64,000 nucleotides of DNA from Fodinicola acaciae (GCF_010993745.1 NZ_WOTN01000001.1:809235-873234), one strand, 5' to 3'; positions 1-64,000 are shown, counted from the stretch's first letter. Numbers and translations: made by a program. The notes: generated by a model from the letters alone, not told the origin.

Positions 1-1920
1 CTTGGTGAACATCTCCTGGTTGATCGCCGAGTTGACCACGTCCTGGATCTCCTGCGGCGACGGCCAGATGTCCTTGAGGAACACCTCGTTGCCGTCCTTG
101 TCGGTGCCGAGCGGATCGGACTCCGGGTCCCAGTCCATCGAGCCGGCCAGCGCGTACGCGATGACCAGCGGCGGCGACGCGAGGTAGTTCATCTTCACGT
201 CCGGGTTGATCCGGCCCTCGAAGTTTCGGTTGCCGGACAACACCGAGACGACCGCGAGGTCGTTGTCCTGGACGGCCTGGCTGACCGCCTCCGGCAGCGG
301 GCCGGAGTTGCCGATACAGGTCGTACAGCCATAGCCGACCAGGTGATAGCCGAGCTTTTCCAGATATGGAATGAGTCCGGCCTTCTCGTAGTAGTCCATC
401 ACCACCTTGGACCCGGGCGCGAGCGAGGTTTTCACCCACGGTTTCACCGAAAGTCCGCGGTCGACCGCGTTCTTGGCGAGCAGAGCGGCGCCGAGCATGA
501 CCGACGGGTTGGAGGTGTTGGTGCAGGAGGTGATCGAGGCGATGGCCACCGCGCCGTGGTCGATCTCGCATTCCGTACCGTTTTCCAGCTTCACCCGAGC
601 CGGGTTGCTGGCGCGGCCGTTGGCGTTGCGTGCGGCCGACGCGTACGCGAGCGGCTCGTCGCTGCCGACGGCCGGCGAGTCACTGGCCGGAAACGACTCG
701 GCGGAGGCCTCGTCCATGCTGGTCTGCACGCTGGTCGTGTAGTTTTTCAGCGCGTCGCGGAAAGCCGTCTTGGCGTTGGACAGCTCGACGCGATCCTGCG
801 GACGCTTCGGACCGGCGATCGACGGCACAACGGTCGACAGGTCGAGCTCAAGATACTCGGAATATGCCGGCTCGTGTGACGGGTCGTGCCACAGGCCCTG
901 TTCCTTCGCGTACGCCTCGACCAGCGCCACCTGCTCGGCCGATCGGCCGGTCAGCCGCAGATAGCGGATGGTTTCCTCGTCGACCGGGAAAATCGCGCAG
1001 GTGGAGCCAAACTCCGGGCTCATGTTGCCGATGGTGGCGCGGTTGGCCAGCGGCACGGCGGCGACGCCTTCGCCGTAGAACTCCACGAATTTGCCGACCG
1101 CGCCGTGCTGGCGGAGCATCTGCGTGATGGTCAGCACCACGTCGGTGGCGGTCGAGCCGGCCGGAATTTCGCCGGTCAGCTTGAAACCGACGACCCGGGG
1201 GATGAGCATCGACACCGGCTGGCCGAGCATCGCGGCCTCCGCCTCGATGCCGCCGACGCCCCAGCCCAGCACGCCGAGGCCGTTGACCATCGTGGTGTGC
1301 GAGTCCGTACCGACGAGCGTGTCCGGATAGGCCTGGCCGTCGCGGGTCATCACCACGCGCGCGAGGTGCTCGATGTTCACCTGGTGCACGATGCCGGTGC
1401 CCGGCGGCACCACCTTGAAGTCGTCGAACGCGGTCTGGCCCCAGCGCAGGAACTGGTAGCGCTCGCGGTTGCGGCCGTACTCGATCTCCACGTTGCGCTC
1501 GAACGCGTCCGGCCGGCCGAACACGTCGATGATGACCGAGTGGTCGATGACCAGCTCGGCCGGCGCCAGCGGGTTGATCCTGGTCGGGTCGCCGCCGAGC
1601 TCGGCGACCGCCTCGCGCATGGTGGCCAGGTCGACCACGCACGGCACGCCGGTGAAGTCCTGCATCACCACGCGGCCGGGGGTGAACTGGATCTCGGTGG
1701 CCGGCTCGGCCGCGGGATCCCAGCCGGCCAGTGCGCGGATCTGGTCGGCGGTGATGTTGACGCCGTCCTCCGTACGCAGCAGATTCTCCAGCAGGATCTT
1801 CAGGCTGTACGGCAGCCGTTTGGCGCCGTCAACCGCGTCCAACCGGAAGATCTCGTAGTCGGCGTCACCGACTTTGAGCCTGTTCTTGCTGCCAAAACTG
1901 TCGGTGCTGCCGGTAGCCAC
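1..1920 (-). CDS. acnA: aconitate hydratase AcnA (3' part missing at window edge)
   Basis: Aconitase interconverts citrate and isocitrate in the TCA cycle, in the cytosol, using a 4Fe-4S cluster. The 640 codons in the window carry the family hallmarks: the [19 protein letters not shown] block, the cluster-binding [11 protein letters not shown] segment, and [12 protein letters not shown] holding the other two cluster cysteines. The frame is open to base 1, so the C-terminal swivel domain (about 250-280 residues) lies outside. The GTG start at 1920 is chosen because AAGGAG sits 5 nt upstream and nothing conserved precedes it. It diverges from the VOC gene across a 142-bp intergenic region with a plausible promoter. 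Identity is near certain. Confidence 0.96.
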
Positions 1921-2010
1921 GTCCACTCCTTCGGTGCGCCGTCTTTCCGCCATGCTCACGGCCATGCTCTCGCAGGCCGGTTGCCCTCGCCGCTCGACCT
2001 TGCTAAACAA

Positions 2011-2040
2011 ACAGTACGTCCGTCTTGCTATTGCGGTCAA
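2011..2040 (-). promoter_or_regulatory. candidate acnA promoter with AcnR-like operator
   Basis: On the minus strand TTGACC (2040-2035) and TACTGT (2016-2011) are separated by 18 nt, a plausible vegetative -35/-10 pair about 90 nt upstream of the aconitase start. The -10 is overlapped on the plus strand by CAGTACGTCCGTCTTG (2012-2027). Its left half and spacer fit the published corynebacterial AcnR motif CAGNACnnncGTACTG; its right half matches only partly. Promoter call by eye; operator call is inference. Confidence 0.4.
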
Positions 2041-2062
2041 ACGTTCTGCGAGGTGATTCCCT

Positions 2063-2419
2063 GTGATCCATCATGTCCAACTGGCCTGTCCGCCGGCTGG
2101 TGAGGCTGACCTAAGACGGTTCTACGGAGACGTGCTCGGGATGACCGAGATCCCCAAGCCGCCGGCGCTCGCCGCGCGTGGTGGCGCGTGGTTTCGTACG
2201 CCTGGTGGCGACATCGAGCTGCACCTCGGCGTCGAGGCCGACTTTTCGCCGGCGCGCAAGGCGCATCCGGGGCTGCTGGTCGACGACATCGACGCGTACG
2301 CGGCGCGGCTGGCGGCGGCCGGCTATCCGGTGCGCTGGGACGACGATTTCCCTGGTATGCGGCGGTTTTACTCCGAGGATTGCAACGGCAACCGGCTGGA
2401 GTTCCTGCATCCGCGCTGA
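2063..2419 (+). CDS. VOC-superfamily (glyoxalase/bleomycin-resistance-like) protein
   Basis: A 118-residue single-domain vicinal-oxygen-chelate protein. It opens with IHHVQLACP, follows with [10 protein letters not shown], has a central IELHLGVE strand, and ends with [10 protein letters not shown]. The N-terminal His, the central His/Glu strand and the C-terminal Glu are the usual positions of metal ligands in this fold. Members are metal-dependent lyases, dioxygenases or antibiotic-binding proteins; the substrate cannot be read from sequence. GTG start, with GCGAGGTG about 10 nt upstream. It stands alone between divergent aconitase and a membrane protein gene. Confidence 0.8.
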
Positions 2420-2465
2420 CCGGTAGAGTGCTGGCCGTTCGCGGCATGCACGGGGAGGTCAGGCG

Positions 2466-3488
2466 ATGCCGGTCGAATCCGACCAGGATCTGGTCCACAC
2501 AGTCGGTCCGCGTGGCGTTGTCGCTCCACTCGTCATCGTGATCCTGGCGGTGCCGCTCGGGGTCTTCGCCGGCACGCTGATCGTCGGATCGGGACCGGTG
2601 GATTTCTGGTTCGCCACGGTCCTCAGCGGCACCATTTTCGCTTTGCTGCTGGTGACGTCCGCGCTGCCGTACAGCCTCCTGGCCAAGAAGCGAGCACGGT
2701 TTACGTCGAGTGGCATCGGTGCCGGACCGACGATGATTCCCTGGTCGGACGTCAGCGCCCTGGACGCGGTGCCGACGCTGGCCGGCTATCGGGTGCGGGT
2801 CACGCGGCGGCGGGGTCAGCCGATCGACCTGCTCGCGCCGGCCAGCCTCTGGTGGCGGCGCGACGAGCGGTTCGATCGGGAGGCTGCCGAGCTTCGGGCG
2901 TACGCGGGAAGGCACGGCGCGGTCCTCGACCAACGGCCGGTCGGGCGGAAGCCGCTGCTGGCCCGGCTGGCGGTCGTGCTGGTCCTGGTGGTCGTCGTGG
3001 CGCTCGCGGCCGGTGTGCGCCTGGAGCAGCGCGGCTGGTTTTCGTTGTGGACGCCGGAAGCGCGCGGCATTCCCGAGGCGTGCGCCGCGCTGGACGCCGC
3101 GGGGCTGGACCAGCTGTGGCCGCCCGGCCACCGGGAGAAGGACAGCGTCAGCGCCGGCGTCGACTCATCGACATGCGTGTGGTCGGCCACCTACAGCGGC
3201 CAGCCGGAGCCGTACACGAACGTACGGGTGATCATCGAACGCAGCAGGTCCCAGGTGTTGTGGTCGGCCTCAGCTGTCGCTCACACCTACTTTGCGCAGG
3301 CGTGCCGTCTCGGCGTGACCACCACCGGATTCGGCGACGAGTCCTGTGTGGGATCGCAGCTGGATCCGACCACTCTCGTGGTCCGGCAGGCCAATGTCGT
3401 CGTACGGGTCGGCCTGACCGGTGACCGCGCCAGCCAGCGCACCGCCGAGGCGATCGCGCGGAAGGTCCTCCAGCAGATCAGCCGGTGA
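2466..3488 (+). CDS. membrane protein with PH-like central domain, unknown function
   Basis: A 340-residue protein. Two hydrophobic segments (about 18-40 and 48-72) form a hairpin. A cytoplasmic stretch of about 75-150 (RARFTSSGIGAG, IPWSDVSAL, YRVRVTRRRGQPIDL) has the strand pattern of bacterial PH domains. A third transmembrane helix spans about 160-183. The remaining 150 residues look extracytoplasmic and contain four cysteines (CAALDAAG, STCVWSAT, QACRLG, DESCVG) in the style of DUF3558-like exported domains. ATG start with GGGGAGGTCAGGCG upstream. Its last 11 bp overlap the 3' end of the convergent glycosyltransferase gene. No specific function is proposed. Confidence 0.7.
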   Translation: MPVESDQDLVHTVGPRGVVAPLVIVILAVPLGVFAGTLIVGSGPVDFWFATVLSGTIFALLLVTSALPYSLLAKKRARFTSSGIGAGPTMIPWSDVSALDAVPTLAGYRVRVTRRRGQPIDLLAPASLWWRRDERFDREAAELRAYAGRHGAVLDQRPVGRKPLLARLAVVLVLVVVVALAAGVRLEQRGWFSLWTPEARGIPEACAALDAAGLDQLWPPGHREKDSVSAGVDSSTCVWSATYSGQPEPYTNVRVIIERSRSQVLWSASAVAHTYFAQACRLGVTTTGFGDESCVGSQLDPTTLVVRQANVVVRVGLTGDRASQRTAEAIARKVLQQISR

Positions 3489-4656
3489 GGCGCAGGCGGC
3501 GGACGATCCGACGGCGGCCCATCGGCTCGACCTCCTGGCTCGCCAGCTCGGCGATCGTGTCGGCCGGGTCGACCGGGGGATGGGACGCGGCGCGTGCGGC
3601 GGTGTTCGGGATGCCGGACAGCGCCGCCCGCAGCGCCTCCGGCAGGTCGCGCTTGTGCTTGACCCAGCGGATCCAGCCGGACTCGTCCAGCGCCGCGGAG
3701 TTGTCGCGGCCGTGGCCGGTGATCGACCGGTACGTCAGCACCGGGATGCCGGTGGCCAGTGCCTCCAGCGAGCTGAGTCCGCCCGCGTTCTGGATCGCCA
3801 CGTCGCATGCGCGCAGCAGCGTCGGCATCTCGGTGACCCAGCCGAGCGCGATCGCGTGACCTTCCTCCTCGATGGCGGCGCGGGTCGCCTCGTTCTTGCC
3901 GCAGACCACGACCGGCCGGGCCAGGCCGGTCTGCGCGATGTCGCGCGCCGCCTTGCGTACGTCTCCCATGCCGCCGGCGCCGCCGACCAGCGCCACCAGC
4001 GGCTCGTCCAGCGGCAGGTCGAACTTCTTCCGCGCCGCCAGCTTCTCGTCGACCGATGACACCGGGTGGAAGGCCGGTGGCACGGCCGGACCGCACACGT
4101 GTACGCCCTTGGCGCCGCGTTTGCGCGCGGCCTCGGCGGCCACCTCGTGCAGCGCCAGGTGGAAGTCGACGCCCTTGGCGATCCACAGCGGGTGCACCGA
4201 CATGTCGGTGAGGAAGGTGATCACCGGGGCCTGCAGCCGGCCGCTCCGGCGCAGCCGGCCAAGTGCCTGGCTGGCCAGCGGATACGTCGAGACGACCGCG
4301 GCCGGTCCGGCGGCCTCGGCCAGCGACGGCCGGACCGTACGCCTGGTGTCGCGGCGGGCGAGCGCGGACGACATCGCGCGCAGGACGCTGGACAGCGGCC
4401 GCCGTCCGCTCACCTCGTTCACCACTCCCCAGGTGAACGGTGCGACCCGGATCGAGCGCTCGTAGTTGTCCCGCATGAACGAGCCGACCTTGCGCGGCAG
4501 GAAGTCGAGGTAGTCGTGCACCTCGGCGCGGAAGCCGCGCTCGGTCAGTCGGCGCTGCAGCTCGTACGCGGCGCCGTCGTGGCCGCCTCCGACACTCCCG
4601 GTGAGGATGACGATCCGCCGGGAATGCCGCGATGGTCTCTGCTCATCGGAAGTCAT
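3478..4656 (-). CDS. MGDG-synthase-like glycosyltransferase
   Basis: A 392-residue GT-B glycosyltransferase of the monogalactosyldiacylglycerol synthase/MurG-like group. The N-terminal lobe starts with RIVILTGSVGGGHDGAA, the GGGH loop typical of MGDG synthases, followed by EVHDYLDFLPRK. The C-terminal lobe has the nucleotide-sugar-binding elements VALVGGAGGMGD, ALGWVTEMPTLLRACDV and IQNAGGLSSLEALATG. Likely reaction: transfer of a sugar from a nucleotide donor to a membrane lipid on the cytoplasmic face; sugar and acceptor unknown. Start placed at the ATG before TSDEQRP because the family domain begins there, although the frame is open 30 codons further upstream. A paralogous domain occurs in the fusion protein at 31311-33737. 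Confidence 0.82.
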   Translation of the reverse strand: MTSDEQRPSRHSRRIVILTGSVGGGHDGAAYELQRRLTERGFRAEVHDYLDFLPRKVGSFMRDNYERSIRVAPFTWGVVNEVSGRRPLSSVLRAMSSALARRDTRRTVRPSLAEAAGPAAVVSTYPLASQALGRLRRSGRLQAPVITFLTDMSVHPLWIAKGVDFHLALHEVAAEAARKRGAKGVHVCGPAVPPAFHPVSSVDEKLAARKKFDLPLDEPLVALVGGAGGMGDVRKAARDIAQTGLARPVVVCGKNEATRAAIEEEGHAIALGWVTEMPTLLRACDVAIQNAGGLSSLEALATGIPVLTYRSITGHGRDNSAALDESGWIRWVKHKRDLPEALRAALSGIPNTAARAASHPPVDPADTIAELASQEVEPMGRRRIVRRLRLTG

Positions 4657-4851
4657 GATCTGACACTGTGCCCTGTCGCTCCGTCCCCGGTCCATCCGGG
4701 AGCCCCCGGTACGCTGGCCGACCACGCCTGGTCGCCAGCCGTTCACCCGCGTGTTGCCGCAGGTCGAACCCCACCATGGCAGTATCCATCAGCCGCGCGA
4801 GCCGACTCTGCCGGTGTCACCCCTATTGTCCGCCTGTCGCGGACCAACCGC

Positions 4852-6315
4852 TCAGCCGGGCAGCCGCGGACCCTGTGCGCGCTGGTCGGCCATCCAGGCC
4901 TCCACCTCGTCGGACGTACGCGGCAACGCGGCCGACAGGTTCTCGTGACCGTCCGCGGTGACCAGGATGTCGTCCTCGATGCGTACGCCGATGCCGCGCA
5001 GCTCCTCCGGCACGGTCAGGTCGTCGGGTTGGAAGTAGAGGCCGGGTTCGACGGTCAGCACGTGACCGGCCGCGAGGTCACCCTTCGTGTACGCCTCCGC
5101 GCGTGCGTGCGAGCAGTCGTGCACGTCCAGGCCGAGTGAGTGGCTGGTGCCGTGCAGCGTCCAGCGGCGGTGCAGGCCGCTGTCGTCCTTCAGTGACTCG
5201 TCGGCGGTGACCGGCAGGATGCCCCACGCCTCCAGGCCCTCGGCGAGCACACGTTGTGCCGCGTCGTGCGCCGCCTTGAACGGCACACCCGGCTTGACCG
5301 CCTCGATGCCGGCCTGTTGCGCCTGGTAGACGAGGTCGTAGACGCGGCGTTGGGTGTCGCTGAAGCGGCCGGAGATCGGCATCGTACGCGTCACGTCGGC
5401 GGTGTAGAAGTGGCGGTTTTCGACGCCGGCGTCGAGCAGCAGCATGTCCTTCGGATCGGCCAGGCCGTCGTTGTGCATCCAGTGCAGGATCGTGGCGTGC
5501 GCGCCGGTCGCGGCGATGCTGCCATAGCCGGTGGTGTTGCCGTCGTGCCGCGCGCGCAGGCCGAAGACGCCGTCGATGAGCCGCTCGGAGAACGGCCGAT
5601 CGGCCGGCATCGCGCGTACGACGTCGACGAAGCCCTCGACGGTGGCGGCGATCGCGTCACGCAGCTGTGCGATCTCCCACTCGTCCTTCACCAGCCGCAG
5701 CTCCGACAGCCGCTCGGCCAGCTCGTTGTCACGCAGGCCGTCGTCGGCCGCCTTCACCGCGCTGTCGACGCGCGCGTCGTAGTCGCGCAGCACGCGCGTA
5801 CGCGACGGGTCGAGCTCCGACAGCGCCTTCTCCAGGTCGGCGAGGTCAGCCGTCTCCACGCCGAGCCGCGAGGTCGTCTCACTGAGGCTCGGCCGCCGGC
5901 CGACCCACAGCTCGCCGTAGTCGCGGTCGCGGAAGAACTCGTCGGTGTCGCGCGGCGACCGCGGATGGATGTAGAGCACGGCGTGGTGGCCGCCTTCGCT
6001 GGCCGGCGTGAGCACCAGCACCGCGTCGGACTCGTGATAGCCGGTCAGCCAGACGAAGTCACTGCCGGGCCGGAAGTCGTACGAGCAGTCGTCGTTGCGG
6101 ACCTTGAGCCGGCCGGTCGGGATCACCAGCGTGTCCGAGCCGAAGGCGTGGCTGAGCGACCCGCGCCGGCGCTCGTGATGCGGCGCGGCGTCCGAACGCG
6201 CCAGGCCGCGCAGCTCGGTGTCGGCCCAGTCGGTCCGCATGAAGGCGGCGAACGCCTCCGAGATGCCGCTGTCGTGGCTGGACGTCTTCGGTTCTTCCGT
6301 CGGCTTGTCGGTCAT
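4852..6315 (-). CDS. pepP: Xaa-Pro aminopeptidase (aminopeptidase P)
   Basis: Cytosolic dinuclear-metal peptidase that removes N-terminal residues next to proline. The N-terminal creatinase-like domain (SLSHAFGSDTLVIPTG, DFRPGSDFVWLTGYHE) is followed by a pita-bread domain containing all five expected metal ligands: the Asp of LLLDAGVE, the Asp of YTADVTRTMP, the His of HGTSHSLGLDVHD, the Glu of TVEPGLY and the Glu of GVRIEDDILVT. The length, about 487 residues, is normal for actinobacterial PepP. The start is ambiguous: ATG at 6315 or GTG at 6324, neither with a strong ribosome-binding site. It diverges from the secreted protein gene at 6476. Confidence 0.93.
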   Translation of the reverse strand: MTDKPTEEPKTSSHDSGISEAFAAFMRTDWADTELRGLARSDAAPHHERRRGSLSHAFGSDTLVIPTGRLKVRNDDCSYDFRPGSDFVWLTGYHESDAVLVLTPASEGGHHAVLYIHPRSPRDTDEFFRDRDYGELWVGRRPSLSETTSRLGVETADLADLEKALSELDPSRTRVLRDYDARVDSAVKAADDGLRDNELAERLSELRLVKDEWEIAQLRDAIAATVEGFVDVVRAMPADRPFSERLIDGVFGLRARHDGNTTGYGSIAATGAHATILHWMHNDGLADPKDMLLLDAGVENRHFYTADVTRTMPISGRFSDTQRRVYDLVYQAQQAGIEAVKPGVPFKAAHDAAQRVLAEGLEAWGILPVTADESLKDDSGLHRRWTLHGTSHSLGLDVHDCSHARAEAYTKGDLAAGHVLTVEPGLYFQPDDLTVPEELRGIGVRIEDDILVTADGHENLSAALPRTSDEVEAWMADQRAQGPRLPG

Positions 6316-6475
6316 GCCAGTCACGTTATCGCGTCAAACGTCCGATGGGCTGCCGAAAAAATATCGGATACGTAACGTAGCGGGAAAACTTCCCGGGCCC
6401 GGTCCCTTCCGCCACTCTGGCCGGTGCCCGACCATGAAGGCGCTCATCTCCGCACATGTCGACGCGAGGTGGCTC

Positions 6476-8878
6476 ATGGCGCGCGTTTTTCTCGTCCTGT
6501 TGCTCGCGATGACGTGCGTCGGCTCGGTGTCGCAGCCGGCGGTCGCGTCCTGCGGCATCACGCCGTATGGGCTGATCGGCGACAAGTGGATCGCGATGGG
6601 TGGCGAGGCGAGCGCGCTCGGCTGTGCGACCGAGGCCGAGCACGACATCCCCGGCCGGCGCGGCCGTACGCAGACCTTCCAGTTCGGCCAGGTCACCTGG
6701 TCGCCGGACCAGGGGCCGGACCTGGTCCTCGCGGTCTGGTCGATCGCGACACGTGTCTTCGTCGATTGGGGACCGACCGATCCGCTCAATTACGACTTCT
6801 TCATCGTGCGGTGGGATCGCAACGGCCAGAATGCCGGCCAGGTCGACGTGACCGGCGGCCCGCGGACGTACGGCGCCTTCAGTTTCGACGCGGCCGAAGG
6901 TTGGTCGTCGGTGGTGGTGGAAGGCTGCGACAGCGGCACCTTTGGTTCGACGTGCCGGCAGGGATGGACGGCCGCGGCCGGGACGTACGCGGCGCCACCG
7001 GGGCCGATCCACATCGCCGCGGCGACGGATCCGGCTCACGCCTTCGACGGCCTCGACCAGCGTCGCGCGGCCGCCGCGGAACACCTGGCGTGTACGCGGC
7101 TGCTGAATCCGAACGGCGCCGGCGGCAACGCGGGGGAGGGCGAAGGCACGCTGCTGATGGCGCATCTGGAGATGGTGCGCCGCTATGGCGCCGGTTTCCG
7201 TTGTCGCGGCCAACTTCCGAGCATCGACCTGGTCAACCGGTCGATCATGGGGACCGGCACGCATCCGACCGGGTCGTCGTTCAGCACGGCGATCTGCTCG
7301 CGCAACGGCGACTATGACACCTATCTCAAGGGTCTGGTGGTCGTCGTCAACAAATACTGGGACCTGCTCAACGTCTCGGCTCGTCAACACATCCTCAACG
7401 ATCTGCTGACCGAGAACGGAGGCCATTCCGTCGACGATGAGAAGACGCCGGTGTGCGGCTACATCGACCTGCCGGAGTCGGAAAACCACCGCCTGCTGAT
7501 CGAGAGCGCGCGCTATCTGTCGAACCAGAAGTTGTTGGATGCGACCGGGAATCCGGCGTATGACAACAACGCGAACGGAATGCGCACCTATCTGCTCGGC
7601 CAGCTGCAGAACTTCGCGAAGTACGACTTCCTGGAATACAACGCGCGGCCGTATCAGCGCTATTCGATCGACGCGTTGCTGAACCTCTATGACTTCGCGC
7701 GCGATCCGGCCGTACGCACGGCTGCGCGGATCGTCCTGGACTTCACCACGACGAAGTTTGCGTTGTCCAGCAACCAGTTGCGGCGGGCCGGACCGTATCG
7801 ACGGCTGACCTCGCGTACGGATGCCAACAACCAGTGGTATTACGGCGGGTGGTCCGATCCGCAGACGGCGTTTTTCCTCTACTGGACCGGGCTGGCTGCC
7901 AACCTCGGCGACACGATCCCGGACTGGTTCACCGAGGAGGCGGTGCAGGCCGGCCTGTCGTCGTACCTGCCGCCACCGGCCGCCGTCTATCGCGCGATGA
8001 CCAAGGCGTCCGGGCCATACCAGGAGACGTTTTTCCACGGCTATCGGCCGCGGCTGAGCTATTCGCCGGACGACCCGTCGCCCGGCATCGAGATTTACTC
8101 CAGCTCGCCGTCTTTCCTGCTCACCGCCGGCGGCGTGTGGCTGCCGAGCGGATATGGCCGGGACGAGTGGTATGACCGCATTGGCACCAACGAAAACTAC
8201 GGCGTGCCGCAGTCGACGACGTTGATGCCGACACGCAACCATCCGACGGTGGCGTTGAACCGCGACCAGTTCATCCGCTTCGACGGTTACAGCGACCAGT
8301 CACCGGCCGGCCGCGGCAAGGTCAACACCTGCGTACAAGGCGGCTTCGCCTGTGGTCTGCAACTGCAGGTGCCGCAGTTTTGGTTCAGTTGCGCCGAATC
8401 CTCCGCTTACGGTGTGTGGCAGTTCCTGAACCTGAACACCGCCGCGTGCGGCTGGCTCGGCTTTTACGTCGCCGTCCACGGTTGGCCTGGCACGACCAAT
8501 CCAGAATACGGAAACATCGGATTCTTCTATGCCGCTGAGTCGTCGTCGATGTCTTTCGCCGATTTCCGCGATCGTACGCTGGCGTCCAACGGTGGTGTGC
8601 CCGACCGGCTGGATCCGCACGGTGCGTACACCTTCGCGACGCCGGACGGCCACAGCTATGGATTTCGGCTGGTCTCGCCGAACAACCTCAACAACGAGCC
8701 GTTGGTGACGTCCGTCGATGGCCGAGGGAATGGCGACTTTGGATACGCGCCGCTGGTGAGCGGTCCGTATCTGAACGCGCCAGGCGGTCACGATGGATAT
8801 GTAGAGCTGTGGTGGCCGGAAGGCAGCCAGCGTACGGTCCTGGATTTCCGGGACGCGCTGAATCCGGTGGTCCGTTAG
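6476..8878 (+). CDS. large secreted protein with N-terminal LGFP-like repeat, unknown function
   Basis: An 800-residue exported protein. ATG at 6476 is preferred over an upstream ATG at 6434 because GAGGTGG lies just before it and the product then begins with a clean signal peptide (MARVFLVLLLAM, cleavage probably after PAVAS). Residues about 30-75 (GLIGDKWIAMGGEASALGCA, then FQFGQVTWSP) match the pattern of LGFP repeats, which associate with the actinobacterial cell wall. A beta-rich segment with a Cys pair follows, then a long aromatic-rich helical region of about 550 residues and a beta-rich C-terminus. The aromatic, Asn/Gly-rich core resembles carbohydrate-active alpha/alpha-toroid enzymes, but I cannot name a family. 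Monocistronic. Confidence 0.75.
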   Translation: MARVFLVLLLAMTCVGSVSQPAVASCGITPYGLIGDKWIAMGGEASALGCATEAEHDIPGRRGRTQTFQFGQVTWSPDQGPDLVLAVWSIATRVFVDWGPTDPLNYDFFIVRWDRNGQNAGQVDVTGGPRTYGAFSFDAAEGWSSVVVEGCDSGTFGSTCRQGWTAAAGTYAAPPGPIHIAAATDPAHAFDGLDQRRAAAAEHLACTRLLNPNGAGGNAGEGEGTLLMAHLEMVRRYGAGFRCRGQLPSIDLVNRSIMGTGTHPTGSSFSTAICSRNGDYDTYLKGLVVVVNKYWDLLNVSARQHILNDLLTENGGHSVDDEKTPVCGYIDLPESENHRLLIESARYLSNQKLLDATGNPAYDNNANGMRTYLLGQLQNFAKYDFLEYNARPYQRYSIDALLNLYDFARDPAVRTAARIVLDFTTTKFALSSNQLRRAGPYRRLTSRTDANNQWYYGGWSDPQTAFFLYWTGLAANLGDTIPDWFTEEAVQAGLSSYLPPPAAVYRAMTKASGPYQETFFHGYRPRLSYSPDDPSPGIEIYSSSPSFLLTAGGVWLPSGYGRDEWYDRIGTNENYGVPQSTTLMPTRNHPTVALNRDQFIRFDGYSDQSPAGRGKVNTCVQGGFACGLQLQVPQFWFSCAESSAYGVWQFLNLNTAACGWLGFYVAVHGWPGTTNPEYGNIGFFYAAESSSMSFADFRDRTLASNGGVPDRLDPHGAYTFATPDGHSYGFRLVSPNNLNNEPLVTSVDGRGNGDFGYAPLVSGPYLNAPGGHDGYVELWWPEGSQRTVLDFRDALNPVVR

Positions 8879-9319
8879 ATCTGGTCGCAGGGTCGCCCCT
8901 ACGTGCACCTGGCTTGAGTTTCAAGCTCTGGGTTGGTGACTGGTCCGCGCCACTGGACGCCCGACGGCTGGCGCCGGCTGGCCTACCCTGCTCCGAGAGC
9001 TGCCCATCCGGGTCATCGTCGGGCAGTGCGGCGACCGGGTGATGTCCTTCCAGCCATCGGCTGCGCGGACCGGCGTGGAAGGCCGTCATGGCGTCCCGGT
9101 AGGTGGCGAATGGCGTGAAAGCCGATTTACTGGCGCTGGAGGCAAGAAAAACGGCTTTCACTCCCGCATGGCCGCCATTCGCTGTGACTGTTGAGGCAAG
9201 TAATGCCGTTGTGACCTATGTGGGTTGGCTTGCTCGTTCGAGGCCATACCAACTCGGACATTCTCCTGCATCGCGGCGGTTGGCGCGTGCACGGCCGCGG
9301 CAACCTCGCCCGAACGAGC
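8879..9319. other. 441-bp intergenic region without a convincing gene
   Basis: Between the plus-strand secreted protein and a minus-strand gene ending at 9320. It contains open frames on both strands, but none has a family signature, a ribosome-binding site or a normal composition. The one clear structure is the inverted repeat at 9115-9161. Confidence 0.5.
9115..9161. repeat. 47-bp palindromic intergenic element
   Basis: Perfect 10-bp arms GTGAAAGCCG (9115-9124) and CGGCTTTCAC (9152-9161) enclose a 27-nt loop containing TACTGGCGCTGGAGGC and a run of A. On the minus strand the element opens a frame with GTG that reads as a low-complexity Lys/Ala/Phe/Ser peptide. It could be a dispersed palindromic repeat, a transcript hairpin or a terminator; the T-run on the minus strand lies in the loop rather than after the stem, which argues against a simple terminator. 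Confidence 0.55.
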
Positions 9320-10222
9320 TCAGCCGGCTTCCAGCTTTCGTGGCTGCTGCTCGCGTATGCGGTCGGCGAGGTCCGGTCGGTTGTGGCTGCGGAACAGCTG
9401 GAAAAGCTGCCGGCTCACCTGCTCGCGCGCGGCCGGGTCCAGGTCCTGGCTGTCGAAGTCGGCGACGATCTGCGCGAGGCTGTCGGTCGCCGGCACCGCC
9501 GGCTGGTGATGGCGTGGCTCCGGCGCGTACGACGGTGCCGGTTTGCGTGCGAGTACGTCCCGCAGCTCGCAGAACCGCTGCGCGACCTCGACCATTTTGT
9601 CGACCTTGTCGCGTTCGCCGTTGAACCACCAGGCGGTGGCGTGCACGGGATCGCTGAGTAGCTCGGAAAGGTAGTTGATCGCGGCGCGCTCGTCGTCCCA
9701 CTGCCACGTCCGTTGCCAGGCGCGCTGCTCGGCCTCGCGGCGCGCCAGCGCGGCGCGCCGGTCGTCCTCGGCGACGTGCACCGCCGTACATTCGGCCCAG
9801 GCGGCCAGACCGGTCTGCTCGACGGCACGTGCCTGGCTCAACTCCTTGCTCAGCCGCGCGCGCAGCTCGTCGGCTTCCAGCAGCGACGCCTTCGCCGACA
9901 CGGCCTTGACGCGGTCGGCGATGCCGCCGCGGGCGATCCACATCGCGTTACCGGCGCGCTGCACGTTGGACTGCTGTTGGCGCGCGTTCCAGATCAGCAG
10001 TTCGATCCGGAAGGTGAACGGCGACTCGGCGCTCGGCGCGGTCATCTCCCACTCGTCCGCGGTGGCCTCGATCTGGTGGTACGCGGCGGCGTGCGGCACC
10101 GCGACCTGGTGGGCCGGCTCGCGGTGGGCGCGCTGCTCCGGCGGCGTGCCGGCGACCCGGTCCCACCACTCGCGGAACCTGGCGCGGCGCGGCTCGGGCT
10201 GGGGGTCGGCATGGGGATGCAT
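9320..10222 (-). CDS. hypothetical alpha-helical cytosolic protein
   Basis: A 300-residue protein with no signal peptide or membrane segment. ATG at 10222 has AGGAG 7 nt upstream, better than any earlier in-frame start. The N-terminus is Pro/Arg-rich (HADPQPEPRRARF). The middle, about 85-215, is strongly helical and charged, with many Ala, Arg and Glu, and may form coiled coil. A Trp-rich patch (AWQRTWQWDDERAA) and ATAWWFNGERDKVDKM follow. The last 50 residues contain an acidic helix pair. I do not recognise the family. It is the last gene of a minus-strand pair behind the Crp-type regulator, 147 bp downstream. Confidence 0.65.
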   Translation of the reverse strand: MHPHADPQPEPRRARFREWWDRVAGTPPEQRAHREPAHQVAVPHAAAYHQIEATADEWEMTAPSAESPFTFRIELLIWNARQQQSNVQRAGNAMWIARGGIADRVKAVSAKASLLEADELRARLSKELSQARAVEQTGLAAWAECTAVHVAEDDRRAALARREAEQRAWQRTWQWDDERAAINYLSELLSDPVHATAWWFNGERDKVDKMVEVAQRFCELRDVLARKPAPSYAPEPRHHQPAVPATDSLAQIVADFDSQDLDPAAREQVSRQLFQLFRSHNRPDLADRIREQQPRKLEAG

Positions 10223-10369
10223 CGTGGGCTCCTGACCGGCGGGGCTGCTGTACACATCGGTGCTACCCGACCATCGTGCGGTCGGCGGCGGCCACGTTCT
10301 GTCCAGAAGTAGACACAACGGGTGAGAGTTTCTTGGTCGGTTCAGAACCGGCCATGGCGGCGACAGCCG

Positions 10370-11053
10370 TCATACTCGCGTAGCTTCCCGCTCGACGGCC
10401 GCGATGTCGAGTACGACGACGTGCGCCCGGCCGGTTTCGACCCAGGAAGCGCGCCGCCAGTCGGCCAGCGTCGAGGCCACGGAGCTGCGCGCCAGACCCA
10501 GCGACCCGGCGAGCTCGGCCTGCGACATCGGGATGCGCTCGGGCTGGGGATCGTCGGCGCCGGCCGTACGCATGACGTCGAGCAACAGCGACGCCAGCCG
10601 CGCCGAGGTCGGCTGGTGCGCCAGCCGCCAGGTGTGCGCCGCACTCTGTCGCACTTTGGCCATCACATACCGGTCCAGCTCGCGGTGCAGCCGGTGCTGG
10701 CGGACGAGCTCGGCGAACCGGTCCTGCGCCAGCGCGTACGCGGTGCACGCCTCCAGTGCCTGGATGGTCGCCGACCGCGGCGCCGCGTCGCGACCGGAGA
10801 ACTCGCCGAGCAGGTCACCTGGGCCGCGTACGGCCAGCAGCAGCTCGTCGCCGCCGCGCTCCGCGTACGTCACCCTGACCCGGCCGGCGACCAGGACCAA
10901 CAGCCAGCCGGACTCGTCACCCTGGCGGAACAGCCGCTGGCCGGCCGCGTACTGCCGGCGGGCGCCGGCGCGTACCAATGCCGTCCAGGCCTCCGGACGC
11001 AGCAGAGCCCGGAAGCCTCGTGCGGCGCGGTCGGTGGCGGAGATGGCGCTCAC
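10370..11053 (-). CDS. Crp/Fnr-family transcriptional regulator
   Basis: About 227 residues. The N-terminal cyclic-nucleotide-binding-type beta barrel covers roughly 20-115 (RRQYAAGQRLFRQGDESG, LVAGRVRVTYAERGGDELLL, GPGDLLGEFSG). A long dimer helix follows, then a C-terminal winged helix-turn-helix (MSQAELAGSLGLARSSVASTL). The FGE(L/I)ALL..PR-type phosphate cassette of cAMP-binding CRPs is only partly kept (LLGEFSG followed by APRSAT), so an effector cannot be assigned. The start is uncertain: GTG at 11053 fits the family boundary, but the frame is open to 11260 and no strong ribosome-binding site is visible. It diverges from the EamA transporter gene. Confidence 0.85.
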   Translation of the reverse strand: MSAISATDRAARGFRALLRPEAWTALVRAGARRQYAAGQRLFRQGDESGWLLVLVAGRVRVTYAERGGDELLLAVRGPGDLLGEFSGRDAAPRSATIQALEACTAYALAQDRFAELVRQHRLHRELDRYVMAKVRQSAAHTWRLAHQPTSARLASLLLDVMRTAGADDPQPERIPMSQAELAGSLGLARSSVASTLADWRRASWVETGRAHVVVLDIAAVEREATRV

Positions 11054-11196
11054 CGCACGCACCGGTGAGCGCTGGCCATGGTGCCTGTTGTATCGCGTCG
11101 GACCGGGTCGCCGACAGGACTTGCATGCAACGCATATCGGACGTGACGTCCGCCTCGGTCGCGCTGGCGCCCGGAACCGGGCCGTACGCTGGGAAC

Positions 11197-12117
11197 ATGG
11201 CGTGGGCGCAGGCGGGTGACCCGATTCGGCCAGAAATCGCCGTCGACGTCCCGGCGACACGCCGGATGGCCGGTGCGGTCGCGCGGGCCGGCCGGAAGAT
11301 CCCCGGCAGCGGCCTGTTCGTCATCGGTGCGCTCAGCCAGTACGGCGGTGCCGCGATCGCGGTGACGCTCTTCCCGATCATCGGTGCACCGTCGGTCGCC
11401 TGGGCGCGGCTGGCCGCATCGGCCGCCGTGCTGGCATTGTGGCGGCGGCCGTGGCGGCTGCGCTGGCCGCTGCGGCAGTGGGGCCTCGCGATCGGCTTCG
11501 GTTTGGCGCTCGCCGCGATGAACGTGTCCTTCTATCTGGCGCTGGACCGGCTGCCGATGGGGACGGCGGTGGCGATCGAGTTCACCGGCCCAGTTGCCGT
11601 GGCTGCGCTCGGCACCAGGCGCTGGCGCGACGGCGGAGCGCTTGCGCTGGCCGTCGGTGGCGTGCTGCTGCTGGCCGACGTCAGCTGGGGAGGCAGCCCT
11701 CTCGGTGTCCTGTTCGCGCTCGGCGCGGCCGTGCTGTGGGCCGGCTACATCCTGCTCGGCTCTCGTGTCGCCGCCGGTGGCGCCGGCGTCGACGGCCTCA
11801 CGGTCGGCCTGATCGCCGGCGCGGTGGCGCTGGCGCCGTTCCTCGCCGCCGGCGTGCTGCCGGCCGTAGGCGACGGCTGGCTGCTGGTCGCGTGTGTCGG
11901 CGTCGGCCTGCTGTCGACGGCGGTGCCGTACGCGATCGACCAGGTCGTGCTGGTACGCGTCAGCGCCTCGCGTTTTGCCCTGCTGCAGGCGCTGCTGCCG
12001 GCGACCGCCGCCGTCGTCGGTGTCGTCTTCCTGCGTCAGATCCCGTCACTGCCGGAGGCGGTCGGCGTCGCCTTGGTGATCCTCGCCGTGGCGGTCAACG
12101 CCACCGGTCGTCGGTAG
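11197..12117 (+). CDS. EamA/RhaT-type (DMT superfamily) transporter
   Basis: A 306-residue inner-membrane protein with ten predicted helices arranged as two five-helix EamA repeats. The first includes APSVAWARLAASAAVLALW and LDRLPMGTAVAIEFTGPVAV; the second includes GVLFALGAAVLWAGYILLG and LVRVSASRFALLQALLPATA. The pattern is that of RhtA-like amino-acid/metabolite exporters; the substrate is unknown. ATG at 11197 is chosen as the first start that leaves a short cytosolic leader before helix 1; its ribosome-binding site is weak. It ends 12 bp from the convergent P450 gene. Confidence 0.85.
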   Translation: MAWAQAGDPIRPEIAVDVPATRRMAGAVARAGRKIPGSGLFVIGALSQYGGAAIAVTLFPIIGAPSVAWARLAASAAVLALWRRPWRLRWPLRQWGLAIGFGLALAAMNVSFYLALDRLPMGTAVAIEFTGPVAVAALGTRRWRDGGALALAVGGVLLLADVSWGGSPLGVLFALGAAVLWAGYILLGSRVAAGGAGVDGLTVGLIAGAVALAPFLAAGVLPAVGDGWLLVACVGVGLLSTAVPYAIDQVVLVRVSASRFALLQALLPATAAVVGVVFLRQIPSLPEAVGVALVILAVAVNATGRR

Positions 12118-12129
12118 TGGGACACTAGC

Positions 12130-13308
12130 TCACCAGGTCACCGGCACGCTGGCGAAACCGCCGGTCAGCGACTCGGTGAACACCGGCAGCTCTTCGACAG
12201 GGGCGGCCAGCCGGAGGTTGGGGAAGCGCTCGATTAGTTGCCGCAGGACCGCCTGCAGCTCGATTCGCGCCAACGGCGCGCCGATGCAGTAATGAGCGCC
12301 GAAACCGAAGGTCAGGTGTGCGCCACGGCCACGGTGGACATCGACCCGCTCCGGCTCGGCGAAGGTCGCCGTGTCGTGGTTGGCGGCGCCGCCGTCGAGC
12401 AGCACGAGGTCGCCGGCCGGGATGGTCACGCCGGCCACCTCGATGTCCGTACGCGGATAGCGCGGCACGCCGCCACCACCCTTGTGGGACGCGCGCAGGC
12501 ACTCCTCGACCGCCGACTGCACCAGCGCTGGATCGGCCACGATCGCGTCCCACTGGTCGAGGTTGGTCAGCAGCAGCACGGCTGCGGCGTCGATCTGTAC
12601 GACGGTCGTCTCGTGGCCGGCGAAGAGCAGCATCGCGGCGATCATCGCGATGTGGTCGTCGTCGAGCGTCCCGTTCTCGGCGGCGCACAGGCCGGAGATC
12701 ACGTCGTCGGCCGGCTCGGCGCGCTTGCGGCCGACCAGCGTACGCGTGTATTCCCACAGCTGGCCGATGCCCTGCCTGGACAACTGCTCGTCGTCGCGCG
12801 CACCGGCCGCCTGGCTCCACTCGCGAAACCGCGCGCGGTCCTCGTACGGCACGCCGAGCAGCTCGCAGATGACCAGGACCGGCAGCGGCAGGGCCAGCAG
12901 TTCGTGCAGGTCAGCCGGTTGTGGCTGGCCGGACATGCGGTCCAGCAGGTCGCTCACCAACTGCTCGACCCGCGGCTGGATCGCCCGCATCTGCTTGACG
13001 CCGAAGAACGGCTGGACCAGCGAGCGGAACCTGGCGCGGTCCTCCTTCTCGGTCTCGTAGTTGCCCTGCGGCTTGCCGCCGAACAGCGCGGAGTCGTTGA
13101 TGCGCGCGGCGTTGTCCGGGTCCGGGTGCGACATGCCGAGCCGGTCGTCCGACCACAGCTGGCGCACCTCGTCATAGCCGGTGACCAGCCACGCCGGGTC
13201 GCCGACCCGCGTACGCACCTGGTGGATCGGACCGGATCGCTGCAGGCTGCGCAGCAGCGGGGCGGTGGCGAGCGGGTGCGGCCGGTCGAGCGGAAGTTGT
13301 ACGGTCAT
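12130..13308 (-). CDS. cytochrome P450
   Basis: A 392-residue soluble bacterial class I P450. The oxygen-activating I-helix motif AGHETT is at 230-235, the K-helix ExxR is E269-R272, and the heme-thiolate loop FGFGAHYCIG has its cysteine at 341. The sequence lies in the macrolide/fatty-acid-type CYP105/107 style of actinomycetes, with the substrate undetermined. No ferredoxin or reductase gene is adjacent, so it must borrow redox partners. It diverges from a TetR gene across 74 bp of palindrome-rich DNA, so local repression by that TetR is likely. Confidence 0.95.
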   Translation of the reverse strand: MTVQLPLDRPHPLATAPLLRSLQRSGPIHQVRTRVGDPAWLVTGYDEVRQLWSDDRLGMSHPDPDNAARINDSALFGGKPQGNYETEKEDRARFRSLVQPFFGVKQMRAIQPRVEQLVSDLLDRMSGQPQPADLHELLALPLPVLVICELLGVPYEDRARFREWSQAAGARDDEQLSRQGIGQLWEYTRTLVGRKRAEPADDVISGLCAAENGTLDDDHIAMIAAMLLFAGHETTVVQIDAAAVLLLTNLDQWDAIVADPALVQSAVEECLRASHKGGGGVPRYPRTDIEVAGVTIPAGDLVLLDGGAANHDTATFAEPERVDVHRGRGAHLTFGFGAHYCIGAPLARIELQAVLRQLIERFPNLRLAAPVEELPVFTESLTGGFASVPVTW

Positions 13309-13371
13309 TGTTTACTCCATCTTGTATATCGTGGTGTTAACAACCGTACTTGTAGACTCGCGCGTAAACAA
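13308..13371. promoter_or_regulatory. P450/TetR divergent control region with nested palindromes
   Basis: Outer arms TTGTTTAC (13308-13315) and GTAAACAA (13364-13371) are perfect inverted repeats 48 bp apart, each next to one of the two divergent start codons. Near the centre is the 8-bp palindrome TGTTAACA (13335-13342). The stretch is AT-rich compared with its surroundings. This is the expected layout for a TetR operator controlling both genes; which palindrome is bound is inference. Confidence 0.5.
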
Positions 13372-13382
13372 GGGGGACCGGG

Positions 13383-13943
13383 ATGAGCACCAGGTTGCCG
13401 CGTACGGAGCGCCGTGAGCAGATCCTCGCCGCCGCGACGACGGCCTTCGCGCGAAACGGCTACGGTGCGACCAGCCTCGACGACGTCGCCACCGAGGCTG
13501 GTGTCAGCCGCGTCATCCTCTACCGGCACTTCGACTCGAAGAACGACCTCTATCGAGCCGTGCTCGACCGCGCGCAGACGCGGCTGAGCGAGGCGGTCGG
13601 CGAGGGCAACTACTCGGCCGCCAGCATCCCCGCGCTCGTACGCGCCGCCGCAGACAACCCGGACGGCTTTCGGCTGCTCTTCCATTACGCCGCGCGCGAG
13701 CCGGAGTTTCGCGACTTCGCCACCGCTTTCACCGCCGACTCGGTCGCGGTCGCCCGGCGCGAGCTGGTCAGCTGGATCGGCGACGACCGCTGGACCGACT
13801 GGGCCGCTCGGTTGGTGACCGTGGTCGCGGTGGAGTCGGTCATCGCCTGGCTCGACGCCGGCCAGCCGGACCCCGACACGGCGGCGGACCGGGTCAGCAA
13901 GGCCATCGGTGGCGTGATCGCGGCGGCGCGCTTGTCGCAGTGA
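13383..13943 (+). CDS. TetR/AcrR-family transcriptional regulator
   Basis: A 186-residue regulator. The N-terminal helix-turn-helix is canonical (REQILAAATTAFARNGYGAT, then DVATEAGVSRVILYRHFDSK), followed by a helical ligand-binding domain of about 130 residues containing a Trp-rich helix (SWIGDDRWTDWAARL). ATG start with AGGGGGACCGGG upstream. It is transcribed away from the P450 gene and probably represses both itself and the P450 through the palindromes between them. The ligand is unknown. Confidence 0.9.
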   Translation: MSTRLPRTERREQILAAATTAFARNGYGATSLDDVATEAGVSRVILYRHFDSKNDLYRAVLDRAQTRLSEAVGEGNYSAASIPALVRAAADNPDGFRLLFHYAAREPEFRDFATAFTADSVAVARRELVSWIGDDRWTDWAARLVTVVAVESVIAWLDAGQPDPDTAADRVSKAIGGVIAAARLSQ

Positions 13944-14006
13944 GATGGACCGCCTCGCGGCCCCCGGCGCGAAAGTGGCCGTACGCCCCCGTGCGAAGAT
14001 TGCCGA

Positions 14007-15920
14007 ATGTGCGGCCTGCTCACCTTCATCAGCTCGACGTCTGAGGCCAGCAAGCATCGCGAGCCGATCGCCGAGGCGCTGGAATGCATGCACCACCGCG
14101 GTCCCGACGAGACCGGCTTGGTGCTGTCCGGCGAGGACGTCGTGCACGCCTTCAAGCGGTTGGTGACCTTCGACCCCGAAGGCAGCCACCAGCCGCTGGA
14201 TTACCTCGACGGCCGTTACGTGCTGACCGGCAACGGCGACATCTACAACCACATCGAGCTGCGCGAGGAGCTGAGCCGCGAGTTCGGCGCCACCTTCGCC
14301 ACCAACGGTGACATGGAGCCGGTGCTCGCCGCCTACCACTACTGGGGTCCGCAGGGCGTGTCGCGGCTGCGCGGCATGTTCGCGTTCGTCATCTGGGACC
14401 GGCAGGAGAAGGTCGCCTTCGGTGCCCGCGACTTCTACGGCATCAAGCCGATGCACTACCTGCAGACCACCGACGGCCTCTACCTGGCCAGCGAGAAAAA
14501 GGCGTTGATGCCGTTCTCCGCGGCGGCCAAGGCCGGCGACGCCGGGGTCGACGGCGCCTCGCTGTCGCACTACCTGACGCTGCAGTACGTGCCGGAGCCG
14601 GCGACCCTGCACAAGGACATCAAGCGGCTGGAATGCGGCGAGTCGTTCACCTGGTCGCACCAGGACGGCCTCAGCATCCGGCGTTACTACCGGCCGCGGT
14701 TCCGGCCGACGCCGGTGTCCGAGCCGGACAAGCTCTACAAGAAGATCCAGGACGCGCTGCGCGAGTCGGTCGCCATGCACCTGCGCTGCGACGTGCCGGT
14801 CGGCGCGTTCCTGTCGTCCGGCATCGACTCGACCGCGATCGTGGCACTCGCACGCGAGCACAAGCCGGACATCCTGACCTTCACGGTCGGCTACGACGTG
14901 CCCGGCTACTCGGAGATCGAGGTCGCGCAGGAGTCGGCGAAGTGGATGAACGTCACCACCATCCCGACCAAGATCACCGCGCAGGACATGATGGACATGT
15001 TCCCGCGGATCATCTGGCATCTGGACGACCCGGTCGCCGACCCGTCGCTGGTGCCGCTCTACTTCCTCAACCGTACGGCCGCCGAGCACGTCACCGTGGT
15101 GCTCTCCGGCGAGGGCTCGGACGAGTTTTTCGGCGGTTACGGCATCTATCGCGAGCCGCTGTCGCTGCGCCACCTGCAGGCCCTGCCCAATCCGCTGCAG
15201 CGCGCGATCCACGCCGTCTCGACGATCATCCCGGAAGGCGTACGCGGCAAGTCGTATCTGGAGCGCGGCACGACGCCGATCGAGGAGCGTTATTACGGCA
15301 ACGCGCGGATCTTCACCGAGGCGGAGAAGTCCAAGCTGATGAAGGCGTACGACCCGTCCGTGTCGTACACGCAGGTCACCGCCAAGCACTACGAGGACTC
15401 GGCCGGCTGGGACGACCCCACGCGGATGCAGTACATCGACCTCTACACCTGGCTGCGCGGCGACATCCTGGTGAAGGCCGACCGGATCTCGTCGGCGCAC
15501 TCGTTGATGTTGCGCGTGCCGTTCCTGGACACCGGTGTCTTCGAGGTGGCCGCGACGATCCCGCGCGAGCTGAAGGTCACCGACGACGGCATCCGCAAGT
15601 ACGCGCTGCGGCGTGCCCTGGAAGGCGTCGTGCCGCCACAGATCGTCAACCGCAAGAAGCTCGGCTTTCCGGTGCCGACACGGGTCTGGCTGAAGTCGGT
15701 GATGTACGACTGGGCCGCCGACATCCTGACCAACTCGGCCGCCGGTGAGCTGCTGGACCTGCCGTACGCGATGCGGCTGCTGGAGGCGCACAAGCGCGGC
15801 GACGCCGACTACAGCCGGAAGATCTGGACCGTGCTGGCGTTCTGCGTGTGGCACGCGATCTACGTCGAAGGCAGCATCGACCCGCGACCGGAGCCGGCTG
15901 TCTCTCGCTTCGCGCGCTGA
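14007..15920 (+). CDS. asnB: asparagine synthase (glutamine-hydrolysing)
   Basis: Converts aspartate to asparagine with ATP and glutamine in the cytosol. The 637-residue length and layout are those of class B enzymes. The start fixes the N-terminal nucleophile: MCGL with Cys2. The glutaminase domain (about 1-200) has HHRGPDE and NGDIYNHIELREEL. The synthetase domain has the ATP-binding PP-loop LSSGIDSTAI, followed by SGEGSDEFFGGY. The C-terminal part contains KADRISSAHSLMLRVPFLD, characteristic of AsnB. It stands alone, 63 bp after the TetR gene; a pseudogene follows directly. Confidence 0.95.
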   Translation: MCGLLTFISSTSEASKHREPIAEALECMHHRGPDETGLVLSGEDVVHAFKRLVTFDPEGSHQPLDYLDGRYVLTGNGDIYNHIELREELSREFGATFATNGDMEPVLAAYHYWGPQGVSRLRGMFAFVIWDRQEKVAFGARDFYGIKPMHYLQTTDGLYLASEKKALMPFSAAAKAGDAGVDGASLSHYLTLQYVPEPATLHKDIKRLECGESFTWSHQDGLSIRRYYRPRFRPTPVSEPDKLYKKIQDALRESVAMHLRCDVPVGAFLSSGIDSTAIVALAREHKPDILTFTVGYDVPGYSEIEVAQESAKWMNVTTIPTKITAQDMMDMFPRIIWHLDDPVADPSLVPLYFLNRTAAEHVTVVLSGEGSDEFFGGYGIYREPLSLRHLQALPNPLQRAIHAVSTIIPEGVRGKSYLERGTTPIEERYYGNARIFTEAEKSKLMKAYDPSVSYTQVTAKHYEDSAGWDDPTRMQYIDLYTWLRGDILVKADRISSAHSLMLRVPFLDTGVFEVAATIPRELKVTDDGIRKYALRRALEGVVPPQIVNRKKLGFPVPTRVWLKSVMYDWAADILTNSAAGELLDLPYAMRLLEAHKRGDADYSRKIWTVLAFCVWHAIYVEGSIDPRPEPAVSRFAR

Positions 15921-15958
15921 AATCCTGGCGGTGGCGACGCGCGAAGACACGGTCCGCT

Positions 15959-16440
15959 AAAAAAGCCGGCGTGGAGGTGGCGGTCTTCGAGCGCGACGAC
16001 TCGCCGGTTTCGCGACTGCAGGGTTACCGCCCGCATATCGACGACCACGGCAGGTCGGCGCTGGAGGCCGCGCTGCCGGCTCGGTCGTACGAGCTTTTCC
16101 TTGCCACCGCTGGCGTTCCGCGACCGCGTACGGTCGTCTACGACCACCAGCTCAACGAGCTCTGGACGCGAGCGTGCCGATCGCGCCATGGCGGTCCACG
16201 CGCGTGACGCTGCTCGGCGAGGCGATCCACGCGATGAGCCCGGCCGGCGGCGTCGGCGCCAACACCGCGTTGCGCGACGCGCGGCTGCTGGCGGAGCGAC
16301 TTGGCGACGGAATAGCCGGAATTGCCGCATGCGAGGCGGAGATGGTCGACTATGGCTTCGCGGCCGTACGCGCGTCGGCGGCGAACGGCGCACGTGTGCT
16401 CGGCCAGGACCCGTTGGTTGAGCAGGTTTCCGGCGGATGA
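15959..16440 (+). pseudogene. remnant of a FAD-dependent monooxygenase gene
   Basis: Two pieces of an aromatic-hydroxylase-type flavoprotein remain in different reading frames. The first (about 15959-16170) reads KKAGVEVAVFERDDSP, the second strand and helix of the FAD Rossmann fold, without the preceding GxGxxG. The second (about 16174-16440) reads TLLGEAIHAMSPAGGVGANT, equivalent to the GD.AH...P..G.G.N motif near the FAD ribityl chain. Full-length members have about 380-420 residues; only about 160 codons survive. The N-terminus and most of the middle are deleted and the frame breaks near 16170. The gene cannot encode a working enzyme. Confidence 0.8.
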
Positions 16441-16501
16441 CGATTGCCACTTGTCGGTAGACCACCGGATGACTACAGTCCAGCCAGCTCTACGAAATGC
16501 T

Positions 16502-16522
16502 CGAAATATCTTCAGTATTTCG
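16502..16522. promoter_or_regulatory. palindromic operator candidate upstream of secreted protein gene
   Basis: Arms CGAAATA (16502-16508) and TATTTCG (16516-16522) form a perfect 7-bp inverted repeat with a 7-nt spacer, ending 16 bp before the ATG at 16539. It is one of few AT-rich spots nearby and just precedes the GGAGGCGGG ribosome-binding site. It could be a regulator site or a 5'-leader hairpin; there is no cognate regulator beside it. Confidence 0.35.
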
Positions 16523-16538
16523 GATGGTTGGAGGCGGG

Positions 16539-19040
16539 ATGACGGTCAGCAGACGTGGATTCCTCGGCATGGCTGGCGGAGCGGTGGCCGGTGGGACGCT
16601 GAGCGGCGGCCAGCCGGCCGCAGCGGCACGGCAGATGCCGCACGCGGTCGCCGCCGGCGATGCCGAGCCGGACATCGACCAAGCGCTGCTGTGGTGGCCA
16701 CCGACGCGTAACGTGAACACGCCGATCGGCTGGAAAGACCACCTTTTCCGGTTCACCTCGTTCTACAACGGCAGCCTGGTGGCGGCGCCGATGCCGCCGC
16801 TCAACCAGACGCCGGGGACGGTGAAATACCGCGAGGAGGGCTTCCAGCTGGATTTCGGTTGCTGGGACGGCTGGTTCGACAAGGATGTCTATCCGGCGCT
16901 GTATCCGGGGCATTTCTATGTCTATCGCGAGGACATGGGGTTCTACGGCGTCGGCCAACAGCACTGGTCGAGCGCGCGTACGCCGGTGCTGTGCACGGAA
17001 TACCGTACGCACAAGGGTGTGACGATCCGGCAGTCGGTTTTCGCGCATCTCAAAGGCGGTGGAGCGGTCAGCACCGGCGTCGAGCCGTTGTACGCGTGGA
17101 TTCGGTTGGAAGTCACCGACATCCTGCCGATCGCGATGGACGACGGTGGACCGGTCGGCTTCGCCATCCGAGTCGGCCGCAATTACTACACTTTCGAGCT
17201 GCCGTACAGGTTTCAGGACGGCATCACGCTCACCGGCTATCCGGAGAAGTCGCCGTTCCTGGCCGACGTGACCGGGGTGAACGTCAGTGTCGGCGGCCGC
17301 AACGGAGTGCGGATCAGCCAACCCGACGAGGCCCGCGCCGCCGAGCTCGGCTGGCCGAACAACACCAGGCCGGGCGGCGTACGGATGGAGATCCTCACCG
17401 ACGCGGCGACCCGGCCAAACTGGACGCAGCCGTCGTCACGGATCTACAACCTGCGGACGTATCTGGACAAGCGCGTCGGCTCGACATGCGACATCCTGCT
17501 GGCGATGCTGCCGCAGCCGGCCGCCGAGTTCGACCGCGAGCTGGCACTCGGCTACGAGGGGGCGCTGGCCGAATGCGAGCGGTTCTGGAGCGCGAAGCCG
17601 GCGACCGCGGCGACGATTCGTACGCCGGAGCCGTACGTGAACGAGCTGATCGACCGGAACACCCAGTTTTCCGAGGTTATCGCGGAAAAGATCCCCGGCA
17701 CCAACCAGTTTTCCTTCCTCACCGGTAACCACGGTTACGACGTGCTGTGGACGACGCCGAGCTCCTTTACCAGCCACATGTTCCTGGATCCGCTCGGATA
17801 TCACGACGTGGTCGCCAAGCACACGGAGATTTACCTTGGCACGCAAGGCACCCTGAAGCCGCCTGGCTCGGCCTACACGGTCCATCCCGGCTACTACGGC
17901 TCGCCGCGGTCGGTGCAGGCGATCGACTGGCTGTCCGACCACGGCGCGGTGATGCATCTGGCGGCGACACACGCGTTGCTGACCGGCGACCAGGCGTACG
18001 TCACCAAATGGACCGAGTCACTGGTGAAAGCATGCACCTTTGTGAAGGACGTGTGTGCTTTGACCGGGCACAAGGGAATCCCGGGCCTGCCCCCACCTGG
18101 CGTGGCCACCGACGAAGGCACCGAGGTGGTGTCGGTCTGGACGGTCGGCTGGTTCTACAAGGGGCTGACCAGCGCGATAAAGCTGCTGAAGAAGGTCAAC
18201 CATCCACGCGCCGCCGAGTTCCAGCAGGAGGCCGACCGCTACAAATCCGTGTTCCTGCAGGCTTTCACGTCGTACAACTCGACGCAGCCGACCTGGCTGC
18301 ATCCGGACGGCAACCGCTATCCGGTCTATTCGGAGAATCTGCAGGACGTGTCGGCGCATCCGTTCGGCGAGGTGCCGCGGCTGGACACCGGACCGATGTT
18401 TCTGGTGTACGCGGGACTGATGGCCGGCTCGGACACCCGGATGCAGAAGTTCGCGGACTATTTCCGCTACGGCCCGAACGTGGCGCACTGGGGCAACGGG
18501 TCGCGGAAGAATCCGTTGGACCGGCCGATCCTGGACCGCGAGATCTCCAGCTGTGAGCCAATCTACAGCTGGAACCTGTGGATCTCCTGGGCCACCGGCG
18601 ACCGGCACCGTTTCCTGGAAGGCATGTATTCGCTGATGGCCGGCGGACATTCGGTGCAGACGTACACGCCGTTCGAGCACCGGCACGGCATGAGCTCGTG
18701 CCAGGGCACGAACGGCTCGGCGGTCTGGATGTTGCGCCACGCCATCGTCGACGACGAGATCGTCGACGGCGAGCTGCATCTGCTGCGTATCTGTCCGCGC
18801 TCGTGGATCGCCACCGAACCGACGGTTTTCCAGAACATACCGACGTTCTACGGTCCGGTCGACGTCAAATTCTCGCGCGCGTCGGACGGCGCTCTGGAGC
18901 TGAGCTATGCCGCTCGCTGGCGCGACAAGCCGACGTCGGTCGTCCTGCATTTCCCCGTCGAAGCCGGGATCACGGCCGCTCGCGTCAACGGCTCGACGGT
19001 GACCCGCGGCCCCGACAACACCGCCGTCATCGGCCCCTGA
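16539..19040 (+). CDS. Tat-exported large protein, glycoside-hydrolase-like, unknown function
   Basis: An 833-residue protein. ATG at 16539 has GGAGGCGGG just upstream and yields a twin-arginine signal ([17 protein letters not shown]), so it is probably folded before export. An N-terminal beta-sandwich-like half to about residue 380 contains [15 protein letters not shown] and [13 protein letters not shown]. The C-terminal half is helical and aromatic-rich, with [38 protein letters not shown] and [20 protein letters not shown], resembling the alpha/alpha-barrel of glycoside hydrolases and lyases. No exact family is claimed. Its last 14 bp overlap the 3' end of dxs on the opposite strand. Confidence 0.75.
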
Positions 19041-20811
19041 GCACCTTCACCGACGCCGGCTCGCCGATGTAACGGTCGTACGGCAGGATGTCCGCGCCGT
19101 CATTACGTCGGCTGACGGCGGCGATGATGCCGTCGGCGTCGAGGCACTGCTCGGACAGTTGCGTGCCGCGGTCACCGTGGGCCAGGAACTCCTGCCGCAG
19201 AGCCAAAGTGCGCACCGGCGTGCGGCAGCCGGCCTCGCGAAGCGCGCGAGCGTACGTGTCGCCGAAGCCGCCAGCGACACCGTTGTCCTCGATGGTGACG
19301 ACGAGGCGGAAGTTGCCGGCAGCGCGTACGAGGGCGGGATCGATCGGCAGGACCCAACGCGGATCGGCGACGGTCACGGCTTCGTCCAGACGGTCGGCGG
19401 CCTGCAGGGCGGCGTGGGCGCACGGTCCGACCGGCAGGAGAAGCGTGTCACCGCCGAGGCCGCCGCGGAGCAGGTCGCCGCGGCCGAGGTGACCGATCGC
19501 CGCGATGTCAGCGGAGGCGGAGCCTTTGGGGAAGCGCAACGCGGACGGACCGTCCCAGCTGACGGCCTCCCTGAGCAGCGCACGCAAACTGCTGCCGTCG
19601 CGCGGTGCGGCGACCCGCATGCCCGGCACCGTGCCGAGCAGCGACAGGTCCCACATGCCGTGGTGCGACGGTCCGTCGTTGCCGGTGATCCCAGCCCTGT
19701 CCAACACAAAAGTGACCGGCAGGCGGTGCAGCGCCACGTCCATCAGCAGCTGGTCGAAGGCGCGGTTCAGGAAGGTGGCGTAAACACACACAACTGGATG
19801 CATGCCACCGGTGGCCAGCCCGGCGGCGGAGGTGACGGCGTGTTGTTCGGCGATGCCGACGTCGTACACGCGGTCGGAGAATTTCCTTGCGAACTGGTGC
19901 AACCCGGTGGGGTGAAGCATGGCCGCGGTGATGCCGACGACATCTGGCCGTTCGTCGGCGATGGCCACCAGTTCCTCGGCCATGATGTCCGTCCAGCCGA
20001 CCGAGCTGGCGCTTTTCCCGGCCGGACCGATCGTGTGCATGTGGTCGACCAGGTCCGCCTCCGCGTCGGCATGGCCTTTTCCTTTGCTGGTCAGGCAATG
20101 CACCACGACAGGTCTGCCGTACGCGCGGGCCGACCGCAGGGCGGCTTCCAGAGCGGCGGTGTGGTGGCCGTCGATCGGTCCGAGATAGTGGAACCCGAGC
20201 TGGTCGAACAACGACGTGCCACAGCCGTCGCGTAACTCCGCCAGATGCGCCGCGACACCGCCGACCGTCGGTGAATACGAGCGGCCGTTGTCGTTGAGGA
20301 CGACGACCACCGGCCGGTCGGCGGCGCCGAGATTGTTGAGCGCTTCCCAGCACATGCCACCGGTCAGCGCGCCGTCTCCGACAACGGCGACTACCGCGCG
20401 GTCGTTTTCCTGCCGCAGCGCGAAAGCCTTGGCCAGACCGTCCGCATAGGACAGTGCCGTGGAGGCGTGCGAGTTCTCCACCAGGTCGTGTTCGCTCTCC
20501 GCGCGGCTCGGATAGCCGGACAGGCCGCCGGCATGTCGGAGCCGGTCGAAGTCCTGCCGGCCGGTGAGCAGCTTGTGCACGTACGACTGATGGCCGGTGT
20601 CCCACACGATCGCATCGCGCGGCGACTCGAAAACTCGGTGCAGCGCGAGGGTCAGCTCCACCACGCCGAGATTCGGGCCGAGATGTCCTCCGGTACGCGA
20701 CACCGACTCCACCAGCTTGCGGCGGATCTCACCGGCCAACGCGTCCATCGCGCCGGCCGGCAGCCGGCGCAGCTCGGCCGGACTGCTCAGCTGCTCTAAC
20801 AACGACCTCAA
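19027..20811 (-). CDS. dxs: 1-deoxy-D-xylulose-5-phosphate synthase (hopanoid-cluster copy)
   Basis: A 594-residue thiamine-diphosphate enzyme that condenses pyruvate and glyceraldehyde-3-phosphate, the first step of the MEP isoprenoid pathway. Visible landmarks are [15 protein letters not shown], the ThDP/Mg motif [34 protein letters not shown], and the transketolase C-terminal domain. It is a little shorter than housekeeping Dxs (about 620-640). The start is uncertain: TTG at 20811 overlaps the hpnH stop codon, while TTG at 20802 would be better spaced from GGGAG at 20812-20816. As last gene of the hopanoid operon it probably supplements isoprenoid supply when hopanoids are made. Confidence 0.93.
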
Positions 20812-21812
20812 CTCCCTACGGCCGCACGCAAGGTTTCTTTCAGCGAGCCCATGGTGGCGATCACCGCGGTCGGTTCATAGCCGCAGTGCGCCATGCAGTT
20901 GGAGCAGCGCGGATCTTTCCCGCGGCCAAAGGCATCCCAGTCGGTGTCCTCGATGAGTTCCTTGTAGGTGGCCGCATAGCCGTCGTCGAGCAGATAGCAC
21001 GGCCGCTGCCAGCCGAGCAGCGAGTACGACGGGATTCCCCAGGCCGTGCAGGCCAGGTCGCGTTTTCCTTCCAGGAAGTCCAGAAAAACCGGCGAGTGGT
21101 TGAGTCGCCAGCGCTTGCGCCGGCCGCCTTCGAAGGCTTTGGCGAAAAGTTCGCGGGTCTGCTGGACACCGAGCCAGTGGTCCTGGTCCGGAGCAGCCCA
21201 GTAGGCGTACGCGGGGGAGATCTGCATGTTGTCGACGCCGAGCTCGTCGTTGAGATAGTCGAGCACGTCGAGGACGTCCTGTGGCGTGTCGGTGTTGAAG
21301 AACGTGCTGTTGGTCATGACGCGGAAACCGGCCGCCTTGACCTGCTTGATCGCGTCGACGGCCGCGTCGAAGACACCTGCCTTCTGCACCGACTCGTCGT
21401 GGCGCTCGCGCAGGCCATCGACATGCACCATGAAGGCGAAGTTGCGGTGTGGCGCGAACTTGTGCAGGTGCTTGGGGATCAGTACGGCGTTGGTGCACAG
21501 GAAGACGATCTTGTTACGGTTGAGCAGCTGGCGGACGATCTCGTCGATTTCCTTGTGCATCAACGGTTCACCGCCGGCGATCGACACCATCGGCGCGCCG
21601 GACTCCTCGATGGCCGCCACCGCCTGCTCGACCGGCATGCGTTTCTTCAGCTCCGAGGCCGGTTTCGCGATCTTGCCGCAGCCGGCACATTTCAGGTTGC
21701 AGGCGAACAGCGGCTCCAGCTCGACCAGCAGCGGAAACTTCTTCCTACGCAGCAGTTTCTGCTTCATCAGGTAGGTGCCGAGCCGGATCGACTGGCGCAA
21801 TGGCATCGCCAT
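20808..21812 (-). CDS. hpnH: adenosyl-hopene transferase HpnH (radical SAM)
   Basis: A radical-SAM enzyme that joins the 5'-deoxyadenosyl radical to diploptene, giving adenosylhopane, the first step of C35 side-chain formation. It has 334 residues. The 4Fe-4S motif CNLKCAGC is near residue 38, preceded by [21 protein letters not shown]-type sequence ([14 protein letters not shown]) binds SAM. The C-terminal part has further cysteines ([15 protein letters not shown]), as in the family. ATG at 21812, with a second ATG two codons later. Three bases separate it from the upstream ispH-fusion stop, and its own stop overlaps the dxs start. Confidence 0.95.
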
Positions 21813-21815
21813 GGG

Positions 21816-23288
21816 TCAACTCACTTCCCGAGGCAGGGTGAAGGTGATGTCTTCGTGGCTTCCGGAACTTTCGGTCAGGTCCACGGATCCGAGGCCGGAC
21901 AGGCAGAAACCGATCTCGTCGACCAGCTGCGACGGCGCGGACGCGCCGGCGGTCAGGCCGATCCGGCGCGCTCCGGCCAGCCATCGCAGGTCGACCTCGC
22001 CGGCGTCGTCGACCAGCCGCGCCGGGGTGCCGGCGCGTTCGCACACCTCGACCAGCCGGCGCGAGTTGGACGAGTTGGTCGAGCCGACGACGAGTACGAG
22101 GTCGGACACATCGGCGATGGCGCGTACGGCCGCCTGCCGGTTCGTTGTGGCGTAACAGATGTCGTCGCTGCGCGGCGCGGTCACATCGGGAAAACGCTCG
22201 CGCAGCACGGCCGCGATGTCCTCAGCCTCATCGACCGCGAGCGTCGTCTGCGTCGCGTACGCGACGCGTCGTGGATCACCCGGTCGTACGCGCCGGGCGG
22301 CTTCGACGTCCTCGACGATGACGACCGAGTCTGGAGCCTCGCCGACAGTGCCTTGCACCTCTTCGTGGTCGCCGTGTCCGATAAGGAAAATCGTCTCGCC
22401 GCGCGTGGAGGACCGGCGCACTTCGGCGTGCACCTTGCTGACCAGCGGGCAGGTCGCGTCGATCACCGCCAGGTCGCGGTCAGCCGCCGCTGACCGTACG
22501 GCGGGGGAGACGCCGTGGGCGGCCAGCACCAGTGTGCTTCCGCGCGGCACTTCTTCGACTTCCTGCACGAAAATCGCGCCGCGGCTCTCCAGTTCGCGGA
22601 CGACGTGTGCGTTGTGGACGATCTGCCGGCGTACGTAGACAGGCGCGCCGAAGCGTTCGAGCGCTCTGTCGACCGTGTCGATCGCGCGCGAGACGCCGGC
22701 ACAGAACGATCGCGGTGTCGCCAGTACGACCGATCGGTCGGCAACGGCCGCGGACCACTGCTCGAAGACCGGAGCGCAGGCTCGCAATGCCTGCAGCGCA
22801 CGAAAACCGCGCCACGGCGTGCCTGGCCGGATCAGCGGCTGGTCCACCGTGTCCACAATGGACCGTACGACCGCATACGGCTGGTCGCCGATCGCTTGCG
22901 CAACCGCGTACGACTCCATGTCGACGGCCAGCGCTCCGCTTTCAGCCAACGCCTGCCGGGTCGCGCCTTCGGCGATTTTCGCTGTGGACAAGACAGGTCC
23001 AATGTGGACGTTGAGGCCGCGACGGCGGAGCGCGCCGGCCAGCAATGGTGCCGACCGGATCGACACGGGCGGTCCGTCGCCGCGCACTTCGCTGGCGACG
23101 ACCACATCGCCAGGCCGTACGTGCGGACTCAGGCCACCTCCCACGCCGGCCGTCAGCGTCGGCTCGGCCGGCAGGCAGGCGGCCGCGACGCGAGCCGGGC
23201 CGATTCCGGTGTGCAGCAGGCGCATGCCGCGGGCGGCGGCAGCCACGGCGGCGCGCTCGACCCGCAATGCGGTGCACAGGATCGTCAT
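21816..23288 (-). CDS. fusion: HpnG-like adenosylhopane phosphorylase + IspH (HMBPP reductase)
   Basis: A 490-residue two-domain protein in one uninterrupted frame. Residues about 1-180 are a purine-nucleoside-phosphorylase-like domain (HTGIGPARVAAA, GVGGGLSPHVRPGDVVVA, ALAVDMESYAVAQ) of the HpnG type, which cleaves adenine from adenosylhopane. Residues about 184-490 are 4-hydroxy-3-methylbut-2-enyl diphosphate reductase, the last MEP step, with the three expected cluster cysteines in PRSFCAGV, DATCPLVSKVH and DDICYATTNRQ, plus VVGSTNSSNSRRL. The ATG overlaps the shc stop as ATGA, which fixes the start. Both activities fit the operon. The fusion itself is unusual; no frameshift or ribosome-binding site is seen at the joint. 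Confidence 0.88.
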   Translation of the reverse strand: MTILCTALRVERAAVAAAARGMRLLHTGIGPARVAAACLPAEPTLTAGVGGGLSPHVRPGDVVVASEVRGDGPPVSIRSAPLLAGALRRRGLNVHIGPVLSTAKIAEGATRQALAESGALAVDMESYAVAQAIGDQPYAVVRSIVDTVDQPLIRPGTPWRGFRALQALRACAPVFEQWSAAVADRSVVLATPRSFCAGVSRAIDTVDRALERFGAPVYVRRQIVHNAHVVRELESRGAIFVQEVEEVPRGSTLVLAAHGVSPAVRSAAADRDLAVIDATCPLVSKVHAEVRRSSTRGETIFLIGHGDHEEVQGTVGEAPDSVVIVEDVEAARRVRPGDPRRVAYATQTTLAVDEAEDIAAVLRERFPDVTAPRSDDICYATTNRQAAVRAIADVSDLVLVVGSTNSSNSRRLVEVCERAGTPARLVDDAGEVDLRWLAGARRIGLTAGASAPSQLVDEIGFCLSGLGSVDLTESSGSHEDITFTLPREVS

Positions 23289-25183
23289 GACGATCCCCGC
23301 GACACGTAACGGCCGAGTGCGGACAACGGAAAGACGATCCGGTAGAGGTGATAGTTGATGTAGAAATCGCCGGGAAAACCGGTGCCGGTGAACTGCGGCT
23401 CGTCCCAGGTGCCGCTGTCCAGTTGCGTTGCGCACAGCCAGTCGACGCCTCTGTCCACTGTGGACGTACGCTCGTCGGCCGCGAGCAGCGCCATCAGGGC
23501 CCAGGCCGTCTGGGACGCGGTGGAGTCACCGCGACCGGCCAGCGAACGGTCCTTGTACGACCGCATGTCCTCGCCCCAGCCGCCGTCCGGATTCTGGTGC
23601 TCCTCCAGCCAACGCACCGCTCGCCGGATCGCGCTGGCAGAAGGCGAAACTCCGGCGCTGATCAGCGCAGGCACGGCCGCGCCAGTGCCATAGACATAGT
23701 TGGAACCCCAGCGGCCAAACCAGGATCCGTCCGGCTCCTGCGCGTCGACCAGCCACCGTACGCCGCGCCGGCACACCTCGTCTGAGCCGCGGCCGAGCGC
23801 GCCGAACATCTCCACGATATGCGCGGTGACATCCGCCGACGGTGGGTCGATGACCTCGCCGAAGTCGCAGAACGGCAGTTTTCGCGGCACTTCCCGCGTG
23901 TTGTCGGCGTCGAAGGCGCCCCAGCCGCCGTCTTTCGACTGCATGCCGGCCAACCAGTCGACGCCGCGCCGGACGGCCGCGTCCAGGCGGTCGCGGTCCG
24001 GATGTGCGATTCGCCGCAGTGCAAGGACAATCTCGGAGGTGTCGTCGGTGTCCGGATAGAGGTCGTTGGCGAACTCGAAGGCCCAGCCGCCTGGCGCGAG
24101 TTTCGGCCGCTTCACGGCCCAGTCGCCGCGTATGTCGATTTCCTCGCCGAGCAGCCAATCCGCGGCGCGTACGACCGCCGGATCATCGGCGGCGACTCCG
24201 GCGTCGAGCATGCCGGTCAACGCCAGCGCCGTGTCCCACACCGGTGACTGGCAGGCCTCCAGTCGGCGTACGACACCGTCCGGTGTGTCTTCTCGGATGA
24301 TGAAGCCGTCCAAGCCTTTCAGCCCGGCCTTGACGACCGGATGGTCGAGCGAATAGCCGAGCAGATGCAGAGCCAGCAACGAATAGACCCATGGCGGCTG
24401 GATGCCACCCCACGAGCCGTCCGCCTCCTGCCGCGCGACGATCCACTCCGCGGCCTTGCGCATGGCGAGCGTACGACCCGGATGCACCGGCAGTTTTCCG
24501 TACGCGTAAAGGACTTTGTCCAGTCGTTGGAAGGCGCCGGCCCACGTCCACGGCGCGTCGAGCCTCGGCCGAGGGCTGCCGGACAGCAACTCGGCGACGC
24601 CGAAAGGCACCGGCCGGCACGGCCGCAGCGTGCCGACGATCGTCAGCGGCACGATCGTCTGCCTGGCCCAGCAGGCGAAATCGTACGGGTTCAACGGAAA
24701 CCACGACGGCAGGAAGATCATCTCCGGCGGCAGCGTCGGCAGGTCGTCCCACGACCACAGGCCGAAAAGCGCCAGCCAGATCCGGGTGAAGACGCGGCTG
24801 TGCTCCAAACCGCCATTGCTGACAACGAATTCCGCCGCTTTGGCCATGTGTGGCTCGTGCGGCGAGTCACCGGCGAGCCGGAGCGCGATCCAGGCCTCGG
24901 CGGTCGTGGACAGGTCGCCCGGTCCACCGAAGAAATTGGCCCAGGTGCCGTCGGAGCGCTGCTGCGAGCGGATCCAGCGAGCCGCCTCCTCGGTCTCGGA
25001 TGCCGTGCGGATGCCCAGAAACTCGCGCAACAGCAGGTCCTCGGCGTCCATCGTGACGTTGGTTTCCAGCTCGCCCTTCCACCAGCCGCGGTCGCTTTGC
25101 AGGCCGCGAAGATGCTCGACGGCCGCCTGCAACGCCTGTTTCGCCGCGGAAACTCGCGATGTCTCCAGTTCGGTGATGGTCAT
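23285..25183 (-). CDS. shc: squalene-hopene cyclase
   Basis: Membrane-associated triterpene cyclase turning squalene into hopene/hopanol. Its 632 residues have the family's normal length. The catalytic acid motif DTDD is at 378-381 (NDLYPDTDDTSE). Multiple QW repeats are present, for example GSWGGIQPPW near 257 and QSKDGGWGAF, QEPDGSWFGRWG and QNPDGGWGED in the C-terminal half. The start ATG shares one base with the stop of the polyprenyl diphosphate synthase gene and the stop overlaps the next start, showing tight translational coupling in the hopanoid operon. Confidence 0.97.
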   Translation of the reverse strand: MTITELETSRVSAAKQALQAAVEHLRGLQSDRGWWKGELETNVTMDAEDLLLREFLGIRTASETEEAARWIRSQQRSDGTWANFFGGPGDLSTTAEAWIALRLAGDSPHEPHMAKAAEFVVSNGGLEHSRVFTRIWLALFGLWSWDDLPTLPPEMIFLPSWFPLNPYDFACWARQTIVPLTIVGTLRPCRPVPFGVAELLSGSPRPRLDAPWTWAGAFQRLDKVLYAYGKLPVHPGRTLAMRKAAEWIVARQEADGSWGGIQPPWVYSLLALHLLGYSLDHPVVKAGLKGLDGFIIREDTPDGVVRRLEACQSPVWDTALALTGMLDAGVAADDPAVVRAADWLLGEEIDIRGDWAVKRPKLAPGGWAFEFANDLYPDTDDTSEIVLALRRIAHPDRDRLDAAVRRGVDWLAGMQSKDGGWGAFDADNTREVPRKLPFCDFGEVIDPPSADVTAHIVEMFGALGRGSDEVCRRGVRWLVDAQEPDGSWFGRWGSNYVYGTGAAVPALISAGVSPSASAIRRAVRWLEEHQNPDGGWGEDMRSYKDRSLAGRGDSTASQTAWALMALLAADERTSTVDRGVDWLCATQLDSGTWDEPQFTGTGFPGDFYINYHLYRIVFPLSALGRYVSRGSS

Positions 25184-26190
25184 CAGGCCTCCCGTGACAC
25201 GGTGAAGTGCGCGAGTGCGATCAGCTCCTCACGAGCGGTGCGGTCGAGTGGCGCGGGCATCAGCGCGTCCTCGGCCAGAGCGATCCGCCGCGCGGCTTCC
25301 TCGGTGACCCAGGCGCGCCCGCCGGCGGTCTCCACCAGATCCGCGGCACGCCGCAGATCCGCGTCGGCCGGCAGGCTGTCCGCGGCCAGCCAGGCGGAAA
25401 GTTCACGGCCAGCCGCGCCGCCGTGCGTCACCGCGTATGTCACCGGCAGGCTTTTCTTGCGCGTACGCAGGTCGTTGAAGACCGGTTTGCCGGTGGTCGC
25501 CGGGTCGCCCCAGATCCCGAGCAGATCGTCGATGAGCTGGAAGGCGATGCCGAGCTCCGCACCGTACGCGCCGAGCGCGGCGACGACTTCCGGTGCCGCG
25601 CCGGCCAGGATGGCGCCGATCGCCGAGCTGGCCGACAGCAACGAGCCGGTTTTCCCGGCGGTCATGTCCAAACACTCGGCCAGCGTCACGTCCGACCGGC
25701 GCTCGAACTCGATGTCCAGCACCTGGCCACGGATCAGCTCACGCGTCGTCTCGGTCAGCAACCGCGCGGCCGGGATCGATCCGCTGTCGAGCAGGATCTC
25801 CTGCGCCAGAGCCAACATCGCGTCGCCGGCGAGGATGGCCGCGGAGGATCCCCACACCGACCAGACCGTCGGCCGGTGCCGCCGCTCGGTGTCGCCGTCC
25901 ATCAGATCGTCGTGCACCAACGAAAAGTTGTGTACGAGCTCGACCGCGACGGCACCTGGCACGCCGGTCTCCGCGGCCGCGCCGGCCGCCTCGGCGGACA
26001 GCAGCGCGAGTGCCGGCCGGAGCGTTTTTCCGCCGCTGGCCTGCGAAGGTGTGCCGTCCACGTCGGTCCAGCCGAGGTGGTACGAGGCGATCCGCCGGTT
26101 CGCCTCGTCCAGCCGCGCCACCGCGGCCTGCAGCGCCGGCAGGAACAACTGCCGGCCGCGGTGCAGGACGTCGGCCGTCGCGATGGTCAT
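25183..26190 (-). CDS. polyprenyl diphosphate synthase (farnesyl-type)
   Basis: A 335-residue trans-isoprenyl diphosphate synthase. The first Asp-rich motif is DDLMDGD within LVHNFSLVHDDLMDGDTERR; the second region is FQLIDDLLGIWGDPATTGKP, with Gly in place of the last Asp of DDxxD, as is common in actinobacterial members. KTLRPAL and RRHRP bind diphosphate. In this setting it most likely makes the farnesyl diphosphate used by HpnC and HpnD, but chain length is not proved by sequence. ATG at 26190 has AAGGAGG upstream and overlaps the hpnE stop as ATGA. Confidence 0.92.
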   Translation of the reverse strand: MTIATADVLHRGRQLFLPALQAAVARLDEANRRIASYHLGWTDVDGTPSQASGGKTLRPALALLSAEAAGAAAETGVPGAVAVELVHNFSLVHDDLMDGDTERRHRPTVWSVWGSSAAILAGDAMLALAQEILLDSGSIPAARLLTETTRELIRGQVLDIEFERRSDVTLAECLDMTAGKTGSLLSASSAIGAILAGAAPEVVAALGAYGAELGIAFQLIDDLLGIWGDPATTGKPVFNDLRTRKKSLPVTYAVTHGGAAGRELSAWLAADSLPADADLRRAADLVETAGGRAWVTEEAARRIALAEDALMPAPLDRTAREELIALAHFTVSREA

Positions 26191-27497
26191 GCCGCCGCCT
26201 CCTTGATCGGTTTTCGTTGGCTCAGAAGGGCCGCGGCGGCAGCGTCGCCGCTGCGTACGGCGCCTTCCATGGTGGCCGGCCAGCCGGTCGCGGTCCACGC
26301 GCCGGCCAGGAACAGGCCGGTGGCGGCGGTGGTTGCCGCCGGCCGCAACGCCGCGGTGCCTGGCGCCGGACGGAATGTGGCCGTACGTTCGCGGGTCACG
26401 AAGAAGTCGAGGATCCGTGCGCCGCGCGCGGATGGCAGCAATGCCGCCAAAGCCGGCAGCATGCGTGCGCGGAGTTGTCCGGTCGGCAGGCCGACGAGGT
26501 CGTCAGCGGCCGACAACGAAACGGCGACGTACTGGCCGTTGCTGACGCCCGCCTGTGTCGTACGGTCGAAAACCCACTGCAGCGGACTGTCGATCGCGGC
26601 GACGAAAGGCTGGTCGAGGACCTGCCGGTCATAGTGCACGTGGACGTTGATGATCGGCGAGTTGCCGAGCCGTTCCGACCAGCCGGCCGTCAGATTGACC
26701 GCGCCAGCGGGCAAAAGCCGCTCGGCGACTGGTGGCGGCACAGCGAGCACGACCTGGTCGAAGGACTCGCCGTCGACCCGCCAGCCGGTGGACAGCGACC
26801 GCACCTTGGCGTTGAGGCGTAGGTCCACATTGGACAGAGCGGACCGCGCCGCCTCGCCGTGGAGCTCGGACAGCGGCACCTTCGACCAGCCGAGGTCGGA
26901 CGCCGACGCATCCGACAGCAGGCCGACCTGGAAAACCGTCGCGGCCAGGCTCAGTGAGGCGTTGTCGGCGCACGAGTTGAGAGTGGCGACACCGATGAGG
27001 TCCCACAGCGTCTCGACCGTACGCGCGCTCTGCCGGCGTTCGCGCAGCCAGTCGCCAAAACTGCGGTCGTCGACCGCGACCGGATCGATGTCACGCAAGG
27101 CCAATGCCGCCTGTGCGAAGGCGATCCGCTCGCGCATCGACACGTGCCGGTACGCGAGCACCGACTCCGACAGGTGATATGGCGCGGCGAGGCGACCACG
27201 CCGCAACCAGTGTTCGGGTCCGGTGCGCGCGGACCGCACCGGGATCGCCAGCCGGTCCTGCAGATGCACCTTGTCGCGTACGCCCAGTCGCTCGAGCAGG
27301 CCGATATATGCGGTGCAGCAACGAAGAAACACGTGCTGGCCGTTGTCGACGGACAGGTCACCGCGACGGAAGGAATGGGTCAGGCCGCCGAGTGCGCCAC
27401 GCGACTCGAAAAGCGTCACGTCGAGACCGGCGTCGGCGCAGCGCAACGCGGCGGCGATCCCGGCGAGCCCACCACCGACAACGGCGACACGGCTCAT
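26187..27497 (-). CDS. hpnE: hydroxysqualene dehydroxylase HpnE
   Basis: FAD-dependent amine-oxidase-like enzyme that reduces hydroxysqualene to squalene in the HpnCDE route. It has 436 residues. The N-terminal dinucleotide-binding motif is [20 protein letters not shown], with [14 protein letters not shown] and [11 protein letters not shown] following, typical of phytoene-desaturase relatives. The C-terminal FAD-contact motif [22 protein letters not shown] is also present. Start and stop overlap the neighbours by 4 nt (ATGA) on each side. Identity is supported equally by sequence and by its position between hpnD and the prenyl synthase. Confidence 0.94.
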
Positions 27498-28354
27498 CTG
27501 GGCACTCCGGCGAGTGCGCGTACGGCGACTCCGGCCTTTTGCCAGCCGGTCAAGGAAAGGCGCCGGTCATAGACCTGCGCCGGGTCGGCGGAGATCCGGT
27601 CCAGCAGCTGCCGGTAAATGCCGGACATGGCGGCACAGCAGGCCGCGCTGCGGCGGTCGAGCAACGGTACGAGCCGCAGCCCGTCGGCATACCATTGCCG
27701 CGCTCGCGCGGCGCTGTGCCGGATCAGCGCCGCCAACTGGCCGTCGGTGTCCACCAGGACGTCGTTCCCGTCGAGCTTGAGTTCTACGCCGAACCGGCGC
27801 AGGTCCTCGGTTGGCAGATAGGTCCGGCCATTCATGAAATCCTCGCGGATGTCCCGGAGGATGTTGGTCTGCTGCAAGGCGATCCCGAGCGCGTCCGCGT
27901 ACGCCGGCGCGTTGCGGTCCGGGCGGCTGCCGAACACACCGAGGCACAGCCGGCCGATGCTGCCGGCCACACAACGGCAATAGGTGACGAGCTCGTCGAA
28001 TGTCTCGTAATGGCGTTCGGTCACGTCCATCTCGACGCCGTCGAGCAGTTCCTCGAAGGCATCCATCGGAATCGGCAGTCGCCGTGCCGCGTCGGCGACC
28101 GCGACCAACACCGGATCGGTGCTGTCGCCGAGGTTGGCGAGACTGTCTCGTACGCCCGCCAGAAGCGCGAGTTTTCTTGTGTGAGGCAGATCACCATCGC
28201 CGATGTCGTCGATCCGCCGCGCCAGCGCGTAAACAGCGCACAGGGCCGCGCGTTTGTCCGGCCGCAGCAGGCGAATGCCGTAATAGAAGTTACGCGCCTC
28301 GGTCCTGGTGACCGTCTCGCAATGGTCGTACGCCTCGGTGATTGTGCTGGTCAT
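27494..28354 (-). CDS. hpnD: presqualene diphosphate synthase HpnD
   Basis: Head-to-head prenyltransferase condensing two farnesyl diphosphates to presqualene diphosphate. It has 286 residues. The two Asp-rich metal sites are [10 protein letters not shown] and [18 protein letters not shown], with [13 protein letters not shown] near the N-terminus as in squalene/phytoene synthases. The second site in HpnD-type proteins is complete here, in contrast to the neighbouring HpnC. Overlaps both neighbours by 4 nt. Confidence 0.94.
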
Positions 28355-29187
28355 GCGGCGCTCCTCAGCTGTCGAAAGAGCTGCCTGACCACGTCGGTCC
28401 GGCGGGTTTTCGGTGTGCCGGCAAGGACGTCCCAGCCGGCCGCCTGAATGGACCTGGCCGCGGCGAATCCGCCGGCGACATATCCACCGACGGCCAGCCG
28501 GGCCCAGCCGTGCAGCCGGCCGACCAGCGGCGCACCGGATTCCAGCAGCCGTACGGCGCGCTCGGTCTGGAACTGGATGAGCCGCCGGAATTCCGGCGTG
28601 CCACGAGGTTGGTCGAGGTCAGCGTGGGTAACGGCGTACGTGTCGAGGTCCTCCTGCGGCAGATAGACGCGGCCGGCGGCTCGGTCCTCCGCCACGTCCT
28701 GCCAATGTTCGAGGAGTTGCAATGCGGTGCAGACACGGTCGGATAAGAGGTTGTTTTCCGCCGAGCGAGCGTCGAAGATCGCCAGTACCATCTGGCCAAC
28801 CGGGGCCGCGGAAAGTGCGCAATACCCCAGCAGATCCTGATAGGTGCGATAGGAAGTGACAGTCTGGTCGCGCAGGTTCGCCTGCACCAGGTCGTCAAAC
28901 GGCTGCCTGTCGAGCCGGCATTCGGCGACCGTCGGCACGAGCCTGCGCAGCACGGCCGACCGCGGCTCGCCGCCGTCCCACACGGTGGCCAGGTCGGCGG
29001 CGAACGCGGTCAACAGGGCGGTGCGATCACCGGCCGCCTCGTCGCCGAGGTCGTCGATCCACCGGACCACGTCGTACACCGCCACCAGGTGGCCGCGCAG
29101 CCGCCGCGGCAGCACTTTCAGCGCGACCGGAAAGTTTTCCGCGCGTTCTTTCTCGCGTAGCCGGGCCTCGGCAGGTGGTGACCACAC
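28351..29187 (-). CDS. hpnC: hydroxysqualene synthase HpnC
   Basis: A 278-residue squalene/phytoene-synthase family protein that converts presqualene diphosphate to hydroxysqualene. The first Asp-rich site is [12 protein letters not shown]; the second is degenerate ([20 protein letters not shown]), as expected for HpnC rather than Hpn[19 protein letters not shown] at the N-terminus is the HpnC signature region. GTG at 29187 is the only suitable in-frame start but has no clear ribosome-binding site. It is the first gene of the hopanoid operon and diverges from the PucR-type regulator across 126 bp. Confidence 0.93.
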
Positions 29188-29313
29188 ACCGTCATGCTTG
29201 TTGTCTTGGCGGGTTCAGTTCTGGTCCCGGAAAGAAAATTCTGCCTGCCGCACTTGTTCTCAAAGGGACAACCGACTCCAGGTGGCCGCGGATGTGTGAG
29301 GGACGACCGATCC

Positions 29314-30609
29314 ATGCCTGATCCGCAGTTCAGCAGCGACAACGAGGCCGTGCTCGTACGCCTGGCACCGGCGGTGGCACGCCGGTTGCCGACGATGTTG
29401 ACCGAAGTGCGGGACCTGCTCGTTCCGTACGCACCTGACTACGCACAGTTTCTGACCGACGAGTTCGACGAGGTGCTCGCCGCCGGCCAGGGCTTCGTCG
29501 GCCGACTCGTCGAGTTGGCCGAGCGTGGTCTTTCGCGCCTTTCGCTCGACGTCGAACAAGGCGTCGAGCAGACCCTTTTCGAGGAGATCGGCCGCGCGCA
29601 CTGCCGCGACGGACGCGACCTGGCGATCCTGCTGTCCGCGTATCGCGCCGGCGCCCGGGTCGCCTGGAAGCACGTGTCCGATGCCGCGCTCGAGGTCGGC
29701 GTCTCGCCGGAGGTGTTCGCCGCGCTCGCCGGAGCGGTGTTCGCGGCCGTCGACCAGCTCTCGACGGCGACCTTACGCGGCTATTTCCAGGAGCAGCGCC
29801 AGACCAGCCGCGAGCGTGACCGGTTGCGCGAGGACCTGGCCGAGTTGCTGCTGTCCGATCGCGCCAACAGCGCGGCCGTACGCGCCGCGGCGGCCCGTGC
29901 CGACTGGACGTTGCCGCGCGAGGCCGCGGTCGTGCTGGTGGACCGCGACAATGGCCCTGATGGCCAGCCGTTGTCCCGGCTGGAGGACTCGTGCCTGCGC
30001 GTGTGGCGGCCGGACGTGACCATCGGGATCGTGCCCGACCCTGCCGGTCCGGGCCGCCGCGCGCGGCTCGCCGACGCGTTGCGGGGGACCGGCGCGGTGG
30101 TCGGCGCGACCGTACCGCTGGACCGGCTGCCGGCCAGCCTGCACATCGCCGAGGTGGCGCTGCGGCTGCGCCGCTCCAACGTGCTGGCCGACGACCCGCT
30201 GTTCGCCGCCGAGCACCTGGACGCGATCATCGTGCACCGTGACGACCGGCTGCTGTCCGCGCTCTGCCAACAGTGCCTGGCGCCGCTCGCCGACCTGCCG
30301 CGGCCGGTGTACGACCGGCTGTGCGAGACGCTCGCGTGCTGGCTGCGCAACATGGGTGACCGCCGCGCGGTGGCCGCTGAGCTGCACATTCATCCGCACA
30401 CCGTGCGCTATCGGCTGGGTCAGTTGCGCGAGCTGTTCGGCGACGCGCTGGACGATCCGGGGATGCGCGCCTCGCTCACGCTGGCGCTGGCCTGGGGACC
30501 GCCGGCGCAGATCGACCTAACCGGCGGAGCCGAGCCGGAGCACGATGCCCTCGCCGCGCAGCGACCGGCGGAACCAGCCCAGCGAGAGCACCGCGGCCAG
30601 CCCGATTAG
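29314..30609 (+). CDS. PucR-family (CdaR-like) transcriptional regulator
   Basis: A 431-residue regulator. The N-terminal and middle regions are helical (LPTMLTEVRDLLVPYAPDYA; ILLSAYRAGARVAWKH), like the RsbRD/GGDEF-like sensor part of CdaR-type proteins. The C-terminus has the characteristic PucR helix-turn-helix (AAELHIHPHTVRYRLGQLRELFGD). ATG at 29314 is preferred since GAGGGA lies about 10 nt upstream; the frame is open earlier. It diverges from the hopanoid operon and may control it (inference from position only). Its last about 31 codons are antisense to the convergent membrane protein gene. Confidence 0.85.
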   Translation: MPDPQFSSDNEAVLVRLAPAVARRLPTMLTEVRDLLVPYAPDYAQFLTDEFDEVLAAGQGFVGRLVELAERGLSRLSLDVEQGVEQTLFEEIGRAHCRDGRDLAILLSAYRAGARVAWKHVSDAALEVGVSPEVFAALAGAVFAAVDQLSTATLRGYFQEQRQTSRERDRLREDLAELLLSDRANSAAVRAAAARADWTLPREAAVVLVDRDNGPDGQPLSRLEDSCLRVWRPDVTIGIVPDPAGPGRRARLADALRGTGAVVGATVPLDRLPASLHIAEVALRLRRSNVLADDPLFAAEHLDAIIVHRDDRLLSALCQQCLAPLADLPRPVYDRLCETLACWLRNMGDRRAVAAELHIHPHTVRYRLGQLRELFGDALDDPGMRASLTLALAWGPPAQIDLTGGAEPEHDALAAQRPAEPAQREHRGQPD

Positions 30610-31161
30610 CGCGTACGAGCCGGCGGTGCTGACCATCAGGTAGTCGCCGACCGTCTCCTTGGCCAGGATCCACAGCGTGCCGAGGCCGTTGGCGACGAAC
30701 ACCAGAGCCCACAGCATCGACACCTGCCGGAAGAACCGCTGCACGCCGGGCCGGCTGGTCAGCGCGCCGGGAAACGCGCAGAAGTCGTCGGCGAGCTTGG
30801 CCAGCAGTGGCCGGCCGAGGACCGCGGTGGCCGCGAACGCCAAGGCCAGCAGGAAGTTTTGCAGGGTCGGCTGCAGGAAGTAGAGGAACGCGCTGTCGGT
30901 CATCAGGCCGAGGACCGTACGCGCCAGCAGCAGCGTCGTGGTCAGCACCAGGACCGCCGGCACCGGCCGGCGGCGGATGGCCCGTACGCCGATGGCGGCG
31001 CCGGCCCAGCCGAGCGCGGCCCACATCGCGCTGTCCAGGCCGATCGTGGTGAGCACGACGTAGAACAGGCCGAGCGGAATGAGCGTCGACTCCAGCAGGT
31101 GCGGAACCGCGTGGTGCATCATGGCCCGCGGTGACGGCAGATGGATCACGTGTTGGCGCAT
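30517..31161 (-). CDS. VC0807-like integral membrane protein
   Basis: A 214-residue protein with about six hydrophobic helices (TLIPLGLFYVVLTTIG, MWAALGWAGAAIGVRAI, VPAVLVLTTTLLLARTVLG, FLLALAFAATAVLG, VSMLWALVFVANGLGTLWIL, YALIGLAAVLSL). It resembles the VC0807/septation-protein-A-like group with a conserved FFRQVSMLWALVF segment; the function is unknown. The start is placed at the ATG giving MRQHVIHLP, although the frame is open to 31287. Its 3' end overlaps that of the PucR-type gene by 93 bp, an unusually long convergent overlap. Confidence 0.72.
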   Translation of the reverse strand: MRQHVIHLPSPRAMMHHAVPHLLESTLIPLGLFYVVLTTIGLDSAMWAALGWAGAAIGVRAIRRRPVPAVLVLTTTLLLARTVLGLMTDSAFLYFLQPTLQNFLLALAFAATAVLGRPLLAKLADDFCAFPGALTSRPGVQRFFRQVSMLWALVFVANGLGTLWILAKETVGDYLMVSTAGSYALIGLAAVLSLGWFRRSLRGEGIVLRLGSAG

Positions 31162-31310
31162 CGAGCGAGAAAACCTCTTGACGATGGACGTACGCGTGCG
31201 GCGGCTGAGAAAACAGCGTACAGACCATCCGCCAGCCGTTGGGCGTCCGGTGCCGTCTTGTGCCTTCGGGACAACCGATACGTCCAAAGACGTACGCCTC
31301 TGGTGCAGAA

Positions 31311-33737
31311 ATGGCCGCGGCGACCAACAAGCATGAGGAAGTGGACCAGATCAGACGACCCCGCCGCGTACTGATCATCTCGGCGGACATGGGTGAGGGA
31401 CACAACGCGACCGGTCGCGCGCTGGAGGCCGTCGCGCGGCAGCTGTGGCCGGACATCACGGTGAAGTGGCTGGACGCGCTGGACGTGATGGGACCAGGTG
31501 TCGGCCCGGTGTTCCGCCGGATCTACATCACCAACGTGCAGCACACGCCATGGCTCTACGAGTTTTTCTATGATTCGCTGTGGCGTCACCGGTGGTTTGC
31601 CAACGCTTCCAAGCGATTCGTTGGTGCCTGGTGTGGACGGCGGCTGCGCCGGAAGGTGGCTGACTTCGCGCCGGACCTGATCCTCTGTACGTATCCGCTC
31701 GGCACGGCCGGCCTGCGCTGGCTGCGCGAGCGCGGCCGGCTGCCGATGCCGGTTGGCGCCTGGGTCTCGGACTTCGCGCCGCATCCCTTCTGGGTCTACG
31801 CGGACATCGACCTCAACGTGGTGATGCACGAGGTGGCTGCACCGCTCGCGCGGCGAGCCGTACCAGACGCGAACGTCGTGGTCGGCGCGGCGCCGGTGCG
31901 CGCCGACTTTCGTCCGGGCGACCGCCGGCAGGCGCGTACGGCACTGGACCTGCCGCAGGACGCGTTCGTGCCGGTCGTCTCCTGCGGCTCGCTCGGCTTC
32001 GGCGACGTGGAGGCCGCGGCGCGGGAGCTGCTGACGGCGGACCCGCGCGTGCATCCGGTCGTCGTGTGCGGCCGCAACGACGGCTTGAAGCGCAAGATCG
32101 ACCGGCTGGCCGAGCGGCATCCCCGCCTGCGCGTACTCGGCTGGACCGACCGCATCGCCGAGCTCAAGGTCGCCTCGGACGTCGTGGTCACCAACGCTGG
32201 CGGCGCGACCGGCCTGGAGGCGATCGCGTGCGGCCGCGCTCTGCTGATGAACCGGCCGATCGCGGCGCACGGCCGTGCCAACGCGCAGCTGATGGCCGAC
32301 GCCGGCTTCGCGATGGTCTGCCGCAAACCCGGTGAGCTGGCCGCGGCCGTACGCCTGCTGCTCGCCGAGCCGGACCGGCTGGCCGCGATGGAGGAAGCCG
32401 CGCTCAAGCACGCGGAAAGTGGCAGCCTGTCCGCGGTGGCCGACGACCTGCGCCTGCTGATGGCCTGTCCGAGCGTACGGCCGGACGAACGGCTCGACCC
32501 GCAGGACGCGATGTTCCTGCACGTCGACACGCCGGACGTGCCACAGCAGCTCGGCACGGCGGTGGTCCTGGAGCCGAAGCCGGACGGCACGCCGTTCACC
32601 GCCGCCGACGCGGCCGACCTGCTGGCCGCCGCGCCACGACTCGCCGCGCGGCTGCGGCCTGGTGGCGCCTGGCGGCGGCCGCGGTGGACGTACGCGCAGA
32701 AGGTCGACCTGTCCACGATCGTGACTGAGCTGGACGTGTCGCGGGCGGGACGGCCGGTGGATCCTGAGCTGGTGCTGGAGAGCGTGATGGACCGCTTCTT
32801 CAGCGCTGGCACCGATGGCTGCCAGGCGCAGCTCGTCGGCGGGCTGACCGACAACCAGCGGATCCTGCTGATCAAGATGCACCACGCGCTGACCGACGGC
32901 GTGGCGGTCGTCAACGCGCTGGTCGCGCGCGCTCGCGGTCGTACGCTGCCGCCGGACAGCGGTGAACGTGCGCCGGTCGGCCGGCCCGGTCAGCTGGCCC
33001 GCGGCCTGTGGAAGCTGGCGCGTACCGGCACCGCGCCGAAGACCGGCTGGGAGGGACCGATCCGCTCGGCCGACCGGCACCACAGCCTCGTCGAGCTGCC
33101 GTCCAAGCAGGTCAGGCAGGTGGCGAAGTCGCTCGGTGTGACCAGCGCCGAGCTGCTGACCGGCCTGCTCGCGGAGGGTCTGCATCGCGCGAGCCCAGGT
33201 GTCGACCGCGTTCGCGTGATGGTGCCGGTATCGCTGCGGACGACGCGTACGTTTGGCTCGCCCGGCAACCACACCGGCGCCGTACGGATCGACCTGCCGA
33301 CCGGCCGGATGCCGATGGTCAGGCGCATTATGGCCACGCGCGCGGCTGTCCGCGCACAGATGGAGTCGTCGGCGCCGCTGGCGGCGCATTTCGTCGTACG
33401 CCTGATCGGTCTGGCTCCGCCGTGGCTGCATCGGTGGCTCGCGCGCGGGGTATACCGGAGTGCGTGGTTCACGCTGGTCGCGTCGATCATTCCGGGACCG
33501 CGCGCACCGGTGCGCCTGCGCGGTGCGCTCGTACGCGGGATTTATCCTGTTCTGGCACTCGCGCCAGGCGTCCGGCTGTCGGTGGGAATGCTGACGTGGT
33601 CGGGGAATGTTGGCTGGTGTGTCACGTCGGCGTCCGACATCGCCGACCGCGGCGACCGGCTCGGAGCCGCGGTGACGGCGGCCTTCGCGGAGTTGGCCGC
33701 CGAGGTGAGCGGTCCACCAGCGTGGATGGTGCGCTGA
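31311..33737 (+). CDS. fusion: MGDG-synthase-like glycosyltransferase + WS/DGAT-type acyltransferase
   Basis: An 808-residue protein in one frame. Residues about 18-400 are a GT-B glycosyltransferase: RRVLIISADMGEGHNATG, VSDFAPHPFWVYADIDLNVV, VSCGSLGFGDVEAAA, VVVTNAGGATGLEAIACG. Residues about 420-808 resemble wax ester synthase/diacylglycerol acyltransferases. The catalytic HHxxxDG is HHALTDG at 524-530. MVPVSLR and a DUF1298-like C-terminus (IIPGPRAPVRLRGALVRGI) follow, while the usual N-terminal PLW region is shortened. The combination suggests one polypeptide that glycosylates a lipid and acylates it or its product; this is inference. The start at 31311 has a weak ribosome-binding site. 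Monocistronic or followed by the NIPA-like gene 18 bp later. Confidence 0.85.
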   Translation: MAAATNKHEEVDQIRRPRRVLIISADMGEGHNATGRALEAVARQLWPDITVKWLDALDVMGPGVGPVFRRIYITNVQHTPWLYEFFYDSLWRHRWFANASKRFVGAWCGRRLRRKVADFAPDLILCTYPLGTAGLRWLRERGRLPMPVGAWVSDFAPHPFWVYADIDLNVVMHEVAAPLARRAVPDANVVVGAAPVRADFRPGDRRQARTALDLPQDAFVPVVSCGSLGFGDVEAAARELLTADPRVHPVVVCGRNDGLKRKIDRLAERHPRLRVLGWTDRIAELKVASDVVVTNAGGATGLEAIACGRALLMNRPIAAHGRANAQLMADAGFAMVCRKPGELAAAVRLLLAEPDRLAAMEEAALKHAESGSLSAVADDLRLLMACPSVRPDERLDPQDAMFLHVDTPDVPQQLGTAVVLEPKPDGTPFTAADAADLLAAAPRLAARLRPGGAWRRPRWTYAQKVDLSTIVTELDVSRAGRPVDPELVLESVMDRFFSAGTDGCQAQLVGGLTDNQRILLIKMHHALTDGVAVVNALVARARGRTLPPDSGERAPVGRPGQLARGLWKLARTGTAPKTGWEGPIRSADRHHSLVELPSKQVRQVAKSLGVTSAELLTGLLAEGLHRASPGVDRVRVMVPVSLRTTRTFGSPGNHTGAVRIDLPTGRMPMVRRIMATRAAVRAQMESSAPLAAHFVVRLIGLAPPWLHRWLARGVYRSAWFTLVASIIPGPRAPVRLRGALVRGIYPVLALAPGVRLSVGMLTWSGNVGWCVTSASDIADRGDRLGAAVTAAFAELAAEVSGPPAWMVR

Positions 33738-33755
33738 CGCGGTAGGGGGTATGCG

Positions 33756-34664
33756 TTGGAGGTGTCACCGGTCGATCTGGTCATCGCCGTGCCGGCGGCC
33801 CTGCTGTCGGCCGCGTCCTTCGGCCTGACCGGAGCGATGCAGCACCGGGTCGCGCGCGCCATCCCGACCGCGGAGAGCCGCCGCTTCGGCCTGCTGTTCG
33901 CGCTGGTCAGGCATCCGTTCTGGCTATTGTCGCTGCTGGTCAACCTGGTCGGCGTGGTCGGGCAGTGGGTCGCGCTCAGCACGGCGCCGCTGGTGTTGGT
34001 GCAGCCGCTGCTGGTGTCCGGCGTACTTTTCGCGATCGTTTTCGCCGCGGCGCTGCAACACCAGCGGCCGGATCGAACGGTGATCTACGGCGGTGTGCTC
34101 TGTGTGGTCGGCCTGGCCGCGTTTTTGTTGCTGGCACAGCCATCCGGCGGCGGTGAGACGATGGCGCTGCACGACGTGCTGCCACTTTCGCTCGGACTGC
34201 TGGCGATCCTGGTGCTGTGCCTGATCGGCGGCGTACGCGGCAATCCGACCGTACGGACGCTCGCGTACGCGACCGCCGCCGGTGTCTTCTATGGCGTGAC
34301 GGCGGGCCTGATCAAGGTCGCCATGGACACGCTGCAGGACGGCCTGGTGGTTTTCCTGACCAGTTGGCCGATCTACGCGGTCGCGATCTGCGGTCCGCTC
34401 GGTTTCGTGTTGAACCAGCACGCTTTCCAGGCCGGTGTCGCGCTCGCGCCGGCGTTGTCGGTGATCGTCATCCTGGATCCGCTGGTCGGCATCGGCGTCG
34501 GCATCCTGTGGCTCGGCGAAGGCCTGCGGTCCGGGCCGGCGATCGTGACCGGCGAGGTGCTGGCGCTGGCCGCGATGGCGGTCGGTGTGGCGATCCTCGC
34601 TCGACGCGCGCCACAGGTCGTACGCGAGGCGCACGAGGCACACCAGGTCGCGGAAAGCCAGTGA
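33756..34664 (+). CDS. DMT-superfamily (NIPA/EamA-like) membrane transporter
   Basis: A 302-residue inner-membrane protein with nine or ten hydrophobic helices. The sequence LLSAASFGLTGAMQHR, the loop VGQWVALSTAPLVLVQPLL and the late segment PALSVIVILDPLVGIGVGIL resemble the NIPA-like magnesium transporter/DMT group that is common in actinomycetes. A TTG start at 33756 is used because GGGGG lies about 8 nt before it; ATG at 33751 is in the wrong frame. The stop overlaps the SDR start as GTGA. Substrate unproved. Confidence 0.8.
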   Translation: MEVSPVDLVIAVPAALLSAASFGLTGAMQHRVARAIPTAESRRFGLLFALVRHPFWLLSLLVNLVGVVGQWVALSTAPLVLVQPLLVSGVLFAIVFAAALQHQRPDRTVIYGGVLCVVGLAAFLLLAQPSGGGETMALHDVLPLSLGLLAILVLCLIGGVRGNPTVRTLAYATAAGVFYGVTAGLIKVAMDTLQDGLVVFLTSWPIYAVAICGPLGFVLNQHAFQAGVALAPALSVIVILDPLVGIGVGILWLGEGLRSGPAIVTGEVLALAAMAVGVAILARRAPQVVREAHEAHQVAESQ

Positions 34665-35386
34665 AACTCGCCGGCGCGACCGCACTCGTCACCGGCGGCT
34701 CGTCCGGCATCGGCGCGGTGGTTGCGAAACTGCTGGCCGCTCGCGGCGCGCACGTACTCGTCGTCGGCCGGGACACCGCTCGCCTCGCCGCTTCTGGGTT
34801 TGCCTGTCTGGCCGTGGATCTCGGCTCCGCCGACGCGCCTTCCGCGATTGTCGAATGGGCCGGAGATGTCGACGTTTTCGTTGGCAACGCTGGGGTCGGC
34901 TATGCCGGTCCGGTCGCCGCGATGACGGATTCGGTTGCGGCATTGGTGACGGTGAACATCACCGCGCACCTTGAGCTCGTACGACTGCTCCTGCCGTCGA
35001 TGGTTTCTCAGCGGCGTGGCCACGTGGCGCTGGTGTCGTCGATCGCCGGCTGCATGGGAGTCCGAGACGAGGCCGTGTATTCCGCGACCAAGGCCGCGCT
35101 GCGTACTTTCGCCGACAGCCTTCGATACGAGGTGCGGCCTGCCGGCATCGGGGTCTCCACCATCATTCCCGGCGTGGTCGACACGGAGTTTTTCGTACGA
35201 CGCGGGAAACCGTACGATCGTCGCCGGCCCCGGCCTGTGTCGGCGACGAAGGTGGCCTCGGCGGTGGTGTCGGCTGTTGAGCGGAATCGGACTGAGGTGT
35301 TCGTACCGGCGTGGCTGCGGCTGCCGGCGCGTCTCCAAGGGGCCATGCCTGGCGTTGTTCGGTCTCTTCAGGGGCGTTTTGGGTGA
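34661..35386 (+). CDS. short-chain dehydrogenase/reductase
   Basis: A 241-residue classical SDR. The cofactor-binding motif is VTGGSSGIGAVVAKLLAA (TGxxxGxG) near the N-terminus, followed by VFVNAG-type FVGNAGVGYAG. The catalytic triad is the Ser of VSSIAGCMG with YSATK (Tyr and Lys). Basic residues after strand 2 (VGRDTARL) suggest NADP. The substrate cannot be told. The GTG start overlaps the stop of the transporter gene by 4 nt (GTGA), so the two are probably co-translated. Confidence 0.9.
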   Translation: MKLAGATALVTGGSSGIGAVVAKLLAARGAHVLVVGRDTARLAASGFACLAVDLGSADAPSAIVEWAGDVDVFVGNAGVGYAGPVAAMTDSVAALVTVNITAHLELVRLLLPSMVSQRRGHVALVSSIAGCMGVRDEAVYSATKAALRTFADSLRYEVRPAGIGVSTIIPGVVDTEFFVRRGKPYDRRRPRPVSATKVASAVVSAVERNRTEVFVPAWLRLPARLQGAMPGVVRSLQGRFG

Positions 35387-35836
35387 GTCTGCCACGGGGG
35401 GTGCGTCGCTTGTTGTTCCGTTGAGTGAGGGGGGTTCTGGTTGTTTCGTTGGATGACGGGGGAGGTTCAGAGGGGCCGCCGAGCTTGGGTGGGTGGTTGC
35501 GTTGTGGTGGGCGGCGGCCCCTCCGAAAATGTGGTTGGCTGTGCCCGCCGACGGGGAGAACGAGCAAGCCAGGTCACGTATGGGAAGCAAGCCGTCGGGC
35601 TGGACGCCGATAGTTCTTCTGTAGCGCTAAATGTCTGTCTTGCCGGTTTGGGTTTGGTGGTAGGGGCTCTTTACTTGCGTCTGACGCACGCATGGGGGCC
35701 ATGCGAACATTGGGTGGCAGTCGGGATGGTGCTGGTGTGACTAGTGGGGCTGACAATGCAGGCGAGGCGGCTGGCTGCGGTAGTACTTGTTTAACAAGAC
35801 ATCAAAGTGGGACATTGACCGACAAGGCTACGGCGG
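35387..35836. other. 450-bp gene-free region
   Basis: No convincing gene on either strand. The plus strand is unusually rich in G and T and less coding-like than its flanks. It contains the 12-bp hairpin listed separately and the 13-bp palindrome CTTGTTTAACAAG (35786-35798), with AT-richer sequence around it. It may be a decayed gene or insertion scar; nothing recognisable is left. Confidence 0.5.
35470..35523. repeat. 12-bp perfect inverted repeat / hairpin
   Basis: GAGGGGCCGCCG (35470-35481) and CGGCGGCCCCTC (35512-35523) are exact complements separated by 30 nt. The stem is very GC-rich and lies 84 bp after the SDR stop. The right arm is followed by CGAAAAT, not a T-run, so termination is only one possibility. 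Confidence 0.45.
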
Positions 35837-37150
35837 CTAGGTGGGCCAGGAGAGGTCGGTGCGGAGGTCGAGGTCGGCGATGGTGATCGGGTGGCCGGTG
35901 GCGATGGACGTGTTGGCGGCGATGCCGACGGCGATCGAGCGTACGCCGTCGCGATAATCCGACGCTCGCGACAGCGGATCCCCAGACGCCCCAACGAAAA
36001 CGTCGCGGAGCAGCTTCGCGTCACCGCCGCCGTGAGCGCCGTCGCCGCCGGTGATCGGCACTTCCTGTGCCGCTTGCCAATGTCGCTGTACGACCAGTTT
36101 TTCGCTCTGTGGCCGGCTTTCCGTTGCCGCGACCATCTCCGGGGAAGCGCTCGGATCGACGACGGGGCGGCCGGAATCGGCCAGTACGGCGCCGCGCTCC
36201 ACGACGGTCAGCTCGGCGCGGCCTTCGGTGCCGTTGACCGACACGACATAGCCTTCCCAGGGACTGTGCGAATTCAGCGAGTATGACATGGTCGCGCCGC
36301 TCGCGTAGTCCACGATCACCGACATGTTGTCCTCGATCGTGATCCCAGGCGCGAAAACATCCTGGTCGCGCAGATATCCATCGTAGGACTCGTTGTCCAG
36401 ATAGAGCGCCTTCAGAGTCGGGTTCTCGCGCATGTCGAGCATGAACGGATCGCGTGATGCGACATCGATGCTGCCGCGCGGAGGCCGGTCGACCAATCCT
36501 CTCGCCGACGCGTTTTCCGAGCCGTAGAAGCGAAGTCCGCCGCTGGCGTACACGCGTGTCGGTATGTCGTGGATCCACCAGTTGACCAGGTCGAAGTGGT
36601 GTGATGCCTTGTGGACGAGCAGGCCGCCGGACTTCGCTTTCTCGCGGTGCCAGCGCCGGTAGTAATCGGCGCCGTGTGCGGTGTCCAGGACCCATTCGAA
36701 GTGGACGGACGTGACCTTTCCGATCTGTCCGGCGGCAATCACCTCACGCAACGCGGAGTTTCGTGGTGAGTAGCGATAGTTGAAGGTGACCGTGACCGAT
36801 TTTCCGGTCTTCTCGATGGTCGCGGCGATGTCGCGGCAGCTGTCGGCGTCGATGGTCAGCGGCTTCTCGACGATGACGTCGGCGCCCGCCTCGAGCGCCG
36901 CGATGACGATCGAAGCGTGTGTGTAGTCAGGCGTCGTGACGATCACGCGGTCGACCGTCTGGGCCGCCAGCAGCTCCTCGACGGAGGCGTACGCCGGCAG
37001 GTCGGCGCCGATCCGTCGCAGGTGATGACCGATCCTGCCGCGGTTCACGTCGGCCACGGCGACCAGCTCGGCCACGTCCCGATGCGCGCCGACGCACGCG
37101 TCGAGATACATCTGCGCTCGTGATCCAAGCCCCACAATGGCGTACCGCAT
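35837..37150 (-). CDS. Gfo/Idh/MocA-family oxidoreductase
   Basis: A 437-residue NAD(P)-dependent sugar-type dehydrogenase. The N-terminal Rossmann fold begins YAIVGLGSRAQMYLDAC; the dinucleotide domain ends with the hallmark EKPLTIDADSC; the C-terminal domain includes KSGGLLVHKASHHFDLVNWW, whose His residues fit the catalytic region. ATG at 37150 has GAGGAGAGG upstream, which decides it against an earlier in-frame start. A LacI-type palindrome lies directly before it, pointing to sugar-responsive control. No transporter or regulator is adjacent, so the substrate is unknown. Confidence 0.88.
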   Translation of the reverse strand: MRYAIVGLGSRAQMYLDACVGAHRDVAELVAVADVNRGRIGHHLRRIGADLPAYASVEELLAAQTVDRVIVTTPDYTHASIVIAALEAGADVIVEKPLTIDADSCRDIAATIEKTGKSVTVTFNYRYSPRNSALREVIAAGQIGKVTSVHFEWVLDTAHGADYYRRWHREKAKSGGLLVHKASHHFDLVNWWIHDIPTRVYASGGLRFYGSENASARGLVDRPPRGSIDVASRDPFMLDMRENPTLKALYLDNESYDGYLRDQDVFAPGITIEDNMSVIVDYASGATMSYSLNSHSPWEGYVVSVNGTEGRAELTVVERGAVLADSGRPVVDPSASPEMVAATESRPQSEKLVVQRHWQAAQEVPITGGDGAHGGGDAKLLRDVFVGASGDPLSRASDYRDGVRSIAVGIAANTSIATGHPITIADLDLRTDLSWPT

Positions 37151-37168
37151 CAGCCTCTCCTCAGCATA

Positions 37169-37180
37169 GAAAGCGCTTTC
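37169..37180. promoter_or_regulatory. LacI/GalR-type operator candidate
   Basis: GAAAGCGCTTTC is a perfect 12-bp palindrome with the central CG of LacI-family and cre-like operators. It sits 19-30 bp upstream of the oxidoreductase ATG, between it and the divergent SMC-type operon (first start 37244). The assignment rests on motif similarity; no LacI gene is in the window. Confidence 0.55.
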
Positions 37181-37243
37181 CATCCTGACATGGCGCGCCG
37201 CTGCCCGGCCCGGCCGGACCCGGCCAAGTAGAGTCGCCTAGTT

Positions 37244-38446
37244 GTGGAAGAGGAACCGAGTCTCGACGGGTGGGCCGCGGAGGTCGCCGTCGTCGACGTC
37301 TACCGGCAGATCGGTGCCGTCCTGGGACGCAACGCGCGCTCGGTGATCACCGATCCGGTGATGTTCGACGTGGCGGAGACCCTGTTCGCGGCGTTCGCCG
37401 AGGCCGGCGAGCGCGGGCTCACGGTCGAGCAGATGCACGCGGCCTGCCGCCACCATCCGCGCGCGGTCGCCGAGGAGCGGGTACGCGTGTTGCGCGAGCT
37501 CAAGGCGATCCGGCCGGCCTTTGAGAAGCCGAACCCGCGCGAGTTCCAGGCGTCTTTCACCGCGTACGTGTCGCTGCTGTTCATCCAGCGGATGCTGCGC
37601 ACGGGTGGCCAGGCCGAGCTGCACCAGCTGCTCGCGATCGAGCGGATCAACCTGGAGTCGCGCGACGCGTCCGAGGACGACGCGCGCCGGGTGGCGGCGG
37701 AGATCACGCGCGCGTTCCGGCTGCTGGCCAACGAGCTTGTCGGTCTGGCGGTCGGCGGCACGATCGAGGCGCTGCGCGAGCGCGCGCCGCTGCTGTGGAG
37801 TGCCGACGAGCTGATCACGCGCGCCACCGGCGTACACGGGCAGATCCTGGAGCGGTGGCCGTCGCTGAGCCGCGCGTGCATGGAGCTGCGAGCCGGCGTC
37901 GACGCATACCGCGACGCGTCCCAGTCGGCGTCGGCGCGGCTGGCCGACGACGCCGGTGCGACGCGTGCGCTGGACCTGTTGCCGGTCGAGATGTGGAACT
38001 CGTACGCGCAACGAGCGACCGTCGGGCAGCTAGCCGAAGTGCTGTCGACACATGTCTTCGACGCGCCGGCGGCCTGGCAGGACGTGGTGGCGCTGGACGA
38101 GGCGCTGCAGAGCACCGCCAAGCCGATGCCGACGCGCATCCCGCCGCCGCGGCCGGCGCTGCCGGACCGGCAGGCCGGTGAGTCCGCGCCGCGCGTCGAC
38201 GCCGACCTGGAGCGGCTGCGTACGCTCGCCGAGGATTTGCTCCGCGGCCGCGAAGCCGTCAGCATTCCGGAGGTGCTGCGCGAGGTGGGGGACTGGTCGA
38301 CGGCTCGGCGGGTCTTCGCCGACCTGACCGCGGCCAGCAACAGCCCGGAGCTGGGCTATCGGATCGACTGGGAGGACACCGTGGAGGTCGGGGGGACGGC
38401 CGCTCACTACATGACCCGTGGCTGGTTTCGGCGAGCGGCCTCGTGA
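37244..38446 (+). CDS. SMC-operon protein 1: candidate kleisin (MukF/JetA-like size and layout)
   Basis: A 400-residue cytosolic protein, first of four overlapping genes ending in an SMC-like ATPase. Residues about 15-95 look like a winged helix (VMFDVAETLFAAFAEAGERG, HPRAVAEERVRVLRELKAI). Residues about 95-290 are almost all helical with charged heptad-like stretches. After a Pro-rich linker (PPPRPALPDRQ) comes a C-terminal segment of about 85 residues with another winged-helix-like pattern (DLLRGREAVSIPEVLREVGDW). Winged-helix/helical/winged-helix is the plan of MukF-type kleisins, hence the proposal; sequence identity to any named kleisin is not claimed. GTG start with a weak ribosome-binding site. 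The stop overlaps the next start (GTGA). Confidence 0.6.
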   Translation: MEEEPSLDGWAAEVAVVDVYRQIGAVLGRNARSVITDPVMFDVAETLFAAFAEAGERGLTVEQMHAACRHHPRAVAEERVRVLRELKAIRPAFEKPNPREFQASFTAYVSLLFIQRMLRTGGQAELHQLLAIERINLESRDASEDDARRVAAEITRAFRLLANELVGLAVGGTIEALRERAPLLWSADELITRATGVHGQILERWPSLSRACMELRAGVDAYRDASQSASARLADDAGATRALDLLPVEMWNSYAQRATVGQLAEVLSTHVFDAPAAWQDVVALDEALQSTAKPMPTRIPPPRPALPDRQAGESAPRVDADLERLRTLAEDLLRGREAVSIPEVLREVGDWSTARRVFADLTAASNSPELGYRIDWEDTVEVGGTAAHYMTRGWFRRAAS

Positions 38447-38958
38447 CCGAATCCGCTCTGTGGCTGGCGCGCGCTCGCGCGACCGGTCCACTGTTGGTCG
38501 ATCCGGAGGTGCCCACGCCGGACGGCATGCGGCGGCTGCCGGAGCCGGGGACCGAGCAGGCCTGGCTCGTGCCGGCGACGCCTGACGAGGTGACGCCGTC
38601 GGTGGTCACCGAGCTTGGCCTCGGCCTCATCGGCGTCGAGCAGCCAAACGAGACCAACCGCGTGCTGTTGTGCTGTCTTCGTTGCTGTTGGAGCGATGCG
38701 GACAAGCCATGGCCTGGCGTGGCGGCGTCGATGGACGACATCCTCGACGTGGCCGCGCAGCTGGCGCCCGGCCGGTCCGCCGAGTCCACCAGGATGCTGA
38801 CCGTCGGCGCGTTGCGCCGGCTCGCCACGCACCGCTGGATTTTGTTGGACGAAGCCAAAAGTGTCGTACGACTCGGCCCGGCGGTCGCGCTGTGGCCGGA
38901 CTCCGACCTCGGTACGCTGCGCGACCTGTGCCGGGACATGCCGGGGCCGCGCGAATGA
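38443..38958 (+). CDS. SMC-operon protein 2: small winged-helix-like (KITE-sized) protein
   Basis: A 171-residue protein with no signal peptide. The first 65 residues are a Pro-rich beta segment (LLVDPEVPTPDGMRRLPEPG). Residues about 95-160 contain helices and a wing-like strand pair (DDILDVAAQLAPGRSAESTR, LTVGALRRLATHRWILLDEA, VVRLGPAVALWP). There is a cysteine pair, CCLRCCW. The size and winged-helix character match MukE/ScpB/JetB-type KITE subunits, but the assignment rests mainly on gene order. The GTG start overlaps the stop of protein 1 and its stop overlaps protein 3 (ATGA). Confidence 0.55.
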   Translation: MTESALWLARARATGPLLVDPEVPTPDGMRRLPEPGTEQAWLVPATPDEVTPSVVTELGLGLIGVEQPNETNRVLLCCLRCCWSDADKPWPGVAASMDDILDVAAQLAPGRSAESTRMLTVGALRRLATHRWILLDEAKSVVRLGPAVALWPDSDLGTLRDLCRDMPGPRE

Positions 38959-39593
38959 CCGACTTCTACGCGCCGCTGCTGGACGCGCTGAGCGACCGCG
39001 AGCGGGACCAGGTGGTCGCGGCCTGGGCCGCGGTGGAATACAGCAGCGAGCCGGTGCAGGAGCTGCAGCTCGGCGCGCTGCGCGACGCGACGCTGCGGCA
39101 GCGGATCGAAGCTCTGCTGGCGAAATCCGGCCGTACGCTGGTCTCGGTCGGACCGGGTCTGTGGACCTCCGGCTATCGCGACGACATCGCCGAGCAGCTG
39201 GCCGAGCATGGCTGGGGGATCCTGCCGGAGCTCGACCGCGCGATCCTGACGCTCGTACTCGTCCATTCGGTGGCCATCCCGCGCTCGGAAGGCAAGCTGC
39301 CGCCTGGCACCTGGGTGTCGACTTTCCCCACGACGCCAACACATCTGCGGCGGATCTCGCAGCTGGCCGGCGGCCGGTCGATGACCGAGGCACTGGCGCG
39401 GCTGCGCGGCGCCGGCCTGATCCAGATGGTCCGCGGCGCCGACCCGACCACCGAAGGCGCGTCGTATCAGCCGGGGCCGCAGCTGCACCGGCTCACCCCG
39501 GCGGCCAGCCGCCGCCTGCAGGACCAGCTGATCCTCGCGGCCGGACCGGCGACCCCGCTGGCCGCCGCCATCCGTGCCCGCCGCGGGATATAG
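38955..39593 (+). CDS. SMC-operon protein 3: MukE/JetB-like winged-helix protein
   Basis: A 212-residue protein. Residues about 1-100 form one helical/wing unit (DRERDQVVAAWAAVEYSSEP, SGRTLVSVGPGLWTSGYRDD). Residues about 95-200 form a second: a helix pair (ELDRAILTLVLVHSVAIPR), a clear recognition-helix region (LRRISQLAGGRSMTEALARL), then strand and tail (AGLIQMVRGADPTTEGASYQ, GPQLHRLTP). Two tandem winged helices of this length are what MukE/MksE/JetB subunits look like. It is not obviously a copy of protein 2, so the complex may use two different KITE-type subunits. The ATG overlaps the previous stop. Confidence 0.6.
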   Translation: MTDFYAPLLDALSDRERDQVVAAWAAVEYSSEPVQELQLGALRDATLRQRIEALLAKSGRTLVSVGPGLWTSGYRDDIAEQLAEHGWGILPELDRAILTLVLVHSVAIPRSEGKLPPGTWVSTFPTTPTHLRRISQLAGGRSMTEALARLRGAGLIQMVRGADPTTEGASYQPGPQLHRLTPAASRRLQDQLILAAGPATPLAAAIRARRGI

Positions 39594-39605
39594 GAAGGAC
39601 CGACT

Positions 39606-42600
39606 TTGCCGGCACCAGTGGAAAACTACACCGACGACGTGGTCGGCAACCGGGTCCTGGTCGGCCTGCAGACCGTACACATCTCGCGGTTGTCCATGCA
39701 TCCGATCCCGATCAGCGCGGCCAGCCTGATCGCGGTCGCCGGCCAGGGACCGAAGGACTCCAACGGTGCCGGCAAATCCTCGCTGATCGGCTCGGCCAGC
39801 TTCATCCACGCCGACGACCAGTGGCGCTTCAACTCCGGCGCCACCTCGGCGCTGGACCTGCTGTTCACCGCCGAGGACGCCGGCCAGGAAGGCCGCTGGG
39901 CCGACGCCAAACACGGCTACATCATCGGAGTTTTCGCCGATCCACAAGCCGATACGCTGTCCGCACTGCAGGAATCCGCGCTGACGGTGTGGATCAGGAT
40001 CGACCGCGAGCACAGTCCGCACGTCGTCTTCCGGTGGACCGACGGCCTGCGGCTGCCGGTCGGCCGCAGCGAGGCCGACCGGGAGAAATCGGCCGACGAA
40101 ACCTGGGCCACGCTGGCAAAACGTGGCCGGCGGCGCAACGACCTGTCGGCCCGCGAGATGCCGCGTGTGCTGTTCGGCGATCACGTACGGTGTGTCTCTT
40201 TTCTTTCCACGTCCGTACGTGCAAGCGCCACCGCCAATCTTCTGGCGCAGCCGCTCAACGATCTGCCGGCACACCGAATTTTCTCCGCCATCGCCGCACT
40301 GACCGGCCTGGACCGAGAGATCGAGCAGGAGCGCGTCGGCCGCATTCGCGAGCACGAGGAGCGTCGCAAGGTCGCGCGCGCTGAGGAACTCCTTGCCGAG
40401 TGGGAAGAACACGCGCGTGCGATCGAGCGCAGCATCGACGACCGCGATGCCGCGCGTGCGTCCGTGCTGGAAGCCGAGCGGTCGTGGCGTTCGCGGGTCG
40501 CGGTCGCCGTCACCAAGGCGCATGACGACAAGCAGAGCCTCGACTTCGCGGTCGAGCGGCTGACCGACGAGATGACCGAGAAGAAGGAGAAGATCCGCGA
40601 GCTTTCCGCGCAGATCAACGAGGTCTCCAACGACGACGAGTTCCAGCAGAAGCAGCGCCTGGTCATGGAGACCCATCGCGGGCTGGCCGGCCGCGAGCGC
40701 TATCTGGAAGGCGAGCTGGCGCGGCGCGACGACCGTATCGAGCAGGACCAGAAAAAGGCCGACACGCTGCAGGAAGTCGCGCGTGACGCGGACGGCCGCG
40801 AGGAAAAGGCCGCGATGGCCGAGCTGGAGTCGGCCGTCGCCGCGCAGCAGGAGGCGGTCAAAGCCTGTGGTGTGGCGGAAAACCGGCTGGCGGCCGCCGG
40901 CGTACGGTTGACCTCGGCGGAGGCCGGTGAGGACCTGGCCCAGGAGGAGCTGTCGCTGCTCGCGGCGGCTGGCATCGAGGCGGTCGCGGTCGCCGACGCG
41001 GTGAGTGTTTCCGAGGAACAGCGGGCGAAATGGGAACCGATCCTCGCGCCATACCGGCAGGCAGTCGTGGTCGGTGCCGACGACGCGGAGGGCGCCGCTC
41101 GCGCGTTGAACGCGTTGCCGGGCTCGGTGATCGTGCCGGCGCACGCGGCCAAAGGCCGCAAACCCAAGGACCTGCCGGGAAACGCCGACTCGCGCTTCGA
41201 CATTTCCGGTTTCCTCGCTGCGCTGTCCGGGGCGTACGAGCTGGCCGGCGATCCGTCGCGGGTGATCGAAAGCTCCAGTGGCGCGGTGATCGTCGGCGGC
41301 TTCTCGGAGCCGACGACCGGCCGCGCGCAGCGGATCGCGCGTGCCGAGTTCGAGCTCGAAAACCAGCGCGATCTGTTGGTGGTGGCCGAAGAACGTAAGC
41401 GCGAGGCCGATGTCCTGGTACGCGACGCCGAGCGCCGGCTGACCGGCGCACGTGCCGCCGAGGAGGTCGCCGCGATCCGCGAGGCGATCGAGACCAACCG
41501 GCTGGAGCGCGAGAAGATCGCCGCCGAGCTGACCGAGGTGCAGACGCGGCTCGACGTGGCGGCACGCGAGCGCGACAAGATGGTCGGTGACGCGGCCACC
41601 CGCAACGGCATCATCGACAACCTGCTCAAGGAACGCGACCGGCTTTCCCAGGACGTCAGCAAGATGCAGGACCAGCGTACGGAGCTGGAGGCACAGCGCG
41701 GTGGTTCGGCACTGCCGGAGTTGCTGGCCGAGTGGGGGCACGGTCTCGACGAGGCGAAGGCGTACGTGCTGGGACTCGACGAGGCGCAGCAGTCCTGGAG
41801 CGAGAACGACTGGTGGCTGGAGGCCGACCGGCACATGTCCGCCGCCATCTCCAAATGCTTCCCCGACCGCGAATCCGACTCGGTGCCCAGCGAGCTGCGC
41901 AATCTTTTCCAGCAATATCACGGTCACGGCGCCGGTCGGGCCATGCAGGCTCGGCAGGCGTTTCCGGCGCTGCGCGCCGCGGTCGCCGGTTACCTGCGAC
42001 AGCAGGAAAGTTTCGACGGCCACCAGCGTACGCAGATCAGCGGCGAGCGCGCCGACCGGCACAAGGACCTAGCCGGTGCGCGGCTCGGTCACGAGCAGGC
42101 GAGCCAGGCGGCCGGCGCATACCGGTCGTCGCTGGCCGACGCGATCAAGAACCGGCTCAAGCTGGTGTCCGACGAGTTCGACCGGATCGACCGGAAATAC
42201 GGCGGATACGGCGCGTCGCTGCACTATCCGGTGCCGGAGGCGCCGGCCGATCCGACGCAGCCGTGGACCTGGGAAGTGACGCCGATGTGGCGCCGCGCCG
42301 AGGGAAAACGGCTGATCGCCTACAACCGGCGGGGCAACACCGCGCAGATGGACGAAAAAGCGGTGAAACTCGTGTGCGCGGCCGCGATGGCCGGCGCGCA
42401 GGACCGGCCGCTGACGCTGATTTTGGACGAGCTGGGCCGAAATCTCGGCAAGCAGCACCGGCGTGAGGCGGTCTCGCTGCTCGGCCAGATCGGCGCCGAC
42501 AGCGGCATCACGGTGATCGGCGCGCTGCAGGACGACATGGAACGCTATGCGATCGACGCCTGCGGCCAGTACATCAAGCTGCGGCGCAGCTCGGATTCCA

Positions 42601-42716
42601 TGCCGTACAACGAACAGCCGGTGATCATCGGTTACGAGCCGAGGGCCGCTCGAGTCGAGTTGCTGCGCGGCTGGCTGACCGGCAACGGCTACGTGGAAAC
42701 CGAGGAATCCGCATAG
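39606..42716 (+). CDS. SMC-operon protein 4: SMC/MukB/JetC-like ATPase
   Basis: A 1036-residue protein with SMC architecture. The Walker A loop is at about 50-59 (SNGAGKSS). Coiled coil 1 spans about 236-455, a globular hinge-like insert about 456-575 (EEQRAKWEPILAPYRQAVVV), and coiled coil 2 about 576-700. A further mixed segment precedes the C-terminal ATPase half, which has Walker B LILDELG (D941, E942) and VIGALQDDMERYA downstream. A canonical LSGGE signature is not visible; DEKAVKLVCAAAMAGAQ occupies that place. A TTG start at 39606 is chosen for the strong AGGAAGGA 6 nt before it. Probably the DNA-entrapping motor of a condensin-like or Wadjet-like complex with the three preceding proteins. 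Confidence 0.85.
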   Translation: MPAPVENYTDDVVGNRVLVGLQTVHISRLSMHPIPISAASLIAVAGQGPKDSNGAGKSSLIGSASFIHADDQWRFNSGATSALDLLFTAEDAGQEGRWADAKHGYIIGVFADPQADTLSALQESALTVWIRIDREHSPHVVFRWTDGLRLPVGRSEADREKSADETWATLAKRGRRRNDLSAREMPRVLFGDHVRCVSFLSTSVRASATANLLAQPLNDLPAHRIFSAIAALTGLDREIEQERVGRIREHEERRKVARAEELLAEWEEHARAIERSIDDRDAARASVLEAERSWRSRVAVAVTKAHDDKQSLDFAVERLTDEMTEKKEKIRELSAQINEVSNDDEFQQKQRLVMETHRGLAGRERYLEGELARRDDRIEQDQKKADTLQEVARDADGREEKAAMAELESAVAAQQEAVKACGVAENRLAAAGVRLTSAEAGEDLAQEELSLLAAAGIEAVAVADAVSVSEEQRAKWEPILAPYRQAVVVGADDAEGAARALNALPGSVIVPAHAAKGRKPKDLPGNADSRFDISGFLAALSGAYELAGDPSRVIESSSGAVIVGGFSEPTTGRAQRIARAEFELENQRDLLVVAEERKREADVLVRDAERRLTGARAAEEVAAIREAIETNRLEREKIAAELTEVQTRLDVAARERDKMVGDAATRNGIIDNLLKERDRLSQDVSKMQDQRTELEAQRGGSALPELLAEWGHGLDEAKAYVLGLDEAQQSWSENDWWLEADRHMSAAISKCFPDRESDSVPSELRNLFQQYHGHGAGRAMQARQAFPALRAAVAGYLRQQESFDGHQRTQISGERADRHKDLAGARLGHEQASQAAGAYRSSLADAIKNRLKLVSDEFDRIDRKYGGYGASLHYPVPEAPADPTQPWTWEVTPMWRRAEGKRLIAYNRRGNTAQMDEKAVKLVCAAAMAGAQDRPLTLILDELGRNLGKQHRREAVSLLGQIGADSGITVIGALQDDMERYAIDACGQYIKLRRSSDSMPYNEQPVIIGYEPRAARVELLRGWLTGNGYVETEESA

Positions 42717-42752
42717 CCAGCGGCACGGCGGTTGCCATGCCGCTGGCTTTTG
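42715..42752 (+). terminator. rho-independent terminator of the SMC-type operon
   Basis: Perfect 11-bp arms AGCCAGCGGCA (42715-42725) and TGCCGCTGGCT (42738-42748) enclose a 12-nt loop and are followed by TTT. The left arm begins inside the TAG stop of the SMC-like gene, so the operon ends exactly here; it may also serve the convergent CHAP gene ending at 42756. Confidence 0.8.
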
Positions 42753-42755
42753 CGA

Positions 42756-43271
42756 TCAGTGAGACGGAACGGCGGCCGGCGTCCAGCCGCGGTAGGTCGC
42801 GTTCCAGCCGGCGACATTGCGGTAGTAGTCGTATCCGCCGCCGGCCTTGGTGACATGGCCGATCGCACCGTTCACGCTGCTGGCGTAAAAGCCGCCGGCT
42901 CCATCGGAAATGCCGACGTGGCCGTACGCGCCGACATCCCAGTAGACGAAAGCGCCGAGCGGCGGGCTGTAGTTGCCGGGGTGCTGCGGAGCGCCGTTCC
43001 AGTGTGCGTTGGCCGAGGCCCACACGCCGGTCGTGCCGTACGCGTTTTCGACCGCTTTCTCGCAATAACCCTGCCAACCGGTGGAACCGTTGTGCGCCTG
43101 GAACCACTGGACGGCTCCCGACGGGGTGCCGTCGCCAGCGGCGTCAGGAGCGGCGACAACGGCCGCGATCGAGGTGTGTGCATCGGCCGCGACTGGCGCG
43201 GTCGTGACGGCCGCGGCGGTCAATGCGAGGATCGCGGCGACTTTGACGAGTCTCTCGGTGAGAGCGGACAT
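42756..43271 (-). CDS. secreted CHAP-type peptidoglycan hydrolase
   Basis: A 171-residue exported protein. The signal peptide spans about 1-31 (VKVAAILALTAAAVTTAPVAADA). The mature part is a single small papain-like domain with the probable catalytic Cys70 in GWQGYCEKAVENAYG and His118 in GAYGHVGIS, preceded by LGAFVYWD, the pattern of CHAP amidases/endopeptidases. It would cut peptidoglycan stem peptides outside the membrane. It diverges from a second CHAP gene across 285 bp. No cell-wall-binding domain is attached. Confidence 0.85.
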   Translation of the reverse strand: MSALTERLVKVAAILALTAAAVTTAPVAADAHTSIAAVVAAPDAAGDGTPSGAVQWFQAHNGSTGWQGYCEKAVENAYGTTGVWASANAHWNGAPQHPGNYSPPLGAFVYWDVGAYGHVGISDGAGGFYASSVNGAIGHVTKAGGGYDYYRNVAGWNATYRGWTPAAVPSH

Positions 43272-43556
43272 GGCGCGACACCTTCCGGTCGGCGGGGATG
43301 ACCGTCATCACGGTCGGGGAGCAAAGTTACCCATCGCCGATAAAGCCGGCAAGATCTCTTCATCCGACAAAAGCTGATATTTCGAGCCATGAAGTAATTG
43401 TCATACGATGTAAAGCGTGAAAATGTAGCCGGCGTGTACTTCTCGTCGCCGGCAAGCTTGGTCATCTGCGCGAACGTAGTTCCGTAACTGTGCATCTCGG
43501 CTGATGGCGACCGTGGATGTATGTCCGTTGTATGTCCTGATCCGATACTTCGCCTC
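43272..43556. other. 285-bp divergent intergenic region between two CHAP genes
   Basis: No gene. It holds the leaders and promoters of both secreted hydrolases. The only clear symmetry is GACCGT-CATC-ACGGTC (43300-43315), close to the minus-strand start. The middle (about 43340-43430) is AT-rich. I looked for a ydaO-type c-di-AMP riboswitch, frequent before actinobacterial wall hydrolases, and did not find its core motifs. Confidence 0.5.
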
Positions 43557-44120
43557 ATGAGTACTGATTCAAGGCTCCGCGATCGTCGTCGACTGGTCGG
43601 TGGCATCGCCGCTTTCCTGGTGATGGTGGGACTCCTGGCGATGGCTGCCAGCCCGTCCGCTGCCGCGGTCCAATCCGCAACCGTCCGCGCGGACATCGTC
43701 AACATCGCCAGCGGCGAGCTCGGCGTCGGTGAGAACCCGCCAGGCAGCAACTGCACCAAATACGGCCCGTGCGAGGCCTGGTGCGCGCTCTTCGCGACCT
43801 GGGTGTGGCAACATGCCGGCATCGGCATTCCGACGTACGCCTTCACCGGCGACATTTACACCTGGGGACAACGAAAAGGCCGCGCGCACTCGACCGACAC
43901 CGGGATGCAGCCGGGTGACATCGTGCTCTATGGCACCGGCCCACAGAACACGGACACCAGCCTGCACACCGGCATCGTGGTGGCGGTCGGGACCGGCACG
44001 ATCACGACGGTCGAAGGAAACTCCGACAACCAGGTCGAAAAGCACGGCCCGTTCGACCCGACCCACGCCAGGGACGCCGGCCGGCCCGGCAACATCTACG
44101 GCTGGGTCTCCGCCACCTGA
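43557..44120 (+). CDS. secreted CHAP-domain hydrolase
   Basis: A 187-residue protein. The start at 43557 gives an N-terminal signal/anchor (RRLVGGIAAFLVMVGLLAMA, cleavage near ASPSAAA). The CHAP domain carries Cys76 in CEAWCALFATWVW and His137 in SLHTGIVVAV, with TTVEGNSDNQVEKHG supplying the third polar residue. GMQPGDIVLYG is the usual strand before the active-site His. It probably cleaves peptidoglycan peptide cross-links extracellularly. Its last 25 bp overlap the convergent MFS gene. Confidence 0.87.
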   Translation: MSTDSRLRDRRRLVGGIAAFLVMVGLLAMAASPSAAAVQSATVRADIVNIASGELGVGENPPGSNCTKYGPCEAWCALFATWVWQHAGIGIPTYAFTGDIYTWGQRKGRAHSTDTGMQPGDIVLYGTGPQNTDTSLHTGIVVAVGTGTITTVEGNSDNQVEKHGPFDPTHARDAGRPGNIYGWVSAT

Positions 44121-45502
44121 CCGCCAACTGCTGCCGGCCGGCGTACGGCGTCACCCGCGGTTGGATGCAGGCGTACGGCCGTCACGCCGGCCAGCAGCGC
44201 GATCGCCGCCAGGACAACGAAAGCGACCGCGTACGCGGCCGGGCCGGCGACCAGGTGACCGAGCTGCAGGGCGACCGCGGCCACCGCGACGCCAAGACCG
44301 GCGGCGGTCTGCTGAGCCGTGGCGGACAGCGCGTTGGCGTCACGCAGGTCGTCCGGCGGCGTGTCGCTGAAGGCGATCGTCGAATAGCCAGTGAGGCCGA
44401 CGGAGCGCGCGACACCGCTCAGCAGCGCGACAGCGGCGATCACCACCAGCGGCGTGTCGGCGGTGAACCAGGCACACGCCACGACAGTCGCGGCCAGAGC
44501 GATGGCCGAGCCGGTCAGCAGGCGGCGAAATCCCAGGCGATTGAGCAGAAACGTCGTGGCTGGCTTGATGGCGAGGTTGCCGACGAAGACAAACAGCACG
44601 ACCGCACCGGATTTTACCGGCGACCAACCAAAAACGTCCTGGAACAGCAGTGGCAGCAGAAACGGTAGGGCGCCGCAGGTGATCCAGAACAGCGAGCCAC
44701 CGGTCACCGACGTGCGGAAGGTGGCGACGCGGAGCGTACGCAGGTTGACCAGCGGCGCCGGCGTACGCAGCAGATGCCAGCCGGCGACGCCGCCGGCGAC
44801 AACCGTGACGACAAGGAAAACGACAACGGTCGGCGTCGGACCGGACTCTGACACCAGATGCGCCGCGTACGTGAGGCTGCCGAGCGAGCCACCGACCAGC
44901 GCGACGCCGAGCCAGTCGAGTCGCGGTGGTCGCGAGCCGGCGCCGGCGTCGATCAGCCGCCAGGCCACCGCGTACGCGACGACACCGAGCGGCACGTTGA
45001 CCAGAAACATCCATCGCCAGTCCGCGTACGTCGTGATGAGGCCGCCGAGCAGCGGCGCGACGACCGGCGCGAGCAGACCCGGCCACACGACGTACGACAT
45101 GACGCGCGGGATGTCCGGCTTGGCGGTGTTGGACAGCACGACCAGGCGGCCGACCGGCACCATCATCGCGCCAGCGGCGCCTTGCGCGATCCGCATGGCG
45201 ACCAGCTGACCGAGATCCCGCGTCAGCGCGCATGCCAGCGACGCGAGCGTGAACAACGCGATGGCGGTGAGGAAGACGCGGCGCGCGCCGAAGCGTGCGG
45301 TGAGCCAGCCGCTGAGCGGGATGAGGACGGCGAGCGTGACAAGGTAGGCGGTGATGACCAGGCCGATCGCGGTCGGCGCCACGCGCAGCGCGCCCCCCAT
45401 CTGCGGAGCTGCCGTCGACACGATCGTGCCGTCGAGGATTTCCATGAAGAAGCACGCCGCGACCAGCAGCGCGGTCGCGCGGTGGCGAGAGTCGATTGCC
45501 AT
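44096..45502 (-). CDS. MFS transporter, DHA2 (14-TM drug:proton antiporter) type
   Basis: A 468-residue membrane protein with about 14 helices. Early landmarks are FFMEILDGTIVSTAAPQMG (DHA2 motif D1-like LDxTIVNVA), LSGWLTARFGARRVFL (motif A) and MRIAQGAAGAMMVPVGR (motif B). It probably exports a toxic compound in exchange for protons. Start at ATG 45502; the frame continues 11 codons further. It diverges from the LysR gene with 66 bp between, the common arrangement for a LysR-controlled exporter. Confidence 0.9.
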   Translation of the reverse strand: MAIDSRHRATALLVAACFFMEILDGTIVSTAAPQMGGALRVAPTAIGLVITAYLVTLAVLIPLSGWLTARFGARRVFLTAIALFTLASLACALTRDLGQLVAMRIAQGAAGAMMVPVGRLVVLSNTAKPDIPRVMSYVVWPGLLAPVVAPLLGGLITTYADWRWMFLVNVPLGVVAYAVAWRLIDAGAGSRPPRLDWLGVALVGGSLGSLTYAAHLVSESGPTPTVVVFLVVTVVAGGVAGWHLLRTPAPLVNLRTLRVATFRTSVTGGSLFWITCGALPFLLPLLFQDVFGWSPVKSGAVVLFVFVGNLAIKPATTFLLNRLGFRRLLTGSAIALAATVVACAWFTADTPLVVIAAVALLSGVARSVGLTGYSTIAFSDTPPDDLRDANALSATAQQTAAGLGVAVAAVALQLGHLVAGPAAYAVAFVVLAAIALLAGVTAVRLHPTAGDAVRRPAAVGGQVAETQP

Positions 45503-45568
45503 GGCACCAGCCTGGCTGACAGGATTGCTGCACACCAGTTCCGATTAGACAACCCAAGATTGCGTCCG

Positions 45569-46459
45569 ATGCAACTGCCAGATCTCAACCTGCTGCCGGC
45601 GCTCGACGCGCTGCTGCGCGAGGAGAGCGTCACCGGCGCTGCCGCGCAGCTCAACGTGTCCGCGTCCGCGATGAGCCGCACACTTGGCCGGTTACGCCGA
45701 GCCGTCGGCGACCCGCTGCTCGTACCAGCCGGTCGCGGTCTCACGCTCACACCCCACGCGCGCGAGCTGCGGCCGCGAGTCGAGGCCGCTCTGGCCTCGG
45801 CGCTCGGTGCGCTGCGACCGCAGCCCGCGACGGATTTGTCCAGCGTACGCAGGGATTTCGCGGTCCGGACCAGCGACGGCGTTGCGGTCGTGATCGGTCC
45901 GTCGCTGGTCGCGGCCGCGACGCGTGAGGCGCCGGGGATCCGGCTGCGGATCCTGCCGGAAGGCGACGAGGACCCGGCCGATCTGCGCGACCGCGTCGAT
46001 CTCGACATCGGCGCGCTCGGCGACCTGCCGCCGGACATACGCACGCAGGCATTCGGTGGCGGCCACGGCTACGTGGCGGTGGCGCGGGCCGGCGCGGCCT
46101 ACGCGACGGAGCCGCTCACGATGGCGGATTTCGTGGCGATTCCGCACGTCACCGTGTCCAGGCGCGGCCGCACGCACAGTGTGGTCGACGAGCGGCTCGC
46201 CGACGCGGGTCTGCGCCGGCGGGTGCTCGCGACCGTGCCGACCGCCAGCGCGGCCTGCTTTTTCGCCTTGCGGGCCGAGGTTTTCGCGCTCCTGCCGGAC
46301 GTGATCGCGCGGCACGCGGCGACCGCGATGCCGCTGGCCCTGCTGGCGATCCCGCTCGACCTGCCGCCGGTGCGGATCGGCCAGGCCTGGCACGCACGCC
46401 ACGACCGCGATCCGGCGCACCAGTGGTTGCGCGAGCAGGTCGCCGCGATCGCGGCCTAG
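45569..46459 (+). CDS. LysR-family transcriptional regulator
   Basis: A 296-residue regulator. The N-terminal winged helix is QLPDLNLLPALDALLREESV with AAAQLNVSASAMSRTLGRLR as recognition region; a periplasmic-binding-protein-like effector domain follows (FAVRTSDGVAVVIGPSLV, VPTASAACFFALRAEVFALL). ATG at 45569 is fixed by the start of the domain. It diverges from the MFS gene, which it probably controls. Its TAG stop lies inside the shared terminator hairpin at 46456-46483. Confidence 0.92.
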   Translation: MQLPDLNLLPALDALLREESVTGAAAQLNVSASAMSRTLGRLRRAVGDPLLVPAGRGLTLTPHARELRPRVEAALASALGALRPQPATDLSSVRRDFAVRTSDGVAVVIGPSLVAAATREAPGIRLRILPEGDEDPADLRDRVDLDIGALGDLPPDIRTQAFGGGHGYVAVARAGAAYATEPLTMADFVAIPHVTVSRRGRTHSVVDERLADAGLRRRVLATVPTASAACFFALRAEVFALLPDVIARHAATAMPLALLAIPLDLPPVRIGQAWHARHDRDPAHQWLREQVAAIAA

Positions 46460-46483
46460 GGTTTGTTTCGAAACAGACCCTAG
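46456..46483. terminator. bidirectional terminator containing both stop codons
   Basis: CTAGGGTTTGTTTC and GAAACAGACCCTAG form a 14-bp stem with one mismatched position (G-U possible) and no unpaired spacer, so a few central bases must open as the loop. The LysR TAG (46457-46459) and the complementary-strand TAG of the GNAT gene (46482-46480) both lie in its arms. The plus strand continues ATCTTTC. Symmetry suggests it serves both convergent genes. Confidence 0.65.
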
Positions 46484-47421
46484 ATCTTTCGCTGCCAGGC
46501 GTCGATAACCATGACCGTACGCATGCCGACGCTGGTGTAGAGCGCGAGCGCCGGCGTCACGTTGTTGCTGTCGACGTGCAGGATCGTGCCGACCCGGCCG
46601 GCCGCGGCGTCGGCGGCGATCGCGGTGGTCAGCAGGAGCCGGCCGAGGCCCCGGCCGCGATACGCGGGACGTACGCCGATCGTCGCCACATATCCGCAGT
46701 TTTCGTCCGGCACGAAGTTGTTGTCGCTGATCACCAGCGCCGCCGGCTCGCCGTCGACGTGCGCGACGAGCGTACGCGACCAGTCGTTCACGCTTTGCGT
46801 GTCGTGGCGTTGGAACCAGTGTTCGTACGTGACCGGCACGAATCCGAAGTGTGCGGCGAAACTTTCCTGGTGGATCAGGTGCGCCTCGCGCCGGAGCTCG
46901 TCGGTGACGGCCGGATGCAGCGTCATGCCGGCCGGCAGTCGCGGCGCGGCGACCGGTCCGTCGAAGTCGACGCGCAGCCGGTGATAGCTGGTGGCCTGGG
47001 TGAATCCGTACGAGGAAACCTCCGCCCGCTTGGCCTCGTCGACGCGATAGACGTCGGTGTCCAGCGTGGCGCCGGAAAACCCCATCTCGGCGACCATTTC
47101 CTCGGCTCTGCCAAGGACTTTCGACCAGATCAGCTTGCGGACGTCGTCGTCGGCGCCTGGCCGTACGGTGAGGCCGATGAGAAACAGGTCGCTGGTCTGA
47201 CCTTTGCTGCCAATGCTCGCATAGGCCTGCAGCCGGCCGTGGTCGTCACGGACCAGCCACCAGTTGCGTCGCAGGTCCTGGCCGGGATCGGCCAGCTCGT
47301 CGCGAATGTTGTCGAGCGTCAGGTCCGGCGCGCCGACGACGCTCGTGTCGTACGCGGCGACCAGGTCGTGGATCTCCGCCGCGTCGTCGAGCGTCGGTCG
47401 GCTGATCGGAAATGCGTCCAT
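46480..47421 (-). CDS. GNAT-family acetyltransferase, two tandem domains
   Basis: A 313-residue protein. The C-terminal GNAT fold is complete: ALVISDNNFVPDENCGYVAT, then the acetyl-CoA loop GVRPAYRGRGLGRLLLTTAI, HVDSNNVTPALALYTSVGM. The N-terminal half (LDDAAEIHDLVAAYDTSVVG, LIGLTVRPGADDDVRKLIW) has a degenerate GNAT pattern without a full RGxG loop. The two-domain plan recalls mycothiol synthase (MshD), but I do not assign that function. ATG at 47421 begins the first domain; the frame remains open to 48018. Confidence 0.85.
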   Translation of the reverse strand: MDAFPISRPTLDDAAEIHDLVAAYDTSVVGAPDLTLDNIRDELADPGQDLRRNWWLVRDDHGRLQAYASIGSKGQTSDLFLIGLTVRPGADDDVRKLIWSKVLGRAEEMVAEMGFSGATLDTDVYRVDEAKRAEVSSYGFTQATSYHRLRVDFDGPVAAPRLPAGMTLHPAVTDELRREAHLIHQESFAAHFGFVPVTYEHWFQRHDTQSVNDWSRTLVAHVDGEPAALVISDNNFVPDENCGYVATIGVRPAYRGRGLGRLLLTTAIAADAAAGRVGTILHVDSNNVTPALALYTSVGMRTVMVIDAWQRKI

Positions 47422-47502
47422 ACCGTTGAGTGTGCTGAGCCGGCTCCGCCGGCGCATCCGAATTGACGTGCGACGGTCAAGCGTGGTCCCTACACTGACG
47501 CG

Positions 47503-48225
47503 GTGGCGTATGAAGTGGTGACGACGGGGGACCGGCCGGACCTGGATCCGGGTGCCGCGTTTCGGGACGGTTGGCCGGAATTCATCTTCCACGACCGGAT
47601 CGCCGCCGAGTTCACCGAGCGCGTCGGAAACTACTTTCCGCAGTTTGACATCCTGTTGCTGGGCGACGGCGAGATCGTCGCCGGCGGTTGGGGTGTGCCG
47701 ATCGCCTGGTCCGGCGAGATCCTGGCCGGCGGCTACGACGCCGCGCTCGCGCTTTCGGTCACCGGCCACGAAAACGACACCGAGCCGGACACCTTCTGTG
47801 TGATGGCCGCGGCCGTACGCGCCGACCAGCGAGGTGCCGGCCTGGCCGGTCGTGTGCTGACGGCGCTGCGCGAGCGTGCGGTCGCCGCCGGGCTGTCGAA
47901 AGTCATCGCACCGGTCCGCCCGACGCTGAAGACGCGCTATCCGCTGACGCCGATGGCACGCTTTGCCGAGTGGACCCGCGAGGACGGCCTGCACGTCGAC
48001 GGCTGGATCCGTACGCACCAGCGGCTCGGCGCCACCATCGTCGGGCCGGCGCCGCGGTCGATGGAGATCGCCGGATCCGTTGCGGAGTGGGAATCCTGGG
48101 CCGGGATGCGGTTTCCCGACTCCGGCTCGTACGTCGTTCCGGACGCGCTCGACCTGGTGGTGATCGACCGCGAGGCCGACACCGGCACGTATGTGGAGCC
48201 AAACCTATGGATGCGCCACCGCTAA
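47503..48225 (+). CDS. GNAT-like N-acetyltransferase
   Basis: A 240-residue single-domain protein. The acetyl-CoA-binding region AAAVRADQRGAGLAGRVLTAL follows the strand TFCVMAAAV, as in GNAT proteins; VIAPVRPTLKTRYPLTPMAR is typical of a group of actinobacterial GNATs of unknown substrate. GTG start at 47503. It diverges from the two-domain GNAT gene and its stop overlaps the convergent ABC ATPase gene by 4 bp. Confidence 0.82.
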   Translation: MAYEVVTTGDRPDLDPGAAFRDGWPEFIFHDRIAAEFTERVGNYFPQFDILLLGDGEIVAGGWGVPIAWSGEILAGGYDAALALSVTGHENDTEPDTFCVMAAAVRADQRGAGLAGRVLTALRERAVAAGLSKVIAPVRPTLKTRYPLTPMARFAEWTREDGLHVDGWIRTHQRLGATIVGPAPRSMEIAGSVAEWESWAGMRFPDSGSYVVPDALDLVVIDREADTGTYVEPNLWMRHR

Positions 48226-49208
48226 GGCGTGGTGGCCTCGACCATTGGGTGACAGCAACGAAAAACGTGCTCGCCGGCGCCGTTCACCGAGTCGACCTCC
48301 ATCGCGGGCATCTCGCCGGCGCAGGTGTCGTCGGCGCGCCAGCAGCGCGTACGGAAAGGACAACCGCTCGGCGGATGGGTCGCCGACGGCACCGGACCGC
48401 TCAGCGGAATTGGCTCAAGCGGCGCCAGGAGGCCAGGTGTGGCCGAGAAAAGCGCCCGCGTGTACGGATGGCGGGCCTGGTCGGGCACCGAGCCGGCCGG
48501 TGCCACCTCGACGATCCGACCCAGATACATCGTGACCACCCGGTCGCTCATCCGCCGTACGGTCTGGATGTCGTGTGACACGAACAAAAGCGCCAGTCCG
48601 AGCTGTTGCTTGAGATCCAGCAGCAGGTTGAGAATCTGCGCGCGTACGGACACGTCCAATGCGCTCGTCGGCTCGTCGGCGACAAGCAGCGACGGCTGCA
48701 ACGCGAGCGCACGCGCTATCGCCACGCGTTGTCGCTGACCGCCGGACAGTTGTCCCGGCAACAAATCCGCGACGCTGGACGGCAGGCCGACCTGACCGAT
48801 CAGGTCGCGTACGCGCGCATCGCGCTCGCGTGCCGACCCTCGACCGTGCACGTCCAGCGGATCGCGCAGGATGAGCCGGACCGGCAACCGCCGGTTCAGC
48901 GCGGTCGACGGATCCTGGAAAACCATCCCGGTCGTCGATCCGATGAGCTTGCGGCGAGCACCGGACGGCATCGTCCACACGTCTTTTTCGCCGAACCATA
49001 CGGATCCGGAGGTCGGCGCCTGCAGACCGACCAGCACCTTGGCCAAAGTGGACTTGCCGCAGCCGGACTCGCCAACGACACCAACGGTTTCGCCGGCCGC
49101 GATGGTGAGATCGGCGCCGGTGAGCGCGCACACACGGGCGCGGCCGAACAGTCCGCCGGAGCGTGCTTTGTGCACGACGTGTACGTCGCGCAGGTCGACC
49201 AGCGTCAT
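48222..49208 (-). CDS. dipeptide/oligopeptide ABC importer ATPase (DppF/OppF type)
   Basis: A 328-residue cytoplasmic ATPase that powers the importer encoded upstream. Walker A is GESGCGKST, the signature LSGGQRQRVAIARAL, Walker B LLVADEPTSALD, and the switch His is in LLFVSHDIQTV. The C-terminal oligopeptide-transporter extension has the Cys-rich segment PFRTRCWRADDTCAGE, which in this family can hold an Fe-S cluster. ATG at 49208 with AAGGAG upstream overlaps the stop of the preceding gene (ATGA). Last gene of the operon. Confidence 0.93.
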   Translation of the reverse strand: MTLVDLRDVHVVHKARSGGLFGRARVCALTGADLTIAAGETVGVVGESGCGKSTLAKVLVGLQAPTSGSVWFGEKDVWTMPSGARRKLIGSTTGMVFQDPSTALNRRLPVRLILRDPLDVHGRGSARERDARVRDLIGQVGLPSSVADLLPGQLSGGQRQRVAIARALALQPSLLVADEPTSALDVSVRAQILNLLLDLKQQLGLALLFVSHDIQTVRRMSDRVVTMYLGRIVEVAPAGSVPDQARHPYTRALFSATPGLLAPLEPIPLSGPVPSATHPPSGCPFRTRCWRADDTCAGEMPAMEVDSVNGAGEHVFRCCHPMVEATTP

Positions 49209-51142
49209 GACGTCTCCTTCCCGCCGACCGCGACCGGCGACGCCGGATGGTGGCACGCGGTCTCGTGACCGACCGGACCGGACAGCGGTGGCGCCTGCGT
49301 CGTACAGATCTCCGAGGCCATCGGACAGCGGTCGGCAAACCGGCAGCCGGACGGAAAGTCGGCCGGCGACGGCACGACACCGCGGATCTGCGTGAGGCGC
49401 TCGGCCCCGGATTCCAGCGACAGCACCGATCCGAGCAGGCCGCGTGCGTAATGATGAGCCGGTGCACCGACAAGCTCGGACGTGACACCGGTTTCCACTA
49501 TCTGGCCGCCATACATCACCGCGATCCGGTCGGTGACATCGGCGACCAGCGCCAGGTCGTGCGAGACCAGGATCAGCGCGAAGCCGAGCTCGGCGCGCAA
49601 CCGCAGCAAAAGCTGGATGACCTGCGCCTGGATCGTCACGTCCAGCGCGGTGGTCGGTTCGTCGGCGATGATCAGCCTGGGGTCGCGCGAGAGGGCCATG
49701 GCGATCAGGACTCGCTGCCGCTGGCCACCGGAAAGTTCGTGCGGATACGAGGAAAGCGTACGCGCCGGGTCCAGCCCGACCAGCTCCAGCAGCTCGGTCG
49801 CACCGCGCTTACCGCCGCGTCGCACGACCTGTTTCAGCTGTGCGCGTACGGTCATCGCCGGGTTCAGCGCGGACAGCGCGTCCTGGTAGACGATCGCCAT
49901 CTGGTGGCCGAGCAGCTTCCGGCGCGCACCACGTGACAGCTTCAACAAATCGTTGCCGGCAAAGCGGATCTCGCCGCGTACGCGTGCCTCGCGCGGCTGC
50001 AGACCCATCACCGTCAAGGCGGTCAGCGACTTGCCGCAGCCGGACTCGCCGACGAGCCCGAGGACTTCGCCGGGTCGTACCGAAAACGAGATGCCGTCGA
50101 CGATGTCCACTCCGTCGTGGCGGGTTTCGAAGCCGATGGCCAGGTCGCGTACGTCCAGGATCGGGTCACCAGCCGGCAACGGGCGCGCACGTTCGGCGAG
50201 TCGTTCGGCCGCCTCAGCCAAGCCTGGCAGCTCGATCATTTCCCCTGGCTCGAAAGCCATTGCCGCAGCCGAACGTTTTGCCGTGCTCGTACGCGATGAC
50301 GGCGCCGACCACGCGTCGGAGATCCCCTCGGAGAGAATGTTGAGCGCCAGCACGGTGACCAGGATGAGCAGCCCGGGGAAGACAGTGGCCCACCAACCGC
50401 CGAGCTGCACGAGGTTTTTGCCGTCGGCGATGACGCTTCCCCAGGACGGCTCCGGCGGACGTACGCCGGCGCCGATGAAAGACAGCGACGCCTCGAAAAC
50501 GATGGCGTCGGCGACCATCACCGTGGCGAACACCAAAATCGGTGCCGCGCAGTTGATCGCCACGTGCCGCAGCAGGATGCGAGGCGTACGTGCGCCGATC
50601 ACCCGCTCGGCGGCGACGTAGTCCTCGCCATACTGCGCAAGGACGTTCGCGCGTACGACGCGGGCGATCGACGGCATGTAAAGGAAACCGATCGCCGCCA
50701 CCAACACCGGGATGCTGCCGCCGAACACCGCCACCAGCACGGCAGCCAGTGCGATGCCGGGAAACGCCATGACGACGTCGAGCACGCGCATGATCGTTTC
50801 GTCCAGCCAACGCGCCGACGTTGCCGCCACGGCACCGATAATCGCGCCGACGACGAGCGCGACACCGGTGGCGCCGAGGCCGATGATCAGCGACCAGCGC
50901 GCGCCGTACATGAGCCGGCTGAGAATGTCGCGGTTGGCGCTGTCCAGCCCCATCCAGTGGCTCGCCGACGGCCCGCCGCCGCGAGTTTCCTGCACCAGCG
51001 GCGAATGCGGTGCCAACAGCGGCGCGAAGATCGCGACGACCACCACGACGGCGATGATCGCCAACGCCACGGCCGACATCGGCGACAACCGCCGGAAGGA
51101 AATGCCGGGCCGGGTCAGCCGCTCGGCCAGTTTGCGGCGCAT
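49205..51142 (-). CDS. fusion: DppC-type permease + DppD-type ATPase
   Basis: A 645-residue protein. Residues about 1-285 are a DppC/OppC permease with six helices and the EAA-loop region ERVIGARTPRILLRHV. A linker of about 45 residues (SAPSSRTSTAKRSAAAMAFE) leads into a complete ABC ATPase: GESGCGKSL, LSGGQRQRVLIAMAL, LIIADEPTTALD, LILVSHDLAL, and the C-terminal CRFADRCPMASEICTT motif. Such fusions are known in actinomycete peptide transporters. It works with the separate DppB and DppF-type proteins. Overlaps both neighbours by 1-4 nt. Confidence 0.93.
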   Translation of the reverse strand: MRRKLAERLTRPGISFRRLSPMSAVALAIIAVVVVVAIFAPLLAPHSPLVQETRGGGPSASHWMGLDSANRDILSRLMYGARWSLIIGLGATGVALVVGAIIGAVAATSARWLDETIMRVLDVVMAFPGIALAAVLVAVFGGSIPVLVAAIGFLYMPSIARVVRANVLAQYGEDYVAAERVIGARTPRILLRHVAINCAAPILVFATVMVADAIVFEASLSFIGAGVRPPEPSWGSVIADGKNLVQLGGWWATVFPGLLILVTVLALNILSEGISDAWSAPSSRTSTAKRSAAAMAFEPGEMIELPGLAEAAERLAERARPLPAGDPILDVRDLAIGFETRHDGVDIVDGISFSVRPGEVLGLVGESGCGKSLTALTVMGLQPREARVRGEIRFAGNDLLKLSRGARRKLLGHQMAIVYQDALSALNPAMTVRAQLKQVVRRGGKRGATELLELVGLDPARTLSSYPHELSGGQRQRVLIAMALSRDPRLIIADEPTTALDVTIQAQVIQLLLRLRAELGFALILVSHDLALVADVTDRIAVMYGGQIVETGVTSELVGAPAHHYARGLLGSVLSLESGAERLTQIRGVVPSPADFPSGCRFADRCPMASEICTTQAPPLSGPVGHETACHHPASPVAVGGKETS

Positions 51143-52101
51143 CAGGTCGCGCTCCTCAGCCGCGGATTTACCAGCAGATACAGTACATCGACCAGCAGGT
51201 TGACCACGACGAAGCCAACCGCGATGGTGAGCACGACGCCCTGTACGACCGCCGGATCGCCATTGGTCACCGCGTCGATCATCAGCTTCCCCATCCCTGG
51301 CAACGAAAAGATCGTCTCGATGACGACCGCGCCACCGAGCAGATAGCCGATTCGCAGTCCGAGCACGGTCAACGGTGTGATCAGCGCGTTGCGCAGGACG
51401 TTCCGGCCGACCACGACGATCGGCGGCAGGCCGCTGCCGATGGCCGTACGCACGTAGTCCTTGTCGAGCTCCTCGACCATCGAGGTGCGGATGATCCGGG
51501 TCAGCTGCGCGGCGACCGGCAGCGACAACGACACCGCCGGCAACGTCATCGACTGCAGCCAGCCGACCACCGAGTCACCAGGATTGACATAGCCGCTGGT
51601 CGGAAAAACACCCCAACCGACCGCCAGCCACTGGATGAGCAACAATGCGATCCAGAACGCCGGTGCGGCGACACCGCACAGCGACACGACCCGGATCAGC
51701 TGGTCGGGCCAGAGATCCCGGAAGATGGCCGCGGCGATGCCCAGCACCAGAGCCAAAACCACGCCGATCAGCAGACCAAGCAAAGTCAGCTGCATGGTGA
51801 GCGGCAGCGCGGTCATGACCGAGTCGAGCACCGACGCCTTGGTCAGCACGCTCGTCCCCATGTCACCGTGCAGCAGGTCACCGACAAACCTGAGGTAGCG
51901 CAGCGGCAACGGATCCAGCAGGTGGTTTTCCACCTGGAACTGGTGAATCTGTGCCGCTGTTGGGTTGGTGCCCTGGAAGTACGCGTATTCCGGCTTGTTG
52001 CTGGAAAACCGCATGACAACGAAGACGAACAGGATGATCCCGAGCAGCAGCGGGATCAGTGTCAGCAACCGGCGTACGAGCAGCCGGACGACCATGGCCA
52101 T
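51142..52101 (-). CDS. dipeptide/oligopeptide ABC importer permease (DppB type)
   Basis: A 319-residue inner-membrane protein with six helices. The N-terminal VRLLVRRLLTLIPLLLGIIL and the EAA-like loop VRTAIGSGLPPIVVVGRNVL are typical of DppB/OppB, as is GAVVIETIFSLPGMGKLM. It forms the channel with the permease half of the next gene's product. The start is 3 bp from the upstream substrate-binding-protein stop; its own stop shares one base with the next ATG. Confidence 0.92.
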   Translation of the reverse strand: MAMVVRLLVRRLLTLIPLLLGIILFVFVVMRFSSNKPEYAYFQGTNPTAAQIHQFQVENHLLDPLPLRYLRFVGDLLHGDMGTSVLTKASVLDSVMTALPLTMQLTLLGLLIGVVLALVLGIAAAIFRDLWPDQLIRVVSLCGVAAPAFWIALLLIQWLAVGWGVFPTSGYVNPGDSVVGWLQSMTLPAVSLSLPVAAQLTRIIRTSMVEELDKDYVRTAIGSGLPPIVVVGRNVLRNALITPLTVLGLRIGYLLGGAVVIETIFSLPGMGKLMIDAVTNGDPAVVQGVVLTIAVGFVVVNLLVDVLYLLVNPRLRSAT

Positions 52102-52104
52102 CGG

Positions 52105-53712
52105 TCAGCTCCGCTTGGCCTGCAGCAGGTTGATGCCGGGATAGCCCTGCGCGCGTACGCCGGTCACCTGCTTCGGGTTCCACGCGGTCATCAGCTCGGT
52201 GTGCACGACCGGATAGAGCACCGCGTGCTGGGCGATCAGGTCGATGTAGTGGTGCGTCAGTGCCTTTTTCCGCGCCGGATCCGGATCCTGCGTGGCGCGG
52301 TCCATCAGTGCGAAGAGTGCTTTGGCTTCCGGACTGGCATCCCACTTGGTGTATTTCATCCAGACGCCGCCTTGCGTGTAGTTGTAACGCAGGATCAGAT
52401 CGGCGTCCATGCCGAACTGGTTGGGGTTGGAGGCGGCGGCGACGACCTGGTAGCTCTGCGACTGGTCCATCTTCGTGAACAGCGCGCTGGTGTCCTGTGG
52501 TTGCAACGAAGTCTTGACGCCGATGGCGTTCCACGAGTTGGCGATCGTCGGCAGGCAGTCGACGATCCAGCTCACGTTGACGGCCATCAACGTGACCGAC
52601 AGGCTGGTCACGCCGGCCGCGGCCAGCAACGCCTTGGCCTTGGCCGGATCGTACGAATAGACCGTGCTGGCCTTCGCGTACGACGGATTCTGCTCGTTGA
52701 GGAAGCTGGTCGCTGCCGCGCCGTGTCCCTTGAGCGCCACCTCGATCATCTTTTTCGTGTCGATGGCATAGAAAAGCGCTTGTCGTACCCGCTCGTCGTT
52801 GAACGGCTTGGCTCCGGTGTTGAACATCAGGAACATGTGGTTCATGCCTTTGGCGCCGTCGACCGTCAAACCGCCGCCGCGCAGCTGTTCGATGTTGGCG
52901 TAGGGGATGTTGTCGGAAATCTGCGCCTGTGCGTGCGAGCCGGAGATCTTCGCGACGCGCGCCGATGCGTCCACAATGGACAGCCAGTTCATTTTCTTGA
53001 TCTGCGGCTTGCGCGGACCGTTGTAGTCGGCGAACGCCTCGAAGGTCGTGTTGGACTTCGGATGATGCGCGGTCTGCTTGTACGGTCCGGATCCGACCGC
53101 CTTGCCGCCTTTGGCGGCGTCCCAGCCGCCGGCCACGCCGAAGACGTGCTTTGGCAGGATCTTCGCGATCGTGAGGCGGGGGAGTGCATCGGGAAACGGA
53201 AACTTGAACAGCAGCTCGACGCTGGTGGTGTCGACCTTGCGTACTTCCTTGAGCCAGGAACGGAAAAACGAGCCGGTCAGCGTCTGCGCGGCCGGGTCGA
53301 GGATGCGTTGGAAGGTGAACACCACATCGTCGGTCGTGACCGGCTGGCCGTCATGCCATTTCGCGCCGGAGCGCAAGGTGAACTTCCACGTCGTCGCGGA
53401 CGTGTCGGCCGGCAGCGCGGTGGCGAGCGCCGGATAGGGCTCGCGGGTCACCGGGTCGGTGTCGACGAGGCCTTCGTAGATGTGTTGCATCGCGGCCATC
53501 GTGAAGGCCGAGGCCGTCATCGTCGGGTCCCAGCTCTGGTCGTTGCCATAGCCGATGACCGCGGTGAGCAGGTCCTGGCCACCGTCACCGGCCGAGATGG
53601 TGGAGGCCGGACCGGTGCAGGCGCTGACCGTCGCGGTGATCGCGGCGGCCGCGCCGAGGGTCCCGCTGTAGCGCAGGAAGTCGCGTCGGCTGACGGTGGT
53701 CGGGACTGACAC
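52105..53712 (-). CDS. ABC importer substrate-binding lipoprotein (peptide/nickel family 5)
   Basis: A 535-residue exported solute-binding protein. The GTG start at 53712 has AAGGAG about 7 nt upstream and gives a Tat-type signal (VSRRDFLRYSGTLG) followed by a lipobox ending at about Cys32 (TATVSACTG). Family 5 features include KFTLRSGAKWHDGQPVTTDD and QALFYAIDTKKMIE. It captures the ligand outside the membrane; ligand could be peptide, sugar or other. First gene of the four-gene importer operon; a palindrome upstream suggests control by the divergent FadR-type gene. Confidence 0.92.
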   Translation of the reverse strand: MSVPTTVSRRDFLRYSGTLGAAAAITATVSACTGPASTISAGDGGQDLLTAVIGYGNDQSWDPTMTASAFTMAAMQHIYEGLVDTDPVTREPYPALATALPADTSATTWKFTLRSGAKWHDGQPVTTDDVVFTFQRILDPAAQTLTGSFFRSWLKEVRKVDTTSVELLFKFPFPDALPRLTIAKILPKHVFGVAGGWDAAKGGKAVGSGPYKQTAHHPKSNTTFEAFADYNGPRKPQIKKMNWLSIVDASARVAKISGSHAQAQISDNIPYANIEQLRGGGLTVDGAKGMNHMFLMFNTGAKPFNDERVRQALFYAIDTKKMIEVALKGHGAAATSFLNEQNPSYAKASTVYSYDPAKAKALLAAAGVTSLSVTLMAVNVSWIVDCLPTIANSWNAIGVKTSLQPQDTSALFTKMDQSQSYQVVAAASNPNQFGMDADLILRYNYTQGGVWMKYTKWDASPEAKALFALMDRATQDPDPARKKALTHHYIDLIAQHAVLYPVVHTELMTAWNPKQVTGVRAQGYPGINLLQAKRS

Positions 53713-53751
53713 GGTGTTCTCCTTCGTGACGATCTGCCGCCTTCGTCCATC

Positions 53752-53766
53752 GGATGTCCCACATCC
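53752..53766. promoter_or_regulatory. FadR/GntR-type operator candidate
   Basis: GGATGT-CCC-ACATCC is a perfect inverted repeat with 6-bp arms and a 3-nt centre, lying between the divergent substrate-binding-protein and FadR-type genes. The next bases (CATGTCC) repeat part of an arm. The position favours control of the importer by the adjacent regulator. Inference from symmetry and location. Confidence 0.5.
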
Positions 53767-53866
53767 CATGTCCAAGGGTTAGGGTGGAGGCTAGGACCGG
53801 TCGTCGCCAGCGGTCAAGGGGAGGTTTCCGGAAGATGATGACGCTTTTTGACCGCTGCGTACGGAT

Positions 53867-54592
53867 ATGACCGCCTCGCGCCGGCCGCGGATCGGCCGCG
53901 CCGCCGAGGTCCAGGAGGCGGTCAAGGAGATCATCCTGGCCCGCGGCCTGGTCGCCGGCGACCCGCTGCCGACCGAGTTCGAGCTGATGGACGAGCTCGG
54001 CGCCGGCCGCAACTCGGTACGCGAGGCGCTGAAAGCGCTGCAGGCGGTCGGCATCGTTGAGATCCGGCACGGTTTTGGCATGTTCGTCGGTCGGATGACG
54101 CTCAGTGGCCTGGTCGACGAGCTGGCCTTTCACAGCCGCATGACGCTTGCCGACGGCTGCGACGAGCTCGGTCACCTCATGGAGGTGCGGGAGCTGCTGG
54201 AGATCGGGCTCGTGCAGCGCCTCGTCGAGGAGCGCGCCGACCTCACGCCAGCCACCGAGATCATCGCGCAGATGACCGCCGAGGCGCGGGCCGGCGCCGT
54301 ATCGGCGCAGACCGACCGGCGGTTTCACGAGGTGCTCTATCGCCCGCTCGGCAACCCTCTGGTCGTACGGCTGCTCAGCGCTTTTTGGGATGTGTACGCG
54401 CAACTGCGCGACCAGCTTGGTGACGCGGACGAGTCGGCTGAGGACGTCGTACGCCGTCACCGCGACATCCTCGACGCGGTCGCGTCCGGCGATGGAGCCG
54501 GTGCGGCGGCCGCGATGCGCGCTCATTTCGATGGCGTACGCGCGCGGCTGGTCCGCCTTCGCCAGTCGGGACCCGTCCCCGGTGAGCTGTAA
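53867..54592 (+). CDS. FadR-subfamily GntR transcriptional regulator
   Basis: A 241-residue regulator. The N-terminal winged helix is typical of GntR (VKEIILARGLVAGDPLPTEF, then ELGAGRNSVREALKALQAVG with GIVEIRHGFGMFV as wing). The C-terminal helical FCD domain contains EVRELLEIGLVQRL, RRFHEVLYRPLGNPLV and HRDILDAVASGDG, whose Asp/His residues bind metal in FCD proteins. It is divergent from the importer operon and probably represses it until the imported compound or its product binds. Confidence 0.92.
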   Translation: MTASRRPRIGRAAEVQEAVKEIILARGLVAGDPLPTEFELMDELGAGRNSVREALKALQAVGIVEIRHGFGMFVGRMTLSGLVDELAFHSRMTLADGCDELGHLMEVRELLEIGLVQRLVEERADLTPATEIIAQMTAEARAGAVSAQTDRRFHEVLYRPLGNPLVVRLLSAFWDVYAQLRDQLGDADESAEDVVRRHRDILDAVASGDGAGAAAAMRAHFDGVRARLVRLRQSGPVPGEL

Positions 54593-54604
54593 GACGATGA
54601 CCGG

Positions 54605-55195
54605 ATGAGATGGTTTCGGCGCGATGGTGGCCAGGCAGACCGTGACGCCGCCGCGAAGAAGGAGTTCGAGCGCGGAAAACGCGAGCTTGAGGCGGGCCGA
54701 TTCGAGGCCGCGGTGGCCACCTTCCGGCGCGTCGTGGCATTGACGCCGGACTCGCCGAACTCCCAGTTTCTGCTCGGCGTCGCGTTGTACAAGGCCGGCG
54801 ACTCAGCCGGTGCGGTCGAGCCGCTTCGCAGATGCGTCGCGATGCGGCCGGACCACGCGGAGGCGCACCTCGTGCTCGGCGGGTCCTTCGGCCGGTTGGA
54901 AGACTATGACCAGGCGGACGTACATCTGGCCAAGGCGGCGTCACTGGGCAACCTGCAGGCGCGGGAGCGGCTGGCCAAGGTGGGCGCCGACTTCTGCCGC
55001 AAATGCGCCGCGCCGGCCAAGTTCTCGGCCGGCGACACTGACGCGGACGTGGTTGTCGCGCACTTCGGGATGGGCCTGAGGTGCGCGAGCTGCCACGCCG
55101 TCCTGTGCGGGCGGTGTGCGTCCGGCGGCCACGAGGGCCCGATGCTGCGTACGTGTCCGGATTGTGGCGGCCGGCTGGACTGGCTGTCCGGCTGA
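54605..55195 (+). CDS. TPR protein with C-terminal zinc ribbon
   Basis: A 196-residue cytosolic protein. Residues about 17-118 form about three tetratricopeptide repeats (RGKRELEAGRFEAAVATFRR, FLLGVALYKAGDSAGAVEPL, HLVLGGSFGRLEDYDQADVH). The C-terminal 70 residues carry four metal-type pairs: FCRKCAAPA, RCASCHAVLCGRC and RTCPDCGG, so one or two zinc ribbons. This suggests a protein- or nucleic-acid-binding adaptor; no specific function is proposed. Starts 12 bp after the FadR-type gene. Confidence 0.75.
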   Translation: MRWFRRDGGQADRDAAAKKEFERGKRELEAGRFEAAVATFRRVVALTPDSPNSQFLLGVALYKAGDSAGAVEPLRRCVAMRPDHAEAHLVLGGSFGRLEDYDQADVHLAKAASLGNLQARERLAKVGADFCRKCAAPAKFSAGDTDADVVVAHFGMGLRCASCHAVLCGRCASGGHEGPMLRTCPDCGGRLDWLSG

Positions 55196-55202
55196 CTTCG
55201 CA

Positions 55203-55229
55203 CCCTGTCCGGCGGATGCGGACAGCGGG
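55203..55229 (+). terminator. possible terminator hairpin after TPR gene
   Basis: CTGTCCG (55205-55211) pairs with CGGACAG (55219-55225) around a 7-nt loop, with CCC/GGG just outside. No T-run follows, so it is a weak call. Confidence 0.35.
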
Positions 55230-55439
55230 AAGAAGGTGACCTGCAGGTCATCCCGCCGGCTTCGGCGCCATCCTGTTGCCGGGTTTCAACTGTCTGCGTG
55301 GAAATAACCTGACCTGCCTGTCGGCCGTTTTTCGAACGGGCGGACGCGGCTGCTGGTGTGCAGAAGTTGGCGATGATGGCGGAGTTGGCGGCGCGTCGGA
55401 TGGCCGAGGAAGTGCCATTGGCCCTGAGTCGCAACGGCA
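55226..55439. other. gene-poor region before IS remnant
   Basis: No supported gene. A short frame around 55358 reads KLAMMAELAARRMAEEVPLA but has no recognised relatives and runs out of frame into the transposase remnant. Probably debris of the same insertion/deletion history. Confidence 0.4.
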
Positions 55440-55845
55440 GCGTTGCTTACCCGGTCGCCCGAGCTTGGAGGCTCTGCGTGGACGCTCAGACCTGTCCGGC
55501 TGGGCCGCCTACGGTTAGTGCGCTGCGCACTCCCGATGGTTCTGGGGCCTGCGGCTCTACCTGGTGTGCACCCCGACTGGGTCGCCGATCCTGTGGGCGC
55601 TGACCAACCCCAAGATCGGTGAACGCGAGGTCTTGACCGCGATGCTGGAAGCCGATGCCGCCGTGATCGAATCGGCCAACGACACTCTCAAAGGCCAACT
55701 CGACCTCGACGAACACGCCGGGCGGACCTGCCAAGGCGTCGCCATCCGCGTCGCACAACGCATCCTGGCCATGGCCGCCGCCATCTGGCGCAACCACCAC
55801 ACCGGCGCTCCCATCACCCGATCACTGATCGCCTACGACCACTGA
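55440..55845 (+). pseudogene. IS982-type transposase remnant
   Basis: The frame ending at 55845 reads HSRWFWGLRLYLVCTPTGSP, ILWALTNPKIGEREVLTAML and then IESANDTLKGQLDLDEHAGR and RVAQRILAMAAAIW, finishing RSLIAYDH. These match the middle and C-terminus of IS982-family DDE transposases as I know them. The N-terminal half is absent, a TAG (55517-55519) interrupts the phrase GWAAYG*CAAHSR, and the segment between the two blocks (normally about 50 residues with a catalytic acid) is deleted. It cannot transpose. Terminal inverted repeats were not identified. Confidence 0.75.
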
Positions 55846-56163
55846 TGGGGAATCACGCGTCTAGGCCGCGTGCTGGCCGGCGCCCATCGCCTCGACTTCG
55901 CATTGTTGGCGCGCCCACCCTGGACAAAATCGATGACATCGTTCGCGGCCTTGGACCGCTGCCCGAGATCATCGCCGTGCGCCTGAAGGCCGAACGACCG
56001 GAGCGAGGCCGCCTCCGGGCCTCCACGGTCTGATCATCACGCAGGCTGGCTCGACTACCTGTCAGGAATGTGGCCGCCAACGTAGCGCCGAGCATCCTCT
56101 TGGCGGAGGGGCGTACGTGGCTGAGGTATCTGCGTCCATCGGCGATCGTATGAGCGCCGGTCG
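55846..56163. other. 318-bp region without a supported gene
   Basis: Follows the transposase remnant. One frame reads PTLDKIDDIVRGLGPLPEII, too short and without a start or relatives that I recognise. Likely decayed sequence at the insertion scar. Confidence 0.45.
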
Positions 56164-57108
56164 CTAGATTTTCAGCAGGACCTTGCCCACGTTCGTGCGC
56201 TGCTCCAGCGCCGTGTGCGCCTCGGATGCCTTCTCCAGCGGATAGACGCGGTCGATGACCGGCGCGAACCGGCCGGCGGCGGCGTCGGCGAACATCTGAC
56301 GGGTCAGCTGTCCGCTCTGCTCCGGCGTCACCTGCGCGTCCTGGATGCCCATAACGTGCAAACCGCGGCGCTGCGCGTCGGCCGGGTCCGGCAGGGTGAA
56401 CGAGCCGGCGGCGGTCCCGTAGCCGACGAACCGGCCGCCGTCCGCGACGACCGAGAAAGCGGCCTGGCCGTACGCTCCGCCGGCGCCGTCGAGCACCAGA
56501 TCCGGCCGGCTGACGCCGTCGGTCCAGTCGGCTTCTGAATAGTCGACGGCCAGATCGGCACCCCCTTTTCGGACCATCTCCAGCTTCGCGTCGCCGCGAG
56601 CAGCGCCGATCACGCGCGCGCCGGCCGCCTTGGCGAGCTGGACGAACAGGATGCCCAGACCGCCGGCCGCCGCGGTGATCAGTACGGTTTCGTTGGCGCG
56701 GAAGGAAACCTTCGACATCAGAGCGTACGCGGTCACGCCGTCGTGCAGCAGCGCCGCGGCGTCGCGCGTCGCGAGGCCTGGCGGGATCTCCGCGAGCATC
56801 GCCGTGTCGATGACGGCCTTTTCGGCGTATCCGGCGAAATTCTTCGTTCGGCCGCCGACCGGCCGGCCGATCAGGGCCGGGTCTTCGGCGGCGACGACCG
56901 TGCCGGCGACGGCGCCGCCGGGGACATACGGTGGCCGGATGGGGAAGTAGTCCCGGCCCGCACCGGAGCGCAGGCGGGCGTCGAGGAGGATGACATCCGC
57001 GAAGGCGGTCTGCACGAGGACTTCGCCGGGTCCGGCGACCGGCTCCGGCAGGTCGGCCGGCGCCAGCACCTCGGGTCCGCCGAAGGTCGCGATCTGTATG
57101 GCACGCAT
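56164..57108 (-). CDS. quinone oxidoreductase-like MDR (zinc-independent alcohol dehydrogenase family)
   Basis: A 314-residue medium-chain reductase. The N-terminal GroES-like part (IQIATFGGPEVLAPADLPEP, PPYVPGGAVAGTV) is followed by the NADPH-binding Rossmann segment VLITAAAGGLGILFVQLAKA, and ends ALEQRTNVGKVLLKI. It lacks the zinc-ligand Cys/His set, as in QOR-type enzymes that reduce quinones or enones. ATG at 57108 fits the family start. It diverges from the Tm-1-like gene across 56 bp holding a MerR-like palindrome. Confidence 0.9.
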   Translation of the reverse strand: MRAIQIATFGGPEVLAPADLPEPVAGPGEVLVQTAFADVILLDARLRSGAGRDYFPIRPPYVPGGAVAGTVVAAEDPALIGRPVGGRTKNFAGYAEKAVIDTAMLAEIPPGLATRDAAALLHDGVTAYALMSKVSFRANETVLITAAAGGLGILFVQLAKAAGARVIGAARGDAKLEMVRKGGADLAVDYSEADWTDGVSRPDLVLDGAGGAYGQAAFSVVADGGRFVGYGTAAGSFTLPDPADAQRRGLHVMGIQDAQVTPEQSGQLTRQMFADAAAGRFAPVIDRVYPLEKASEAHTALEQRTNVGKVLLKI

Positions 57109-57122
57109 GAGACCAGCGTTCA

Positions 57123-57142
57123 ACCTCAACTACGGTTGATGT
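57123..57142. promoter_or_regulatory. MerR-type operator candidate
   Basis: ACCTCAAC (57123-57130) and GTTGATGT (57135-57142) are 8-bp arms with one mismatch around a 4-nt centre, the layout of MerR-family operators, which lie between -35 and -10 elements. It is located between the divergent oxidoreductase and Tm-1-like genes. No MerR gene is in the window. Confidence 0.4.
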
Positions 57143-57164
57143 CAACAGGCACTACGATCAAGGC

Positions 57165-58376
57165 GTGCCAGAGCAGCCAACAGTCGTCCTTGTCGGGACG
57201 TTGGACACGAAGGGGTCCGAGTACGCGTTTGTGCGGCGGCGACTCGCCGACGCGGGCGTGGCCACGCTGGTCGTGGACACCGGCGTGCTCGGCGAGCCGG
57301 CGATCGAGGCGGACGTGAGCCGCGCCGAAGTGGCAGTGGCCGGTGGCGCCGACCTCGCATCGCTGGTCGAGGCAGGCGACCGCGGCGCGGCCGTCGCGGC
57401 GATGGCCGAAGGCGCCGCCGTCGTGGTCCAACGGTTGTACGCAGAAGGCCGGTGCGCCGGCGCTCTGGCGCTGGGCGGCACCGGCGGCACCTCGTTGGCG
57501 GCTCGCGCGTTCGCCGATTTGCCTTTGGGTTTGCCGAAAGTCATCGTGTCGACAGCGGCGTCTGGCGACACCAGCGCATACGTCGGCGAGTCGGACCTGA
57601 TCCTCATCCCGAGCGTCACCGACGTGGCCGGCGTCAACCGGATTTCGGCGCGGATCCTGGCAAACGCGGCGGCCGCGGTGGCCGGCATGGTGGCGGCTCC
57701 GGCGCCACAGGTCGACGACGCGAAGCCGTTGATCGGCGCCAGCATGTTCGGCGTGACGACGCCGTGTGTCACGGAAGCGCGGCGGTTGCTGGAAAATCTC
57801 GGCTACGAGGTGCTGGTGTTCCACATGACCGGCACCGGTGGTCGCACGCTCGAGCGGTTGATCGCGGACGGTTGGCTCGCCGGTGTGTTGGACGTGACCA
57901 CCACGGAGCTGGCCGATGAGCTGGTCGGCGGCGTGTTTTCCGCCGGGCCGGCGCGACTCACCGCCGCCGCAGCGGCCGGCGTGCCGCAGGTGGTGTCGGT
58001 CGGCGCACTCGACATGGTCAACTTCGGGCCGAAAGACACCGTGCCGGCGCGGTTCGCCGACCGGAATCTCTACGTGCACAACGCAAGCGTGACGCTGATG
58101 CGTACGACCGCGCAGGAGTGCGCTGAGTTGGGGCGCCGGGTCGCGACGCGGCTGGCCGGCAGCGGCGCGACGATTTTCCTGCCGTTGGGCGGAGTTTCGG
58201 CGATCGCGACGCCAGGCGGTCCGTTTCACGATGCCGCCGCCGACCAGGCGTTGTTCGACGCGATACGGTCCACAGTGGACGACACGATCGAGGTCGTGGA
58301 GCGGCCGGAGGACGTCAATGATCCGGCGTTTGCCGCGGCGATGGTCGACAGGTTGCACGCTCAGGTGAGGAAATAG
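57165..58376 (+). CDS. Tm-1-like (UPF0261) ATP-binding-domain protein
   Basis: A 403-residue cytosolic protein of the UPF0261/Tm-1-like group. Landmarks are [20 protein letters not shown] at the N-terminus, [40 protein letters not shown], and the C-terminal [20 protein letters not shown]. In plants the related N-terminal domain of Tm-1 binds ATP and a viral helicase; bacterial function is not established. GTG start. It is followed 2 bp later by the PEP-hydrolase-like gene, its usual partner (fused to it in eukaryotes), so the two products probably act together. Confidence 0.88.
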
Positions 58377-58378
58377 GC

Positions 58379-59206
58379 ATGCCACGGATCGCGCGCAAGG
58401 ATATCTTGTCGAGTCTACGCGCCAAAATCGCCGCTGGCCGGCGGATCGTCGGCGGTGGCGCCGGCACCGGCCTGTCGGCGAAATGCGAGGAGGCCGGCGG
58501 CATCGACCTGATCGTCATCTACAACTCCGGCCGCTATCGGATGGCCGGTCGCGGCTCGCTGGCCGGCCTGCTCGCCTACGGCAACGCCAACCAGATCGTC
58601 GTCGACATGGCCGCCGAAGTGCTGCCGGTCGTCCGGCACACGCCGGTGCTCGCCGGCGTGAACGGCACGGACCCGTTCTATCAGCCGGACATCTTCCTCG
58701 ACGAGCTGGCGCGGCTCGGTTTCTCCGGTGTGCAGAACTTCCCGACCGTCGGCCTGATCGACGGCACTTTCCGTGCCAACCTTGAGGAAACCGGGATGTC
58801 CTACCAGCTAGAGGTCGACATGATCCGGCGAGCCGCCGAGCACGACCTGCTGACCACACCGTACGTTTTCAGCGCCGACGACGCGATCGCCATGACCGAG
58901 GCGGGTGCCGACATCATCGTCTGCCACATGGGGCTGACGACCGGCGGCAGCATCGGCGCCGACACCGCGCGTACGCTCGACGATTCGGTCGCGCTGATCA
59001 CCGAGTGGTCGGCGGCGGCCCGAGAGACACGCGACGACATTATCGTGCTCTGCCACGGCGGTCCGATCTCCGAGCCGGAGGATGCCGCGTACGTGCTGAA
59101 AAACGCCACCGGGGTGGACGGTTTCTATGGCGCGTCCTCGATGGAACGGCTGCCGACCGAGCGCGCGATGATCGCCCAGACCAAGGCCTTCACCGAGATT
59201 CAGTAG
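58379..59206 (+). CDS. phosphoenolpyruvate-hydrolase-family TIM-barrel protein
   Basis: A 275-residue TIM-barrel protein of the PEP hydrolase-like group (partner of UPF0261 proteins). Visible conserved blocks are [60 protein letters not shown] and [15 protein letters not shown]. Metal-dependent lyase chemistry on a 2-oxo acid or enol phosphate is plausible from the superfamily; the substrate is unknown. Two bp after the Tm-1-like gene, hence an operon. Its 3' end overlaps the convergent IclR gene by 7 bp. Confidence 0.88.
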
Positions 59207-60003
59207 ACGCCGTGCGTCTCCCGGCGCACCGGGCCGGGGAGACGTTGGCCGCGTGGCGCGCCCAACGCGCGAGAGATCGCACGGGCGGTCGCGACGACGG
59301 CCGGCGCGAGCGCATACGGATCGGTTTGTGCCGGCACGACAACGGAAACCGCGGCCACGACCCGGTCGTCGCGGCCGAAGACCGGAGCCGCCACCGACAA
59401 CGCCGCCAGCTCGATCGCACCGTCGCTGATGGCGAAACCACGCAACCGGATGTCGGCGAGTGTCCGGCGCAGCTCAGGCTCCGTGCACAGGGTTTTGCTG
59501 GTATATCGACGCAACGGCTTGGCCAGCACCTGCTCCTGCAGGTCCGGCGAGGCGTGTGCCAGCAGCACCTGGCCGACACCGGTGGCATGCACCGGAAGGC
59601 GGCCGCCGACGCGAGAGACGACGTGTACGGCGTTGCGGCTGGAAATCCGCTCCAGATAGACGACATCGTGACCGTCGACCACGGCCAGCTGCACATGATG
59701 GTGCGTGACCTCATAAAGATCCTCCAGGTAGGGGATCGCGGTCTGCCGCAACCGCATGCCGTGCGGCGCCAGCGACGCGATTTCCCACAGCCGCAGGCCG
59801 ATCCGATAACGTCCGTCCGGATCGCGTTCGAGCAGGCCACCGGCGGCCAGCTCGGCGACCAGCCGATGAGTGGTGGTCAGCGGCAGTCCGCTGTGCCGGC
59901 TGATGTCCGACAGCGTACGCACCGGACTGGCCTCGGAGAAGGTGTCCAGGATGGCGATCAGTCGCGCCGACACGCTGGCCGGTTCGGTCGTACGCGCCGG
60001 CAT
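59200..60003 (-). CDS. IclR-family transcriptional regulator
   Basis: A 267-residue regulator. The N-terminal winged helix reads [20 protein letters not shown] with [20 protein letters not shown] as recognition region. The C-terminal effector domain is complete ([55 protein letters not shown]). Its start shares one base with the stop of the Lrp-type gene, so the two are co-translated. It may control the convergent Tm-1/PEP-hydrolase-like pair, but that is inferred from position. Confidence 0.93.
59215..59244. terminator. possible hairpin at the end of the Tm-1/PEP-hydrolase operon
   Basis: CGTCTCCC (59215-59222) and GGGAGACG (59237-59244) are perfect 8-bp arms starting 9 bp after the PEP-hydrolase-like stop. 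It lies inside the convergent IclR coding 3' end and lacks a T-run, so it may be coincidental. Confidence 0.3.
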
Positions 60004-60509
60004 CAGGAATCCGTCCAGCCGGCCGCCTCGGTGACCGGCCGCTGCTGTGTCGGCGGCGGCTCGACCGCGCGCCGCTCGTATTGCGTCGACAGCACGATAT
60101 GCGTGCTCAGCTCCCCGTGCTCACCCAGTTTTTCCAGGAATCCCTCGAAATGCCGGAGTCCGCTCGCGCGCACCTTGAGGATCGAGCAGGACTCGCCGGA
60201 CAGCTTGTGGATCTCGGTGATCTCCGGAAAATCCTCGGCGCGACCGGTGCGCAGCAGGCAGCGGCCGTGGGTGCAGCGCATCCGGATGAACGCGGTCAAC
60301 GGCAGGCCGGCGCGAGCCGGGTCAACTTTTGCCTGATAGCCGGTGATGACGCCGGCGTCCTCCAGCCGCCGCACTCGCTCGGCGACCGCCGGCGAGGACA
60401 GGTTGACCAGCCGGCTGAGCTGGTTGTACGAGAGCCGGCCGTCCTTCTGCAGCTCGGCCAGGATGCGCCAGTCGACGTCGTCGAGCGGCCGATCCAGCTG
60501 GAAAGTCAT
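60003..60509 (-). CDS. Lrp/AsnC-family transcriptional regulator
   Basis: A 168-residue regulator. The N-terminal helix-turn-helix is DDVDWRILAELQKDGRLSYN with SRLVNLSSPAVAERVRRLED. The C-terminal RAM ligand-binding domain follows (GLPLTAFIRMRCTHGRCLLR, VRASGLRHFEGFLEKLGEHG). ATG at 60509 has AAGGAG about 10 nt upstream, better than the earlier frame opening. It diverges from the MFS gene and overlaps the IclR gene. A Cys pair (CTHGRC) replaces the usual residues after strand 2 of the RAM domain. Confidence 0.92.
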   Translation of the reverse strand: MTFQLDRPLDDVDWRILAELQKDGRLSYNQLSRLVNLSSPAVAERVRRLEDAGVITGYQAKVDPARAGLPLTAFIRMRCTHGRCLLRTGRAEDFPEITEIHKLSGESCSILKVRASGLRHFEGFLEKLGEHGELSTHIVLSTQYERRAVEPPPTQQRPVTEAAGWTDS

Positions 60510-60528
60510 GTCGCCCAAACTCCTTCCG

Positions 60529-60550
60529 TCCGGCAACCAGCCTAGCCGGA
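60529..60550. promoter_or_regulatory. palindrome between Lrp-type and MFS genes
   Basis: TCCGGC (60529-60534) and GCCGGA (60545-60550) are perfect arms with a 10-nt spacer in the 93-bp divergent region. It could be the Lrp-type regulator's site; GC-rich 6-bp arms occur by chance here, so support is modest. Confidence 0.3.
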
Positions 60551-60602
60551 ATGCCTTTCGTTCGCGCTTCAGTCGACCGCCGCCAGTTTTTAGTCTGTAC
60601 GC

Positions 60603-61817
60603 ATGAAAACATCAGTCGATCAGCGGCGGTCCTTCGCCGCCTTGTTCACCGGTGCGGTGCTGGTCAGCGCCGCGATGACGGCCGGCAGCGTGGCCGCGAC
60701 GCTGGTTTTCGCCGATCTCGTCGGGCCGGCCTGGGGTGGCGTGCCGAACGCGGCAGCGGTCGCCGGCACGGCAGTCGGAGCACTCCTGCTCACCGGCCTC
60801 GCCACTCGGCGTGGCCGGCGGTTCGGCCTGATCAGCGGATACGCGACCGGGGCCGTCGGCGGCCTGACCGCGCTGGCAAGTGTCGTGGCCAACCTGCCGG
60901 TCGCGCTGTTGCTCGGCATGTTCCTGCTGGGGATCGGAAACGGCGGAATGCAGCTGTCCCGCTACGCCGCCGCGGAGTGGTTTTCCGGCGGTCGTAAGGG
61001 TTTCGTGATGGGTGCGATCGTCTGGGCCGGCACCATCGGGGCCGTCGGTGCGCCGTTGTTGCTGGAACCGATGGGAAAGGTCGCCATGTCGGTTGGCGGG
61101 CGGATGCTCGACGGTGCGTACGCGCTGGCCGCGGTGGCGATGGTCGCGTCGGTGCTGGCCGCCGCGGTCGTCGCGCGCCGGCCACCACCGGCCGAGCGGA
61201 TCGCGTTTTTCGGGTCCGGTGAACCGATCCGAGCGCTGCTGCGGCGACCGGACATCCGGGTCGCGGCCGGCAGCATGGTGGTCGCGCAGCTGGTGATGGT
61301 CGCGATCATGACCGCGGCTCCGGTCGACATGCACGAACACGGTCACGGTTTGGCGGCCGTTGGCATGGTTCTGAGCCTGCACACGCTCGGGATGTTCGCG
61401 CTGGCCCCGATTTCTGGTTGGTTGACCGACCGGTTCGGCGGCCGGCGGGTGATCGCCGGCAGTGTCGTGACGCTGGCGGCCTCCGCGCTTTTCGTGCTCA
61501 GCAGCAGCGCGTACGGCTGGCCGGGTTTGCCGATCGCGTTGTTCCTGCTCGGATACGGCTGGAATCTGGCCGTCGTCGGCGGCAGCGGCCTGCTCGTACG
61601 CGAGCTGCCAGAGGCCGCGCAGACGCGCGCGCAGGGCCTGGTGGAGGCCACCTCGTGGGGCGCGGCGACGGTGGCCACGATCGCCTCCACAGCCGCGCTG
61701 TCGGCCGGCGGATATCTGTTGCTGGCACCGCTGGCCGGCGTGTTCGTGGTGATACCGGTGGTGTTGTTGGTTTCGGCAGGTCGAAAAGTCGTCCAGCTTA
61801 CCGAAAGCGAACGCTGA
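60603..61817 (+). CDS. MFS transporter, 12-TM
   Basis: A 404-residue membrane protein with about 12 helices. Motif A appears as TGLATRRGRRFGLISGYATG after helix 2 and again as SGWLTDRFGGRRVIAGSVV in the second half; GMFLLGIGNGGMQLSRYAAA resembles motif B. Substrate unknown. ATG at 60603. It diverges from the Lrp-type gene, which suggests export of an amino acid or related compound under Lrp control (inference). Confidence 0.88.
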   Translation: MKTSVDQRRSFAALFTGAVLVSAAMTAGSVAATLVFADLVGPAWGGVPNAAAVAGTAVGALLLTGLATRRGRRFGLISGYATGAVGGLTALASVVANLPVALLLGMFLLGIGNGGMQLSRYAAAEWFSGGRKGFVMGAIVWAGTIGAVGAPLLLEPMGKVAMSVGGRMLDGAYALAAVAMVASVLAAAVVARRPPPAERIAFFGSGEPIRALLRRPDIRVAAGSMVVAQLVMVAIMTAAPVDMHEHGHGLAAVGMVLSLHTLGMFALAPISGWLTDRFGGRRVIAGSVVTLAASALFVLSSSAYGWPGLPIALFLLGYGWNLAVVGGSGLLVRELPEAAQTRAQGLVEATSWGAATVATIASTAALSAGGYLLLAPLAGVFVVIPVVLLVSAGRKVVQLTESER

Positions 61818-61946
61818 TCGGCGTTGGCAAAAGGCACAAAAGTCGGCTCCGGCGGCCGCGAAGGCCACCGGCGTACGGCCGAACGGCGGAGCTCTCCGGC
61901 TGTTTCGGTGACGCGACAGGGACCGCGGCACGGTGATGATGGAGTC

Positions 61947-62192
61947 GTGCGAGTCGTGCAGGTTTGGTGGAACGGGATGCTAGAGCCCGATTCGCGGTGG
62001 CTTCAGCTGGTTGAGGAAGCCGGCCGGTGGGGTGTCCGGCTGAGCGCGACAGGCGGGGTGGAGCGAGACGAGCTGGGTCTGTGGATCTCACGTGACGAAG
62101 GCGAAGCGCGGCGCCGGCTGGACTACCTGTTGGAGGTCTGCCCGGCGCCGGACGGCTGGCGGTTGACGGTGGAAAACACCAAATCGGGGTGA
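61947..62192 (+). CDS. small hypothetical protein
   Basis: About 81 residues. The compact unit begins at GTG 61947 (VRVVQVWWNGMLEPDSRWLQ) with GGAG just upstream, though the frame is open from a TTG at 61824. It has alternating strands and helices (GRWGVRLSATGGVERDELGL, RRRLDYLLEVCPAPDGWRLT), normal coding composition and no membrane segment. No family is recognised. Confidence 0.5.
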   Translation: MRVVQVWWNGMLEPDSRWLQLVEEAGRWGVRLSATGGVERDELGLWISRDEGEARRRLDYLLEVCPAPDGWRLTVENTKSG

Positions 62193-62324
62193 AGCACCCG
62201 GCACATCGTCCGAACGGACAGCGGCGCCGAGGCCAAGGACCCGTCGCAGGCAAGGCATTGCACCCTGCTGGGCACGCGGATTTTTCCCTAGCGTCAGGGG
62301 ATCGGGTGTCGTGAGGGAGACGAG

Positions 62325-63209
62325 ATGCTGGGGGAGCAAGCCGCTGGGGGGTCGGTAGTGGTGGCGGTCGACTCGTCCGCTCACCAGCTGCAGGCGGTGG
62401 CCTGGGGGGCACTCGAGGCGGCCAGCCGGGGCATGGCGCTCCGGCTGGTCCGCAGCTTCGTGCCGGAGCCGCTGCGTACGCCGCTCGGCGCGGATTCCTT
62501 TGCCGACGGCCACATAGCCCGAGCGGCGCGTAGGCTGTTGGCCAACGCCGCCGCGTACGCGCATGCCGTGGCGCCGTCCGTACGCGTGTCGGCGACGCTG
62601 CCGGCCGGTTCCGCGACCCGGCAGTTTGCCAGCGCCGTCGGCAAGCCCGCGCTGGTCGTGGTCGGTCACACCGACGGCGACCGGCTCGGCGGCTCGCCTT
62701 TCGGCTCGACCGGGATGGCGTTGATCGGCTGCACGACGTGTCCGATGGCCGTCGTACGCACGAGCATCGGCTGGGACCGGTCGGCGCAGGCACCGGTCGT
62801 GCTGTCCCTCGGCGATGAATATCCACCGCCTGTCAACGAAGACGTGTTGGAATATGCCTTCCTTGCCGCCGAGCGGCGGAAAGTTCCTGTCGTCGCGGTG
62901 GAAGCCGGGGAAAACTACGAGACGACCGCGATCCTGCGGACGGTTTCCGAGCGTTTCCCGGACATCAAGGTGTGCCGGCACATCGTCGGAGAGCACACCA
63001 GCCGCGCTCTTGTCGACTGGACAAGGGATGCGCAGCTTCTGGTGCTCGGCTCTCATCCCGATGAGGGTGTCGGTGAGCTGGCGCCGGGATCGGCGGCGCG
63101 TACGGCCGTCGATTTCGCGCGATGTCCGGTCGTGCTGGTCCGGCCACGGCCGGCCGAGGTGACCGACGCCGGCGACGTGTCGTTGGCGCCACGTAACATT
63201 ATGCGCTGA
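62325..63209 (+). CDS. universal stress protein, two UspA domains
   Basis: A 294-residue tandem Usp protein. Domain 1 (about 9-145) begins GSVVVAVDSSAHQLQAVAWG and ends with the ATP-loop-like GHTDGDRLGGSPFGST and CPMAVVR. Domain 2 (about 150-280) has VVLSLGDEYPPPVNEDVLEY, VLGSHPDEGVGELAPGS and CPVVLVRP. Both loops are degenerate versions of the G-x2-G-x9-GS/T motif, so ATP binding is uncertain. ATG with GAGGGAGAC upstream. It is followed by a DevS/DosT-like sensor gene, a pairing typical of actinobacterial hypoxia/dormancy loci. Confidence 0.92.
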   Translation: MLGEQAAGGSVVVAVDSSAHQLQAVAWGALEAASRGMALRLVRSFVPEPLRTPLGADSFADGHIARAARRLLANAAAYAHAVAPSVRVSATLPAGSATRQFASAVGKPALVVVGHTDGDRLGGSPFGSTGMALIGCTTCPMAVVRTSIGWDRSAQAPVVLSLGDEYPPPVNEDVLEYAFLAAERRKVPVVAVEAGENYETTAILRTVSERFPDIKVCRHIVGEHTSRALVDWTRDAQLLVLGSHPDEGVGELAPGSAARTAVDFARCPVVLVRPRPAEVTDAGDVSLAPRNIMR

Positions 63210-63362
63210 AGAGATATAAATATGGCCTGTCGGTAAAATCGGTCTGGCTGTTCGGACGGACATTGTCGCCGCCACGGTGGACTGATCGCGGCCAAGGCTG
63301 CGTCGACCGCCGGAGCCTGCCACACTGTCATCGGCGCTGGCAGGATTTCGAGGCGGGTAACC

Positions 63363-64000
63363 ATGAACGTCCCACCTTTGGTGGACGCGATCACCGAGAT
63401 CGCCGGTGAAACGCGCCTTCCTGACCTTTTGCGCCGGGTCGTGAGCACCGCGCCGGCGATGGTGCCGGCGTCGTACGCGGCGCTGGAAGTGCTCGGGCCG
63501 GACGGAGATGTCGCCGACGTCATCCGCGTCGACGACGTGCGTACGCGGTCGTTGCCGGCGTCCCTTTTCGGCGTACCGGTGCCGGGCAGGGACGGGGTTT
63601 TCGGCACGCTTTATCTGGATCGCGAGCCCGACGAGGTCACCCCGGCCGAGGCGGAAATCCTCGCCGCGTACGCGAAAGCCGCCGGCGCGGCCATCGGTTT
63701 CGCGCAGGACCGCGAAGATCTCTGGCGCCGGGAGCAATGGCTCGACGCTTCGCACCGCGTCACCGCCGCGTTGCTGACCGGCGAAGGCGCGATGGCCGCG
63801 ATGCGGATCATCGCCGAGCGAGCCAGGCTGGTCACCGGTGCGCCGGCGGCGGCGATTTCCCGGCCGCTGCCGGACGATCGTTCTCAGTTGGTGTTCGAGG
63901 TGGTCGATGCCGGCGACATCCGCGGCGGCCCGGTCGCCGGCATCACCGTGCCGGTCGAGACGACCGCGACCGGATACGCGTTCACGCACGCCAAACGCGT
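63363..64000 (+). CDS. GAF-domain sensor protein, DevS/DosT-like (3' part missing at window edge)
   Basis: The first 212 codons of a longer gene; start ATG 63363 with GAGGCGGG upstream. Residues about 5-120 are a first GAF domain (ETRLPDLLRRVVSTAPAMVP, SLFGVPVPGRDGVFGTLYLD, AEILAAYAKAAGAAIGFAQD) and residues about 127-212 begin a second (LDASHRVTAALLTGEGAMAA). The order and the linker match the two-GAF histidine kinases DevS/DosT. The first GAF looks internally shortened, with about 60 residues fewer between the VRTRS and SLFGVPV strands than I expect. The kinase part, if present, lies outside. Confidence 0.75.
   Translation, partial: MNVPPLVDAITEIAGETRLPDLLRRVVSTAPAMVPASYAALEVLGPDGDVADVIRVDDVRTRSLPASLFGVPVPGRDGVFGTLYLDREPDEVTPAEAEILAAYAKAAGAAIGFAQDREDLWRREQWLDASHRVTAALLTGEGAMAAMRIIAERARLVTGAPAAAISRPLPDDRSQLVFEVVDAGDIRGGPVAGITVPVETTATGYAFTHAKR

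What the first reader, a model, noticed from the sequence alone, without database searches (positions are those of the whole stretch)
37244..42752. Self-contained four-gene SMC-like operon (kleisin-like, two KITE-sized proteins, SMC ATPase) with no adjacent nuclease subunit
Four genes overlap start-to-stop (GTGA, ATGA) or are 12 bp apart, and a strong terminator closes the unit, so they are one machine. The parts are a 400-aa winged-helix/helical protein, 171-aa and 212-aa winged-helix-like proteins, and a 1036-aa protein with Walker A SNGAGKSS, coiled coils, a hinge-like insert and Walker B LILDELG. This is the MukBEF/MksBEF/Wadjet parts list. Wadjet and MksBEFG add a topoisomerase-VI-like JetD/MksG; here the flanks are an oxidoreductase and a CHAP hydrolase, so that subunit is absent locally. 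Two dissimilar KITE-sized subunits would recall Smc5/6 (Nse1/Nse3) rather than the MukE or JetB homodimer. It may be an unclassified actinobacterial SMC system for plasmid/phage restriction or chromosome organisation.
Basis: partly seen in the sequence, partly recalled or inferred. Interest (0 to 1): 0.85.

Follow-up and report, generated by a model that had tools for sequence, protein, structure and literature searches.

The report
Nuclease-free Wadjet-like SMC complex in actinomycetes
Four touching genes encode a previously unclassified ring-shaped DNA motor, related to the bacterial anti-plasmid machine Wadjet, that in this genome and in every sampled Kribbella and Jiangella species lacks the DNA-cutting part, which suggests that a defence machine and a chromosome-organising machine share one engine.

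Summary
In detail: four overlapping genes (37244-42716) and a strong terminator. P1 models as a MukF/JetA-type kleisin. P2 and P3 look like a KITE pair and are fused into one protein in Streptosporangiaceae. P4 is an SMC ATPase aligning with JetC over its whole length (hhalign 97.3%). No Pfam, NCBIfam or PADLOC model names any of the four. Relatives (195 stretches in about 85,000 species) are actinomycetal as far as listed, in the order P1-P2-P3-P4.

A JetD-like Toprim nuclease follows P4 in Micromonospora, Amycolatopsis and others, or precedes P1 in divergent relatives. In five loci a Ser/Thr kinase plus a partner gene takes its place. These armed forms are sporadic, change location and are sometimes broken. 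The unarmed form, as here, is in 38/38 Kribbella, 12/12 Jiangella and 43/60 Actinomadura genomes, in more stable neighbourhoods and under purifying selection. The window's genome has no effector partner for it; its only JetD belongs to a separate, complete type-I Wadjet.

Best reading: an SMC motor kept for chromosome work without a nuclease, analogous to MksBEF. Function is inferred, not shown.

The parts
37244..38446 (+). P1, kleisin-like subunit (400 aa): N-terminal winged helix, helical middle, C-terminal winged helix
   Evidence: ORF; AlphaFold2 model (pLDDT 73.5); Foldseek best hit MukF E 4.8e-5, prob 1.00, E. coli JetA rank 4; VIA-align Z 9.7 to MukF, 196 residues, rmsd 7.2
38443..38958 (+). 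P2, KITE-like winged-helix subunit (171 aa)
   Evidence: ORF; fused to P3 in Streptosporangiaceae; fusion model pLDDT 87, fold hits Wadjet-II JetABC chain D, ScpB, MAGE-G1/NSE1 complex
38955..39593 (+). P3, second KITE-like winged-helix subunit (212 aa)
   Evidence: As for P2
39606..42716 (+). P4, SMC-type ATPase (1036 aa)
   Evidence: ORF; Walker A/B invariant in 17 homologues; hhalign to 30 JetC proteins 97.3%, E 2.6e-11, 936 columns, against 9.8% for SbcC
39759..39782 (+). Walker A region of P4 (DSNGAGKSS and neighbours)
   Evidence: Read directly from the sequence; invariant
42417..42437 (+). Walker B of P4 (LILDELG)
   Evidence: Read directly from the sequence; core invariant; preceded by a conserved N[TS]A[QE] motif at the place of the ABC signature
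42714..42752 (+). Intrinsic terminator hairpin followed by T-run
   Evidence: 51-nt stretch -35 kcal/mol, z -6.1

Best explanation
The operon encodes a complete SMC motor: two P4 ATPases form the ring arms, P1 (kleisin) bridges the heads, and the P2-P3 KITE pair binds the kleisin. It belongs to an unclassified, so far actinomycete-only branch related to Wadjet. In armed relatives the motor senses DNA and an attached effector acts, through an N-terminal domain shared by Toprim and kinase versions. In the window's lineage, as in Kribbella, Jiangella and Streptosporangiaceae, no effector gene is kept. The motor most likely acts on the cell's own chromosome by ATP-driven DNA entrapment or loop extrusion, as an accessory condensin analogous to MksBEF. 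Shown: gene set, folds of P1 and P2-P3 (by model), homology of P4 to JetC, effector exchange, absence of a recognisable effector in this genome, fixation in genera, purifying selection. Inferred: that it is one complex, loop extrusion, chromosomal target.
For: Gene order kept in all complete loci, and P2-P3 fusion. Fold matches. P4 to JetC 97.3% over full length against 9.8% to SbcC. Armed relatives: P5 JetD-like, PADLOC JetD1 E 5.9e-11, Pfam DUF2399 27.4 bits and JetD_C 23.0 bits, over cut-off; JetD before P1 in L165, PF09983 62 bits. No P5 or kinase partner in the window genome (positive controls worked). Of 80 named loci, 65 have no effector with at least 1.5 kb downstream held, 10 have one, 5 are undetermined; profile searches find no remnants. 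Unarmed form in 38/38 Kribbella, 12/12 Jiangella, 43/60 Actinomadura, dN/dS 0.02-0.39 and 32-60% of flank genes shared; Micromonospora, mostly armed, 12/81, with flanks unshared except P5 in nearly all pairs. No hit in phage or viral collections, one mislabelled chromosome among plasmids.
Against: No experiment shows any activity. By sequence none of the four reaches a known family threshold. The KITE assignment rests on fold hits at E 4.7e-3 or weaker. The canonical SGG signature is replaced by N[TS]A[QE] throughout the family, so ATP-driven head engagement is assumed. In Actinomadura and Thermomonospora a kinase or HEAT-like gene lies just downstream, so 'unarmed' is less certain there. An unrecognised trans-acting effector cannot be excluded. 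The closest genome, F. feengrottensis, has frameshifts in P1 and P4, though it is a 74%-complete draft.
Confidence: 0.6

Rival explanations
1. Unarmed restriction: the core silences or compacts foreign circular DNA without cutting it, as Smc5/6 does with viral episomes.
For: Same core as armed relatives that look like defence systems; precedent for Smc5/6 in PMC10586767.
Against: Genus-wide fixation in Kribbella, Jiangella and others, partly stable neighbourhoods and ordinary flanking genes in the window are not typical of defence genes.
Confidence: 0.2
2. A Wadjet-like defence whose effector works in trans: an unrecognised nuclease or kinase elsewhere in the genome, or the JetD of the genome's type-I Wadjet, serves this core.
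For: The genome does hold a JetD, and effectors of this family are exchangeable. In Actinomadura a kinase or HEAT-like gene lies next to the core.
Against: That JetD sits in its own complete JetABCD operon. P5-type proteins match P4 systems only where encoded beside them: none in 16 unarmed genomes, none in the window genome. P5 and type-I JetD are far apart by sequence.
Confidence: 0.15
3. A decaying remnant of a defence island that has lost its effector and is drifting.
For: Broken armed copies exist in other genomes; frameshifts in the F. feengrottensis draft.
Against: Four intact ORFs with invariant ATPase motifs, purifying selection in all unarmed genera tested, 38/38 retention in Kribbella.
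Confidence: 0.05

Closest known systems
Wadjet (JetABCD / MksBEFG / EptABCD)
   Same: Kleisin-KITE-SMC core in one operon; P4 aligns with JetC along its whole length; some relatives carry a JetD-like Toprim protein.
   Different: No JetD for this locus in this genome; two separate KITE genes; N[TS]A[QE] in place of SGGE; no PADLOC type I-III model recognises it; a kinase replaces the nuclease in some relatives.
MksBEF of Pseudomonas aeruginosa
   Different: Not recognised by MksB/E/F-type models; two KITE genes; actinomycetes; armed and unarmed forms coexist within this one family.
MukBEF
   Same: P1 fold best matches MukF; SMC-kleisin-KITE plan.
   Different: No detectable sequence similarity; two KITE genes instead of one (MukE); P4 is shorter than MukB (own knowledge); no MukBEF family hit.
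Smc-ScpAB
   Same: P2-P3 model matches ScpB.
   Different: P4 hits SMC models only weakly, mostly in the coiled coil; divergent head motifs; two KITE genes.
Smc5/6 (Nse1/Nse3)
   Same: Two different KITE proteins; the MAGE-G1/NSE1 complex appears among the fold hits (prob 0.93).
   Different: No other shared component was tested or found; probably convergent use of a KITE heterodimer.

Membership tests
SMC-kleisin-KITE complexes | SMC ATPase with Walker A and B, long coiled coils and hinge | tested here: met
   Invariant Walker A/B; full-length profile match to JetC, 936 columns; the hinge itself was not modelled
SMC-kleisin-KITE complexes | ABC signature motif (SGGE-like) | tested here: inconclusive
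   Position occupied by a conserved N[TS]A[QE] in the whole family, outgroups included; equivalence is by alignment only
SMC-kleisin-KITE complexes | Kleisin subunit | tested here: met
   P1 model to MukF, Foldseek E 4.8e-5, prob 1.00, nearly whole length
SMC-kleisin-KITE complexes | KITE subunit(s) | tested here: inconclusive
   P2-P3 fusion model: hits to Wadjet-II chain D (identity of that subunit not resolved here), ScpB, MAGE-G1/NSE1, MukE; best E 4.7e-3
SMC-kleisin-KITE complexes | Subunits form one complex and extrude DNA | not testable with these tools
   Needs co-purification and single-molecule assays
Wadjet (JetABCD) | JetC homologue | tested here: met
   hhalign 97.3%, E 2.6e-11
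Wadjet (JetABCD) | JetD nuclease belonging to the locus | tested here: not met
   None nearby, no P5 in the genome; the single JetD belongs to another JetABC
Wadjet (JetABCD) | Recognised by type I, II or III models | tested here: not met
   PADLOC: only JetC3 at E 0.32 for P4, no hit for P1-P3
Wadjet (JetABCD) | Restriction of circular plasmids | not testable with these tools
   Needs an experiment
MksBEF (nuclease-free) | Nuclease-free SMC-kleisin-KITE operon | tested here: met
   (KITE part by fold only)
MksBEF (nuclease-free) | Sequence membership in the MksB, MksE or MksF families | tested here: not met
   No Pfam or NCBIfam hit over threshold; MksE (PF21980) is in Pfam and did not ring for P2 or P3
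Smc5/6 | Nse1/Nse3-type KITE heterodimer | tested here: inconclusive
   Only a shared fold with the MAGE-G1/NSE1 complex

The most novel reading that the evidence does not exclude
An unclassified actinomycete family of SMC complexes with a plug-in effector slot: one motor core exists (a) with a JetD-type Toprim nuclease, (b) with the nuclease domain swapped for a Ser/Thr kinase plus a partner protein, which would be an SMC-triggered signalling defence, and (c) with no effector, as a genus-wide core condensin, as in the window. It would show defence and chromosome organisation interconverting on one chassis.
Probability: 0.5. Interest if true: 0.88.

Novelty: new variant of a known kind. Interest (0 to 1): 0.74.

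Why it matters
A review proposes that MksBEF (and perhaps MukBEF) arose from Wadjet, MksBEF by loss of its nuclease (PMC10586767), from deep and blurred comparisons. Here armed and unarmed versions of one core coexist in related genera, with a clear loss in Paractinoplanes and a recent nuclease-to-kinase swap between close cores, so the change of function becomes directly testable. It also predicts an unstudied nuclease-free SMC machine in all sampled Kribbella and Jiangella species, and an SMC system with a kinase in place of its nuclease; I found neither described in the papers held here.

Tried and rejected
Comparisons of family profiles with single type-I Jet sequences gave nothing; with profiles on both sides JetC and JetD were informative, while P2 or P3 to JetB and P1 to JetA stayed weak. 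Profile searches of PDB sequences found no relatives of P1-P5, only noise, mostly coiled coil. PF09983 found only the genome's separate JetD. Membership in Smc5/6 was dropped: only the KITE fold is shared. Mobile-element origin: no hits in phages or viral contigs; the one plasmid hit is an 11.85-Mb Nonomuraea record. The direction of change over the whole tree is unresolved: the unarmed label needs 4 to 6 changes, while a root with JetD and losses only costs about 9 by my own count, so gains are not excluded; only Paractinoplanes, nested in an armed clade, is a clear loss. The sister placement of the window with kinase-bearing L170 joins two long branches and is not relied on. The Pfam PRR22 hit on P1 is below cut-off.

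Full report
Observation. Searches confirm four ORFs on the + strand, with GTGA and ATGA overlaps and a 12-bp gap, closed by a hairpin terminator. The genome is probably a Fodinicola: the one other genome of its genus holds the same locus as F. feengrottensis (P4 83% identical). Pfam, PADLOC and NCBIfam recognise none of the four at their thresholds. The neighbours are unrelated ordinary genes.

A conserved four-gene set. Searching genomes and the GTDB contig collection with P4 gave 195 encoding stretches among about 85,000 species (the best 80 were kept, and all of those are actinomycetes). P1-P2-P3-P4 occur in the same order in the complete loci. In Streptosporangiaceae, P2 and P3 form one ORF of about 400 aa, as in the divergent locus L162, which suggests that P2 and P3 work side by side.

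Identity of the parts. P1 models as N-terminal winged helix, helical middle and C-terminal winged helix; Foldseek places MukF first (E 4.8e-5, prob 1.00), with E. coli JetA fourth. The P2-P3 fusion (pLDDT 87, pTM 0.81) has as best hit a chain of the Wadjet-II JetABC structure over its whole length, then ScpB structures and the MAGE-G1/NSE1 complex. These entries hold KITE proteins, but no hit passes E 0.001, and I could not establish which subunit chain 9qe0_D is. P4 aligns with 30 type-I JetC proteins over 936 columns (97.3%, E 2.6e-11); the same profile against SbcC gives 9.8%. The place of the ABC signature holds N[TS]A[QE] in all 16 members aligned, outgroups included (the Streptosporangiales form reads NTAL).

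Effector exchange. In Micromonospora, Actinoplanes, Saccharothrix, Amycolatopsis and Antribacter a fifth gene, P5, starts at or near the P4 stop, often overlapping it. It carries an ENRQAAE and a DADLGG motif, invariant in eight sequences, and is JetD-like by PADLOC and Pfam. By profile it links to the JetD found before P1 in L165-L167 (96.8%), and that one to type-I JetD (96.7%); P5 against type-I JetD directly is weak. In Saccharothrix L098 and in L169 the first 146-154 residues of P5 are kept (66-78% identical to Amycolatopsis P5), but the Toprim half is replaced by a protein kinase, followed by a gene for a partner of about 340 aa; L170 has the same design. The same kinase and partner pair lies beside two very divergent cores, L161 and L163. 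P4 of L063 (Toprim) and of L098 and L169 (kinase) are close neighbours in both trees, so the swap is recent there. The kinase resembles kinases of known defence systems (PD-T4-6, MAD6).

The unarmed form. No P5, and no gene like the kinase partner, was found in the window genome. No P5 was found in 16 genomes whose P4 lacks one next to it, while the same search recovered it in four positive controls. Of 80 named loci, 65 are unarmed with at least 1.5 kb of sequence held downstream, 56 of these also with at least 1.5 kb upstream. The window genome's single JetD is part of a complete JetABCD on contig C2.

Different life styles. Unarmed cores are present in 38 of 38 Kribbella, 12 of 12 Jiangella and 2 of 2 Haloactinopolyspora genomes and 43 of 60 Actinomadura genomes. 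Not every one of these genomes was inspected for effectors; those inspected were unarmed. Their neighbourhoods are partly shared (mean 32-60% of flank genes) and dN/dS is 0.02-0.39. In Micromonospora, cores were found in 12 of 81 genomes, most of them armed; M. chalcea and M. inaquosa (L080, L086; P4 92% identical) share one flank gene, which is P5. One armed locus sits beside the defence candidate PDC-S68, and copies broken by insertion sequences or deletion occur. This contrast is what one expects if armed cores are defence genes and unarmed ones are housekeeping genes.

Interpretation. The window most likely encodes an accessory condensin: a Wadjet-type motor without nuclease. A published review offers the same logic for P. 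aeruginosa MksBEF (PMC10586767). It works like a Wadjet or MukBEF motor, but I do not file it as a Wadjet, because the defining nuclease was tested and is absent, and no type model recognises it. Loop extrusion, complex formation and chromosomal action are inferences. The direction of evolution is not settled: the outgroups are mostly armed and Paractinoplanes is a clear loss within an armed clade, but repeated gains are not excluded.

Noticed in passing
L002:3649-10872 (contig C2 of the window genome): A complete type-I Wadjet (JetA, JetB, JetC, JetD) in the same genome, separate from the window operon.
   Followed up: yes
L170:5505-7941, L098:7778-10276, L169:11480-13931, L163:11598-13985, L161:3151-5195: Ser/Thr kinase (in L098, L169 and L170 fused to the N-terminal domain of P5) plus a partner gene of about 340 aa beside the SMC core instead of a Toprim nuclease: a candidate SMC defence system with a kinase effector.
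   Followed up: partly
L169:10234-11148: An insertion sequence with a transposase gene interrupts P4 at its Walker B region in a Micromonospora genome.
   Followed up: partly
L164:8424-10076 and L162:13905-14768: Broken copies: a deletion joins the JetD N-terminus to the P4 C-terminus in L164; an integrase-type transposase gene lies where P1 should be in L162.
   Followed up: partly
L069, L073, L101, L109, L117, L048, L120, downstream of P4: In Actinomadura, Thermomonospora and a relative, a repeat-like gene of about 1100 aa and/or a Ser/Thr kinase gene follows P4 on the same strand; whether it is linked to the SMC core is unknown.
   Followed up: no
G610:C1:2889079-2892135, G663:C12:307334-310366, G478:C20:59968-63090 (the last is L167): Second, more divergent copies of the P4 gene in genomes that also hold a typical copy.
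   Followed up: no
L041/L061:5902-11441: The F. feengrottensis draft copy has frameshifts in P1 and P4; the assembly is 74% complete, so sequencing error is likely.
   Followed up: no
window 42756-44120: Two small secreted-looking proteins (the second with a CHAP domain) lie between the operon and an MFS transporter.
   Followed up: no
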